47,639 bases of DNA from contig JAKAAG010000006.1 in NCBI GenBank assembly GCA_021797085.1, positions 1-47,639 of the forward strand, read 5' to 3'. Below, in pieces: positions 1 to 47,639 of this stretch (the stretch's first letter is position 1; each line of letters starts with the position of its first letter). Source of the DNA: Nanobdellota archaeon. Its GTDB lineage: Archaea > Nanobdellota > Nanobdellia > Parvarchaeales > Parvarchaeaceae. Position numbers and translations under genes: made by a program. The notes under the pieces are model-generated. The model was given only the letters and a program-made list of their open reading frames with translations. It had not been told where the DNA came from and searched no databases.

Positions 1-438
1 GGCGAAACAATCTCAATTTTCATAGTGATAGCTCTTATCTTGTTTTTCCCAGCAATCTTTGGGCCATCCCAGCAGATAGGGCCAACAATGTCAGGAGTTG
101 GCTTTACTCCATTTATTGTAACTTCAGTCAACTGTGTAAGTTCTCATTTGAGTATAACTCTTGATAGCGGAGTTTTCTTGAACGGTGCTTCCTCTATAAC
201 ACTAAACAACATGTCTCTCCATGGAATTACTGGTCTGAATGCGACAAGTGCGTTCTCAACATCAATAACGCCTAAAACCGTTCTTTCTAATAGTAAATTC
301 GTAATAAGTTTTAACGATTTAAAGTGTAATTCCAGGGATTTCGTAACAGCATCTGGAAACCTAAGTTATAGCCCGCTAATCAAAGGTGTTACTTCTACTG
401 ATTACACAACCGGATTTATAAATGCATTACTCAGTTGA
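1..438 (+). CDS. Pilin-like surface protein, 5' truncated by window edge
   Basis: The frame is open from base 1, so the gene enters from outside the window and its start is not visible. The visible product begins inside a hydrophobic helix (IFIVIALILFFPAIFG). It is followed by a Ser/Thr/Asn-rich beta-type domain of about 120 residues with two cysteines. The opening of that domain (SGVGFTPF, then a hydrophobic strand ending VNC) matches the equivalent place in the next gene (SSGFSPF, then VVC) and in the giant adhesin at 41636 (ISGFTGV). I infer a single-helix-anchored, pilin-like extracellular protein that is a tandem paralogue of its neighbour. The internal ATG at 25 lies within the helix and is probably not the true start. 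No enzymatic motif is seen. Confidence 0.7.
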   Translation, partial: GETISIFIVIALILFFPAIFGPSQQIGPTMSGVGFTPFIVTSVNCVSSHLSITLDSGVFLNGASSITLNNMSLHGITGLNATSAFSTSITPKTVLSNSKFVISFNDLKCNSRDFVTASGNLSYSPLIKGVTSTDYTTGFINALLS

Positions 439-482
439 ATTATTTCATAGGTTTCCTTATTTTCTGAGATATGGTATAAGTT

Positions 483-490
483 TTTAAATA
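483..490 (+). promoter_or_regulatory. TATA box for the 510 gene
   Basis: TTTAAATA is centred about 23-24 bp upstream of the ATG at 510. No Shine-Dalgarno sequence lies between them, so a leaderless or near-leaderless transcript is expected. Confidence 0.5.
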
Positions 491-509
491 AACAAATCCT
501 ATCTCTTCT

Positions 510-1160
510 ATGGTTTGGGATACAAGCAAGAAAGCAAGCAAGCTTTGGATACTTTTAGGCTTAATAGGAATTGGTCAGCTTGTAGCATTGATATATTCTC
601 TGGTTAAAAAGAACGACAGGGACAGAGTCTTAGGCGTTCTTTTCATTCTGGGTTGGCTTGGAGACATAATAATATACTTCTTAGAGAAGGATAAGGATCA
701 GTACATGGCAAGCATGTCGCTGTATCTTTTGATAGGTGAGATTGTTGTTATTGTCGTTGCGGTGTTATTCTTTTCGCTTGGTTTATTTAGTCCTGGCCTT
801 GCAAGTGTAACAGCAAGTAGTAGCGGATTCAGTCCATTCACGGCAAGCGCAGTGGTGTGTAATAGCAGTGGATTAGAGGTGTCCTTCTATGTGAATTCTT
901 TACCTGACGGTGCAAACTCCGCAACAATAATAAAGGCAACCTACTTTTCAGGATCAGGGATTACTCCTAGTTCTGGTACATTGACGCCTTCTGTTTCAAC
1001 AATATCAACAGGTACCAGCTTCATTTTGTCCTCACCTTCTGCAAGATGCAGTTCTGGATCTCCGTTTGTAGCGTCAGGGGCATTGAATTACGCAGTCAAT
1101 ATTAATGGAGTTTCAGAAAACTATAGTGCAACTGGTACAATAGCCGGCATGGGCAGTTGA
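510..1160 (+). CDS. Membrane protein with C-terminal pilin-like extracellular domain
   Basis: A 216-residue product. Three hydrophobic segments lie at about residues 12-31, 42-59 and 70-95. A secreted-type domain rich in Ser, Thr and Gly follows from about residue 100, with a pair of cysteines (VVCNSS and ARCSSG). The third helix and the start of the domain (LGLFSPG, then SGFSPF) closely resemble the helix-domain junction of the giant class III-signal protein at 41636 (LGLFSPL, then ISGFTG). The pilin-like module therefore appears to have been joined to two extra N-terminal membrane helices. The gene has its own promoter and ends convergently with the minus-strand gene at 1198. Function is unknown; a structural or adhesive surface role is inferred. 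Confidence 0.75.
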   Translation: MVWDTSKKASKLWILLGLIGIGQLVALIYSLVKKNDRDRVLGVLFILGWLGDIIIYFLEKDKDQYMASMSLYLLIGEIVVIVVAVLFFSLGLFSPGLASVTASSSGFSPFTASAVVCNSSGLEVSFYVNSLPDGANSATIIKATYFSGSGITPSSGTLTPSVSTISTGTSFILSSPSARCSSGSPFVASGALNYAVNINGVSENYSATGTIAGMGS

Positions 1161-1174
1161 AATAAGCGGAATTC

Positions 1175-1189
1175 TTTTTAAGGCTTTTT
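1175..1189. terminator. T-rich tract between convergent genes
   Basis: Two T5 runs (1175-1179 and 1185-1189) lie just after the stop codon of the plus-strand gene. This is the oligo-T type of archaeal terminator that aCPSF1 acts on. No stem is needed or seen. Confidence 0.4.
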
Positions 1190-1197
1190 ATAAATCC

Positions 1198-1761
1198 TCA
1201 GTAGATCTTCGCTACTCTTATACTTGATACAAAAGTTGATAAAGAAAGCAAAAACAAAGATATTGGAAGGATGTAAACGAAGTGATTCATTAAAAGAAAC
1301 GAAAGATCAACCAGAACAATTGCGGCTATGGCAAGGTAATTGGCATTCTTATATTTTGCCAGCGAGCTTATGCTGTTTACCATGTAAATTTCAAAAACAG
1401 AGTAAACAGTCCACAGCAGCGCAATAAGTAGAAGGTAAGGGTTAAGTGCATAGTGGCCCAATGGGAATACTGTGATTTGGCTATTTCCAAAGTAGAGGAA
1501 GATAAGGAGCAATGCTATACCAATAATCCATATGATCACATATGAATACCTAAAAAGCGTTTTTCTGTCTTTTTTCCATGCCTTTCTCCAGAATCTGTTT
1601 CTAAGGTAAAGGCCGGCAAGGTAAAGTACAATTATAAACGAGAAAGGAAAGAAGGAAAGCTTGTAATCTAAAATGAATTCTATGGATAGGACAGCAAGCG
1701 AAATTGTAGTAAGCGAAGAAAGGAAAAAACCTGCTTGCCTGGTTAAAACCTCAGCTTCCAT
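1198..1761 (-). CDS. Hypothetical polytopic membrane protein
   Basis: A 187-residue product that is almost wholly hydrophobic. I count five or six membrane segments separated by short basic loops (for example RNRFWRKAWKKDRK near residue 55, which would face the cytoplasm). I see no catalytic motif and do not recognise the family. The start codon lies inside the end of the upstream bPH2 gene (11 bp overlap), so the two are almost certainly co-transcribed and perhaps translationally coupled. An accessory role with the PH-domain partner at the membrane is possible but rests on context only. Confidence 0.7.
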   Translation of the reverse strand: MEAEVLTRQAGFFLSSLTTISLAVLSIEFILDYKLSFFPFSFIIVLYLAGLYLRNRFWRKAWKKDRKTLFRYSYVIIWIIGIALLLIFLYFGNSQITVFPLGHYALNPYLLLIALLWTVYSVFEIYMVNSISSLAKYKNANYLAIAAIVLVDLSFLLMNHFVYILPISLFLLSLSTFVSSIRVAKIY

Positions 1762-2311
1762 TTGGATTCTGATATGTCACGTTGCCGATAAGCTTTAGAA
1801 CCGCTCCTTGAAAGGAATACGGATCACGTATGCCTCTAAGTACAATGTTGGGCCGGCCCTGCTCTTCTGGCCGTATAACAACCTTCCCTAGTTTAAGTAT
1901 CCTGTCTAAAATGCTTATGTCAACTGAAACATCGCTTATCTTTGAAGGAAGGATTATGTTTGTGTCCTTTGCTATGACTCCTTTTTGTATTATCACTCTG
2001 GAATTGGTTATTATGTATTCTATAAAGTAGACCTGCAGCTCAGAAATAAGTATATATATTATACCTATAATCTCCAAAACTGTTGAAATAATGGGAAGAG
2101 CTCCAATAAATGGGATGTTCTTTATACCTACATAGGAAAGAGCGGCAGAAAAGGAAAGGTCATAAGAAGGTTCAAAGATTGACAAAGCGGCAAATATTAC
2201 AATAGAGATAACAATAAGCCATACCCCTCTCCAAAATTCCTTCTGCCCCAGTATGGAAGGCTTCTCTGACCTTATTACTTTCTCGTTGGCAAGCATGAAC
2301 TGTTTCATCAT
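1751..2311 (-). CDS. bPH2 (bacterial PH-like) domain membrane protein
   Basis: A 186-residue product. Two hydrophobic segments (about residues 30-47 and 73-95) are followed by a YIITNSRVIIQKG signature and then a beta-rich stretch with DVSVDISILDRILKLGKV and a closing RGIRDPYS segment. This arrangement is typical of YdbS/YdbT-like bPH2 (former DUF304) proteins: a membrane hairpin plus a PH-like fold whose cellular role is generally unknown. It is the first gene of a two-gene minus-strand operon. It is divergent from dph6 across 49 bp. Two adjacent ATGs (2311 and 2308) are possible starts. Confidence 0.8.
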   Translation of the reverse strand: MMKQFMLANEKVIRSEKPSILGQKEFWRGVWLIVISIVIFAALSIFEPSYDLSFSAALSYVGIKNIPFIGALPIISTVLEIIGIIYILISELQVYFIEYIITNSRVIIQKGVIAKDTNIILPSKISDVSVDISILDRILKLGKVVIRPEEQGRPNIVLRGIRDPYSFQGAVLKLIGNVTYQNPNGS

Positions 2312-2334
2312 ATAACTATTAAATTAAATTAGCA

Positions 2335-2342
2335 ATATATAT
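2335..2342. promoter_or_regulatory. TATA-like element in the bPH2/dph6 divergent spacer
   Basis: ATATATAT, a palindromic TATA-like stretch, sits near the middle of the 49-bp spacer. Its centre is about 22 bp from the dph6 start and about 27 bp from the bPH2 start, so it might serve both genes. The plus-strand distance is a little short, so this is a weaker case than the one at 23955. Confidence 0.4.
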
Positions 2343-2360
2343 CTTAGTTTAGGTGATTAT

Positions 2361-3047
2361 ATGAAAGTTGGAGCGTTGTTTACTGGCGGAAAAGATTCGA
2401 CTTACTCAGCATTCCTAGCAGGAAAAGAGAATGAAGTGGTATGTTTGATGAACATGTACTCGGAAAACAAGGACTCATACATGTTCCACACTGTGGGTGA
2501 TAAACTTCTTCAAATGCAGGCAGATGCTCTTTTAATACCTCTGGAAAGGCATAAGACAAAAGGAATAAAAGAAGAGGAGCTTTCTGATTTAAGGAATTTT
2601 ATAGCTGACATAAAGGAAAGATATAAAATAGAAGGAGTGGTAAGCGGTGCTCTCGCAAGCGAATACCAGTACAGTAGAATTAATGCAATCCTCAGTGACT
2701 TAGGACTTGTTTCTATAACACCACTATGGCACGTTAACATTGAGCAGTACCTCAGAAACTTGATAAAAGACGGCTTTCATGCAGTGATAGTGTCAGTTTC
2801 TGCTGACGGCTTGGATGAAGGATGGCTTGGCAAGGAAATAGACAACGAAAACCTAGAAAAGCTCATAGATCTAAGCAGAAGATACAGGTTCAACCTTGGC
2901 TTTGAAGGCGGAGAAGCAGAGACAGCCGTTTTGGATGGCCCGAATTTCAATTATGCAATAAAAATAAAAAAAAGTAAAGTAGTAAAAGACGAAGGAAAAG
3001 CATACTTGAGCATAGAAGAAGCTATAAAAGTTGACAAAGAAAATTGA
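2361..3047 (+). CDS. dph6: Diphthine--ammonia ligase (Dph6 family)
   Basis: A 228-residue adenine-nucleotide alpha-hydrolase/PP-loop protein. The SGGKDS-type motif is present as TGGKDST at residues 8-14. The family signatures VSGALASEYQYSR (residue about 95) and GFEGGEAETAVLDGP (residue about 180) are clear. In this family the enzyme amidates diphthine on translation factor aEF2 using ATP and ammonium, the last step of diphthamide synthesis in the cytosol. Length is normal for archaeal Dph6. The gene is monocistronic and is followed by a T-rich tract. Dph5 for an earlier step is at 39865 in this window; Dph1/2 is not in the window. Confidence 0.9.
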   Translation: MKVGALFTGGKDSTYSAFLAGKENEVVCLMNMYSENKDSYMFHTVGDKLLQMQADALLIPLERHKTKGIKEEELSDLRNFIADIKERYKIEGVVSGALASEYQYSRINAILSDLGLVSITPLWHVNIEQYLRNLIKDGFHAVIVSVSADGLDEGWLGKEIDNENLEKLIDLSRRYRFNLGFEGGEAETAVLDGPNFNYAIKIKKSKVVKDEGKAYLSIEEAIKVDKEN

Positions 3048-3048
3048 A

Positions 3049-3064
3049 TTTTTGTAATTTTTTT
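3049..3064 (+). terminator. Oligo-T terminator after dph6
   Basis: A T5 run at 3049-3053 and a T7 run shortly after it lie just past the dph6 stop codon (TGA, 3045-3047). This fits archaeal oligo-T termination. Confidence 0.5.
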
Positions 3065-3069
3065 ATAAC

Positions 3070-3077
3070 TATAAATA
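3070..3077 (+). promoter_or_regulatory. TATA box ahead of a short ORF at 3100
   Basis: TATAAATA is centred about 26 bp upstream of the ATG at 3100, exactly the geometry of the leaderless genes elsewhere in the window. This is the main evidence that the 3100-3299 stretch is transcribed. Confidence 0.55.
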
Positions 3078-3099
3078 ATTAACAAATCCCCTATTATCT

Positions 3100-3299
3100 A
3101 TGTACAGAAAACAAATGATGTCACCAGCTGAACAGGGGTGTATTTTAGTTTAGTGCCTATAGTTAACAAGCTCAGGGGCATAAGCGAAGCGCATATTCCA
3201 GCGAGTGTTAACAATTACATACCATTTGAATGCAGGCCAAAAAGCTGGAAAATTCTGTCCAACTCCTTAGCAGATTACATAGAGATGTTGAAAAAGTGA
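3100..3299 (+). pseudogene. Possible small gene, apparently frameshifted
   Basis: An ATG at 3100 with a perfectly placed TATA box opens an 18-codon frame (MYRKQMMSPAEQGCILV) that stops at 3151-3153. In the -1 frame a longer stretch runs from about 3132 to the TGA at 3297. It has potential GTG starts at 3138 and 3153 and ends in a plausible small folded protein (SWKILSNSLADYIEMLKK). Three readings are possible: a 53-residue GTG-started protein at 3138-3299, one gene of about 65 residues broken by a frameshift or sequencing error near 3140-3150, or frameshift decoding. I see no classical slippery heptamer. I do not recognise the product. Confidence 0.4.
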
Positions 3300-3328
3300 G
3301 CGGAAAAAAAGACTTAGTTTTTATAGAA

Positions 3329-3895
3329 TTACATTGTTTTTTCAATTATCCTTTTTATCTTTTCATTTAATTCCGCAGATTCGTTTTCGCTGTTTTCGAG
3401 CCTGAAATCCGAAAGCTTTTCGGTTTCCTTTAAATTGAATATCTTTCTTTCGTTTCTGTCGCCGTTTAAAAACTCCTTGTATGATGAAGGAGCGTCAATC
3501 CTTTTTCTGTCCATTGTTCTTTTGAACCTTACCATCACAGGGGCATATACGAATATGTTGTAGAATTTTACCCCCTTCTGCCTCTTGAAGAACTTAATGT
3601 CGTTTGGAAAGCGTATCCCGGCTATTGCTATCCTGTCTTTTTTCACGCTTTTTATCCTTTTCATGCAGAGCTCCATTACATAGTCTTTTCCATACTTTTT
3701 CCTCAGTATGCCTTGGAGTTTTTGCTGCTCTTCTCTTGAAATCTTCCCCTTCTTCATCTTTGAAAGTTTCTCTCTTATTATGTCACCGGGGGAAATCTTG
3801 TAAAATCCGTATTTTTCTGTTAGAATGTCTGCTATGTAATCCTTTCCCCCTCCTGGAAGGGAAGACAAGCCAATAATTAAAACGTCTTTTTTCAC
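3329..3895 (-). CDS. P-loop nucleotide kinase, UPF0200 / dephospho-CoA-kinase-like
   Basis: A 188-residue product. A Walker A (LPGGGKD) lies at residues 14-20. A nucleoside-kinase style segment (ISPGDIIREKL) sits near residue 35 and an AGIRFPNDIKFF segment near residue 94. A lid-like basic region (RFKRTMDRKR, residue about 125) and a C-terminal LSDFRLEN stretch fit the archaeal UPF0200 group related to dephospho-CoA and deoxynucleotide kinases. The substrate cannot be told from sequence. The usual archaeal GTP-dependent dephospho-CoA kinase (DUF359) is absent from its customary place in the rpo7 operon here, so a role in CoA synthesis is a testable but unproven idea. Confidence 0.75.
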   Translation of the reverse strand: MKKDVLIIGLSSLPGGGKDYIADILTEKYGFYKISPGDIIREKLSKMKKGKISREEQQKLQGILRKKYGKDYVMELCMKRIKSVKKDRIAIAGIRFPNDIKFFKRQKGVKFYNIFVYAPVMVRFKRTMDRKRIDAPSSYKEFLNGDRNERKIFNLKETEKLSDFRLENSENESAELNEKIKRIIEKTM

Positions 3896-3976
3896 TGCTT
3901 ATAATGGAAGTTTTATAATAAAAATGTTTAATTGGCCGGAAAAGTACTTATTTGTTATTAATTCATATAATAATGG

Positions 3977-4504
3977 ATGGAAGACATTCCTAGGGCTGAA
4001 AGCAGGCTTGAGATATTTCTTTCACAGAGCCAGTTCAAAAAACAGGTCGATTCTTTGGGCTATAACGTATTCTCTTTTTTGTCTGACATGTATGAGGAGG
4101 GCAAGTTCAATGAAAATATACGGAAAATGTTTCCAAATGAGAAGAAGCAGGAATTTGATGAGATAGCAGAAGAGCTATCGGAAAAGAACGGCGCTTATCG
4201 CGGAATAATGTACAGGTACTTAGTGGATTCTGGAGATTACAGGCCGAAAGCCGTTTTTGGAAACGAGTATGAAAGAATAATGGGCCTGAAAAACAAAATA
4301 CTAGAGAAATTCGGAAAAAGCGGATATGGCTCTCTGTACAGTAATTTCATAAACGCGCAGTTCAATGATTCATTGATGGAAGCTGAGGGAGACGAGTTTT
4401 TCTACCTTGGAAAAAGAAGGTTCACACCGAAAGATAAAGACGAAGAGCTTATATGGATTTTCGGAAAGGTGGTTGAACTTATTTACAGGATTAACAACGA
4501 TTAA
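3977..4504 (+). CDS. Hypothetical protein, paralogue of the next gene
   Basis: A 175-residue soluble, highly charged, mainly helical product with no membrane segment or signal peptide. The N-terminal part (RLEIFLSQSQFKKQ, then LGYNVFSF) aligns with the next protein (KLEALLSNSQITAQ, then LGYGVFRA). Both also share a middle section of the form Y..R....GR.Y/NEYERI and a helical C-terminus, so the pair arose by tandem duplication and strong divergence. I do not recognise the family and see no catalytic residues. ATG at 3977 is chosen because it is the first in frame; an out-of-frame ATG lies at 3973. Confidence 0.7.
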   Translation: MEDIPRAESRLEIFLSQSQFKKQVDSLGYNVFSFLSDMYEEGKFNENIRKMFPNEKKQEFDEIAEELSEKNGAYRGIMYRYLVDSGDYRPKAVFGNEYERIMGLKNKILEKFGKSGYGSLYSNFINAQFNDSLMEAEGDEFFYLGKRRFTPKDKDEELIWIFGKVVELIYRINND

Positions 4505-4505
4505 A

Positions 4506-5024
4506 ATGGAAAAACCTTTGACGATGAAAAAGCTGGAAGCTCTTCTTTCCAATTCACAGATAACTGCACAGTTTTTCAACTTAGGTTACGGCGTTTTCAG
4601 GGCCTATTCAAAGGCTTACCAAGAATATGGCAATTTCTATGATCCTACTGATCCGAGTGGTAAAAGATACAACGACTTTAAGGAAGCAGATGAAGATGTA
4701 AGGTACATTAACAATAAAAATGGGGGAAAAGCTCTTCTTAGATACTGGTTTGAAACCAACAAGGATTATGTAGACAGGAAACTTTTCGGAAGGTTTTACA
4801 ACAGGGTTAAGTACCTAGAAAGAATGCTGGTTGACAACAAGCTATTGCAAGAGTTTGTCTACAGCGAATTGGTTGTGGAATTCATTGCAAACTTAGCATC
4901 AGATGAAAGCTTCAAGGAATACGGCTTCGATCAGTTTAATGACGGAAGGGAAAAGATCCTGCCGGCATACATAAAGGCTTTAGAATCTGTGTACAAGCTT
5001 TACATACAGAAGGCTTTGAACTGA
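4506..5024 (+). CDS. Hypothetical protein, paralogue of the preceding gene
   Basis: A 172-residue soluble helical protein rich in Tyr and Phe. It starts one base after the previous stop codon, so the two form an operon and may act as a heteromer. ATG at 4506 is preferred over the earlier in-frame codons at 4407, which lie inside the upstream gene. The homologous N-terminal block (LEALLSNSQ, FNLGYGVF) aligns from residue about 9. The insert DPTDPSGKRYNDF near residue 45 is absent from the partner. It ends against the convergent aCPSF1 gene with no spacer. Function unknown. Confidence 0.7.
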   Translation: MEKPLTMKKLEALLSNSQITAQFFNLGYGVFRAYSKAYQEYGNFYDPTDPSGKRYNDFKEADEDVRYINNKNGGKALLRYWFETNKDYVDRKLFGRFYNRVKYLERMLVDNKLLQEFVYSELVVEFIANLASDESFKEYGFDQFNDGREKILPAYIKALESVYKLYIQKALN

Positions 5025-6914
5025 TTATTTTAGGCGCAAAGCATCCAGTACATGTGGAGCGTGCGTCTCTACCCTGAACCTCTTCCTTATGTAGCTAGAA
5101 AGCTCCAGTATCTTCCCTTCTTCGCCGTGCCCTATTATTATTTTTCTCGGTCTTGGCCTTATGTCATTTACGAATCTTTCCAGTTGCTTTCTATCAGAGT
5201 GGCCGGAAAAACCCTCTATGGAGTAAACTAATGCACTTACCGAGAAATGTCTCAGCTTTCCATTAAGTTCTATATCAACCTCTCTTCCTCCGTTTTGTAT
5301 TGTTCTTCCAAGTGTTCCAACTCCTTGGTAAGAAACGAGAACAATGGCGTTCTTCGGATCTTCACACAAATTTGCAAAGTAGCTAACGGCTGGTCCGCCA
5401 TTTAACATTCCAGATGTTGCAAGTATGATTGCGGGCCCGCCTGCAAGAACTTGCTGTCTTTCTTCTTCACTGACAGTGTGCTTGAATATTGGCGATAAGA
5501 AAGGGTTGTTGTTGTGCGCTATTATCCTGTTTCTTGTTTCGCTGTTCATGAATTCGGGGTAAACAGTGTAGATTGCAGTTACGTCCCAAAGCATTCCGTC
5601 AACTATTACAGGTGCTTCAGGCAAAAGGCCATAGCGCTGCCATTCCTCTATGAGAAGCATCAATTCCTGGGCCCTTCCGACACCAAGTACTGGTACAAGC
5701 ACTTTGCCGTTGTTTGCTATTGTCTTGCTTATTATATCAAGGAAGAACTGTTCCGTTTCTGTTCTAGATGGCTGCGTATCAGACTCTCCACCATAAGTGC
5801 TTTCCATTATTAGCGTTTCAACCCTTTCAAACTGCGTTTCTGCCCTGTTTAGCGTCTTTGAATTGTCATACTTGAAATCTCCCGTGTAAAGTACGTTGTA
5901 GAAGCCGTTTCCTATGTTTAAATGTATCATTGCTGATCCCAGGATGTGACCGGCATTGTGCAGCGTTATCCTTATGTCAGGCGTTATGTCAGTAACTTCA
6001 TGGAAAGGCAGTGTTATTGAGTGCTTAAGCATTTCTTTGACGTCGTCAACATCAAATAATAATTTTGAGTTTGTCCTGCTTGCCAGGTTTATGTAATCTA
6101 AATGAAGTAAGGTCATAACATCCCTTGTCGGGGCAGTTGAGTATACTGGTCCTTTGTAACCATATTTGTAAAGCGCAGGAAGGAAACCGCAGTGATCTAG
6201 ATGGCTGTGCGTTATCACTACTGCGGCTAACTTAGAAATGTCAAACTCCGGAGCGTCTACTCTCGGGACAGGTTCCTTTGGGTTGCTTACATCAACACCT
6301 ACATCCAAAAGCACGGAACTTATCGGCGTTTGTACCAACACTGCAGACCTTCCAACGTGTCTGAATGCGCCTAAGGCGCTTATCCTTACCCAGTACTTGT
6401 CGTCAACCTCAAATTTCGAGTTGTATATGCTTTCTCCGATTTCATTAAGCATTTTTCTCCTGAATTTTGAATTGTCATAAAGCATCTCCCTTATAGCCTT
6501 TACTATATCGGATTTTATGAGCGGGGAACGCGCAAGTATAACAGACCAGCCTGTTTCTTCTTTTATCCTGTTTATGCCCGCTTTTCTGTCCCCCGATAAA
6601 ATCTCCGGCCTTTCGGCCTCTATCGTTACAATGCTTCTGGGCTCGTCAAACCAAAAATCAGTTATGTGTGCTTCCCCAAAATCCATCTTTCTTATCTTTT
6701 CTTCTGCTTCTTTTTCATTCATTAAAAGAGATGGATCAAGCCTTACTTCTACTCTTTTCTTCTCTTTGCTTACAAGGTTCCTTATAACTTCTGTATTGTC
6801 AAGAAAGAAGTTTCTGTTCTTTGTGTATATAACTATGTTTGAAACCTCGAAGTTTATGTCCTCTATAAGGGACTTGTCAGCTATGAATTCCGTTATTTCC
6901 TTTTTTATGTCCAT
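5025..6914 (-). CDS. fttA: Archaeal CPSF1 / FttA beta-CASP ribonuclease and termination factor
   Basis: A 629-residue product. Two N-terminal KH domains (about residues 1-145) precede a metallo-beta-lactamase fold carrying THSHLDHCG near residue 235, GHILGSAMIH near residue 323 and YTGDF near residue 345. A beta-CASP insertion follows, with SGMLNGGPAV near residue 503, GHSDRKQL near residue 580 and a closing IIGHGEEGK motif. These are the zinc ligands of the CPSF73-like family. In archaea aCPSF1/FttA cleaves nascent RNA at U-rich sites and terminates transcription genome-wide. Length and domain order are canonical. The gene stands alone with a 77-bp upstream spacer. Confidence 0.95.
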   Translation of the reverse strand: MDIKKEITEFIADKSLIEDINFEVSNIVIYTKNRNFFLDNTEVIRNLVSKEKKRVEVRLDPSLLMNEKEAEEKIRKMDFGEAHITDFWFDEPRSIVTIEAERPEILSGDRKAGINRIKEETGWSVILARSPLIKSDIVKAIREMLYDNSKFRRKMLNEIGESIYNSKFEVDDKYWVRISALGAFRHVGRSAVLVQTPISSVLLDVGVDVSNPKEPVPRVDAPEFDISKLAAVVITHSHLDHCGFLPALYKYGYKGPVYSTAPTRDVMTLLHLDYINLASRTNSKLLFDVDDVKEMLKHSITLPFHEVTDITPDIRITLHNAGHILGSAMIHLNIGNGFYNVLYTGDFKYDNSKTLNRAETQFERVETLIMESTYGGESDTQPSRTETEQFFLDIISKTIANNGKVLVPVLGVGRAQELMLLIEEWQRYGLLPEAPVIVDGMLWDVTAIYTVYPEFMNSETRNRIIAHNNNPFLSPIFKHTVSEEERQQVLAGGPAIILATSGMLNGGPAVSYFANLCEDPKNAIVLVSYQGVGTLGRTIQNGGREVDIELNGKLRHFSVSALVYSIEGFSGHSDRKQLERFVNDIRPRPRKIIIGHGEEGKILELSSYIRKRFRVETHAPHVLDALRLK

Positions 6915-6991
6915 AAATTAATATAAAGTCTCTACCATAGGCTAAAATTCCAATAATCAGTTTATCCCATAAGATAAATGAAAAAGATGCA

Positions 6992-7612
6992 TTACTTGCT
7001 TACTACTTTCTGTATTTCTTCGTCTGAAAGTTTCTTGTAACCTTTTTTGTTTATTACTGCTATGTCTATTCCTTCTCCAGTGTAAACATCTCTTTTTATC
7101 GAAGAAGAGATTGCCTTATATGCCAGTTTTATTGCTTCCTCTTCTGTCATGTTGTCTTTGTAATCACCTTCAAGCACACCTAATGCGAATATTCCGCCGC
7201 TGCCAGTTACAGTGAATTTGTCCTTTCCCTGTCCACCGGCTTCATCTATTGAGAAAAGCTTTGGCTCTTTGTCGTATCCGCCTATTATAAACTCACCGTA
7301 AATCAAATTCATAGAAAGCCTTTTATTGAAAAGTATTGCACTCAATAAGCTAACCGCTCCGTCGGTATCCAATTTTGAACCTGACCTTATCTCATAAAGA
7401 GTAAGCTCTGATCTCATTAATCTAACCATGGCCTGCAAATCAGCAACCATCCCGGCCGTTGTTATGCCTATACTATCGCTTATAGCCATGACTTTTTCTG
7501 CATTCTTATTAGCGACTATGTGATCTGCAGTTGCCCTTCTATCTGCTGCAAGGATTACTCCGTCTTTGTACACTAATCCTAATGTCGTTGTTCCTGTTTT
7601 TACTATGCTCAT
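6992..7612 (-). CDS. psmB: Proteasome subunit beta
   Basis: A 206-residue N-terminal nucleophile hydrolase. A seven-residue propeptide ends in Gly7, so Thr8 becomes the catalytic Thr1 (GTTTLGL). Counting from it, Asp17 (AADRRAT) and Lys33 (NAEKV) fall exactly at the canonical positions, and the GSGG loop (TVTGSGGIFALG) is present. It forms the proteolytic inner rings of the 20S proteasome together with an alpha subunit that is not in this window. The propeptide is unusually short but within the archaeal range. It is divergent from the RHH-nucleotidyltransferase gene. Confidence 0.95.
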   Translation of the reverse strand: MSIVKTGTTTLGLVYKDGVILAADRRATADHIVANKNAEKVMAISDSIGITTAGMVADLQAMVRLMRSELTLYEIRSGSKLDTDGAVSLLSAILFNKRLSMNLIYGEFIIGGYDKEPKLFSIDEAGGQGKDKFTVTGSGGIFALGVLEGDYKDNMTEEEAIKLAYKAISSSIKRDVYTGEGIDIAVINKKGYKKLSDEEIQKVVSK

Positions 7613-7704
7613 ATAAGAATCTTAGTATTTTATTTACATTTCCTAATGACTTTATTAGTATTTAAACTTTTCTTAAACCGTTAGTTTTATATATGTGAAT
7701 TTGG

Positions 7705-7721
7705 CTAAGTATTAAACTAAG
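7705..7721 (+). promoter_or_regulatory. TATA-like box bracketed by CTAAG direct repeats
   Basis: CTAAG at 7705-7709 and again at 7717-7721 flank TATTAAA, whose centre is about 25 bp upstream of the ATG at 7739. A 12-bp spaced direct repeat over the TATA box is a plausible operator, and the gene itself encodes a ribbon-helix-helix domain, so autorepression is suggested. Two further TTAGTATTT elements (7622-7630 and 7655-7663) lie in the same divergent spacer on the psmB side. Confidence 0.4.
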
Positions 7722-7738
7722 AAGATCTATATAATGAT

Positions 7739-8563
7739 ATGAAAGCAAGAACCTCTTTTACAATCGACGCAGATGTTGTCGCAAAACTTGACTCTTTAGT
7801 TGACAATATTTACTATAGGTCAAAGAGCGAAGCCGTTGAGGACATACTAAGAAAGTACTTTGAGAAACAGAACACCGCAATAATCCTTTGCGGTGGGGAA
7901 TTCACAGTCAATGGAACGGATTATTACAGGCCATTGGTAAAGATAGGTGAATCAACTGTAATAGAAAGGATAATTTCAAAGCTCAGGGTAAACAACTTCA
8001 GGAGCATAATGATATCCGGGAAGACTGAACTATTGAAGCAGATATTCTCAATATTGAAAAACGGTGAAGGATACGGAGTTGACATAAAGTACATAGATGA
8101 CAATAACTTAAAGGGAAGTGCGAAGGCTCTCGAAAGGGTAAAGCAGTACGTTGGAACAACAACTTTGTTTGTAACCGGCGATTCGATATTTGACATTGAT
8201 TTAAGAGACATGCTTAAATTCCACATGGCGCACAATAGCCCTGCTTCTATGGCGATATACATGCCAACTGATGTTTCGTTTCCTACAAAAGACAGGGTTA
8301 CATTGAAGGGAAGCAAGATACTCACGTATGAAAAGCTGCCTGAGCCCGTGAATTCAAAGCTGATACCTACATCTATTTTCCTGTTAGACCAGGATGTTTT
8401 CAAGTACATCCCACCCGGTGATTTGGAGTGGAACATAAAAACGGATCTGCTACCTTTGCTGGCAAAGGATGGCCTGCTTTTTGGCTATATCTACAACGGC
8501 GGATGGCTCAGCATAAAGACAAAGGAAGATATTGAAACCGCAAAGAAGCTTCTTGAAAAGTAG
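7739..8563 (+). CDS. Ribbon-helix-helix domain fused to a sugar-nucleotidyltransferase-like domain
   Basis: A 274-residue product. Residues 1-43 read as a CopG/NikR-type ribbon-helix-helix (RTSFTIDADVVAKLDSLVD, then SKSEAVEDILRKYFEK). Residues 47-274 follow the NDP-sugar pyrophosphorylase plan: AIILCGG, YRPLVKIGES, TVIERI, and VTGDSIFDIDL with the metal-binding GD. The nucleotide-binding signature GGxGTRLxPLTxxxPKP is badly altered. GG is followed by EFTVNGTDYYRPL, with no TRL, and Arg stands where the catalytic Lys of PKP should be. It may therefore bind a nucleotide sugar without making it, acting as a ligand-sensing DNA-binding regulator. That role is inference; both domains are recognisable. 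Confidence 0.8.
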   Translation: MKARTSFTIDADVVAKLDSLVDNIYYRSKSEAVEDILRKYFEKQNTAIILCGGEFTVNGTDYYRPLVKIGESTVIERIISKLRVNNFRSIMISGKTELLKQIFSILKNGEGYGVDIKYIDDNNLKGSAKALERVKQYVGTTTLFVTGDSIFDIDLRDMLKFHMAHNSPASMAIYMPTDVSFPTKDRVTLKGSKILTYEKLPEPVNSKLIPTSIFLLDQDVFKYIPPGDLEWNIKTDLLPLLAKDGLLFGYIYNGGWLSIKTKEDIETAKKLLEK

Positions 8564-8626
8564 TTTCTGTAATTCTTAAACAGTTTAACAGAAATGCTTA
8601 AATCTTAATGTCTACTTAGTTTTTCT

Positions 8627-8893
8627 ATGGAATTCAAGGATGTAGCAGAGCCAGTTGAGAAGATAACAAGAGAAGGCTCAAGAAATTTTATAAAGATAGG
8701 ACTTACAAAGGGAACAGAAGGGGAAAAAGAGATAACATTCATAAGCATAAAGAAAGGTTATACCATGGAAAAAGACGGAAAGGAAGAGGAAAGAATAAAG
8801 ACTAGTTTGACGGTTAATTTCGATGAACTGCCACTGCTTATAGAAGCATTGCAGAACTTCAAGAACAAGTTAGAATCAAGCAGCTTCTCTTAA
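8627..8893 (+). CDS. Small hypothetical protein
   Basis: An 88-residue soluble product: alternating charged beta-like strands followed by one amphipathic helix (FDELPLLIEALQNFK). The strand-strand-strand-helix impression is reminiscent of PC4/Whirly-type single-stranded nucleic-acid binders, but no signature supports this beyond overall pattern. A TTAAAT box about 26 bp upstream fits a leaderless single gene. It ends directly against the convergent YdjC gene. Confidence 0.6.
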   Translation: MEFKDVAEPVEKITREGSRNFIKIGLTKGTEGEKEITFISIKKGYTMEKDGKEEERIKTSLTVNFDELPLLIEALQNFKNKLESSSFS

Positions 8894-9532
8894 TTACAGA
8901 TCAAGGTAACTTATAATTTTTATCTCGGGTCTTTGTTTTATCTTCTTGTTTATTAGATTCACTTTTAATATGTCCTGCTCTCTGTCCTTGTTAAGTGAAG
9001 ATTTAGATTCGGGGTCAAACATACCGGGATGCACTATTATTTCATAGCTTTTCCCTTCCTGCATATCATCAATATAGGAATAGATTTCTTCTATGCTGTG
9101 GTTTGTTGCGAAGAATGCTTTCTCACTTGTGTGTTTTCCTGTTTCATTTAGACCTAGGTTTCTTACGGGCACAGCCTTTTCATCCCCAAACTTTATTATT
9201 TCCAAAGCGGCGTTCTCCATTAATCTGTATTTCGGCATGTGTATGTCAAAATGCGAAGGCTGGAAACCGAAAATATTAAAGAATAGTGAATACTGCTCTT
9301 CTATCTGTTTTCTTATGTCCTCGTTTTCATCTATTTCAAAATGAATCCCTATGCTTATTCCGTCTTTTCTAAGTATCCCAAGCTCTTCAATCTGGTATTT
9401 TTGCGTCGGGTCTACTCTTTTGACCATTACCGTTGTAGATTTTAATTTTCCTTCTCTTAGAAGCTTTATTATCTCAGTATTAAATATTTTAGAATGACCG
9501 AAATCGTCGGCATTCAATATAAGTTTTATCAT
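8894..9532 (-). CDS. YdjC/ChbG-like carbohydrate deacetylase
   Basis: A 212-residue product of the YdjC fold. The N-terminal NADDFG (residues 7-12) supplies the Asp pair, GIHFE (residue about 62) and HFDIHMPKY (residue about 97) supply the metal-binding histidines, and VHPGMFD (residue about 167) carries the catalytic His. Members are Mg-dependent deacetylases acting on N-acetylated chito-oligosaccharides or related sugars in the cytoplasm. Length is slightly short but all motifs are retained. With GlmS in this window it hints at amino-sugar metabolism. It may be transferred, as YdjC is patchily distributed in archaea (inference). Confidence 0.85.
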   Translation of the reverse strand: MIKLILNADDFGHSKIFNTEIIKLLREGKLKSTTVMVKRVDPTQKYQIEELGILRKDGISIGIHFEIDENEDIRKQIEEQYSLFFNIFGFQPSHFDIHMPKYRLMENAALEIIKFGDEKAVPVRNLGLNETGKHTSEKAFFATNHSIEEIYSYIDDMQEGKSYEIIVHPGMFDPESKSSLNKDREQDILKVNLINKKIKQRPEIKIISYLDL

Positions 9533-9607
9533 ATAATTTATTTAAATTATTTATTTTTATTAAATTTCTCCTATAAATTTATAAATGATCAGGTTATTAT
9601 TAAATAA

Positions 9608-11494
9608 ATGGATTCAAGACTTTTTATCCTTTCATTATTGCTTGCTGCATTTTTAATGGTAGGCGCTGTGCATGCACAAGGTGTACAGAATGTAGTTGGT
9701 TCTACCAGCCTTTACATATTTGGAGTTACAAATTCTTCAAACGGCACATTGGTAGGTGTGCCTGCGCTTCTTAATCTTACAATAACAAATGGAACCGGCC
9801 AGGTTTTTTTGGGATCAACCCCCTTGACTCAGACAGACACGCAGGCACAGGCGGTACTGTCAGCAGAATTGGCTTGTCAGCTGCTTAATGTTAACTGTGA
9901 CAATTACAATTTCTATTATTACATTACTTCTTCTTCTGTTGAAGTTGGAGGGCCAAGCGCAGGATCAGCATTTACAATGGCGGCCATGTCAATATTATCC
10001 GGTAAACCTCTAAATAAAAACGTTGCAATGACAGGTACTGCCAATCCGGACGGCAGCGTTGGCATAGTGGGAGACGTTTCACAGAAATCTGAAGCTGCCG
10101 CGAATCAGCATATAAAAACGTTTCTTTATCCCTCTACCGACACAATCTCATCAGCTGCACTTTCTTATGATGAAGCACATGGGGAAATTCCAATTCCTGT
10201 AAGCTCAGAATATCAGGCATTCCAGTACTTTACGGGATATAATATAACCCCAACCGTTGATTACAATATACAAACAAGTCTTTACCTTTCATTAATGAAG
10301 CAGACTTACTTGCAGTTTGATTCATATCAAAATAGCTTATATTCATCTTTGCCTAGTGTTAACGATAGCAACTCTTCCATACAGCTGCTTATAAATGAAG
10401 CGATGTCAGACATGTCAGCACAGAAAGCAGAGGCGGCCAATGGTAGTTATTATGTTGCAGCCAGCAGCATGATAACTTCTTCATCTGATCTGTTACAGGC
10501 AAAACTTCTTGAGAGCTTGCCTTCTTCAGGTCAAGACTCATTTGTAAATACTTTAATTTCCCAAGAAAATTCTACAATAAAAGGAATAGAGAACAACATA
10601 TCATCGAATTATGTTTCCAATTCCTCTACTTTAATACTAAAGTTCATAGCTTTTGACAGACTTATGCAGGCCAGGAATTATCTAAATGATTCAATTCAAA
10701 GCCTTTCTTCAGGAGACTTGCAAAATGCAATCTATTATTATTCGCTTGCGGCAGTAAAAGCCCAGACCGCGTACTTTTGGGTTTCAATACTTCCAAAGGG
10801 AAGTTCTAACTTTTCGCAGTCTCAGTATGAAGCATTGAGTAATTACTACCTTTACAAGGCATCTTCCTACAATGATTACGCAAGTTTACTCGGCGTAGAT
10901 TTGCCTCCGGAGGTATCTGAAATGCAGTCTTACTTGAGTTCTGCACAGTCAAGATATTACAGCGGTAATTACATTTCATCAATATTTGCATCCATAGAAT
11001 CAATAAGCTTAGCTCAGATGCTTATAGAAGAAAACAGCCTTATCAACATTTCAGTACTGTCACAAATAGGTAACCAAAGCGCAATTGCAACTCTTAATAC
11101 AATAAATTCCGCAGAAGCAAGCGGAATAACTCCTTTTTTGGGGATAAGCTATTACTATTTTGGAAACCAGTTCTACAACCCCTCAAATGTAAGCAATTCT
11201 GATTTTTCTGAGTACCTGCTTTTCGAAACAGAAGCAAGGGACTTTACGCAGCTTGGTATGCTTGTTTCAAATGCTAGCCTTATACCCCACACTCCTTCAC
11301 TTCAGCCAATACCTGTTTCAACTCCTGTAGCTCCTTTGTTGGAGGAGATAAGTTTTATAGTTCTAGGAATAGCAATAGGGGTAGTACTTGCAGGCATAGT
11401 CTTTGAATATAGGCTGTACTTAAAAACCCGCAAAAACAAGAGCAATGAGAGTGGTAAAAAGAAAGTAATCCACAAGAAAAGAAGCAGAAAGTAA
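9608..11494 (+). CDS. Membrane-anchored Lon-like (S16) protease without ATPase
   Basis: A 628-residue product. A Sec signal peptide (residues 1-23, cut after VHA) precedes an S16 catalytic domain. The Ser nucleophile is Ser117 in GGPSAGSAF and the Lys of the dyad is Lys160 in GDVSQKSEAA, within the family order. About 400 residues rich in Ser, Asn and Tyr, mostly helical in character, follow. A C-terminal transmembrane helix (about residues 579-601) and a short basic tail end the protein. The protease domain therefore lies outside the cell. No AAA module is present, so it is not the usual archaeal LonB. Substrates are unknown; processing or quality control of surface proteins is an inference. 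It is a single gene upstream of glyS. Confidence 0.85.
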   Translation: MDSRLFILSLLLAAFLMVGAVHAQGVQNVVGSTSLYIFGVTNSSNGTLVGVPALLNLTITNGTGQVFLGSTPLTQTDTQAQAVLSAELACQLLNVNCDNYNFYYYITSSSVEVGGPSAGSAFTMAAMSILSGKPLNKNVAMTGTANPDGSVGIVGDVSQKSEAAANQHIKTFLYPSTDTISSAALSYDEAHGEIPIPVSSEYQAFQYFTGYNITPTVDYNIQTSLYLSLMKQTYLQFDSYQNSLYSSLPSVNDSNSSIQLLINEAMSDMSAQKAEAANGSYYVAASSMITSSSDLLQAKLLESLPSSGQDSFVNTLISQENSTIKGIENNISSNYVSNSSTLILKFIAFDRLMQARNYLNDSIQSLSSGDLQNAIYYYSLAAVKAQTAYFWVSILPKGSSNFSQSQYEALSNYYLYKASSYNDYASLLGVDLPPEVSEMQSYLSSAQSRYYSGNYISSIFASIESISLAQMLIEENSLINISVLSQIGNQSAIATLNTINSAEASGITPFLGISYYYFGNQFYNPSNVSNSDFSEYLLFETEARDFTQLGMLVSNASLIPHTPSLQPIPVSTPVAPLLEEISFIVLGIAIGVVLAGIVFEYRLYLKTRKNKSNESGKKKVIHKKRSRK

Positions 11495-11525
11495 TTAATT
11501 TAAGCCACTAACTTTATTTCATTAG

Positions 11526-12992
11526 ATGGATACAAAAGAAGAAAGAGACGACGAGCTTTTAAGGATAGCACTTTCTAGAGGGATATTTTTCCATTCTTCG
11601 GAAGTGTTCAGCGATAACATAGCCGGATTTTGGGACTATGGCCCGATAGGCGTAAGAATACTCAACAATTTGTTAGAACAGTGGAGACAGACTCTTTATT
11701 CAATGAATGGCTTTGAAATTTCAGGCAGCGTTGTTCTTCCAAAGATAGTGTTACAGGCCTCCGGGCATGAAGCCAACTTTTTTGACATGGAGATAAAGTG
11801 CAGCAAGTGCGGGACTGTTTATAGAGTTGACAAGCTTTTAGAGGAAAAAGACAGCAGCAAAAACTTTGAGGGTTTAACGGAAGATGAATATCTGAAGTAC
11901 ATAAAGGAATATTCCATAAAGTGCAGCAAGTGTGGCGGAGAATTGGACGGAATAAAAAAATTCGGAACAATGTTTCCTTTGAAGGTGGGCGAAGATATTC
12001 CAGCTTATCTTAGGCCCGAAGCTTGTCAGTCAATATTTCTTGATTTTAAAAGAGTCTTTGAGGCTTACGGCAAAAAGCTTCCAATGGCAATAGCACAAGT
12101 TGGCAAAGCATTCAGAAATGAGATATCCCCAAGAAACAATCTTTTGAGGCAGAGAGAATTTTATCAGAATGATATAGAAATCTTCTTTGTAGAAGATAAT
12201 TTCAAGCTTGATAAAGACTTCAAAATAAACGTTTATGACAAAGAGGATAGTGGACTGGGCGAAATAGCAATTAGCGATGCACTTTTAAAGGGAGTAATAA
12301 AAAGCAGTGTAACTGCATATGGAATAGCAAAAGTCCATGAATTTTTGCTAAGAGTAGGATTCAGAAACGAAGATATAAGGTACAGAAAACTTTATGAGGA
12401 CAAGGCATTTTACTCAAAGGAATCTTTTGACGTTGAAATAAGAAAACAAGAGCAATGGATAGAGCTGGTTGCATGCAATAACCGCGGAGAGCATGACCTC
12501 TCGGCATACGAAGAGTACGGTGCGAAGGGTTTGAGAATAGAAGGAAAGATACCGCAGATATTTGAGATGTCCATGGGAACTGACAGGCTGTTTTATCTTC
12601 TTTTGTTCTCTTCATTTAGGAAAGATGAGCAAAGAGCTTGGCTTTCTATGAATAGTTCTATATCCCCTTTTAAGGCTGCAATATTCCCTTTGGTATCAAA
12701 GGATAATCTAGATGTCAAAGCAAATTCTCTTTTCAATAGTTCAAGGTACCGGAATGATATATTGTACAGTGAAAATGGAAGCATAGGAAAAAGGTACAGA
12801 AGGGCGGAAGAAGTCGGAATAAAGCTAGCCTTTACAGTTGATTATGATACTATGAAAGACAATACGATAACTGTAAGGGAAAGCGATTCGATGAAACAGT
12901 TCAGGATAAATGCAGATAATCTAGATCTTGTTATTTTGGATTCAGCTTCAACTGATTTTGAGGAACTTAGGAAAAAGTATGAATATCATTGA
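11526..12992 (+). CDS. glyS: Glycyl-tRNA synthetase, archaeal/eukaryotic class II type
   Basis: A 488-residue product. The N-terminal DNIAGFWDYGPIGVRI is the alpha2-type GlyRS hallmark. A zinc-binding insertion is formed by CSKCG (residue about 92) and a second CSKCGG (residue about 138). Motif 2 (FRNEISPRNNLLRQREF) and motif 3 (MSMGTDRLFYLLL) are present. A C-terminal anticodon-binding domain begins near KAAIFPLV (residue about 385). It charges tRNA-Gly with glycine. It is shorter than typical archaeal GlyRS (about 570 residues), mainly through reduced insertions. Its last 7 bp overlap the convergent nnrD gene. Confidence 0.93.
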   Translation: MDTKEERDDELLRIALSRGIFFHSSEVFSDNIAGFWDYGPIGVRILNNLLEQWRQTLYSMNGFEISGSVVLPKIVLQASGHEANFFDMEIKCSKCGTVYRVDKLLEEKDSSKNFEGLTEDEYLKYIKEYSIKCSKCGGELDGIKKFGTMFPLKVGEDIPAYLRPEACQSIFLDFKRVFEAYGKKLPMAIAQVGKAFRNEISPRNNLLRQREFYQNDIEIFFVEDNFKLDKDFKINVYDKEDSGLGEIAISDALLKGVIKSSVTAYGIAKVHEFLLRVGFRNEDIRYRKLYEDKAFYSKESFDVEIRKQEQWIELVACNNRGEHDLSAYEEYGAKGLRIEGKIPQIFEMSMGTDRLFYLLLFSSFRKDEQRAWLSMNSSISPFKAAIFPLVSKDNLDVKANSLFNSSRYRNDILYSENGSIGKRYRRAEEVGIKLAFTVDYDTMKDNTITVRESDSMKQFRINADNLDLVILDSASTDFEELRKKYEYH

Positions 12993-13837
12993 TATCTCCA
13001 TTTATTAATAGTTTCACCTATGTTGTCTATTAAGTGCATTACCGAAAATGATTCTCTTTCTTTTTTCGCAACCGTTCTTCCAGTATAACCATTTATAAAA
13101 GCTGCAGCTGCAGCTGCCTCTACTAAATTGTTATTCTGGCACATCATTGCTGCAGTTATCCCTGCTAATGAATCCCCTGTCCCGCCTTTTGTCATATACA
13201 CCGAATTGTTCTTGTTAATGAATGTGTTTTCACCGTTTGATATTACGTCTACATGACCCTTCAATATTATAGTCGTGTTGAATTCTCTTGCTTTCTCGTA
13301 AACTTGCTTTATTCTCTTTTCCAAGTCTTTGGAAGGGTCTTCCTTGAAAAGTATTTTGAATTCGTTTGAATTCGGCGTTATAACTATATTCTTTGCAAGC
13401 TGGTTAGCATCAGCCACCTTTATCGCATCCGCATCTAATACTATTTTCATGCTTATCTCTTTTAGAATCTTGTTTACAAGAATAGTTTGCTCATACCCTG
13501 TTTTTATCCCATTTCCCAAGACCATTACATTGTATTTCTCTGACTCTTCCTTTATAATATGAAAAGCGCTTGAATTTAGTTCCACTCCATTAATCGCTTC
13601 AGTTATTATCTCTGGAGAGAATCCCGCACATGTGTCTGCTGCTCTTCTTGGCGCAATTATCTTTGTTAGGTCAGCTCCAGCCCTTAATGCAGAAAGGGCG
13701 ACTATTGCGGGTGAGCCAGTATATTCCTCAGATCCACCAACTACTAAAACTTTGCCAAAGTTGCCCTTATGTGACCAGTTATCCCTCTTTTTATATACTG
13801 TTTTTATGATTTTTTGATTTAATGTTGTGTAAATCAT
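12986..13837 (-). CDS. nnrD: ADP-dependent NAD(P)H-hydrate dehydratase
   Basis: A 283-residue ribokinase-fold protein of the YjeF C-terminal family. HKGNFGKVLVVGGS (residue about 22), TGSPAIVALSALRAGADL (residue about 40), LDADAIK (residue about 140), ITPNSNEF and TKGGTGDSLAGI (residue about 217) are the expected nucleotide-binding and catalytic segments, with Asp in GTGD. It repairs hydrated NADH and NADPH using ADP or ATP. The N-terminal epimerase half found in many bacterial and archaeal fusions is absent. It overlaps the upstream FNR gene by 4 bp (ATGA), so the repair enzyme and an NADPH-using enzyme are translationally coupled. Confidence 0.9.
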   Translation of the reverse strand: MIYTTLNQKIIKTVYKKRDNWSHKGNFGKVLVVGGSEEYTGSPAIVALSALRAGADLTKIIAPRRAADTCAGFSPEIITEAINGVELNSSAFHIIKEESEKYNVMVLGNGIKTGYEQTILVNKILKEISMKIVLDADAIKVADANQLAKNIVITPNSNEFKILFKEDPSKDLEKRIKQVYEKAREFNTTIILKGHVDVISNGENTFINKNNSVYMTKGGTGDSLAGITAAMMCQNNNLVEAAAAAAFINGYTGRTVAKKERESFSVMHLIDNIGETINKWRYQ

Positions 13838-14826
13838 AAGTTAAGAGAGGAGCTGTGCCCTCCAAAAAGGGATGCATTTGGAGAAATGTACTTTTTTATG
13901 TTGTTTATTGCTATGTATGCTTCCGCACCGCCGACTGCTATAAGGGCAAACTTAGGTTCATCAGTTACGTTTGCTATATCACCAGCAGCATAAACGCCGT
14001 CAATGCTGGTTTTGTAGTTGTGGTCCACCTTTATGTATCTGTTAGTTGTCTCTATTGGAAGGGATTTGAAGACAGAGGGATTAACTTTGTAGCCTATTGC
14101 AACCACTACAGCATCAACCTCAAGTGTTTTGCTTGTTTTATTTGTGTTATCAAAAAGTTCTATGCTTTTCACAGTGTTTCCATCGCCGTTGATACTTTTA
14201 ACATCAGTATTCATTATTATCTCGGCTTTACTGTCTCTTTTTACTGCATCAACGCTAGATTCGGCTGCTTTAAAAGTGTTGTTGTGCTGTATTATGTAGC
14301 TCTTCTTGCAAACTGGAGAAATCTGCATCTGGTAATCAAAAGCCGAATCCCCACCGCCGATAACCGCAACTGTTTTGTCCTTGAAGTCCTTTACGGACTT
14401 TACTGCGTAGTACAGGCCTTTTCCTTCATATTGCTCTTCTCCATTTATACCTAACTTATTTGGGTGGAAATCTCCTACTCCCCCGCATATAAGGACTGCT
14501 TTGCTGGTGTATTTTTTCTGACCGTTAACTTCTATTGTGAATCTATCATTTTCAGGTATTATATCTGTTACCTTTGAATTGAATTCAATCCTTCTTTTGA
14601 AAAGCATGCTCTGCTCGTACATTTTATCTGACAGTTCTATGGCCTTCATCTTCGGAACAGCTTGCACGTCGTACACCATCTTTTCAGGATAAAGTTCCAG
14701 CATCTGCCCACCATGTGTGTCCAAGCTTTCAAGGGTTATGCTGTTTATCTCTCTAAGGCCTGCACAAAAAGTTGCAAACATTCCTGTCGGTCCTGCTCCT
14801 ATTATTATAAGGTCAGTATCTTCCAT
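13834..14826 (-). CDS. Ferredoxin/flavodoxin-NADP+ reductase, TrxR-like type
   Basis: A 330-residue flavoprotein. The FAD-binding GAGPTGMFAT (residue about 10), GGQMLELYPEKMVYDV (residue about 39) and C-terminal AAGDIANV are typical. The NADPH-binding site reads AVIGGGDSAFDY (residue about 154). The redox CxxC of thioredoxin reductase is missing from its usual place, and the C-terminal extension with an HSSSL motif matches YumC-type FNR (type 2), so an electron shuttle between NADPH and ferredoxin is preferred over thioredoxin reduction. It is the middle gene of the TFS-FNR-NnrD operon. Confidence 0.87.
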   Translation of the reverse strand: MEDTDLIIIGAGPTGMFATFCAGLREINSITLESLDTHGGQMLELYPEKMVYDVQAVPKMKAIELSDKMYEQSMLFKRRIEFNSKVTDIIPENDRFTIEVNGQKKYTSKAVLICGGVGDFHPNKLGINGEEQYEGKGLYYAVKSVKDFKDKTVAVIGGGDSAFDYQMQISPVCKKSYIIQHNNTFKAAESSVDAVKRDSKAEIIMNTDVKSINGDGNTVKSIELFDNTNKTSKTLEVDAVVVAIGYKVNPSVFKSLPIETTNRYIKVDHNYKTSIDGVYAAGDIANVTDEPKFALIAVGGAEAYIAINNIKKYISPNASLFGGHSSSLNL

Positions 14827-14833
14827 GGGCTTA

Positions 14834-15076
14834 TTAACTGTACTCTCTCCAAGTATAACCGCAGTTTACGCACTTATAGAACCTAGTTGGCGGTTCATCT
14901 GAGCTTCTTGTCTGCTCGGTCCAAGATATTATCTTTTTCTGGCCGCATTTAGGGCATTCTGTGTTTGTTTCAAACTCCATCTGGGACATGTTCTCTTCTT
15001 CCGATGGGGCCTCTTCCACAGTCTTTTTCTTGAGCTTTTTCGTCTTTCCTTTTAGTTCCATGTCTTCTTCTTTCAT
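14834..15076 (-). CDS. tfs: Transcription factor S, reduced to the catalytic zinc ribbon
   Basis: An 80-residue product. The C-terminal half is a TFIIS-type zinc ribbon with Cys41, Cys44, Cys69 and Cys72. The acidic tip needed to stimulate RNA polymerase backtrack cleavage is intact (SSDEPPT, Asp60-Glu61), as is the aromatic FYKC. Normal archaeal TFS is about 105 residues with a second, N-terminal ribbon. Here that ribbon is replaced by a charged low-complexity leader (GKTKKLKKKT, then EEAPSEEEN). Cleavage stimulation should remain possible, but docking to the polymerase jaw is probably altered. It is first in an operon with FNR. Confidence 0.87.
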   Translation of the reverse strand: MKEEDMELKGKTKKLKKKTVEEAPSEEENMSQMEFETNTECPKCGQKKIISWTEQTRSSDEPPTRFYKCVNCGYTWREYS

Positions 15077-15172
15077 TTTATAGTATAGTAATTTGCAATT
15101 CTTAAATCTTGCTTTTCATTTAAAAACCTTTCTAAAAACTAAATTTATAACTCATAAAAGTTATATTAAAAT

Positions 15173-17479
15173 ATGAAAATAAGTCATCTGGCAGTTATTT
15201 TGCTCTTATTATCCATGCTTTCAATATCATTGGCTCATGCACAGCCGGGGATACCTCCCCCATCTACATCTACTTCAAGCGCATCATTTCTTTCGGGGCT
15301 ATCTTCTGGAAATTCCTACATTTATGCAGGATTCTTTGCAATAGTGATGTTTATAATATTCGCGATAGCGTTGGATAGGACACAGCTTTCTAGCGGGAGA
15401 ATTGCAATTTCCTTCATCTTTGCACTTGTAACCTTCTTTCTTCTTTATAGTGATAATACTTTGCTGCATTTCTTCCTAAACACCTTTATAGTTCTGGCAT
15501 TTATAGCATTGATATTGGGGATGCTTGCCGCAGTTAAGTCTCCTAGGTCTATAAGGTTGATTGGCCTGGTTGTTGCGCTTTTTCTTATTATAATCTTATT
15601 TGAAAATGACACAGGTCTTACCAATTCTGTAAACTCCATACTGCATATTAACATACTTAGTATACTCCCGCTTGTATTTGGAATAATTACAGTAGCCGTC
15701 TTCATAATTCTGCTCCTAAGAGGAGTAAAAACTCACAGCAATATGGTTTTAAGGGCCATCCTGCTTTTCATAGTCTTTCTCTTGATTGCATTGCTAATAC
15801 CTGGGTTTGCAGGCTTCCTTTTCAGTCCAATAGTTTTGCTTCCATTGTTTGTTGCCATACTGCTAGTGATATTTTTGGTTAGAAGGGCAAGCATACATGG
15901 CCCGAAGCGCTCAAAAGAGGATAAACAAGCAGAAAAAGAGGCAAAGGTGCAGCAGAAAGCGCTTTCTTCAATAGGAAAAAGAAAGCAGGCAAATTCTTCT
16001 ACTCTTCAAGAGTATAGGGATCTGTTGAAAAAGGGAAACCTTACTCCACAAGAGCAGTTGAGGATGGCCGAGCTAAAAAACAAACTGGCAAATGAAGCCT
16101 GGAAGAACGTTGCAGATAGGACAAAGCTTACGCAGGTTCAATACTCTAAGAAACAACTTTCAAATAATAGGGATTTGCAGAAACTAACCGGCTTTTTCTC
16201 AAGAGATCAGGCTTTAAAGAATTTAAAATCAAATGCCCAAAGTAATTACAAGCTGTCCTGGTCGCAAAAAAGAGCATTGAAGAAAGAGCAGAAAGACCTT
16301 AACAAGAAAAATACCTTTATAAGCAACACTGGAAATAACCAGGCCGGAGATCTTTTTGATTTAGCAAACGCAGCAAACCAAGGTGCGCTAGGTAAAGTGC
16401 CTTCAAAAAGAGAAGCAAAGAAAATGTATGAGCGTAGGCTTAAAAACGAGGGCACTATTAAAAGGTCATTTTTTGAGAGAAGAAAGGAAGCAAAAGAGCT
16501 GCAAAAATCCAGGGAAGAAGCAGCAAAGAACAATGAACTTTTCCAGATGGCAAACGCAGTAAACAAAGGTGGTTTGGGTATACCTCCCACCCAAGGTTTA
16601 GCAAAGAGGATGTTCAGAAGAAGAACATCAAAAGAAAGCAGACAACAGGAAGTTTTGGATTTGCTTAAGCAGCGTAATTCTTACTTAGATCCCAATCTTA
16701 ATTTATCGGATTCTACGAGATCAAAGCGCGTCAAGGAAATAGATAAAAAACTTAAGAAGATATCAGATAAAATAGATCCAAATTCTATAGTTCCAAAATC
16801 CCCTGAGCAGATAAGGCAGGAAAATCTTAGAAATCAACAGGCACAGGAAAGAAGACAAGAAATGAGCCAGGATCAAATGCTTGGAGAAGCACAATTGGAA
16901 GCCGCAAGGAGACATGCAGAACAAGAAAGACAAGAGAAGGAAAAAGAAGCTGCTTTAAAACAAGCCAGAAACCCTACAGATGAGATTGGAGAGCAGATTG
17001 ATGACTTTAATGAATTCCTTAAAAAGCAATATCCTAAAGCTCCTCCTGAAAAGGAAGTTAGGAATCCTACAGATGAGATTGGAGAGCAGATTGATGACTT
17101 TAATGAATTCCTTAAAAAGCAATATCCTAAAGCTCCTCCTGAAAAGGAAGTTAAGAATCTTACACAAGAGAATGACCTCCTTAAAAAACAGTCTCCAGAA
17201 AACACCCCTACTACTTCTGTTGGGCCCAACAGTGCATTTGACAAGAGATTGAAACCTCCTTTATGGTTCTCCCATAAATCTCCAGTGGATGAAAACGGAA
17301 AATTGGATGTGCAAATGCAGAACCAAATAGAAGTAAATGGTTTAATGGACAGGCGTGAAAATTTGGTTGGCTTAATAAACTCTGGCAAACTATCTGGAAG
17401 ACAGCTTAAGGACGCACAAAATGAATTAAATAGGATTGATTACCGGCTGAAAAAATACGGCAGGGACATACATAGATAA
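15173..17479 (+). CDS. Large polytopic membrane protein with long basic cytoplasmic tail
   Basis: A 768-residue product. A signal peptide (residues 1-23, ending AHAQ) is followed by about seven or eight hydrophobic helices between residues 48 and 240. A soluble, Lys/Arg/Glu/Gln-rich tail of about 520 residues follows. The tail contains a degenerate repeat of the form LANAxNxGxLGxxPxxxxAKxM (about residues 400 and 460), coiled-coil-like stretches around 580-600, and an almost perfect tandem duplication of 31 residues at about 601-662. No enzymatic motif is recognised. The tail is basic enough to bind nucleic acid or ribosomes, but that is inference. Similar TM-plus-charged-tail proteins may exist in other DPANN archaea; no search was run. 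Confidence 0.75.
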   Translation: MKISHLAVILLLLSMLSISLAHAQPGIPPPSTSTSSASFLSGLSSGNSYIYAGFFAIVMFIIFAIALDRTQLSSGRIAISFIFALVTFFLLYSDNTLLHFFLNTFIVLAFIALILGMLAAVKSPRSIRLIGLVVALFLIIILFENDTGLTNSVNSILHINILSILPLVFGIITVAVFIILLLRGVKTHSNMVLRAILLFIVFLLIALLIPGFAGFLFSPIVLLPLFVAILLVIFLVRRASIHGPKRSKEDKQAEKEAKVQQKALSSIGKRKQANSSTLQEYRDLLKKGNLTPQEQLRMAELKNKLANEAWKNVADRTKLTQVQYSKKQLSNNRDLQKLTGFFSRDQALKNLKSNAQSNYKLSWSQKRALKKEQKDLNKKNTFISNTGNNQAGDLFDLANAANQGALGKVPSKREAKKMYERRLKNEGTIKRSFFERRKEAKELQKSREEAAKNNELFQMANAVNKGGLGIPPTQGLAKRMFRRRTSKESRQQEVLDLLKQRNSYLDPNLNLSDSTRSKRVKEIDKKLKKISDKIDPNSIVPKSPEQIRQENLRNQQAQERRQEMSQDQMLGEAQLEAARRHAEQERQEKEKEAALKQARNPTDEIGEQIDDFNEFLKKQYPKAPPEKEVRNPTDEIGEQIDDFNEFLKKQYPKAPPEKEVKNLTQENDLLKKQSPENTPTTSVGPNSAFDKRLKPPLWFSHKSPVDENGKLDVQMQNQIEVNGLMDRRENLVGLINSGKLSGRQLKDAQNELNRIDYRLKKYGRDIHR
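16973..17158 (+). repeat. Two tandem 93-bp units inside the 15173 gene
   Basis: Units 16973-17065 and 17066-17158 are identical except for one A/G difference near the end. Each encodes 31 residues (PTDEIGEQIDDF, then FLKKQYPKAPPEKEV). A decayed third unit (KNLTQENDLLKKQSPE) follows. The identity at synonymous positions shows a very recent duplication that keeps the frame. Confidence 0.95.
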
Positions 17480-17538
17480 AATAGCAATATTTATTTATCC
17501 TATGTTTTTATTCTTAGATTGTATTTATGCTTTGTTAA

Positions 17539-17611
17539 GGGCTCGTGGCGCAATTGGCAACGCGCTCCCATGGCATGGGAGAGACTACGGGTTCAAATCC
17601 CGTCGAGTCCA
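17539..17611 (+). tRNA. tRNA-Ala (GGC)
   Basis: A full cloverleaf of 73 nt. The acceptor GGGCUCG pairs with CGAGUCC, including the G3:U70 wobble that marks tRNA-Ala. The D stem has three pairs (10-12 with 23-25) and a GG at 18-19. The anticodon stem CUCCC/GGGAG has loop AUGGCAU, giving anticodon GGC. The T stem ACGGG/CCCGU has loop UUCAAAU. The discriminator is A73. CCA is not encoded and no intron is seen. A T5 run at 17617-17621 could terminate it. Confidence 0.95.
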
Positions 17612-17643
17612 CTGACTTTTTAAATCGGCCGATAAATTAAATT

Positions 17644-18174
17644 TTAAGCTTCCGCTTCTGATCTATTATCCTTTCGTGTTCTTCCAAAGTAATTTTTTAG
17701 CATCATGAAGAAAATGGGAACTTGGTAGAAATAGAATATTGAGTTCCATATTCCACCGTAATAATTTCCAAGGGGGTGTGTACCAACCGTGGTGTAATAA
17801 AGTACTGCATTTATTGCGCTCCCAATTTCATACATAAATGCATATTTTGCCGTTTTTACTCTGTTCTTAGCAGTTGCGGTAAGCCCTGCAATTGTTAATC
17901 CTTCTTGGACAAGTGCTATATTGTACCATTCGTGCCCACCAACTATGAAATAAGTATACAGAAAAGGAAGGATTACCTTCGTATTGTAAGCAAAATCCTT
18001 GCTCCAGTTTGCAACGCCAATAGACAATGCACCAAGAGAAGCGATATAAGGTCTAAAATAGCTAATCTTTTCATGATAAAGTTCCTTGAATTTAGTTAAA
18101 AGCCCTGTTTTTTTGGGTGTTGGGTTATACCCCAGCAACTTTTCCAAGTCTTCAGTCATTGTTAATTTAGGCAA
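17644..18174 (-). CDS. Hypothetical membrane protein
   Basis: A 176-residue product with a charged N-terminus of about 40 residues. Three or four hydrophobic segments follow (about 42-58, 68-90, 88-103 and 122-158), then a basic C-terminus. Aromatic content is high (FYFYQVPIFFMML). I do not recognise the family. Two starts are possible: ATG at 18174 or ATG at 18159 (MTEDLEKLL). It lies alone between the tRNA and the ribosomal superoperon with a 105-bp upstream spacer. Confidence 0.65.
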   Translation of the reverse strand: MPKLTMTEDLEKLLGYNPTPKKTGLLTKFKELYHEKISYFRPYIASLGALSIGVANWSKDFAYNTKVILPFLYTYFIVGGHEWYNIALVQEGLTIAGLTATAKNRVKTAKYAFMYEIGSAINAVLYYTTVGTHPLGNYYGGIWNSIFYFYQVPIFFMMLKNYFGRTRKDNRSEAEA

Positions 18175-18279
18175 ATATCCTTTTTATATCTTAGTAAATT
18201 TCTATAACCTTCGAATGTTTTTGTATTCTAGTTCAAGTATTAAATCACTTCTTACTGCCTTTTATAATGCAAAATGAAA

Positions 18280-18816
18280 TCAATTGCCCGTACTTTCTAT
18301 CATCCTTATCTCAGTTGCTCTTGTGGGGTATATCTTGCTTAATTTCTTATGAAGTTGGTTCTGTACCTTTCCAGCAAGAACGTCCAAAATTAATTCCTTT
18401 AAGTTCTTCTTTTCGGCTAAATTGTCTATGAATTCATTAGCTTCTGCTCTTACAAATTTTTTGTATTTGTTCTCTGCCTTGTTTATTATTATCAATGCCT
18501 TTATTGCATATTCCTTTTCGTCTATTTTTACCTTTCTCACTACTTCTATTTTTGAAGAATTATGCCTTACCATCCTGCCGATTTGTTCTCTTGAAAGCAC
18601 AAGTGATTCAAGCTGCGCGTTTGCCGTGTTTTCGGTTGAAGAGATCAATCTAAAGCCAAGTTTAAAGCCAGGCTTTGTCTTTATCTCGGGCAGATTGTTT
18701 GCATTTACAAGTAACACTCTTTTTGGTATATTAGCTTCATTTCCGTAGACGCTGCCTATCTCTGCGTTGTCAAAATCAACAGCTTTTACCTTGTACCAAG
18801 AATTGGGCTGATTCAT
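18280..18816 (-). CDS. rps3ae: 30S ribosomal protein eS1 (S3Ae)
   Basis: A 178-residue product. The middle contains SREQIGRMVRHNSSKIEVV, matching the RDYLRSLVRRRRSRVD region of eS1. The C-terminus (IYPTRATEIRMIE) matches the IYPLRxVxIRKVK end of the family. It is about 20 residues shorter than usual, mostly at the N-terminus and C-terminal tail. It overlaps the uS15 gene by 4 bp (ATGA) and is last in the superoperon. Confidence 0.87.
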   Translation of the reverse strand: MNQPNSWYKVKAVDFDNAEIGSVYGNEANIPKRVLLVNANNLPEIKTKPGFKLGFRLISSTENTANAQLESLVLSREQIGRMVRHNSSKIEVVRKVKIDEKEYAIKALIIINKAENKYKKFVRAEANEFIDNLAEKKNLKELILDVLAGKVQNQLHKKLSKIYPTRATEIRMIESTGN

Positions 18817-19238
18817 ATCTTTACTACCAACCTTGCAGATTCAAGTGAATATTCATAATCTTTAGGCAATACTTTGGTCTGTTTATAGTATTTAATGAGC
18901 TTTTTTATCCGGTTCTCAAGAACAACCAGGCTTCTTATGGAATGTTTGTCTTTCTTCATCTTATCAACATGCATGTGCAGCTTTACTGCCTTTTTATAGA
19001 GAGCTATTAAGTCTTCTGGCAATTGCTCTTGTATCCCTCTGCTTTTGAGTATAGAGCTTATGCTTTTCTTTGTAATGTCCTTTACAGACGGTATTCCATA
19101 CTGATCTTTCAACACAGTGCCTATTTCTGATTTTGTAAGGCCCTTCTGTGATTTGTTTATTATGAGCTGTTCTACTTCCTCCTGCTTGTAATTAAGCCAG
19201 TGAGGCACGAACCTGTTCTTAACATTAATAACTTTCAT
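18813..19238 (-). CDS. rps15: 30S ribosomal protein uS15
   Basis: A 141-residue product with the archaeal/eukaryotic N-terminal extension (KSQKGLTKSEIGTVLKDQYG) and the helical S15 core (LIALYKKAVKLHMHVDKMKKD, then SLVVLENRIKKLIKYYKQ). It binds the central domain of 16S rRNA. It overlaps bud32 upstream by 14 bp and rps3ae downstream by 4 bp, so translation is probably coupled. Confidence 0.93.
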   Translation of the reverse strand: MKVINVKNRFVPHWLNYKQEEVEQLIINKSQKGLTKSEIGTVLKDQYGIPSVKDITKKSISSILKSRGIQEQLPEDLIALYKKAVKLHMHVDKMKKDKHSIRSLVVLENRIKKLIKYYKQTKVLPKDYEYSLESARLVVKI

Positions 19239-19821
19239 TATATCTCCTCCTTTCTTCTATATCTTTAAGATGAGTATCTATTCCTTTAAATTCTTTTCTA
19301 ATTTTGGATTTATAACCCTGTAGGAAATATGAGTATGCTTCTTTGTATAATTCGTTGTGCTTTGATTTCAGCGCATTTTTAAACAGGAATATGTCGCTTG
19401 CAAAATCCTCGTCTTTTGATGAATGATAACTTAGTCCGAAATCGATAATATACAGTTTTTTATCTCTTCTTATAATGTTTGCGGTAGTAAGGTCCCCATG
19501 TATCACACCTAGGTTATGCATTTCTGCAACTGCAATGCCTACCTCCTTTGCATCGTTGGCTGAAAATTTCTCTGCCAGTCGTATTCCTTCTATTTTTTCC
19601 ATCCAGATCTCCTTCTTGTCTTCTTTGTATTTTAAAGGCTTTGGAACGTTTAATCCACCTTTGTATAGAAACTGCATTATATTGAATTCTGCCTTGCTTC
19701 GGCTTTTTCTGAGTTTCTCATCTATCTCCTTTATCCTGTATCTCTTTTTTATCCTTTTTTTTATTATTGTGCCTTTTTCCTCATATACAACAGCTTCAGA
19801 TCCAACAGCAAGCGTTTTCAT
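19225..19821 (-). CDS. bud32: KEOPS complex kinase/ATPase Bud32
   Basis: A 198-residue atypical small kinase. The nucleotide loop is AVGSEAVVYE (residue about 5), the catalytic loop VIHGDLTTANII (residue about 107) and the metal-binding motif IIDFGLSYHS (residue about 124). The basic C-terminal tail is typical. It partners Kae1 in KEOPS for the t6A37 modification of ANN-decoding tRNAs. It is usually next to or fused with kae1; here a degenerate DRG gene stands between them, overlapping bud32 by 4 bp. Confidence 0.95.
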   Translation of the reverse strand: MKTLAVGSEAVVYEEKGTIIKKRIKKRYRIKEIDEKLRKSRSKAEFNIMQFLYKGGLNVPKPLKYKEDKKEIWMEKIEGIRLAEKFSANDAKEVGIAVAEMHNLGVIHGDLTTANIIRRDKKLYIIDFGLSYHSSKDEDFASDIFLFKNALKSKHNELYKEAYSYFLQGYKSKIRKEFKGIDTHLKDIEERRRYNESY

Positions 19822-20513
19822 GTTTTTATGAAGACTCTGTCTTCGTCCTCCAATATGTGCGAAAGAGCAACCCTCTGGCCCTGGAATTTCGCGCTTTTGC
19901 CGAATACTACTGCATAAGCGTTTTTTTCGGTCTTAAGGTGCAGTTTTTTAACCAAGTCTTTGACGGTTTCACCCCTTTGCATTGCAACGGCATCCTTTGA
20001 GTTTTCAGTGTAAACCCCTATGACTCCAAAGTCTCTAAGTGCTTTTTCCACGTCTATCTTTTCACTTATTATTTGGAAGCTACAGTATCTGTCTATTTTT
20101 TCCTTTGATATTATTATTTCACTTTGTATTAGCAGATCCTTGTTTTTTTCCGGGTCTTTAATTGACAGCATCTGAACCTGCACATTGTTTATCTTTACTA
20201 TGCCGTAAAGCAGGTTGTCTATTCTTGTTAGATTAAACAGCTTTAGTACGTTTTCATCGCTGAACCCCACTAAAGAAACTCTCGGCCATCTCTTTCTTAT
20301 TGCGGTTGCCTTGTGAATTAACGGCTTTCTGCTTGCCTCCTTTTTTAGAAGGGAAAGCCTTCTTTTCAATGATCCGAACTCTCTGTCTGTTCCCTTGTGC
20401 TTTGGCAGAATAACCATCATCCTTTTTAGTATTCTTTCCTTCTCTTCAAGGTCCTTTTCCTTGCTGTACCTTTCCTCTAGTTCATAATACTCCTGTGGTG
20501 CATTCATTGGCAT
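19818..20513 (-). CDS. Degenerate DRG-family protein: DRG N-terminus and TGS domain, GTPase motifs lost
   Basis: A 231-residue product. Residues 5-60 match the helical N-terminus of DRG/Rbg GTPases (KHKGTDREFGSLKRRLSLL against the family's KNKAT..H.G.LKA.LA.L). Residues 78-92 match the start of the G domain, but the P-loop reads GFSDENVLKL where the family has GFPSVGKSTL. The G3 DxPG is replaced by SIKDP, and most of the G domain is missing (231 residues against about 360-390). Residues 165-231 are a well-kept TGS domain (VYTENS, MQRGETVKDL, FGKSAKFQGQRVALSHILED). It should not hydrolyse GTP. Its place between kae1 and bud32 suggests a structural or ribosome-binding role. Confidence 0.82.
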   Translation of the reverse strand: MPMNAPQEYYELEERYSKEKDLEEKERILKRMMVILPKHKGTDREFGSLKRRLSLLKKEASRKPLIHKATAIRKRWPRVSLVGFSDENVLKLFNLTRIDNLLYGIVKINNVQVQMLSIKDPEKNKDLLIQSEIIISKEKIDRYCSFQIISEKIDVEKALRDFGVIGVYTENSKDAVAMQRGETVKDLVKKLHLKTEKNAYAVVFGKSAKFQGQRVALSHILEDEDRVFIKT

Positions 20514-20515
20514 AT

Positions 20516-21478
20516 CTACCTGTATTTTATCTCCACCGTATCGGTCCTAAATCTTGGTTTTATTGCAAGGTCTTTTTGCACGTAATCTCTCATAAGGTAA
20601 CCTGTGTAAGCAATCATTGCGCCGTTGTCACCGGCAAATTCCATAGGTATTGCCTTAAATGAAGCATTTCTGTCCTTGCACATCTTATATCCCATTTCAT
20701 TTAGCCTTTTGTTTGCTGCAACCCCTCCAGTTATTACTAAACTGTCTTTTAAGCAGTATGACATTGCTCTCTCGCTGGCTTCTATAAGCATTGAAAAGAT
20801 AGTTTCCTGCAGAGAGAACGATATATCTTCAATCTTTTCCTTGCCTATCAATCTAGATACAAACGTTTCTATTCCGGAAAAACTCACATCCATGCCTTTT
20901 ATGCTGTATGGCATTTCGATGTAGTGTCTGCTTTTCCTTGCTAGTTCCTCTATCTTGGGGCCTGCAGGAAACGGTATATTTAATCTTCTCCCCACTTTGT
21001 CTATTAGGTTTCCCACTCCTATATCCTGCGTTTCACCGAATACTATGTATGTGCCATTGTAATAAGTTATTATTTGCGTGTTGCCGCCACTTACGTACAG
21101 CATAACCGGGTCGTTTAATTTGGTGTAAAGCCTTGCTATTTCAAGATGGGCTATGCAGTGGTTTACCCCTATCAGTTTTTTATTGTATTTCTTTGATAAA
21201 AAAGTTGAAAGCTGCGCTCCCACTTTAAGAGAGGGTATTATTCCTGGGCCTTGGGAAAATGCGAATAAGTCTATATCCCTTAATTTCAGCCCGCTTTTAT
21301 CAAGTGCTCTTTTAAGTATCTCAGGGGCAAATTTGAAGTGATGCTGTGCCGCTTCCCTAGGTATTATTCCTCCCGAGGCAGGCTTAAGAGTGTCTCTTTC
21401 ATTTGCTATTATCTTTTCATCTTCAGAAATGCCAACACCAAACGTGTGCGCAGTGCTTTCTATACCCAGAGTATACAT
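20516..21478 (-). CDS. kae1: tRNA threonylcarbamoyladenosine synthase subunit Kae1
   Basis: A 320-residue ASKHA-fold protein. GIESTAHTFGVG opens it. The metal-binding HCIAHLEIAR (His pair) lies near residue 108. YVSGGNTQI (residue about 129), the ITGGVAANKRL nucleotide-binding segment (residue about 250) and FAGDNGAMIAY with the metal-binding Asp (residue about 282) complete the set. It transfers the threonylcarbamoyl group to A37 of tRNA within KEOPS. Length is normal. The next gene starts 2 bp after its stop codon. Confidence 0.96.
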   Translation of the reverse strand: MYTLGIESTAHTFGVGISEDEKIIANERDTLKPASGGIIPREAAQHHFKFAPEILKRALDKSGLKLRDIDLFAFSQGPGIIPSLKVGAQLSTFLSKKYNKKLIGVNHCIAHLEIARLYTKLNDPVMLYVSGGNTQIITYYNGTYIVFGETQDIGVGNLIDKVGRRLNIPFPAGPKIEELARKSRHYIEMPYSIKGMDVSFSGIETFVSRLIGKEKIEDISFSLQETIFSMLIEASERAMSYCLKDSLVITGGVAANKRLNEMGYKMCKDRNASFKAIPMEFAGDNGAMIAYTGYLMRDYVQKDLAIKPRFRTDTVEIKYR

Positions 21479-21503
21479 TTATAGAATAAGGATCAGCGCT
21501 TAT

Positions 21504-21689
21504 TTAATTTTTATCCTTTCTTTTAAATTCAGTGTAACCGCATCTTCCGCACGTGTATCTATTATCGTGTTCAGCAAGGAAGGTACCCTCACCGCACTTA
21601 GGACATGTACGGTTGACTCTAGTTATAGACTCTCCTTCTATCTTGTACATTTTCCAGATTTCACTTTTTTTCTGCTTCTTCTTTTCCAT
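21504..21689 (-). CDS. rps27ae: 30S ribosomal protein eS31 (S27Ae)
   Basis: A 61-residue zinc ribbon protein. A basic N-terminus and a [13 protein letters not shown] stretch precede [20 protein letters not shown] and RCGYTEF, giving a CxxC-CxxC zinc site. This is the archaeal S27Ae without the ubiquitin fusion of eukaryotes. It overlaps the eS24 gene by 29 bp, so the two are coupled. Confidence 0.93.
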
Positions 21690-21963
21690 TCTTTATACCA
21701 TTCTTTTCAAGTATGTATTTCGGCAGTATCTTTTTTGCCATCTCCTCATTTTTGTAAACGTGTGCTATCCCCTTTGCTTCATTTTTTCCGTATGTGCTTT
21801 TTATAGTGTAAATAACAAGAAAACCATTTTTTCCTTCTTCTTCCAAGGCTTTTCTAGTTTCATCTATCTTTGCAGGCTCCCCGTTCTTTAATTTTGCAGT
21901 GAAGTTTATTATTTCCCTGTCAAGGTACTTATCATCTATCTTAGAGTTTATTTTAACTTCCAT
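21661..21963 (-). CDS. rps24e: 30S ribosomal protein eS24
   Basis: A 100-residue product. The [20 protein letters not shown] opening matches the family, as do the central [20 protein letters not shown] segment and a Lys/Glu-rich tail. It follows spt4 by 2 bp. In many archaea a DUF359 gene (GTP-dependent dephospho-CoA kinase) lies between these two; it is absent here. Confidence 0.93.
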
Positions 21964-21965
21964 AT

Positions 21966-22151
21966 TTACTCAACAGAAATGGCGTACTTGCCGTTCTTTG
22001 TAATGTTCATTGCATTTGCTATAGCAGATTTTTCGCTGTCAGAGATTATAACAACGCCTTTCCATTTAAGTGAAAGGTCCTCGCTACCACACATAGGGCA
22101 TTTTCTTTCTTCAGTCAGAAAATTGCAGACCCTGCATGCTTTTAATGCCAT
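21966..22151 (-). CDS. spt4: Transcription elongation factor Spt4 (RpoE'')
   Basis: A 61-residue zinc-binding protein. Cys pairs are ACRVCN (residues 6-9) and CPMCGSEDL (residues 18-21). The WKGVVIISD strand and the terminal KNGKYAISV match Spt4. It forms a heterodimer with Spt5 on RNA polymerase and raises processivity. It starts 2 bp after rpo7, as is usual in archaea. Confidence 0.95.
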   Translation of the reverse strand: MALKACRVCNFLTEERKCPMCGSEDLSLKWKGVVIISDSEKSAIANAMNITKNGKYAISVE

Positions 22152-22153
22152 GA

Positions 22154-22687
22154 TTATTTCTTAGCAGCCTCCTTTTTCTTTGAGCCCATTTTTCCAAGGC
22201 CAGGTGAACGCATTGTTAATCCCACTTTCATTATCCCTTTAGTGCTCACTGCTATTATGCTTGCTATTACAGTGTCACCTGTTTTTATCGTCATTTTTGT
22301 CCTTCTGCCAGTAAGCGCGTTTTTGGAGAAATCAACAAAGTCATCCATAGTTTGTGAAATATGGACCAATCCGTCTATCGGGCCTATGTTTACGATTGCC
22401 CCTATCTCGCTTACTTCCACAACTTGCCCCTTAACAGTTTCGTGTAAAGTAGGCAGGTAAGCCAGCATCCTGAATATCGTATCGTAGTATATTGAAGCGT
22501 CATTTGGTATTATTATCCCCTCTTCTATGCTGTCAATGCCTATTAATCCAATGAGTAAAGCCTTGTCCTCTATTATCTTTCCTATGTAGTTTTTTCTTAT
22601 TATTTCCGTAGTAGCTTCTTTCCTGTCTTCTTCCAGCTTGCTCGGCTCAACTCTTACCTTATCCCTTAACGTTATAATTTCGTACAT
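22154..22687 (-). CDS. rpo7: DNA-directed RNA polymerase subunit Rpo7 (RpoE')
   Basis: A 177-residue product. The N-terminal tip domain (MYEIITLRDKVRVEPSKL) is followed by an S1/OB domain (VVEVSEIGAIVNIGPIDGLVHIS, residue about 90) and a basic C-terminus. With Rpo4 it forms the polymerase stalk that binds nascent RNA. It is first in the nine-gene minus-strand superoperon. A TATAAATA-type box on the minus strand (22712-22719) lies about 28 bp upstream. Confidence 0.95.
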   Translation of the reverse strand: MYEIITLRDKVRVEPSKLEEDRKEATTEIIRKNYIGKIIEDKALLIGLIGIDSIEEGIIIPNDASIYYDTIFRMLAYLPTLHETVKGQVVEVSEIGAIVNIGPIDGLVHISQTMDDFVDFSKNALTGRRTKMTIKTGDTVIASIIAVSTKGIMKVGLTMRSPGLGKMGSKKKEAAKK

Positions 22688-22711
22688 ACACTTTAATAAA
22701 ATTTTATATCC

Positions 22712-22719
22712 TATAAATA
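22712..22719 (-). promoter_or_regulatory. TATA box of the rpo7 superoperon
   Basis: Read on the minus strand this is TATTTATA, set in an AT-rich tract about 28 bp upstream of the rpo7 start codon. It is the only clear promoter seen for the nine genes down to rps3ae. Confidence 0.5.
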
Positions 22720-22792
22720 TATTTATTTATCTCATTAAGAGATACTATGTATTTAAATAAGTTTATTTTTCGGCTATTGTGGATTAAATAAA

Positions 22793-23704
22793 ATGGAAAG
22801 CAAATCTATTCTTGTTATAGGGGCGGGGGCAGTAGGTTCAGCTTTTCTTGAAAGTTCCCAGGGAATCTTTAAAAAAGTTGGAATTTTTGATGGAGATATA
22901 ATATCAAAAAGTAATTTAATAACACAGCCTTTTTATCAGGGCTGTGACTTCTCCTCCCCTGTTTCAAAGGTGGCCTTTTCAGTAAACAAACTCAATTCTT
23001 TGAACAGCGGCACAGAATACAAAGGATATGAAAGGTATTTCACTGAAAAAGACTTCGAAACGATGAAAGAATACGATTTGATAGCGGATTTTACCGACAA
23101 TGTTAACAGTAGGAAAATAATAAACGCAGGTTGCGTAAAATACGGGAAGGCAGCAGTTTTTGTATCATTGAATGAAAAGGAAGCATCGCTGTTTTTTTAC
23201 AAGGGAAGCGCATGTTTCAACTGCCTGTTTAGGAATTCAATCGGTCATGTAAAAGAAGGCTGTGAATCAATCGTTTCAGCGCCTGAAAATGAGTTTATTT
23301 CGTTTTTGAAGGAAAACATAATCGAATTTGCTTTAAATAAAATAGAGGGCGGCAGGATAGTGCTATTTAACCTTTCAAACAAGAGGGTTTTAAGCAGCAT
23401 GCTTAAGAAGGACATGGAATGCGAGGTATGCGTTAGACACACAATGAAAAAGTTTGAAGACGGATTCTTGCAAGTATGCTCATCAGGCATAAAATTTTCA
23501 TATGGGAAGAAGCTGAACTTAAAAGAATTAAGCAGCATGCTTTCCGGCGGCCGTTTGTACGGAGAGTATCTTATTTTCAACGAGAATAATAGATCAATAC
23601 TTGTTTCTTCGGATGGCGATTTTCTGTTTACTGGCTACACAAGAGAGGAAGCTGGAAAGCTAATAACTGTGCTTGTTTCTCAAGACCCTGAAAAGAAGGA
23701 ATAA
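22793..23704 (+). CDS. E1-like (ThiF/MoeB/UbaA family) adenylyltransferase
   Basis: A 303-residue product. The Rossmann motif GAGAVGS is at residues 10-16. The ATP-binding FDGDIISKSNLITQ (residues 32-45), Lys59 and the DFTDNVNSRKIIN segment (residues 99-111) are the standard E1 set. A structural zinc site is formed by CFNC (141, 144) and CEVC (210, 213). These enzymes adenylate the C-terminal glycine of ubiquitin-like or sulfur-carrier proteins. No SAMP, MoaD or ThiS gene is in the window, so thiolation and conjugation roles cannot be separated. It overlaps the convergent gene at its 3' end by 45 bp. Confidence 0.87.
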   Translation: MESKSILVIGAGAVGSAFLESSQGIFKKVGIFDGDIISKSNLITQPFYQGCDFSSPVSKVAFSVNKLNSLNSGTEYKGYERYFTEKDFETMKEYDLIADFTDNVNSRKIINAGCVKYGKAAVFVSLNEKEASLFFYKGSACFNCLFRNSIGHVKEGCESIVSAPENEFISFLKENIIEFALNKIEGGRIVLFNLSNKRVLSSMLKKDMECEVCVRHTMKKFEDGFLQVCSSGIKFSYGKKLNLKELSSMLSGGRLYGEYLIFNENNRSILVSSDGDFLFTGYTREEAGKLITVLVSQDPEKKE

Positions 23705-23935
23705 GCTGGAAATAACTAACAGAGAAGCTATTGCTATCAGGTATATGTCGTTGTCTATCTCATGAGAAAGCGCACTTCCCCCTATTTTTACGTTTCCATA
23801 ATAGAAGCCATTCCCGTAAAAACTTGAATAGTTTAATGCAACAATAATTATTATTGCAATGCCTACAGCAGAGCCAACAACTGCCAGGGAGAGCAAGGTT
23901 TTCCTTCCAACCTTGTATTGTTTGCGTTTTTTCAT
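23660..23935 (-). CDS. Small membrane protein, hypothetical
   Basis: Translation from ATG 23935 gives 91 residues: a basic start (MKKRKQYKVGRKTL), two hydrophobic helices (about residues 16-34 and 64-83) and a Gly/Tyr-rich loop between them. The longer frame beginning at 23953 is less likely. ATG 23935 lies about 24-25 bp from the palindromic TATA box at 23955, which gives an exact leaderless fit. Function unknown. Confidence 0.65.
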   Translation of the reverse strand: MKKRKQYKVGRKTLLSLAVVGSAVGIAIIIIVALNYSSFYGNGFYYGNVKIGGSALSHEIDNDIYLIAIASLLVISSLFLLFRVLRNKHSY

Positions 23936-23954
23936 ATTTCGGTATAAGTACAAT

Positions 23955-23964
23955 TATTTAAATA
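23955..23964. promoter_or_regulatory. Palindromic TATA box shared by two divergent leaderless genes
   Basis: TATTTAAATA is its own reverse complement. Its centre is about 26 bp from the plus-strand ATG at 23986 and about 24-25 bp from the minus-strand ATG at 23935. One TBP site therefore stands at the proper distance for leaderless transcription in both directions. Confidence 0.6.
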
Positions 23965-23985
23965 CTTCCCAGTCATAATATTAAT

Positions 23986-24549
23986 ATGTTAGAAAATATC
24001 GTTGCGTTAGCTTTCAATTCGACGTCGAACAAGACAAACGTCACTACGACGTTGACTGCACCTGCTCCTGGCGTTTCGTTGCTGTTTTCAGGCGTAGAGT
24101 CATTTCTTTTTCCATTTCTTCTGGTTTTTGCAATAGTCTACGGAGTTCTACAGAGAAGCGAGATCTTCAAGGGCAAAAGCGACATAGACGCAATAATCGC
24201 ATTTGTTCTTGGAATAATATTCGCCACTACAAATTATACGCTTAAGCTAACCTACCTTATACTCCCTATTGTTGGTATAGTTGCAATAGTCATATTCATG
24301 CTTCTAGTTATAGGGTCTATGCTTTATGGCAGCAGCTCTGAACTTTTAAAGAGCAAGTCGGGAAGGAAGATAGTAGTAATCGTAGCCGTTCTGATTTCAA
24401 TAGGATTGATAATATGGGTTCTTATAACTGCCAATTTAGGATTCGTTGGCCTTTCCTCAAAATCTGTATCTCAAGATCTGTATACGTACGCTCCTTACAT
24501 AGTGGTATTCCTTGCGCTAATAATAGGCGCGTATTTTCTATTCAAATAA
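23986..24549 (+). CDS. Polytopic membrane protein, first of three related
   Basis: A 187-residue product with an Asn/Thr-rich, possibly external N-terminus and five hydrophobic segments. The stretch FPFLLVFAIVYGVLQRSEIF (about residue 42), followed by SDIDAIIAFVLGI, is nearly the same as LAVFVLVFALVYGLLARSKFF then SDIPALIAVAVGL in the third gene of the cluster. Acidic DID residues in the loop after the first helix are a shared feature. I do not recognise the family. Three such genes in a row suggest the subunits of one membrane complex. Confidence 0.7.
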   Translation: MLENIVALAFNSTSNKTNVTTTLTAPAPGVSLLFSGVESFLFPFLLVFAIVYGVLQRSEIFKGKSDIDAIIAFVLGIIFATTNYTLKLTYLILPIVGIVAIVIFMLLVIGSMLYGSSSELLKSKSGRKIVVIVAVLISIGLIIWVLITANLGFVGLSSKSVSQDLYTYAPYIVVFLALIIGAYFLFK

Positions 24550-24614
24550 TTGAATACTTATAAGTGAATATATTTAAAGAAAAGTTTAAATACTAAAAGT
24601 ATCCATAATTATTC

Positions 24615-25178
24615 ATGGTAATCGCGGCAGCAGGGTCTTTGTATTCGCAGATTGATAAGGCACTGAGTCTTATAACTCCTCCAAACGTTACAAACCCAAT
24701 AGAGTTCTGGCTGGCTTTTCTTCTTATCCTTGCAATTCTAAGCACAGTTCTTAAGAACGTAAGCTACTTTGCTGACAATAAAAACAAAGGGGCCAGGGGA
24801 TTAGTAGCACTTATAATATCCTATTTCGCTGTAACAGTTGCATGGGTAAGCCCGATACTTATTTACATGTCCTCTACTCTTGCAGTTACTGCCCTTATAC
24901 TAGTGGCGATGCTTATAGTCGCAAGCCTGCTTAAGTTTGACATAACAGGAAATAACGCAAAATGGCTTTTCGTCGTAGCGATAGGAATACTCTTTTTAGG
25001 TGGAGGTGTGTTTTCAAATGCGCTTGTACCTTCCAGTTCAGGAGTTGGCAGCGAACTTTCTAACATTGGTTCCTCACTAATAGGACCCAATCTTGCATAT
25101 CTTATTTTAGGAATAATAATAATTTTTGTTATTGCCTTTACTTTCGGTGGCGGCAGCGGTTCAAGCAAGAACCCATAG
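24615..25178 (+). CDS. Polytopic membrane protein, second of three related
   Basis: A 187-residue product with five hydrophobic segments. The start (WLAFLLILAILSTVLKNVSYF, then GLVALIISYF) follows the hydrophobic pattern of its two neighbours, but the SD acidic loop is replaced by a basic one (DNKNKGARG). It ends in a Gly/Ser-rich tail (FGGGSGSSKNP). It has a 65-bp upstream spacer with its own AT-rich promoter region and ends 9 bp before the next start codon. Function unknown. Confidence 0.68.
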   Translation: MVIAAAGSLYSQIDKALSLITPPNVTNPIEFWLAFLLILAILSTVLKNVSYFADNKNKGARGLVALIISYFAVTVAWVSPILIYMSSTLAVTALILVAMLIVASLLKFDITGNNAKWLFVVAIGILFLGGGVFSNALVPSSSGVGSELSNIGSSLIGPNLAYLILGIIIIFVIAFTFGGGSGSSKNP

Positions 25179-25183
25179 GAGGA
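25177..25183 (+). promoter_or_regulatory. Strong Shine-Dalgarno site for the 25188 gene
   Basis: AGGAGGA starts inside the upstream stop codon (TAG 25176-25178) and ends 5 bases before ATG 25188. It stands out because most genes here lack such a site, so leaderless first genes and SD-led internal genes coexist. Confidence 0.75.
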
Positions 25184-25187
25184 TAAA

Positions 25188-25754
25188 ATGATAAATTTAC
25201 CGGCTTTTGGTTTGTATGATTTAGCAGTATTTGTCTTAGTCTTTGCTCTAGTATACGGATTGCTTGCTCGTTCAAAGTTCTTTTCAAGTTCTGATATTCC
25301 AGCGCTTATAGCCGTTGCAGTCGGTTTAATCACTTTGATGTCTTCTTTCTTTGTAAGCTTTTTGATAACATTTTTACCATATGTTTTAACCATAATGTTC
25401 TTTATTTTCCTTGTAATATTCCTACTTTCCACTGCTTTAGTCCCCCAGAATTCAATAGTTGATTACTTAAAGAAAAGTTCACTGGTTCCTGCATTAGTAA
25501 TTTTCGTAATGTTTATCTTCGGATTGATAGCATTCGGAACAGTTTCAAGCTATTATCCTGGCGTTTTAGGAGCCGTAAATTCTACTACTAACAATACGAC
25601 TGCAATCTCAACCTCTTCTTTCCCAGGAGATCTTAATTCAACATATATTATGTCAATATTGACTAGTCCATCGTTTCTAACTACAATACTTACTTTGATG
25701 GCAATGACAATAGCCGTTTTTGCATTGACAAGACAGGCTCCCGGCAAAAAATAA
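25188..25754 (+). CDS. Polytopic membrane protein, third of three related
   Basis: A 188-residue product with five hydrophobic segments. The first segment and following loop closely match the gene at 23986 (VFALVYGLLARSKFFSSSD). An Asn/Thr/Ser-rich loop near residues 125-150 carries several N-glycosylation-type sequons (NST, NNT, NTT) and is probably outside. Its start is fixed by a strong SD site and by co-transcription with the gene at 24615. It ends against the convergent thpR gene. Function unknown. Confidence 0.72.
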   Translation: MINLPAFGLYDLAVFVLVFALVYGLLARSKFFSSSDIPALIAVAVGLITLMSSFFVSFLITFLPYVLTIMFFIFLVIFLLSTALVPQNSIVDYLKKSSLVPALVIFVMFIFGLIAFGTVSSYYPGVLGAVNSTTNNTTAISTSSFPGDLNSTYIMSILTSPSFLTTILTLMAMTIAVFALTRQAPGKK

Positions 25755-25755
25755 T

Positions 25756-26238
25756 CTATAGGATTTTATAATAGTTTGCAAAGTCGCTGTTGAAAAGATG
25801 AAGGGAGTTGGCAGTGAATCTGAATTCTCTTGCTTCAAATTCCTTTTCGTCTACTCTTCCAATTATTTTCTTTGATCTGCACAAAGTAACGTGGGGAGTG
25901 AAGTCTTTTTCGCTTTCGATTTTTAAGAAGGAACACAGTTCTTCAAATTGGGCTTTAATGTTTCCATACACTTTTGCGTATATAGTTTTCGGATTTTGAA
26001 TCGATGGAAAGGCCCCCAAACCATTAATTTTCAGTTCTTCTGAGAACTTGAGTCCTTTTAAAAAATTCAAAAGTTCCGGTTTAATTTCAACGTTTCCGAG
26101 GAAGAGAACGGTGATATGCAGCTTATCTACAGAAACAAATTTTCCTGTAACTTTTTGTGCAAGCAATGGATAAAAGAATGAAGCTATTTCCTTTTTTGTT
26201 TCTTCCGGTATTTCTATAGCTACAAAGTAACGGTTCAT
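25756..26238 (-). CDS. thpR: RNA 2',3'-cyclic phosphodiesterase ThpR (2H family)
   Basis: A 160-residue product counted from ATG 26238. That start overlaps the upstream stop codon as ATGA; the longer frame to 26307 lies inside the neighbour and is rejected. Two HxT motifs, KLHITVLFLG (residue about 38) and FTPHVTLCR (residue about 115), form the 2H catalytic pair. NRYFVAIEIP is the usual opening. Members hydrolyse 2',3'-cyclic phosphates or ligate tRNA halves in vitro. It is the second gene of an operon with the wHTH protein. Confidence 0.9.
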   Translation of the reverse strand: MNRYFVAIEIPEETKKEIASFFYPLLAQKVTGKFVSVDKLHITVLFLGNVEIKPELLNFLKGLKFSEELKINGLGAFPSIQNPKTIYAKVYGNIKAQFEELCSFLKIESEKDFTPHVTLCRSKKIIGRVDEKEFEAREFRFTANSLHLFNSDFANYYKIL

Positions 26239-27155
26239 TTTACAGTTTCTATAGAGTCTATCTGTCCGTCCCCGTCTATGTCGTATCCCCTTACCATAAG
26301 GCTCCAAGGCACTTCTCCGTTGTACCCTTTAAAGGTTATACCTGAAAATCTCGTTGCGGCAAGCATTGCCGATAATGTCCCAACGTTTCTTATTCCTCCT
26401 ATAAGTATTATGTCCTTGTCCTTGTCAAATGGATTCTTTATTTTCTCTATCGTTCCTTCGTAATCCCTTATGTGTATTCCGTTTCTGTCCTTCAATCCCC
26501 ATCCTTCTTCCTTTATGAATTTTATGGGAAGGAAATTGTTTATGTCTCTTGTTACTAGGTTTGTAACTGGGCCACCAATTACTATAAGGTTCTTCTTGAA
26601 AAGGTTCTTGGATATAACATCTGTGTCAAGTATTATAGGCATTGACTGCGGCAAATCTATGAACTGACCAAAGAACATACCCAAATATGCAGTGTAGTGC
26701 GAATCTCTTGCTACTGCCTTGTATTCTCCATGAGGATCAGATGCTCCTACGCATATGTATCCATCAAACTTTCCGTTGTTTATGAATTTGCTGAAAAAGT
26801 TAAGCGCATACTGGTTTTCCTTTGTTTTCATCTTAGGATCAAATTTTATCTTGTTATCGTTTATTTCATATGAAAATGAGTTATATGCAGCTTTTATTAT
26901 CTCTCCGGTCTTCTGCGGCTCTACGCTTATCAACCCCGCTTTTTCAAGTTTTCCAATGTAGAATGCCGTTGTTTTCTTGTCAAACTTTAATTCCTTTGCT
27001 AATGCTGCTGAACTATAAGGTTTTTTTGATACTTTCTTCATTATTGAAATTGCCTTTTCATCAGCTATCGGCTTAACGTCATTTATGTTTTCAATTATCT
27101 TGGTATCATTTACAAAGTATCCTTCTCCGTCGTTTTTAAGAATATAGCTTTTCAT
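26235..27155 (-). CDS. Winged-helix protein with an S-layer-like C-terminal domain
   Basis: A 306-residue product. A winged-helix domain (about residues 35-90: SSAALAKELKFDKKTTAFYIGKLEKAGLI) is typical of ArsR-like regulators. The remaining 200 residues have no signal peptide. They contain VGASDPHGEYKAVARD, VIGGPVTNLVTRDIN and a closing GYDIDGDGQIDSIE. The GGPxxN and DxDGDGxID elements recall archaeal S-layer protein domains, here apparently inside the cell behind a DNA-binding domain. It may regulate envelope genes in response to a ligand or protein; this is inference. The 141-bp spacer divergent from glmS may be its target. Confidence 0.7.
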   Translation of the reverse strand: MKSYILKNDGEGYFVNDTKIIENINDVKPIADEKAISIMKKVSKKPYSSAALAKELKFDKKTTAFYIGKLEKAGLISVEPQKTGEIIKAAYNSFSYEINDNKIKFDPKMKTKENQYALNFFSKFINNGKFDGYICVGASDPHGEYKAVARDSHYTAYLGMFFGQFIDLPQSMPIILDTDVISKNLFKKNLIVIGGPVTNLVTRDINNFLPIKFIKEEGWGLKDRNGIHIRDYEGTIEKIKNPFDKDKDIILIGGIRNVGTLSAMLAATRFSGITFKGYNGEVPWSLMVRGYDIDGDGQIDSIETVK

Positions 27156-27253
27156 AGTAAAACCTCATTTACCTTACTTTTTATAACTAGGTTGATTTAA
27201 GTATTTAACTCTTTTTAGTTTGAATATTCGAGTCATGCCATTGGTATAAAAGC

Positions 27254-27261
27254 TTTAAATA
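27254..27261 (+). promoter_or_regulatory. TATA box of glmS
   Basis: TTTAAATA is preceded by AAAAGC and lies about 39 bp upstream of ATG 27297, predicting a short leader of about 12 nt. AAAAGCTT occurs twice (27248-27255 and 27278-27285), once over the box and once in the predicted leader, a possible control site. Confidence 0.4.
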
Positions 27262-27296
27262 TAAGTTTCCTTCTTACAAAAGCTTAGACTACTTTT

Positions 27297-29051
27297 ATGT
27301 GCGGTATCATAGGTTATAACGGAAACGAGAATTCTATCCCCCTTGTTTTGGAGGGTATAAAGAACTTAGAGTATAGAGGGTATGACAGTTTCGGATGCGC
27401 CTTTGAAGGCAAAAACAACAATATAGAAGTAAGAAAGGACACTGGCAGAATAAATAAGATTATAGAAACCTATGGAATAAGCAGTGAAAGTTCAAATAAA
27501 AGCATAGCGCATACTAGGTGGGCCACGAATGGCGGCGTTACAAAGGCAAATTCGCATCCACTACTGGATTGCAGCGGAAAAATAGCGGTTGTTCACAATG
27601 GAATAATAGAGAATTTTCAGGAGCTTAAAGACAGTTTGAAAAATCACACCTTTTCTTCAGATACAGATACAGAGGTTCTTCCGCATTTGATAGAAGAAGA
27701 AATGAAAAACGGAAAAAGCTTTGAGGATGCAGTTATTTCAACATCAGAAAAGATAAAGGGCTTTTCTTCATTTGTTGTTATGAACTCTTTAACGGATAAT
27801 ATCATTGCTGTGAAAGAAGGTTCTCCGCTTGTTTTGGGTGTTAAGGAAAATGGCATATTTGTTGCAAGTGATGTGCCGTCTTTTCTGAAGCACACAAATA
27901 AAGTAGTGTACCTTTTTGATGGGGATGTAATATCTATAGGGAAAACAGGTTTCAAGGTTCTCAAGTCTAATAACTTTGGCAAACACAAGGTAAGAGAAGT
28001 GAATTTTTCGATTTCAGATGTAGACAAGGGCAAATACAGACATTTCATGTTTAAGGAGATAATGGAGCAGCAAACACTGGTTTCAAAGCTTGTCAACTCA
28101 GATCTTTCATACCTCAAAAGCGCAGCATCAGCGGTTTCATTGTCTAAGAAGGTATTTCTTGTCGGATCGGGGTCCTCATTTCACGTTGCGCTCCTTGCTG
28201 CCAGCCTTTTCAGGGATCTTGGAAGGGAAGCAATCGCCGTCCAGCCGCAGGACCTGTTAAACTATTCGAAAACAATTGGGAAAGAGGACATTTTTATAAT
28301 AATATCGCAGAGCGGAGAAACAATGGACATAATAGAATCCCTTCCGATAATAAAAGAAAATAAGAAAATAGGCATAATAAATACAGAAGGTTCTTCGCTT
28401 GCAAATTCAGTTGATTATTTCATAAACATAAATGCTGGACATGAAAAGGGAGTTGCAGCTACAAAAACATTCACGATGTCGGCGATACTTTCCTGCTTGA
28501 TAGCAATGTTTTCAGAGGGAGAAGAAAAGGAAGGATTGAATGATCTTAACCTTTTGAACATAAACCTCTATAATCTTTTTGTACCCTCGGTTTATAATGC
28601 AATAAAGGAAGCAGCATCTGCAATAAAAGGAGAAAAGAACCTGTTTTTCCTAGGCAGGGGAACTGATTATATATCCGCTATGGAGGCTGCACTAAAGATG
28701 AAAGAGATAACATACATACACGCAGAAGCTATAGATTCAGCAACATTTAAACACGGCCCGCTTGCACTGATATCAAAGGGAACATACTCCATAGCATTGG
28801 TGTCCGACAGGTTCAAAGACCGGGAAATAAACAACTTAAAAGAGATAAAGGCAAGGAACGGAAAAATAATCGGAATAGCAAATGAGAAGCTTGACGTATT
28901 TGACTTTCTTATAAGATCGCAGCCGGCAGGAATATTCAGCTTTGTTCCACAAGTAATAATATCACAGCTTCTTTCATACTATGTTTCTCTATCAAAGCAT
29001 ATAGATCCAGATCACCCAAGAAACCTTGCAAAGGCCGTAACTACTAAATAA
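27297..29051 (+). CDS. glmS: Glutamine--fructose-6-phosphate aminotransferase
   Basis: A 584-residue product. The N-terminal Cys2 nucleophile (MCGIIGY), the HTRWATNG segment (residue about 70) and the VVHNGIIEN loop form the glutaminase domain. Two SIS domains follow, with GSGSSFHVAL (residue about 291), ISQSGETMDI (residue about 337), EITYIHAEAIDSATFKHGPLALI (residue about 470) and the C-terminal DPDHPRNLAKAVTTK. It makes glucosamine-6-phosphate for amino-sugar and glycan synthesis. Slightly shorter than the usual 600 or so residues, with all catalytic parts present. Confidence 0.96.
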   Translation: MCGIIGYNGNENSIPLVLEGIKNLEYRGYDSFGCAFEGKNNNIEVRKDTGRINKIIETYGISSESSNKSIAHTRWATNGGVTKANSHPLLDCSGKIAVVHNGIIENFQELKDSLKNHTFSSDTDTEVLPHLIEEEMKNGKSFEDAVISTSEKIKGFSSFVVMNSLTDNIIAVKEGSPLVLGVKENGIFVASDVPSFLKHTNKVVYLFDGDVISIGKTGFKVLKSNNFGKHKVREVNFSISDVDKGKYRHFMFKEIMEQQTLVSKLVNSDLSYLKSAASAVSLSKKVFLVGSGSSFHVALLAASLFRDLGREAIAVQPQDLLNYSKTIGKEDIFIIISQSGETMDIIESLPIIKENKKIGIINTEGSSLANSVDYFININAGHEKGVAATKTFTMSAILSCLIAMFSEGEEKEGLNDLNLLNINLYNLFVPSVYNAIKEAASAIKGEKNLFFLGRGTDYISAMEAALKMKEITYIHAEAIDSATFKHGPLALISKGTYSIALVSDRFKDREINNLKEIKARNGKIIGIANEKLDVFDFLIRSQPAGIFSFVPQVIISQLLSYYVSLSKHIDPDHPRNLAKAVTTK

Positions 29052-29086
29052 GTTAACCTTTTTTACACACATCTGCTATAATTTAT

Positions 29087-31405
29087 ATGGTAGAGACATA
29101 TTTTCTTGTAGATGCAGATTATACAGTGATAGACAACTTACCAGTGATAAGGCTTTTCTGTGTGGATGAAAAACTGGAAAGGAGAATATTCTATGATAGA
29201 AATTTCAAGCCTTATTGCTATGTAGACGCTGGGGAGGAAGAATTCAAAAAAACAATTGGAGGATTGTCTTTCATAGATTCTTTCAATGAAGTTGAAAAAT
29301 ACAGGCTTGGAGAAAAGAAAAAATTGCTGCAGGTCTTTACCAAATTGCCGGAAGATGTGCCGAAGATAAAGCAGCTTAGTTTCCCTACATATGAAGCAGA
29401 CATACCATTTTACAAAAGATATCTTATTGACAAAGGAATAGGAACCTTTAATCGTTTGAGCATAGATTCAGAGGGAGATTACTTGATTAATATAAAAGAC
29501 GAAGGCATCGGAAATTTTCCAATGAAAGCGGCCGCTTTGGACATAGAGACTTTTTCAAAACGCTCTTTTCCGAATGCAAAATCAGATCCAATAATTGCAG
29601 TCTCCGTGGTAAGTGTAGGACTGAAAAAGTGCATCACATGGCTTAATGCGGAAGGAAATGACATTATAAAGGTAAAGGATGAAAAAGAGCTTATTTTGAA
29701 GCTTTCTGAGTTGCTGTCATTGAACAATTTTAATGTTATAGTGGGATATAACTCCGATTCTTTTGACATGCCTTATATTTCTGAGAGGTCAAAGATACTC
29801 GGGATAAAATTCATGATAAACGGATTTGAACTCAAGATCAAAGGGGAAAAGAGAAAAATAGCAGAGGTAACTGGAATTTCGCATGTTGACATACTTAATT
29901 TTATAAGAAACATATACTCAATATACAACCTTAAAACAGAGGTTCTTACCCTAAGAGAAGTAGCCGCTGAAATGACTGGGGAAAGGAAGGGAGAGTTTGA
30001 CTGGGATAAAATAAATGAGGTTTTTACTGACGGTGAGCTCGCAACGGAATTGTGCAATTACTGCATACAGGATTCAAACGTTACGCTCCTTATTTTTGAC
30101 ACACTTTTGCCGTTGATATCCGAGCTCAATAAGCTAGTTGGACAGACATTCGCAGATGTTTCAAGGATGACGACAGGCTCTGTGGTTGAGAATCTAATAA
30201 TGAAGAAGGCCATACTTAAAAACGAGCTGATACCAAACAAGCCTTCTGATTTTCAGGTTAATGATAGGATAAAGAAAATAAATGTAGGTGCGTTTGTTTT
30301 CCAGCCAACTGCAGGGCTTTATGAAAATATCGCGGTAGTTGACTTCCGCAGTCTTTATCCCAGCATAATAGTATCTCACAATATCTGTCCGTCTACTATA
30401 CAGTATAATAACGGAGAAAGAACATTTTTGCCAAAAGAGAAAAAAGTAGGTTTGATACCATCTGTTTTAGATGAAGTAATAAGGCTTAGATTTGAGGCAA
30501 AAGACAGACTTAAAATCGACAGGGATAATAAGCAGTTGAATGCAAGGGTATTGGTTTTAAAGTTGATAGCAAATGGGTTTTATGGCTACCTGGGTTATTA
30601 CAATTCAAGGTGGTACTGTTTTGATTGCGCTGGCGCAACAACATCACTGGGAAGGAAGTACGTACAAGAAGTAATCTCAACGGCCTCTTCATATAAATTT
30701 AAAGTATTGTATGCAGACACAGATTCCGCTTTTCTTCAGTTTGGAGAGAAAAAACAGGCAGTAAATGATTTTATAATTGATATAAACAGCAAACTTCCAA
30801 AACCGATGGAATTGGAGCTGCAGGGATTCTACGCGCGTGCAATATTTGTAAGCTCAAAAGGGGGGATAGGCGCAAAGAAAAAATATGCAATGTCTGATTT
30901 CGATGGCAATTTAACAATAAAGGGTTTTCAGTCTGTTAGAAGAGACTGGGCGGTAATAGCAAAGAATTTACAAAAGGAAGTACTTAAAAAAATTCTCTTA
31001 GAAAACGACAAGCAATCTGCGCTTTCAACCGTAAAAAACACAATAGAGAGAATAAGACTTGGAAAAGCAGATTTGGAGGAACTTGTCATTCTTACAAGGC
31101 TGAGAAAAGATCCTTCTTCTTACCAGCAGACAAACAGACACATCTCTGCAGTTGAGAAAAGCGGAATGAAATTCGTAAGCGGAGACACTATAAAGTACAT
31201 AATAGCTAAAGGTAAAAGCAATGAAACCGTGTCTGAAAAAGCAGTGCTTTATGACATTGCAAGAAAGAACGGGATAAAATATGATCCTGATTACTATATA
31301 TATAAACAAGTTTTGCCTTCAGTTCTGCAGATACTGGAAGTTATAGGTTATTCCGAAGAAGATGTTCTTGGCAAGAAAAATAATTCACTTGAAGGGTTTT
31401 TATAA
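29087..31405 (+). CDS. polB: Family B DNA polymerase
   Basis: A 772-residue product. Proofreading motifs are ALDIETF (residue about 148), GYNSDSFDMPY (residue about 221) and YCIQDSNVT (residue about 325). Polymerase motif A is DFRSLYPSIIVSH (residue about 419), motif B LKLIANGFYGYLG (with Gly in place of the usual Ser) and motif C YADTDSAFL (residue about 544). Length and order match archaeal PolB. The C-terminus ends NNSLEGFL, which resembles a degenerate PIP box for the sliding clamp. No intein is present. It is followed by nuclease and peptidase genes in a plus-strand series. Confidence 0.95.
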   Translation: MVETYFLVDADYTVIDNLPVIRLFCVDEKLERRIFYDRNFKPYCYVDAGEEEFKKTIGGLSFIDSFNEVEKYRLGEKKKLLQVFTKLPEDVPKIKQLSFPTYEADIPFYKRYLIDKGIGTFNRLSIDSEGDYLINIKDEGIGNFPMKAAALDIETFSKRSFPNAKSDPIIAVSVVSVGLKKCITWLNAEGNDIIKVKDEKELILKLSELLSLNNFNVIVGYNSDSFDMPYISERSKILGIKFMINGFELKIKGEKRKIAEVTGISHVDILNFIRNIYSIYNLKTEVLTLREVAAEMTGERKGEFDWDKINEVFTDGELATELCNYCIQDSNVTLLIFDTLLPLISELNKLVGQTFADVSRMTTGSVVENLIMKKAILKNELIPNKPSDFQVNDRIKKINVGAFVFQPTAGLYENIAVVDFRSLYPSIIVSHNICPSTIQYNNGERTFLPKEKKVGLIPSVLDEVIRLRFEAKDRLKIDRDNKQLNARVLVLKLIANGFYGYLGYYNSRWYCFDCAGATTSLGRKYVQEVISTASSYKFKVLYADTDSAFLQFGEKKQAVNDFIIDINSKLPKPMELELQGFYARAIFVSSKGGIGAKKKYAMSDFDGNLTIKGFQSVRRDWAVIAKNLQKEVLKKILLENDKQSALSTVKNTIERIRLGKADLEELVILTRLRKDPSSYQQTNRHISAVEKSGMKFVSGDTIKYIIAKGKSNETVSEKAVLYDIARKNGIKYDPDYYIYKQVLPSVLQILEVIGYSEEDVLGKKNNSLEGFL

Positions 31406-31458
31406 AGAATAATACTATTAATATTATGGTTTGTTATTTTATACCTGCAGGAAACTAA

Positions 31459-32010
31459 ATGGAAAACAAGTTTAATAATGATTTTATAGAGAAAATTACA
31501 GACGATGGAGTAGGCATGCTTTTCGTAAAAGAGAGGTACAAACTAGATGAAGCGGCCATAGAACTTCTTTCAAGGATAAAAAACAAGGGCTTTAAGCTAA
31601 TTTATGTTACTTCAGGCCTTCCATTCAAGTCCATAGAAGAAAAGCTCGAGTTGGCAAAGGTAAACGATTACTTTATTATAGATTCAGTGACGGCCCCAAT
31701 AATTCAGGACAGCGTTTCTGATAATAAATGCATATTTATAAAATCACCCGGAGATCTAACAGAGATAAGCATAACTCTGGAAGGATTGCTTAAAAGAGAG
31801 GGAGAAACGTTTGTAGTTATAGATTCAATAACCTCATTTCTTATATACAATTCAGAGAACGAGATACTTAGGTTTATACATTTCACTTCATCAGTAGCAA
31901 GAGAAAGAAAAAGCAAACTGGTTTTCATAGTAATAGAAAACAATGGAATAAACAAAAACTTCTTGGACAAGATAAGAAGCTTCATAGACGAAGAAGCGGT
32001 ATTGGATTAG
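31459..32010 (+). CDS. RecA/KaiC-like protein lacking Walker A
   Basis: A 183-residue soluble product. It follows the beta-alpha order of a RecA/KaiC core (KLIYVTSGLPFKSIEEKLE, then FVVIDSITSFLIY resembling a Walker B strand, then SKLVFIVIE). The P-loop position (TSGLPFKS) lacks the GKT. ATP hydrolysis is therefore unlikely. Related archaeal families of KaiC-like proteins without catalysis act in signalling, but the assignment is tentative. It ends 6 bp before the map gene and starts a possible operon with map and fen. Confidence 0.55.
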   Translation: MENKFNNDFIEKITDDGVGMLFVKERYKLDEAAIELLSRIKNKGFKLIYVTSGLPFKSIEEKLELAKVNDYFIIDSVTAPIIQDSVSDNKCIFIKSPGDLTEISITLEGLLKREGETFVVIDSITSFLIYNSENEILRFIHFTSSVARERKSKLVFIVIENNGINKNFLDKIRSFIDEEAVLD

Positions 32011-32016
32011 ATTTTA

Positions 32017-32907
32017 ATGGAAAGCGAAGAAAGGGAAAAATGGCTGTTAGCCGGCAAGATAGGTAAGGAGATTAGAGAACTTGGAATTTCTTTGTGCGTA
32101 CCCGGAGCAAAGCTTCTTGACATAGCAGAAGCCATAGAAAAGAGAACAATGGAAAGGGGAGCAAAACCATCCTTCCCTCCAAATATATCGATAAACCAGA
32201 TTGCAGCGCATTACACTCCGAAGTATGATGATAAAACGGAGCTTAAAAAAGGAGATATAGTTAAGGTTGATGTGGGGGCAAGCGTCGATGGCTATCTTTC
32301 AGATACAGCAGCTTCTGTTGCTGTGGGAGAAGAGGGAAACAAACTTGTCAGTGCCACCAAAGAAGCATTGGATGCAGTAATTAAGATAATTAAACCGGGG
32401 ATAGCTGTAAGTGAAATAAGCACAGTAATAGACGATAAAATAAGCAGTTTGGGTTTTTCCCCAATAGTTAATCTTGGAGGGCACGGGATAGGAAGGTACA
32501 GTCTGCATGAAGGAGAATTTATCTCCAATTCAAAGAATTATTCTGGGTCTTTTTTAAGAAAGGAAGGAGTTGTTGCAGTGGAGCCCTTTGCTACAAATGG
32601 CGGGGGCTATGTCATAGATAGCGCGGAGGTTCAGATTTACCAGTTGGTTGCCAATAAAAATGTAAGAAGCACGCTTGGCAGGGAGATTTTAAAATACATT
32701 GCAGAGGAATACAATGAATTGCCGTTCGCAAAAAGGTGGATAATAAATAAATTTGGGAGATTGGCGGAGATAGAAATAAGGAATCTTGTTGCAGCAGGAT
32801 CATTGCATGAATTTAATGTGTTGAAGGAAAGAGACAATGGTTTAGTATCTCAGTTTGAGCATTCATTTCTTTTTGATGACGGTAAAGTTATAGTAACAAC
32901 TTTATAA
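32017..32907 (+). CDS. map: Methionine aminopeptidase, type II
   Basis: A 296-residue pita-bread enzyme. Metal ligands are Asp in KVDVGASVDGYLSD (two Asp, residue about 88), His in GGHGIGRYSLHEG (residue about 155), Glu in VAVEPFATNGGG (residue about 189) and Glu in SQFEHSFLF (residue about 279). The substrate-site His lies in IAAHYTPKYDD. A helical insertion between the last two (residues about 215-265) marks type II. It removes N-terminal Met from nascent proteins. Confidence 0.96.
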   Translation: MESEEREKWLLAGKIGKEIRELGISLCVPGAKLLDIAEAIEKRTMERGAKPSFPPNISINQIAAHYTPKYDDKTELKKGDIVKVDVGASVDGYLSDTAASVAVGEEGNKLVSATKEALDAVIKIIKPGIAVSEISTVIDDKISSLGFSPIVNLGGHGIGRYSLHEGEFISNSKNYSGSFLRKEGVVAVEPFATNGGGYVIDSAEVQIYQLVANKNVRSTLGREILKYIAEEYNELPFAKRWIINKFGRLAEIEIRNLVAAGSLHEFNVLKERDNGLVSQFEHSFLFDDGKVIVTTL

Positions 32908-32949
32908 TAAAGCAAAAAAGCATTAATGATTACAAATCCTAGTAGAATA

Positions 32950-33948
32950 ATGGGCGTTAAGTTAAATGGTTTATTCGAATCAAAAAAAATAAAGATGGCG
33001 GAGCTTTCCGGCAAGGCAATCGCAATAGATGCCTTTAATTGGATATTCCAGTTTCTAACCACTATACGGTTGGCAGATGGCTCCTATCTTACTGATTCAA
33101 AGGGGAGAGTGACAACGCATTTAAATGGCTTATTTTACCGTTCAGTTTCACTTATAGAAAATAGGATAAAGCCCGTTTTTGTATTTGATGGAAAAGCACC
33201 TAAGTTCAAGAAAGAAACACTGCAGGAACGGGAGAAAACAAAAGAAGAGGCAATGGAAAAGATGGAGCACGCTTCTACACAAGAGGAAAAGGCAATGTAT
33301 ATGCGCAGGCTTGCAAGGATAGATGATTATATAATAGACTCTTCAAAGGAGCTTCTTAGTTATCTTGGTATACCTTATGTGCAGGCACCGGCAGAAGGAG
33401 AAGCACAAGCTGCAGTTCTAAGTCAGCAGGGAAAAGTTTTTGCGGCCGCTTCTCAGGACTATGACACCCTGCTTTTCGGAGCAAAGAAGGTGGTTAGAAA
33501 CCTAAATATAACAAACAAGCGAAAAGTAAGCGGGAAGGGCATAATGACCGGGGTTTCCCCCGAAATAATAGACGCAAGTTATAATTTAAGCAAACTTGGT
33601 ATAAGTAGGGAACAGCTCATAATTCTTTCTCTTTTTGTAGGCACAGATTACAACAAAGGTGTTGATGGTATCGGTCCCAAGAAAGCTCTTAAATTAGTTA
33701 AAGAAAAGAGCAGGGAAGACCTTTTTAATTCCTATGATTTCAGGTCAGATTATGATATAAACGAAATCTATGAATACTTTATTTCTCCGAATATAATTGA
33801 TGTCAGTGATGATTTAAATATGGGTAAAATAGAAAGAGAGAAACTGATAAAATTTCTGTGCGATGAGCATAGTTTTTCAAAGGAGAGAGTAAACCAATAC
33901 CTAGAAAAGGTAAAAACAGAAGACAATTCACTTTCTTTTTATGGATGA
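32950..33948 (+). CDS. fen: Flap endonuclease 1
   Basis: A 332-residue product from ATG 32950. That start (MGVKLNGLF) is chosen because Gly2 of FEN1 is catalytic-site material and the frame upstream to 32926 adds an atypical leader. Acidic metal ligands are in AIDAFNWI, FVFDGKAP, APAEGEAQAA, AASQDYDTLLFG and GTDYNKGVDGIGPKKAL (the last also the helix-hairpin-helix). It removes 5' flaps during Okazaki fragment processing and repair. The C-terminus (EDNSLSFYG) is at best a shortened PIP box. The DUF357 gene overlaps its last 8 bp. Confidence 0.95.
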   Translation: MGVKLNGLFESKKIKMAELSGKAIAIDAFNWIFQFLTTIRLADGSYLTDSKGRVTTHLNGLFYRSVSLIENRIKPVFVFDGKAPKFKKETLQEREKTKEEAMEKMEHASTQEEKAMYMRRLARIDDYIIDSSKELLSYLGIPYVQAPAEGEAQAAVLSQQGKVFAAASQDYDTLLFGAKKVVRNLNITNKRKVSGKGIMTGVSPEIIDASYNLSKLGISREQLIILSLFVGTDYNKGVDGIGPKKALKLVKEKSREDLFNSYDFRSDYDINEIYEYFISPNIIDVSDDLNMGKIEREKLIKFLCDEHSFSKERVNQYLEKVKTEDNSLSFYG

Positions 33949-34216
33949 TGTTTTAAGGGAAAGAACAGAGAAAGAGATAAGCATGATGGAGAAGGTTTTT
34001 CATTCTTTGTCATTAAAGGACAGTGAAAACAAGCTTTCTTCCGAGTTTTTTGACATGTCGTCAAATTATTTTAGCGACAGCAAGTTTTTTATTGAGAAGA
34101 AAGATTATGTGCGGGCATTTGAAGCAGTAGTTATAAGTTGGGCTTATATTGATGCCGGACTCAAAGCAGGTTTCTTCGAAGTACCTGCTTCTCTAAAGGA
34201 GTATTTCACTTTTTGA
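33941..34216 (+). CDS. DUF357 family protein
   Basis: A 91-residue helical product. Most of it is the archaeal DUF357 pattern: paired amphipathic helices ending in YVRAFEAVVISWAYIDAGLKAGFFEVP. The family is widespread in archaea with unknown function. Its start overlaps the end of fen, which suggests coupled translation and a possible link with DNA replication or repair (context only). Confidence 0.8.
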   Translation: MDDVLRERTEKEISMMEKVFHSLSLKDSENKLSSEFFDMSSNYFSDSKFFIEKKDYVRAFEAVVISWAYIDAGLKAGFFEVPASLKEYFTF

Positions 34217-34278
34217 CCAATAAAAGCCACTTTTATCAGACTAGAAATATTTATATATTATAACGTAGTAAAGATTTC

Positions 34279-35484
34279 ATGGCAGTGGAAAGGGAAAGGA
34301 TTCCCGCCGTTGTAGTGTTGATGCTTATACTTATAGGTTCGATAGTAATTTATCTACTCCTTGTACCTGCGCCTGTAGCATATAAGCTTCTTGGAATAAA
34401 CAACACAAGTGTGTCTACGCCCTCTGTACCTGCAGGAGAGTACTACCAGAATCTTGATACATATATAGGAGGAAACAGCAAATCTGTAAATACCTCCTAT
34501 ACTTTAGGTACTTTTGGTGTTAACTATCCTATCATTAATTCAACTATATTCAATGCAAGCAGTGTATCAATAGGCTCAAGCATATTCGGCTCTTCTTCAT
34601 ATAATATAAACTTGAATCTTTCTCAGTCATCAGATTACTTTATTGAGATAACTGTCCAGTCTGTCTCTGGCACTCCAAGACTTAGTTTTTCATTGAATGG
34701 CAATTCATTCTTTTCTACCCTGCCTGCAAAAAATGAAACAATAATAAAGGAAATACCAAATACAGGAACAGGCAAGTATGTTTTATCAGTAACCGACAGT
34801 TTGAATGGTTTTGCCCTTTCTCAGTCTTTCAAATTGGCAAAAATAAAAATTATAAAAGAGCAGGGTAAAAACAATGCAAATATATTGCCTATAAAAGTAT
34901 TGACTTTTAGCGGTGTTGGCGACTATTCGATTGTTTATACTCCAATAGGTTATGGGAACTTAAATGTTTCAGTCAATGGTCAAGTTATTTCAAGTATAAA
35001 CAATGGAGATAATTCACAGCTTACGGTAAATATACCGTCTATTGTAATATCAAAAGCAATCCGCAATTCCAATCTTTCAAGTTCTTCAATAATACTTCCC
35101 TTGTTGTTTAATGTAGGTTTTCAGCCCGCTGAAAATGTTTCATATGAAATAGCAAATGCCTATCTTAACTATACGATACCATACATAGCGGCAAATTCTC
35201 CGACAGTTTACTATTCTGTTAATGCAACTCATGGCAATTACCTTCTAACATTGTATGTATCTAGCATAATAAGAAAAGGCAATATTTACCTTTACTTTAC
35301 TCCAAGCGGTGCAAATTTAACCATTGCTGCAAATACTCTTTCAGATGGCGAAAATGTGCTTCTTATACCTTCAAATCTCATAGGAGTTACCGCAACAAAT
35401 GGAAACTACAGCGGAACAATAAAGCTATCCACAGACGGTTTAGTTATACCCTCTTATATTTCAATCAAATCTGTTAAAGGTTGA
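34279..35484 (+). CDS. Membrane-anchored surface protein
   Basis: A 401-residue product. One N-terminal helix (residues 10-29), with a basic start (MAVERERIP), is followed by LLVPAPVAYKLLG, then about 360 extracellular residues rich in Ser, Asn and Thr with many NxS/T sequons and beta-strand character. No cysteine is present, unlike the surface proteins further on. The helix-plus-PAPVAYKLLG arrangement looks like a widespread DPANN envelope protein type, from memory rather than search. A TTTATATA box lies about 27 bp upstream. It opens the surface locus. Confidence 0.72.
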   Translation: MAVERERIPAVVVLMLILIGSIVIYLLLVPAPVAYKLLGINNTSVSTPSVPAGEYYQNLDTYIGGNSKSVNTSYTLGTFGVNYPIINSTIFNASSVSIGSSIFGSSSYNINLNLSQSSDYFIEITVQSVSGTPRLSFSLNGNSFFSTLPAKNETIIKEIPNTGTGKYVLSVTDSLNGFALSQSFKLAKIKIIKEQGKNNANILPIKVLTFSGVGDYSIVYTPIGYGNLNVSVNGQVISSINNGDNSQLTVNIPSIVISKAIRNSNLSSSSIILPLLFNVGFQPAENVSYEIANAYLNYTIPYIAANSPTVYYSVNATHGNYLLTLYVSSIIRKGNIYLYFTPSGANLTIAANTLSDGENVLLIPSNLIGVTATNGNYSGTIKLSTDGLVIPSYISIKSVKG

Positions 35485-35486
35485 AA

Positions 35487-35497
35487 TTTATATATAG
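35487..35497 (+). promoter_or_regulatory. TATA box for the zinc-finger surface gene
   Basis: TTTATATATAG is centred about 27 bp before ATG 35519, in a 34-bp spacer. This is an exact leaderless fit. Confidence 0.6.
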
Positions 35498-35518
35498 CAA
35501 TCTCTTCTATTTCTTATT

Positions 35519-37000
35519 ATGGTGCTTAAAATAAACAGGAAAGGTCAAGCAGCTGCAGGGGGAAGTCCTTCTCCAACTCCGCCTACACCTCCAACTCCAC
35601 CTCCTCCTTCAAGTCCAAAACCAAATTCTAGTTCGAAGTATGGCAAAAAAGGAAGGAACGTGTGCGACATCTGCGGGCTACACTTTAAAACTAAGGCACA
35701 ACTGTATCAGCATCAGATAGCTGAGCACGGAGTATCAGCCGATTTTATAAGGCTTGAGCAAGAGGAAAAGCAAAAGAACAGGTTATTCGATACTACATCT
35801 GCAAAAAGGAGCATAAAGAGAAACTCTGTTCTTTTCGCACCAATAATTGTTTTGTTAGTCATAGTTGTTATCTATTTCATATTTATTGCACCAACAAACG
35901 TGGGCATAGTCTACACTGAAGTTACATACGGCTCTATTTTCTCAAAGATAGGCGGGTTGATCTCGTCAGGTATTTCATCGATTTCAACCTTTATTGCAGA
36001 AGTGCAAAATCCAAATCTTCTTGTTACGCAGCCCCAAGTCACTGCAGTGAATTCAACTCCAACATTTTTATCCTTTCTTACTTTTAGTTATCCCCCCAAT
36101 CAGCAGGTAGTTCTCACAACGAATCCACAACAAGGCAGCATTCTTTACTCTGTATACAACAATGGAAACGTTCCATTGGGGCCAGATACCTCCAATAACT
36201 TAGAAGTAAATATCTCATGTGGAAGCACAGTTTCACCAGGCGCGGCAAAGTACTGTCAGGACTTGCTATCAAAATTTATAAGCCCTCCAGAAACGCAAAG
36301 CTCACCACCTGCAATAAAAGATTCGAGTTTAGTTGGCATACTGGCACAGGGCGAAACCAAAGAGAATATTACCAATTTTGAATTATCCTGTCCTCCTTCT
36401 TCAGACAAGCTTACTTTTCCTTTGTCCATGTCTTTCCTTGCAAATTTTCTGATTAAGAATTACACTGCAGCAGTTATACTTCCAATAGAATTTATGTCGG
36501 ATTCTTTCCAATCACAACTTGTATCTTCTTCTCAGGCACTTGTACCAGCAGAGCCTTCATTTAATTTTTACTCCGCAGGGCCAGTACAGATTGAAGTTTA
36601 TACTGTAGTAAAGCAGCCGGTAATAACAAAGATAGATTCGGTTCCTTTGGAGGTAACTTTAAAGAACAACGGCAACTATCCTTATGAAATAAATAATGTG
36701 TCTCTGTACATAAGTAAGGATTTCTATCCTTCCAATCCATCTACAAGTTACTGGAACTGCGTGACTGCAAATCCTGTTCAAATGCAAGGTTTTCAATTTC
36801 CAGGATCAAATTATTGGGACTGTTACATAAGCAACAGCAAGGTATTAAGCTCAGGTTCAACATTCTATCTGGATTTGAACCCTGTGAACTCTTTGAATGG
36901 CATGCATTTCAATACTATGACTGTAATAGGCTACGTAAACTATAACTACAATGAAACTTTGAACATGCCTGTGGTAATATCAAATCAGGCATGCAGTTAA
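35519..37000 (+). CDS. Surface protein with cytoplasmic C2H2 zinc finger and proline-rich linker
   Basis: A 493-residue product. The first residues (MVLKINRKGQAAAGG) look like the KGQ start of pilin-like proteins, but no hydrophobic helix follows. Instead there is a proline-rich linker (residues 17-35) and a textbook C2H2 finger (CDICGLHF..., C-x2-C-x12-H-x4-H, residues about 47-68). A charged stretch and a single transmembrane helix (residues about 100-122) follow, then about 370 extracellular residues with three or four cysteine pairs and strands resembling the neighbours. The finger should face the cytoplasm, since it lies before the helix. It may tether DNA or a protein to the envelope complex. 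Function unknown. Confidence 0.75.
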   Translation: MVLKINRKGQAAAGGSPSPTPPTPPTPPPPSSPKPNSSSKYGKKGRNVCDICGLHFKTKAQLYQHQIAEHGVSADFIRLEQEEKQKNRLFDTTSAKRSIKRNSVLFAPIIVLLVIVVIYFIFIAPTNVGIVYTEVTYGSIFSKIGGLISSGISSISTFIAEVQNPNLLVTQPQVTAVNSTPTFLSFLTFSYPPNQQVVLTTNPQQGSILYSVYNNGNVPLGPDTSNNLEVNISCGSTVSPGAAKYCQDLLSKFISPPETQSSPPAIKDSSLVGILAQGETKENITNFELSCPPSSDKLTFPLSMSFLANFLIKNYTAAVILPIEFMSDSFQSQLVSSSQALVPAEPSFNFYSAGPVQIEVYTVVKQPVITKIDSVPLEVTLKNNGNYPYEINNVSLYISKDFYPSNPSTSYWNCVTANPVQMQGFQFPGSNYWDCYISNSKVLSSGSTFYLDLNPVNSLNGMHFNTMTVIGYVNYNYNETLNMPVVISNQACS

Positions 37001-37001
37001 T

Positions 37002-37997
37002 ATGATGAATAAAAAAGGAGCGAATGGAAGCGGAATTGCAGCGGGAGTAATTGTACTTGTTATTATAGTAATATTATTTCTATACGGCCCGTACCTTCTT
37101 AACAGTCTTGGTTTTTCTCCTGTTCCAACTGCCACGTCATTAAATCATACCGTTGCGGTTGGAGTGATTTCAGTTAACGCCCCCGCAAAAGTTTCTCCTT
37201 CCTCAACATTTGGTGCGACGTTCTTGGTTGCAAACAACCTAAACGGAAAAGCAGCCTCTAATATTTATTTCTGTCTTGATAATCTGGGCCTTTTTACCAT
37301 CCTTTCAAGTCCGGAAACTTCTTCTCCTAACCCTAATGGCAATGCAATAACCAGCGGAAGGTGCGTAAGCATTCCTTCGCTTGCAACCGGTGATATCCTA
37401 TCTGAAGGGTTTACATTTTCGGCTCCACCTGCAAATGCTTATGGGAACATACAATACTCGCAGAATCTAGGTTATTACCTTAATTTTTCCTATGTTGCTA
37501 CTGCATCCCAGCAGCTCGAATTTGTTTCTCAGAGTGCGAGCACAAATGGCAATTATCCTGCGCCGGTGACACAGCCCTCTGATGTCACAGCAGGGCCCAT
37601 TTATTTCTCCTCCTCTTCATCACAGCCTGTTGTTTATGGCCAAGATATAGAATTAGGGCTATCACTTAACAATGTCGGTAGTGGGGTACCAATAGGAAAT
37701 ACTCAAATAAACATCATATTAAACAGTTCTATAATAAATATAACAGATGCAAGCGCTTTAGGTTTTACAGTTAAGCAGTTCTCGAATGGAACTGCCATGT
37801 TTTCAAAAACGATTGTTATAGGCCCAACTGGCGCTTCTATAGAGCTGCCGATATCCTTGAGTACAAGCGAGTTCAGTAAGCTGTCTGGATCAAGTATACC
37901 TTACATCCAGGCTAATATGCATTTTAGCGTTTCATATTCTTATGAGGAAGAAGGCTATTTCCCAGTAGGGCTATACATAGAACCTTATTCAACTTAA
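37002..37997 (+). CDS. Pilin-like membrane-anchored surface protein
   Basis: A 331-residue product beginning one base after the previous stop codon. MMNKKGANGSGIAAG and a 20-residue hydrophobic helix fit a pilin-like or simple anchor start. An extracellular region with beta-sandwich character follows, with one close cysteine pair (YFCLDN and GRCVSI) and several NxS/T sequons. Its N-terminal domain resembles those of the next two genes. ATG 37005 is an alternative start. It shares transcription with the zinc-finger gene. Confidence 0.72.
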   Translation: MMNKKGANGSGIAAGVIVLVIIVILFLYGPYLLNSLGFSPVPTATSLNHTVAVGVISVNAPAKVSPSSTFGATFLVANNLNGKAASNIYFCLDNLGLFTILSSPETSSPNPNGNAITSGRCVSIPSLATGDILSEGFTFSAPPANAYGNIQYSQNLGYYLNFSYVATASQQLEFVSQSASTNGNYPAPVTQPSDVTAGPIYFSSSSSQPVVYGQDIELGLSLNNVGSGVPIGNTQINIILNSSIINITDASALGFTVKQFSNGTAMFSKTIVIGPTGASIELPISLSTSEFSKLSGSSIPYIQANMHFSVSYSYEEEGYFPVGLYIEPYST

Positions 37998-38008
37998 ACG
38001 GTTAAACG

Positions 38009-38029
38009 TTTTTATAGTTAATTAACTAT
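38009..38029 (+). promoter_or_regulatory. TATA box and 16-bp palindrome upstream of 38039
   Basis: A TTTTTATAG box (38009-38017), centred about 26 bp before ATG 38039, overlaps a perfect 16-bp palindrome at 38014-38029 (ATAGTTAATTAACTAT). A second inverted repeat, AAACG-N6-CGTTT, lies at 37996-38011. This is a likely operator that would block TBP or polymerase. Confidence 0.5.
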
Positions 38030-38038
38030 TATTATTTT

Positions 38039-38971
38039 ATGAATAGATTGGGTGCAAGCGGAGTTGCAATTGCAGGAGTGTTAATAGTTGTCATCATACT
38101 AATTGTTGTATTGTATAGCTTTAATAGCGGTGCTTTAAAGCTTGGCAAATCTAGTACAAGTACCCCAAGCACTTTTAGCATATCCGCATATTCTAATGTT
38201 TCGCAGCTTTATTCCGGTAAGTCATCCCCGCTTTATGTAACCTTGTTTAATCCATTTAACCAATCTTTAACCGCAAGTCTTCAAGTCCTTACTGCCCCCC
38301 CTGTTTCAATTGTGCCCGGATCAAAATCCATTTCTGTTCCTGCTAGCATGAAAACTCCTTCAACAATTCTTTTTAACACTTCATGCACAAGTTCAAGCGG
38401 GTCAGTTATACCTTATTTTGCATTAGAAGTACAGAATTTTTGGCAGAACTTAACAACTTCAGTAATCACGTACCCTTACGGAACAAAATCCGGTTTGATA
38501 CCCCAGTCTATATACTCTAATTCAAATTCCGGTTTTATGACTCTGTCAGCTTTACCTGCATCGGTTGAGACTCAGATCCCATCAGGTTCTCTATCTACAA
38601 CAATCACTTTAGATGTCTCTCCTAATTATGATTCAGGAAACTATAAGTCTGGCGCCCCTTACACGGCTATCTCCAACAATAATCCAAATGACTACATTAA
38701 AACAATAAGCTTGTATATAGACAATACGACAGGAGGGATTGCAAGCGCATTTGTTTATTACAACGGTCAGAATTATCCATTCTCGGTTTCGGGCAAAACT
38801 CTCTCTTTGACTCTTCATAACGTGAACCTTCAGTTGATATCGGCAGGTTCTGGCTTACCTATTGAGATAACTGTTACTGATGACAACGCAAGTTCACAGA
38901 ATACAATAGCAATAGATACAAACTATAATTATTACGTTGCATTTACAGGCAACCAAATTTCCTGTATATAA
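38039..38971 (+). CDS. Pilin-like membrane-anchored surface protein
   Basis: A 310-residue product with its own promoter. MNRLGASGVAIAG and a 20-residue helix are followed by a Ser/Thr/Asn-rich extracellular part. The segment SQLYSGKSSPLYVTLFNPFNQ aligns with SHLYTGESMDFISNVFNNGK of the next gene, which shows paralogy. Cysteines are few (one in the middle, one at the C-terminus, GNQISCI). Function unknown; minor pilin or adhesin inferred from the neighbouring prepilin peptidase. Confidence 0.72.
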   Translation: MNRLGASGVAIAGVLIVVIILIVVLYSFNSGALKLGKSSTSTPSTFSISAYSNVSQLYSGKSSPLYVTLFNPFNQSLTASLQVLTAPPVSIVPGSKSISVPASMKTPSTILFNTSCTSSSGSVIPYFALEVQNFWQNLTTSVITYPYGTKSGLIPQSIYSNSNSGFMTLSALPASVETQIPSGSLSTTITLDVSPNYDSGNYKSGAPYTAISNNNPNDYIKTISLYIDNTTGGIASAFVYYNGQNYPFSVSGKTLSLTLHNVNLQLISAGSGLPIEITVTDDNASSQNTIAIDTNYNYYVAFTGNQISCI

Positions 38972-38973
38972 TC

Positions 38974-39861
38974 ATGAAAAATAAAGGGCAGTCTGGAGTT
39001 ATAATAATTGTTGTGATTATAATAATAGTCGGCGTTTTCTTTCTTTATAAGGGGGGATACCTTAATTTCAAGAGCAGCACTACAACAACGACTACGCAGA
39101 ACATAAATCCCTACTTGCCAATTTCATTTAATGTGTCTGCTGTAACTTCTTTATCACACCTGTATACTGGAGAAAGCATGGATTTCATATCGAATGTTTT
39201 TAACAATGGCAAAAGCTATTTGAATGTGACTTTATCTCCATACGGATGTTCTTTTCTACCCGTGCAGAGCAAGAGCTTTTTGATACCTCCTGATTCACCT
39301 TCCTCTTCTACTTGGACTTTTTCAAGCTCAAGTCCGACAAGTTGTTCAATAACCTTTAGCGCTTGCTTCAATGCAGTCTCCTACACAAATTATCCGCTCA
39401 CTATAGAAAACTACAATTTTAGCGGTTCAGTCCCAATATCCTCGATTACTTCTTCATCAGGTCTTCCAATAAGCTTGGGATTGGAGTTGTCTAATACTAC
39501 AATAATTGCAAGCCCAGTTCCATCAAATCAGAGCGAGTATATCGAGGGCAGTTCATTAACCTCCATAGGCTCAACTTCTAAGCTTAACTGGGTTTATATA
39601 CGCATAAAAAATGGCAAGGGGTATTTCACTTCCTCTACCGGTAGCACCTACGCTATAAACCCAAGTATAAACATCTCTTCATCAGAGTACTCACTTAATT
39701 TCCAGTATGGCAGGCTGCTTGCACCAATACAATTTTCCCTTGTAGTAAATCCTATTTCTAATTCAATTGGTTACAGTTCTGATACCTCAATAAACGTCAG
39801 TGCAGGTTATACATACTGTTTGACTTCTAATAGCATACCTATAACAATAAGTTCATCCTAA
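38974..39861 (+). CDS. Pilin-like membrane-anchored surface protein
   Basis: A 295-residue product starting 2 bp after the previous stop codon. MKNKGQSGVIIIVV is the KGQ-type pilin-like start (compare KKGQTVVESL at 41636) and leads into an Ile/Val-rich helix. The extracellular part is a paralogue of the preceding gene. Four cysteines lie in a short central stretch (about residues 90-130) and one near the end. It is the last of five tandem surface genes and meets the dph5 gene convergently with a 3-bp gap. Confidence 0.74.
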   Translation: MKNKGQSGVIIIVVIIIIVGVFFLYKGGYLNFKSSTTTTTTQNINPYLPISFNVSAVTSLSHLYTGESMDFISNVFNNGKSYLNVTLSPYGCSFLPVQSKSFLIPPDSPSSSTWTFSSSSPTSCSITFSACFNAVSYTNYPLTIENYNFSGSVPISSITSSSGLPISLGLELSNTTIIASPVPSNQSEYIEGSSLTSIGSTSKLNWVYIRIKNGKGYFTSSTGSTYAINPSINISSSEYSLNFQYGRLLAPIQFSLVVNPISNSIGYSSDTSINVSAGYTYCLTSNSIPITISSS

Positions 39862-39864
39862 GCT

Positions 39865-40599
39865 TTATAGAAGTTTTAGCGCGTCCTTCTCGTTTTCATT
39901 CAGCTCCCCAGGTATGACAAGCGAGGAGGGAGGCTTAAGGCCATTTAAATCCTTATTGTTTATATTTATGATTTTTTGGTCAACGCTGCCCATTTTTGAT
40001 ATTGCGATTACATTTTTCCAGTCTATTATTTTTATCCCTCTTTTGTTTTCTATCTCTTTAAGTATCTCAACGGCCCTTTCAGGGCTTACAAACTCTTCAT
40101 TGTTTTTTACCTCCAAGAGGACAAGAGAATGGTAATTGCATTTTATATTTTTTTCTATTACTTCAAAAAAGCTTTCTGGATGAAAATGCTCGCTGTAAAT
40201 TGGTATACTGGTAGTGCCGCCGAATTTGTAAAGTGACAACCCTGTTTCGCCCAATGCAGAGAATATACTAGAGGAATGGATTATTTGTATTTGTATATTT
40301 CTAGCTTTGCATTCCTGTATCAGTGAAAAATGGGTAGTAGCGGCAAGAGGATCACCTGGCACCAAAACAGCAATCTTTTCAGTCATGGCTTTATCTATTA
40401 TTAGATTGCTTTCCATCGTTTCTCTTCCGACAATTGCTATTTTTTTGCCGATTTCTTTTTCAAGGTTTTCAAGGAAAGTTATGTCATTTAAATTCGTATA
40501 TCTCTCAAGCAGAATTTCATCGCATTTTTTAAGTTCATCTATAGCCCTTAAAGGCAAATCATTTAAATAATATAATCCCGTACCAATTAAGTATAACAT
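39865..40599 (-). CDS. dph5: Diphthine synthase
   Basis: A 244-residue SAM-dependent methyltransferase of the tetrapyrrole-methylase fold. The start MLYLIGTGLYYLNDLPLRA, VLVPGDPLAATTH (residue about 91), IIHSSSIFSALGETGLSLYKFG (residue about 105) and the C-terminal PPSSLVIPGELNENEKDAL are all family hallmarks. It methylates the modified histidine of aEF2, an intermediate step of diphthamide synthesis that precedes the Dph6 reaction. It interrupts the surface locus, and its start codon overlaps that of the divergent prepilin peptidase. Confidence 0.95.
   Translation of the reverse strand: MLYLIGTGLYYLNDLPLRAIDELKKCDEILLERYTNLNDITFLENLEKEIGKKIAIVGRETMESNLIIDKAMTEKIAVLVPGDPLAATTHFSLIQECKARNIQIQIIHSSSIFSALGETGLSLYKFGGTTSIPIYSEHFHPESFFEVIEKNIKCNYHSLVLLEVKNNEEFVSPERAVEILKEIENKRGIKIIDWKNVIAISKMGSVDQKIININNKDLNGLKPPSSLVIPGELNENEKDALKLL
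40567..40574 (+). promoter_or_regulatory. TATA box of the prepilin peptidase, inside dph5
   Basis: An AATATAAT-type box is centred about 27 bp before ATG 40598 and lies within the dph5 coding region on the opposite strand. Confidence 0.45.
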
Positions 40600-41431
40600 G
40601 GTATATCAAATGGATTATCTGATATTTATCTTTGTACTTTTGATGTTGCTGATAGCTTCTATACAGGACTTCAGAAACAGAGAAGTACCTGATTCAATAA
40701 GCTATATCCTAATGGCAGGCACACTGCTGCTTTCATTTATTTATTCCTTAGCTTACAACACCATTTCAAATCTAATCTATATACCCATTTCCCTGCTGCT
40801 GCTTTTCGGGTTTTCCTACTTCATGTATCGCTTAGGTCAATGGGGCGGAGGGGATGTAAAATTAATGCTTGGGTTAAGCTTCGTTTTCACCTCTTTAAAC
40901 GTTTTTTCGGACAAATCCTTTATTGCATTGTTTATAAACATCCTCCTTTTTGGAGGGATTTACGGGTTAATCGGCACAATATTATTTGGATTAGTGAAAA
41001 TAAACAAACTCAAAAAGCATTTCCAAAGGTATGACGTTCCTTTTTTCATTGCATCAGCTGCCATTATAATTCTATCGGTTTTGTTGGTTCCATTCCCAAT
41101 AAACATTTTCATTGCAGTAGGCGTATTCATGATATTTTCCATCCGCTTTGTATTTTTGGTAGCAAACAACCTAATGTACATACAAGAGAAGGTTTCAAAA
41201 CTTACTGAGGGAGATTGGCTTGCAGAGTCACCAAAGGATTCAAACGGCAAAAAAATAGTGCCTGAAAGAAGCACTGGATTGACAAATGCAGACATTCAAA
41301 AGCTAAAGGAAAAAGGTATAAAAGAAGTTATAATCAAGATTGGCCTGCCTTTTGTTCCTGGCATATTCTTTGCAGTTATTATAACAGTTTTATTAGGCAA
41401 TCCGTTCCTTCAGCTTTTTTCTGCATTATAA
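40598..41431 (+). CDS. Archaeal prepilin peptidase, A24 family
   Basis: A 277-residue polytopic protein with about seven or eight helices. The two catalytic aspartates are Asp24 (ASIQDFRNREVPD) and Asp86 in the GxGD motif (WGGGDVKLMLG). This is the aspartic peptidase that cleaves class III signals after the KG or similar charged stretch. A cytoplasmic loop near residues 200-245 (EGDWLAESPKD, then TGLTNADIQKLKEKGI) resembles that of PibD/EppA-type homologues. ATG 40598 overlaps the dph5 start codon; ATG 40610 is an alternative. Flanking pilin-like genes are its probable substrates. Confidence 0.9.
   Translation: MVYQMDYLIFIFVLLMLLIASIQDFRNREVPDSISYILMAGTLLLSFIYSLAYNTISNLIYIPISLLLLFGFSYFMYRLGQWGGGDVKLMLGLSFVFTSLNVFSDKSFIALFINILLFGGIYGLIGTILFGLVKINKLKKHFQRYDVPFFIASAAIIILSVLLVPFPINIFIAVGVFMIFSIRFVFLVANNLMYIQEKVSKLTEGDWLAESPKDSNGKKIVPERSTGLTNADIQKLKEKGIKEVIIKIGLPFVPGIFFAVIITVLLGNPFLQLFSAL
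40621..40630 (-). promoter_or_regulatory. TATA box of dph5, inside the prepilin peptidase gene
   Basis: GATAAATATC on the minus strand is centred about 26 bp upstream of the dph5 start codon and falls within codons 8-11 of the prepilin peptidase. Confidence 0.45.
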
Positions 41432-41433
41432 AA

Positions 41434-41529
41434 TCAATCTTCTAGTAACTCTTCATCTTTCTCAATATCATAATCTTCATCAGGGTCTTCAGTTTCCCCA
41501 TCGTTTATAGAAAATTCCTTTCTTTTCAT
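41434..41529 (-). CDS. Possible 31-residue acidic microprotein
   Basis: An ATG-started frame on the minus strand encodes MKRKEFSINDGETEDPDEDY and a further run of Asp/Glu ending LLED. A TATATTA-type stretch lies about 24 bp upstream. It fills the otherwise empty spacer between the prepilin peptidase and the giant adhesin. No homologue can be judged from so short a sequence, so it may be chance. Confidence 0.35.
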   Translation of the reverse strand: MKRKEFSINDGETEDPDEDYDIEKDEELLED

Positions 41530-41593
41530 AAATACACTACAATATAGTAATATACATTGTTATATTTAAGCTTTTCATTGCTTTTTTTTAGAT

Positions 41594-41620
41594 TAAACTT
41601 ATTTAAAATAATAAAGTTTA
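41594..41620 (+). promoter_or_regulatory. Promoter of the giant adhesin with flanking inverted repeat
   Basis: TAAACTT and AAGTTTA (7-bp arms) bracket a TTTAAAATAATA core whose centre is about 29 bp before ATG 41636. An inverted repeat around the TATA region is a candidate operator. Confidence 0.45.
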
Positions 41621-41635
41621 TTAATCCTTATACAT

Positions 41636-44600
41636 ATGCAAATTAAAACTGGCAAAAAGGGACAAACAGTTGTAGAATCCTTGATGACCTATGGTTGGAT
41701 GATTGTTCTTGTAGCAGCAGTTTTAATTGTTGTTTTTCTTCTAGGGTTATTTTCTCCATTACATTTTATTTCACCTTCTTCAACAATAAGCGGATTTACA
41801 GGTGTAAAAGTAACTGCCGTAATTGCAAATTACAGTTATATGGAATTTTATCTTACAAATTCTCTTTCGGTTTCAGTCAATTTAAACAAATTCTCCTTGC
41901 TTTATAACAATACGAGGTTATCAAATGTAAGCTGCCAGTATTTGACACTATCACCAGGTCAGAATTCAATATGCTTTACAAAATTAAAGCTTGCAAACAC
42001 CCGGGACACAGTTTCATTGGGAATCACATTTGCCATTTCAAGTGTTATAAACGCTTCTTCAAATGGTACAATGTCCTTTGTTCCTACAAATATAAATCTG
42101 CCATTGCCTTCCATTATAACCGAATTCAGTGAGGAGGGCCTTCCAACTGGCTCTCAATGGTGGGTGGATTTCAAAGGTGCTAATCATACCTCTACAGGCA
42201 CTGAAATACTGTTTGCCTCCGTCCCAGGTAACTATTCCTTCATCGTTGGCAACACATCATTTAACGGCTGTACATTCACCGCTCTTCCTTCTTCTGGTTA
42301 TTCTGAAGCAGGCCTTCTAAACAATATAATATTCATTAATTCCTGTGCGGCTACCTTCATAGAGAAAGAGTTGCCCCTAGGCACAAAGTGGAAAGTAGAA
42401 TATGCGGGCGTTAATCAGTCTTCAACTACCAATTTATTGGTGTTTACAAATGAAAAAAGAGGCACATACCCATATTCAGTTAACGATTCTATAGTGGCGG
42501 GCTGTATATACCAACCTTCACCTTCCTCTGGATCTTTGGCCGTAGGGCAATACCAATATATACGTTTTCTAGGAGAATGTACAACTACATTTACTGAAAG
42601 TGGTTTGCCTTCTGGTTACAAATGGAATATGTCATTTGATGGGCTTGGAAAGGAAAATACCACAAGTAATATCTATTATTTCGGCTCTCCTGGAAATTAT
42701 TCTTATTCCATTAGCACGTTGTCTAATTCTTCTTCTTACCCTGTTTGTAGCACAACATACACTCCCTCACCTTCTTCTAATACAGTGGCGGCAGGTTCCA
42801 CGGTCTTAATTACTTTTTCAGCAGAAACAACATGTACAACTACATTTACTGAAAGTGGTTTGCCTTCTGGTTATCAATGGGATGTTACATATAATTCGAT
42901 ACCAAAATCTGCAGATGCACCTGCCGATATACCGTTTACAACAAAATCGAGCGGCAGCAGCATACCTACTTATCCATACTCCATTCCATACCTTTCAAAT
43001 TCCTCTTCGACATTGGATTGTAAAACAACATACGCCCCATCTCCATCATCTGGGTCAGCAGAAGCAGGTACTACGGTTCCGATTAGTTTTACTGATTTCA
43101 CAGTATGTATAACAACCTTTACTGAAACGGGATTAGGCTCAGGAACAGTATGGTCTGTAACTTATAATGGAAATACTAATAGTGGCACTGCACCATCAGA
43201 TATAACATTTAAAACAAATACTACTGGTGCAGGCATTCCAGCTTATTCCTATACTATAAATAAAATTGCTCCAACTACTTCTTCAACTTTAGACTGCACA
43301 ACGGCTGCTACTCCTACCCCTTCCTCCGGAACTAATTTACCCGCAGGCTCAACTGTAGCGGTTTCTTTCGCAGCAGAAACAACATGCATAACAACATTTG
43401 ATGAGTCGAACCTCCCAACCAATTATCTTTGGAATGTTACTTTTAACAACACTAAGAACTATTCTACCTCTACGAGCATGGAGTTTACGACCGTTAACTC
43501 TGGGAGCACGATACCTTCTCTGCCTTACTCCGTTCCAACTTTAACATCAACAAGTGTAGAATGGAACTTCGGTACTTCAAGTTATCAGGGGGATATATAC
43601 CAAGGGATGCCTACAGAAGCGTTTCCATCATCTTTGAGTGATTTGAACAACAATGTGGTGGCATGCGGTTCACCATATGATTCCCAAGGTTATACTGCCG
43701 TAGGTTATATGTACTTTACCTCTTCAATTACGGTAACTATAACTTCAGATGACGCTATGGCAGTTTTCTATACCCCAGTTGGGTCTAATTCCTGGACAAG
43801 TGTCTTCGGGAGTAATGCTTGGCATGGAGAAGGGGCGACACAGTATGGGCCAACAACAGTTTCAGTAACACCAGGTTGGTATGAAGTTGCAGTGGACTGG
43901 ACAAATATCTGTGGCCCAGGTATGAGTGCCTTTGAGATAAATGGTGCTTACATGTTATCTAGCCAATTTAATGTAATTGGGTGGACTCCCTCTAATGATA
44001 TACAATTATTACCCTATTCAGATGTTTCAACGGATCCTGCTAGCCCTTCAGATATTACAGTAGAGCAGACGGGTTCATGGTCTCATGAATTCAATGGTTA
44101 CTTTACGTATACTTACACACCATCACCATCCTCTAATACAGTATCGGCCGGCTCTACAAATTCAATTTCATATTCTACAAGCGGTTCATCAACAACAGAA
44201 TTCTATGAAACTAACTTACCTTCTTCAGCTTCAAGTTGGTCTGTGTCATACGATAATGGCGCAGCTAGTGGCTCAAACTCCGCAGGTTCTCCTATAACAC
44301 TTTCATTAGGCAGTCAATCATCACAGAATTCATATCCTGCAACTGCAACAGCAGACACCTCTACCGGCTTAGCATGTACTGCATCCGCTTCTGTTGAAGA
44401 AGGCACTACTTATACGTTTACAAATTGGTTGTGCAGACTACCAGTCTATATAGATAATACGCAGGGCACTGCAACGCCTGCACCCTTCCAGCAAGAGTTG
44501 ATAGTTAATTCTCAAACATACTCTCAGTACGAGGCTTCAAATCTAGATAATGTGGAGTTTACTTATGCTAATGGAACAATTATACCTTCTTGGCTTGAAT

Positions 44601-46927
44601 CTGGAAACTCCAGTACAGCACCTTCAACCGTTTATTGGCTTAAGATAGGGGGAGGAATACCAGCAAACTCGGAAATGGAGATATACATTAATTTTGCACT
44701 TCCGACATCAACTAATGTTTTCAATACAGTGAATGTGGGAGAGGCTCCGCAGCTTTCTCCAAATTATGCAGAGTATGATGACGGAGCTGATGTATTCAAT
44801 GTCTACTCCAACTTCGCCGGCACAAGCCTGCCAAGTGATTTCACCTCTTATGTTGGAGACGCCACACTGTCAGTGGATAATGGCCTTCACCTACAAGTAG
44901 CAAACAACGGCTGCTCCAGTACATGGGCAGGTATAATCTACAACAACCCTATAGACTCAGCAGATTCTATAGTGGAAACCTATAGCTCGGGAACCAGAGT
45001 TGCAGGACCTGAAGATGTTGGATTGTATACAGGAAATAGCGACACTGCAGGAGGATATGCAGGAGTGGCCGATACTTGGGGATGGGGATACGGAACAATA
45101 AGCGGTGGATACGGAAACATAGGCAATCCATTTGACATAAGCTCAGGTAGCGGAGTGGCAAGCATTTACTGGATAGGAAATGGAAACGAAGGCATCGGAT
45201 GGAATTACAACTTTGTCTCATCAACAAACACGAATGAAGGGTGGAGCAGCAGCTTATATGCATCTATACAGACTGGGGAGTGCTCTCCTAATGCAAACAT
45301 GGTTTATTACTGGTTTAGGGTCAGGGCATACCCTCCAAATGGGGTTATGCCATATGCATGGGTCCAGCCAGTTTTGCCATCAGGTATTAGTGATTACACA
45401 CCATTAACAATATCTAACACACAATCCTCTGCAACTTCTACTCCTTTCCAGCAGTTGGTAACTATAAATCCTTCAAGTCCATTATGGTCTTATATAAATC
45501 ATGACGGCCAGTCAACAGGTCAGAACTTGGAATTTATGTATGGGAATGGTACTATAATTCCAAGTTGGTTAGAATCTAATTTAACTTATATTTCACCAGG
45601 GTATAGTTCTTCTACGGGTTCTACCTCTGCATCGACGACAGTACCAAGTGATAATTATTACTTATGTGCAGGTGGCGATGGTAATGGGGCTTTAAGTTCA
45701 TATTCTTGGACCAACTTGGCTTCTACGACTTATACAAGTCTGGGATATCAAAGTTCACCGACCTGCAGCGATTCATCTAGCAGCTCTGATATAGTTGTTG
45801 GCGGCGTTTCTTTAAATCAAAATTACATTAGTGACCAAGTAAATACCTATAATTCAGTATCATCTTTTAGCTGGCAATTCACAGTTCCATCAAATGCAGG
45901 TTATACACTTTTAGTTGGATCATGTGGTTGGTTTGAATGCAGTTCTATATCTTTACCGGCTGGTTGCAGCCAGTTGTTCTTTACTCATGGTGGAGACAAC
46001 TATGAAACGGCATTTGCCGCAGCATGTAACCTTAATCCAGGCAGTTACACAGTTTCTGGCAACCTTAATGGTGCTGGGTATGTCAGCATTGGGGCATTTT
46101 ATTTCTATTCTACTTTAAATTATTGGATAAAATTGGGAAGCATACCTGCATATTCAAGCGAACCTATATATATTGGAGTTGCATCCACATCTACAAATCT
46201 ATTCAATGGAAATACAGTTGGAGAAGCACCACAGCTTTCAAGTTCATACGCAGAATACGATAATGGTGCTAATGTATTTAATTACTACACTAACTTTGCC
46301 GGTACAAGCCTTCCTTCGGGATGGAGTAGTATAGTGGATAATGGAGTTGCTTCCGATTCAGTAAGTAATGGATTAACATTAAGCGTTTCAGGTACTAATT
46401 ATCCGTTGATATGGGTATGGTATGATACAGCACTTTCTCCTACAAACGAGATATTTGATGCTTATTCTACATCCACTACTTTCAGTACAGGCGTAGAAAC
46501 AACCGAAGTTGCTCTTTCAACTGACAAATATGGAAATGACTTACCCAGTTGTGGAGTTTATCAGACTTATAACGGATATTCAAACAATCAAGGGTCCTCT
46601 ACTAATTCATGGAACATAGCAGAAGCCGTTGAATCAACAACGTGCGACAGCTCTTCTAGCAGTAGCTTTGGTGGAAACTTTTTAGATGGCGTTTATACTG
46701 TTAGGAGCATAAACTGGCAGGGAACCGGTAATGAAAACGCAGGCATTGATTATACACGTAATAACTGGGATAACACGGTTGTTTCTCAGTCCAATGTTTA
46801 CTTTGGTTTAGGCCTATATGAAGGTAACCAGGGAGATTCGCTTAATTTCAAGGTACAGTGGGCGAGGGAAAGAGCATACCCTCCAAATGGGGTTATGCCA
46901 TCTGTAAATATCGGCCCAGTTGCATAA
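41636..46927 (+). CDS. Giant pilin-like adhesin with class III signal, GLP repeats, PA14-like and DUF2341 modules
   Basis: A 1763-residue product. A class III (prepilin-type) signal KKGQTVVESLMTYGWM, with Glu5 after the expected cut, and a hydrophobic helix to residue about 38 lead into a pilin-like domain (to about 158). Seven repeats with the motif FxExxLPxGxxWxV follow, starting at residues about 160, 239, 314, 399, 490, 584 and 852. Each repeat carries a cysteine pair 25-32 residues apart. A PA14-like module (SDDAMAVFY) occupies about 640-780 within repeat 6. Two DUF2341 plus concanavalin-like modules span about 933-1250 and 1255-1763, the second with an inserted domain. There is no C-terminal anchor. 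A pilus-tip or cell-surface adhesin is the best inference. Confidence 0.85.
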   Translation: MQIKTGKKGQTVVESLMTYGWMIVLVAAVLIVVFLLGLFSPLHFISPSSTISGFTGVKVTAVIANYSYMEFYLTNSLSVSVNLNKFSLLYNNTRLSNVSCQYLTLSPGQNSICFTKLKLANTRDTVSLGITFAISSVINASSNGTMSFVPTNINLPLPSIITEFSEEGLPTGSQWWVDFKGANHTSTGTEILFASVPGNYSFIVGNTSFNGCTFTALPSSGYSEAGLLNNIIFINSCAATFIEKELPLGTKWKVEYAGVNQSSTTNLLVFTNEKRGTYPYSVNDSIVAGCIYQPSPSSGSLAVGQYQYIRFLGECTTTFTESGLPSGYKWNMSFDGLGKENTTSNIYYFGSPGNYSYSISTLSNSSSYPVCSTTYTPSPSSNTVAAGSTVLITFSAETTCTTTFTESGLPSGYQWDVTYNSIPKSADAPADIPFTTKSSGSSIPTYPYSIPYLSNSSSTLDCKTTYAPSPSSGSAEAGTTVPISFTDFTVCITTFTETGLGSGTVWSVTYNGNTNSGTAPSDITFKTNTTGAGIPAYSYTINKIAPTTSSTLDCTTAATPTPSSGTNLPAGSTVAVSFAAETTCITTFDESNLPTNYLWNVTFNNTKNYSTSTSMEFTTVNSGSTIPSLPYSVPTLTSTSVEWNFGTSSYQGDIYQGMPTEAFPSSLSDLNNNVVACGSPYDSQGYTAVGYMYFTSSITVTITSDDAMAVFYTPVGSNSWTSVFGSNAWHGEGATQYGPTTVSVTPGWYEVAVDWTNICGPGMSAFEINGAYMLSSQFNVIGWTPSNDIQLLPYSDVSTDPASPSDITVEQTGSWSHEFNGYFTYTYTPSPSSNTVSAGSTNSISYSTSGSSTTEFYETNLPSSASSWSVSYDNGAASGSNSAGSPITLSLGSQSSQNSYPATATADTSTGLACTASASVEEGTTYTFTNWLCRLPVYIDNTQGTATPAPFQQELIVNSQTYSQYEASNLDNVEFTYANGTIIPSWLESGNSSTAPSTVYWLKIGGGIPANSEMEIYINFALPTSTNVFNTVNVGEAPQLSPNYAEYDDGADVFNVYSNFAGTSLPSDFTSYVGDATLSVDNGLHLQVANNGCSSTWAGIIYNNPIDSADSIVETYSSGTRVAGPEDVGLYTGNSDTAGGYAGVADTWGWGYGTISGGYGNIGNPFDISSGSGVASIYWIGNGNEGIGWNYNFVSSTNTNEGWSSSLYASIQTGECSPNANMVYYWFRVRAYPPNGVMPYAWVQPVLPSGISDYTPLTISNTQSSATSTPFQQLVTINPSSPLWSYINHDGQSTGQNLEFMYGNGTIIPSWLESNLTYISPGYSSSTGSTSASTTVPSDNYYLCAGGDGNGALSSYSWTNLASTTYTSLGYQSSPTCSDSSSSSDIVVGGVSLNQNYISDQVNTYNSVSSFSWQFTVPSNAGYTLLVGSCGWFECSSISLPAGCSQLFFTHGGDNYETAFAAACNLNPGSYTVSGNLNGAGYVSIGAFYFYSTLNYWIKLGSIPAYSSEPIYIGVASTSTNLFNGNTVGEAPQLSSSYAEYDNGANVFNYYTNFAGTSLPSGWSSIVDNGVASDSVSNGLTLSVSGTNYPLIWVWYDTALSPTNEIFDAYSTSTTFSTGVETTEVALSTDKYGNDLPSCGVYQTYNGYSNNQGSSTNSWNIAEAVESTTCDSSSSSSFGGNFLDGVYTVRSINWQGTGNENAGIDYTRNNWDNTVVSQSNVYFGLGLYEGNQGDSLNFKVQWARERAYPPNGVMPSVNIGPVA
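42113..44431 (+). repeat. Array of FxESGLPxGxxW repeats
   Basis: Seven copies encode variants of TFTESGLPSGYxWxVTYN followed by a Pro-Ser-Ser strand and a Cys. Units 3 and 4 share an identical 42-nt stretch (from 42577 and from 42832, 255 bp apart), so that pair is recent. The same motif is familiar from surface proteins of Thermoplasmata and related acidophiles (recalled, not searched). Confidence 0.85.
45310..46904 (+). repeat. Duplicated DUF2341/lectin-like module ends
   Basis: The stretch encoding AYPPNGVMP occurs near 45328 and 46876 and is identical over about 28 nt. EAPQLS-x2-YAEYD-x-GA also occurs in both modules (near 44740 and 46220). The two modules are divergent copies, with an extra domain of about 180 residues inserted in the second. 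Confidence 0.75.
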
Positions 46928-46928
46928 T

Positions 46929-47459
46929 ATGGAAGATAAGAAAGTAAGCAGAGGTTTAGACAAAAACACCAAGAAGAATTTAAAAAGCAATATAATCCAA
47001 AAAAAAGAAAACACGTCTAACTCCAATCTATATTTTTATTTGATTCTATTGTTTAGTCTGGTTGCTCTTGCGGGAGTTTTATATTTAGTGTTTTCATTTT
47101 CTATGCGTTTAATTCCGGAGACTTTATGCAATATTGGTTCAAGCAGATTCAACTGCACAAACATACTTACAAGCACTTATGCTAGATTTTACGGTCAGTA
47201 CCTTTATTTATACGGTTTGTTCTTTCTAGTCATAGAATTGGCTTTGCTTGCATTTATAAAGCATTACAAAAATAAAGCTATTTTATTTTATTCGTTTTTT
47301 GCCATACTTTTGATTGGTTCGGCAATATCGGTTTACCTTCTTTTCATAGAGTTTTCTGTTTTAATATTTATTTGTCTACCTTGTACGATTAGCTTAATCT
47401 CAATATTGGCAATGCTTCCTTTTTCATTTTTGTACAGATATTACTCAAAAAAGCAATAA
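46929..47459 (+). CDS. VKOR-family disulfide-forming membrane protein
   Basis: A 176-residue product from ATG 46929, two bases after the adhesin stop codon; a TTG at 46920 in frame is less likely. A basic cytoplasmic start (to about 32) is followed by four or five helices. The shuttle cysteines are Cys67 and Cys76 (LCNIGSSRFNC), followed by the TSTYARFYGQ signature. The active CxxC is Cys149-Cys152 (CLPC) near the outer end of a helix. VKOR passes electrons from newly formed protein disulfides to quinone. No thioredoxin domain is fused, so a separate DsbA-like partner is expected. Co-transcription with a cysteine-paired adhesin gives it an obvious client. Confidence 0.88.
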   Translation: MEDKKVSRGLDKNTKKNLKSNIIQKKENTSNSNLYFYLILLFSLVALAGVLYLVFSFSMRLIPETLCNIGSSRFNCTNILTSTYARFYGQYLYLYGLFFLVIELALLAFIKHYKNKAILFYSFFAILLIGSAISVYLLFIEFSVLIFICLPCTISLISILAMLPFSFLYRYYSKKQ

Positions 47460-47501
47460 AATAGGAATTTGTGCATTAAACAGCCAAATATAAGCAAAAG
47501 C

Positions 47502-47509
47502 TTTATAAA
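47502..47509 (+). promoter_or_regulatory. Strong TATA box near the window end
   Basis: TTTATAAA preceded by GCAAAAGC (BRE-like) is one of the best promoter matches in the window. Transcription would start near 47532. The first ATG downstream (47550) opens only a five-codon frame. Confidence 0.6.
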
Positions 47510-47531
47510 CCTTTTCTACTTATTAGATATT

Positions 47532-47639
47532 TATCGGTTAAACAATAATATGCACTTCTTTATTTGATAATAAAGAAGGAAGTGTCGAGCTGTTAAAAAC
47601 AGCAATGTGACTGTGTGATTTGCTAATCCAAGCTATTAG
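47532..47639 (+). ncRNA. Probable start of a structured non-coding transcript (possibly rRNA leader)
   Basis: After the strong TATA box there is no open frame. A perfect 10-bp stem with a 4-nt loop lies at 47555-47578 (CTTCTTTATT / AATAAAGAAG) and a 6-bp hairpin at 47589-47603 (GCTGTT / AACAGC). The final bases (CTAATCCAAGCTATTAG) could approach the 5' end of an archaeal 23S rRNA, but the window stops there and I cannot confirm it. Confidence 0.4.

Follow-up and report, generated by a model that had tools for sequence, protein, structure and literature searches.

A pilin-like adhesin with cysteine-paired repeats and a trailing VKOR gene in a Parvarchaeaceae genome

Gene content of the locus

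The window, i.e., the whole stretch of 47,639 nucleotides analysed here, encodes a putative pilin-like adhesin of 1763 residues flanked by a prepilin peptidase gene and a gene of the VKOR family of membrane thiol oxidases (Table 1). On inspection of its sequence, the adhesin carries the class III signal motif KKGQ-TVVESLMTYGW, and together with the PF01478 gene upstream this assigns it to the type IV pilin-like proteins. The gene begins well before position 42113, where the initial annotation had placed its start; that position corresponds to residue 160, the beginning of the first GLP repeat. A gene for a diphthine-synthase-like methylase (PF00590) is also found upstream, on the opposite strand, and the order prepilin peptidase (pibD)-adhesin is common to G024, G019, G011, G027, G008, G004, G007, G012, G005, G016, and G023. 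Positions 35519-39861 of the window encode three pilin-like proteins together with a zinc finger protein of C2H2-like type, a cluster that is conserved genus-wide next to the genes for the methylase and the prepilin peptidase. The GLP repeats are followed by two C-terminal modules, the first of DUF2341 type (its PF10102 score is only 22.3 bits when the whole adhesin is searched) and the second related to it, for which the Pfam search of the whole adhesin returned no separate stretch.

The VKOR assignment is based on a PF07884 match (42.5 bits, cut-off 27.5), on sequence matches in the PDB to the Synechococcus and human VKORs, and on a predicted model (pLDDT 75) with the expected four-helix fold (helices 30-57, 92-112, 116-145, and 150-175), whose top 14 PDB fold matches are all VKORs (best E 4e-3, TM ∼0.6). 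C67, C76, C149, and C152, the last two forming the motif C149-LP-C152, are invariant across the 12 sequences of alignment A1, confirming that all four working cysteines are kept. From the helix order and the Lys-rich N-terminus, both cysteine pairs are predicted to lie on one side of the membrane, facing outward. The protein thus resembles the Synechococcus VKOR (3KP9, 4NV5) in its four helices, loop cysteine pair, and CXXC, but it has no fused thioredoxin domain and carries a 33-residue Lys-rich N-terminal extension, which within alignment A1 occurs only here and in the ortholog from G024. The two genes are separated by a single base, as initially annotated, although an alternative in-frame TTG start at 46920 would make them overlap by 8 bases. 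Behind the VKOR gene, the end of the contig matches the DNA that immediately precedes the 23S rRNA gene of relatives (BLASTN, 93-99% over 143-145 bases to G019, G027, G005, and G011; the 23S gene was located by Rfam in G005 and G011); Rfam gave no match in the final 340 bases of the window, and we infer the 23S neighbourhood from this DNA similarity.

Table 1. Features of the adhesin-VKOR locus and of related loci (positions without prefix refer to the window)
Feature	Position	Strand	Remarks
Prepilin peptidase (Peptidase_A24, PibD-like)	40598..41431	+	PF01478, 50.9 bits; directly upstream of adhesin
Pilin-like adhesin	41636..46927	+	ORF; 1763 aa; 26 Cys
Adhesin N-terminus MQIKTGKKGQTVVESLMTYGWMIVLVAAVLIVVFLLGLF	41636..41752	+	Putative class III (pilin-type) signal and hydrophobic segment; from sequence and adjoining prepilin peptidase gene
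GLP repeat 1	42113..42349	+	Cys212/Cys237
GLP repeat 2	42350..42577	+	Cys290/Cys315; Cys315 codon immediately after, at 42578
GLP repeat 3	42578..42832	+	Cys371/Cys400; Cys400 codon immediately after, at 42833
GLP repeat 4	42833..43105	+	Cys462/Cys491; Cys491 codon immediately after, at 43106
GLP repeat 5	43106..43384	+	Cys554/Cys584; Cys584 codon immediately after, at 43385
GLP repeat 6, large insert	43385..44200	+	No canonical pair; Cys677 and Cys759 within insert
GLP repeat 7	44201..44434	+	Cys914/Cys933, 19 apart, differs from canonical pair
First DUF2341-type module	44438..45385	+	PF10102, 25.3 bits (cut-off 23.4) on 44426-45535
Second DUF2341-like module, with insert, to C-terminus	45392..46924	+	Homology to first module, 39% identity (alignment A4)
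Junction TAA-T-ATG	46925..46931	+	Adhesin stop TAA 46925-46927; VKOR ATG 46929; identical in G024
VKOR-family membrane thiol oxidase	46929..47459	+	176 aa; PF07884, alignment A1, PDB sequence matches, fold model; oxidase activity predicted
VKOR Cys codon starts	47127, 47154, 47373, 47382	+	
Stretch matching DNA just upstream of 23S rRNA gene	47496..47639	+	Contig end; BLASTN to relatives
Secreted, anchored 4-Cys protein behind adhesin in relatives	L073:228-1184, L074:10067-11032, L075:10653-11564, L078:11303-12157, L080:10211-11101		Four conserved Cys
VKOR, 62-aa pilin-like protein, and 12-Cys DUF2341-like protein (847-869 aa) in a row	L194:5465-8792, L196:7590-10983		

Cysteine pairs of the GLP repeats

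According to the initial annotation, every repeat of the adhesin holds a pair of cysteines 25-32 residues apart, likely closed by one disulfide. In-register pairs do exist in repeats 1-5 (five of the seven), with spacings of 25, 25, 29, 29, and 30, i.e., a range of 25-30, whereas repeat 6 lacks both positions and the pair of repeat 7 is non-canonical; the canonical pairs account for 10 of the 26 cysteines of the protein. The GLP repeat itself was found in 53 proteins or protein fragments of the family, from which repeats were gathered with a profile built on the Cys-bearing repeats of the window. Because this profile is biased toward such repeats, it inflates the share of repeats with cysteines, which is therefore not a fair estimate; the test of joint loss is less affected. 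Among 343 distinct family repeats, 316 have both the mid-repeat cysteine and the cysteine at the end of the same repeat, 20 have neither, and only 7 have a single one (p ∼1e-25), and the pattern persists when the set is thinned to less than 50% identity (113 with both, 14 with neither, 6 with a single cysteine, p ∼1e-13), these p-values being indicative only, as the repeats have a common ancestry. Chance is ruled out for the pattern of pairs seen in 316 of the 343 distinct family repeats, in which the spacing is mostly 25-26 or 29-30. We also tested a pairing of the mid-repeat cysteine with the junction cysteine preceding the repeat, which is ruled out by the independence of the two across the family repeats (p ∼0.4).

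Repeats 3 and 4 (42563-43129) were modelled with AlphaFold from 82 sequences; the model has a mean pLDDT of 93.9 and is all beta. In model numbering, the cysteine pairs 62/91 and 153/182 fall on strands 62-69 and 80-98, and 153-160 and 171-182, respectively; judging by the positions of the strands rather than by distances, these strand pairs could run antiparallel with the two cysteines opposite each other. Strong co-retention and joint loss of the cysteines and the strand positions in this confident predicted model both argue for one disulfide, as initially suggested, which very probably closes each canonical GLP repeat. The fold matches of the model are led by the Gram-positive pilins Spy0128, PitA, and SpaA, with Foldseek probabilities of 0.97-1.00 for most top matches and a best E-value of 2.6e-5, but TM-scores of only 0.2-0.4, and we take this as a likeness to Ig-like pilin domains and not as homology. 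Like Spy0128, SpaA, and the giant Mobiluncus adhesin with its 51 cross-linked Ig-like domains (PMC10619420), the protein would consist of beta domains in tandem, each covalently linked within itself; it differs from them in the predicted link, one disulfide per repeat.

The cysteine-paired repeat extends well beyond this adhesin. Giant proteins with 28-31 repeats and 52-64 cysteines, which span ∼2700-4200 residues in the stretches read, are encoded in the same genome and in several relatives. No VKOR gene was found beside them in these stretches, the neighbours being unrelated genes. Since the giants carry the cysteine pairs even so, the paired repeat is a trait of the family, independent of an adjoining VKOR gene. 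The giant on contig C13 of the same genome (L104:8741-19999) covers at least 3753 residues in the stretch read, within an open frame of 4593 residues, and has 31 GLP repeats and 64 cysteines. An otherwise similar protein of G030 (L116:2378-3910) has GLP repeats without either cysteine and represents a natural Cys-free variant.

The slot behind the adhesin and other VKOR genes

A VKOR close to that of the window (78%) was found in only one of the 32 family genomes, G024, where it lies directly behind the orthologous adhesin. The two adhesins are 82% identical, with 26 of 26 cysteines kept, as are all four in the VKOR, and both genes are under purifying selection (dN/dS 0.09 for the adhesin and 0.15 for the VKOR). 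The boundary between them is unchanged in G024, even with a second adhesin gene and a gene for a 209-residue protein lying between the prepilin peptidase gene and the VKOR-linked adhesin. This arrangement is rare: of eight genomes with a readable slot behind the orthologous adhesin, the present genome and G024 have a VKOR there, five (G019, G011, G027, G007, and G005) have an unrelated membrane-anchored protein of ∼280-320 residues with four cysteines, and in G012 no gene intervenes before the 23S rRNA gene. The closest orthologous adhesin seen without a VKOR behind it, that of G019, has kept its cysteine pairs. We considered the 4-Cys protein as a substitute oxidase and rejected it, since it lacks a CXXC and the three members scanned gave no family match above the cut-off.

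The genome encodes three VKORs, namely the window copy, a copy in an ileS-TBP-VKOR operon present in most members of the genus, and a second type on contig C30. After G024, the next best VKORs are less than 40% identical to that of the window, and in the tree the VKORs of the window and G024 share a long branch inside the TBP-type clade, the exact place of which is not fixed. Contig C10 of the same genome starts with the 3' end of a 23S gene, behind which come a transposase ORF and the VKOR linked to TBP, so that across the contig break the order would be adhesin-VKOR-23S-VKOR-TBP-ileS; the adhesin, the 23S gene, and VKOR-TBP do lie together on a single contig in G005 and G012. The ileS-TBP-VKOR operon is found near the 3' end of the 23S gene in ∼17 genomes (L080, L079, L001, L004, and others) and faces it in G005 and G012. 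This synteny would suggest that VKOR was recently duplicated locally, to the other side of the 23S gene, but given the long branch and its unfixed place we make no such claim.

The neighbourhood of the 23S gene gives weight to a serious rival of any functional pairing, according to which the adhesin and the 23S gene enclose a slot of varying gene content that simply received a VKOR copy. The varied content of the slot among relatives, its vacancy in G012, and the genus-wide VKOR just across the 23S gene all speak for such a purely positional link, as do the many adhesins per genome, with ∼0.02-0.11 adhesin-VKOR adjacencies expected by chance (a rough figure for three VKORs, an assumed 7-31 adhesin-type genes, and ∼850 genes). 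Chance is less clearly excluded for adjacency alone than for the cysteine pattern, though the exact junction recurs in a second species. The identical junction in two species and the purifying selection on the VKOR argue against the positional reading, and the tree, despite its long and unfixed branch, gives no sign of a recent copy of the neighbouring VKOR. We hold this explanation to be doubtful, while keeping it as the main competitor.

The initial annotation had proposed a survey of VKOR neighbourhoods in relatives; a link to surface proteins is mostly absent from them, the usual neighbours being TBP and ileS. In other DPANN families, 38 of 40 VKOR stretches contained a recognisable VKOR, with mixed neighbours, and a DUF2341-like neighbour was found in one (G278, L191). 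Outside the family, the co-occurrence of VKOR and DUF2341 is not above expectation (22/54 versus 139/300, p = 0.46). With such mixed neighbours and no excess of co-occurrence, the linkage of VKOR and adhesin is sporadic. A separate cluster, in which genes for a VKOR, a pilin-like protein, and a DUF2341-like protein stand in a row, is found in G278 (DUF2341-like protein of 869 residues with 12 cysteines) and in G127, of the same genus in another DPANN family, while it was not found in G153, the third genome of that genus examined. We call the G278 protein DUF2341-like only, because its direct comparison with the adhesin is weak and an ordinary profile search missed it, the profile-profile probability being 85%. 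A general link between VKOR and prepilin peptidase was considered and dropped, as the listed pairs sharing a contig outside the family lie, by eye, tens of kb apart or more. No VKOR relatives were found on viral contigs. At L161:3284-6068 a VKOR gene adjoins one for an exported-looking protein of 706 residues with 24 cysteines and no Pfam match.

DsbA (PF01323), a partner such as the DsbA/VKOR and MdbA/VKOR systems have, was found in none of the 32 family genomes, and Thioredoxin_4 (PF13462) is absent from the present genome. Contig C19 of this genome encodes an anchored TlpA-like thioredoxin with the motif WCSSC, which could be a candidate shuttle. Judging by the look of their sequences, the genes beside it encode a small membrane protein with cysteine, a regulator resembling ArsR, and an oxidoreductase similar to mercuric reductase (L204:1018-3500).

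Possible role of the adhesin-VKOR unit

The initial annotation knew of no description of VKOR in connection with pilin-like adhesins, and here it was mistaken. In Actinomyces oris, pilus assembly requires both VKOR and MdbA and is severely impaired by the loss of VKOR (PMC5478893), and in CPR bacteria an MdbA-like protein with a neighbouring VKOR has been proposed to fold type IV pilins (PMC6744442). As in A. oris, a membrane VKOR would here support disulfides in pilin-type surface proteins, but in A. oris it re-oxidises MdbA and the pilus is made by sortase, whereas here no DsbA-family protein was found and the VKOR gene trails an archaeal adhesin. The CPR proposal likewise connects VKOR to pilin folding in reduced, host-dependent microbes, with the difference that the VKOR gene adjoins an oxidoreductase gene there and an adhesin gene here. 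In the literature searched, we came across no archaeal example of an adhesin gene paired with a VKOR gene.

We propose, with a probability of roughly one half (0.52), that the two genes form a unit in which the VKOR, along with the ileS-TBP-VKOR copy, probably serves exported cysteine proteins generally and not the adhesin alone. The adhesin would be exported, and the prepilin peptidase encoded next to it would cleave its class III signal. Once outside the membrane, every canonical GLP repeat would fold into an Ig-like beta domain, closed by a disulfide between the mid-repeat cysteine and the one at the end of the last strand, and this clamp should stiffen the repeat as isopeptide bonds do in Gram-positive pilins. 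With its cysteine pairs predicted to face outward, the VKOR would pass thiol electrons to a presumed membrane quinone, its partner protein being equally putative. Assuming that both genes are co-expressed, the trailing VKOR would add oxidising capacity where and when the Cys-rich adhesin is made. From the sequences compared here, its most likely role is to raise the capacity for oxidative folding of the adhesin and of other cysteine proteins that are exported.

An exclusive pairing of adhesin and VKOR is possible, but the initial view of a dedicated pair, in which the VKOR acts solely or chiefly on the adhesin of the preceding gene, is not established and appears improbable to us. In its favour are the one-base junction kept in two species despite a rearranged flank, the long shared branch of a diverged VKOR paralog, and the separate cluster of G127 and G278. 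However, the genome has three VKORs, the adhesin of G019 has its cysteine pairs without a VKOR behind it, the paired repeats occur family-wide and are thus not confined to VKOR-linked adhesins, and with two of eight slots occupied the VKOR does not generally follow the orthologous adhesin. More speculatively, a diverged VKOR of DsbA-less archaea, co-translated with a giant adhesin, might oxidise the repeat cysteines directly, without a soluble thioredoxin-fold shuttle; the G127/G278 cluster would then be a second, independent case of such substrate coupling, which we regard as a long shot. That the VKOR has another redox task (quinone, metal stress) while the adhesin cysteines oxidise by themselves in Fe(III)-rich acid water seems highly improbable: it would suit the acid mine habitat of relatives (PMC5864196) and the unrelated DoxX-like and heavy-metal ATPase genes (named by sequence look) that adjoin VKORs elsewhere in DPANN, but the VKOR retains the loop cysteine pair used in thiol exchange with a protein partner, and spontaneous oxidation leaves the coupling of the genes unexplained.

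As a lineage-wide trait the disulfide clamp is solid, whereas the gene pairing is rarer, found in two species, and unproven. Acid mine water is a known habitat of Candidatus Parvarchaeota, the group to which the present genome belongs, and cells of ARMAN have been reported to touch Thermoplasmatales cells via pili-like structures (PMC5864196). The many repeats compared here provide sequence evidence for a family of giant archaeal surface proteins in which a single disulfide is predicted to close each repeat, the cells reportedly living in contact with other archaea. They also offer a concrete test case for extracellular disulfide formation in a lineage that has VKOR but no recognisable DsbA.
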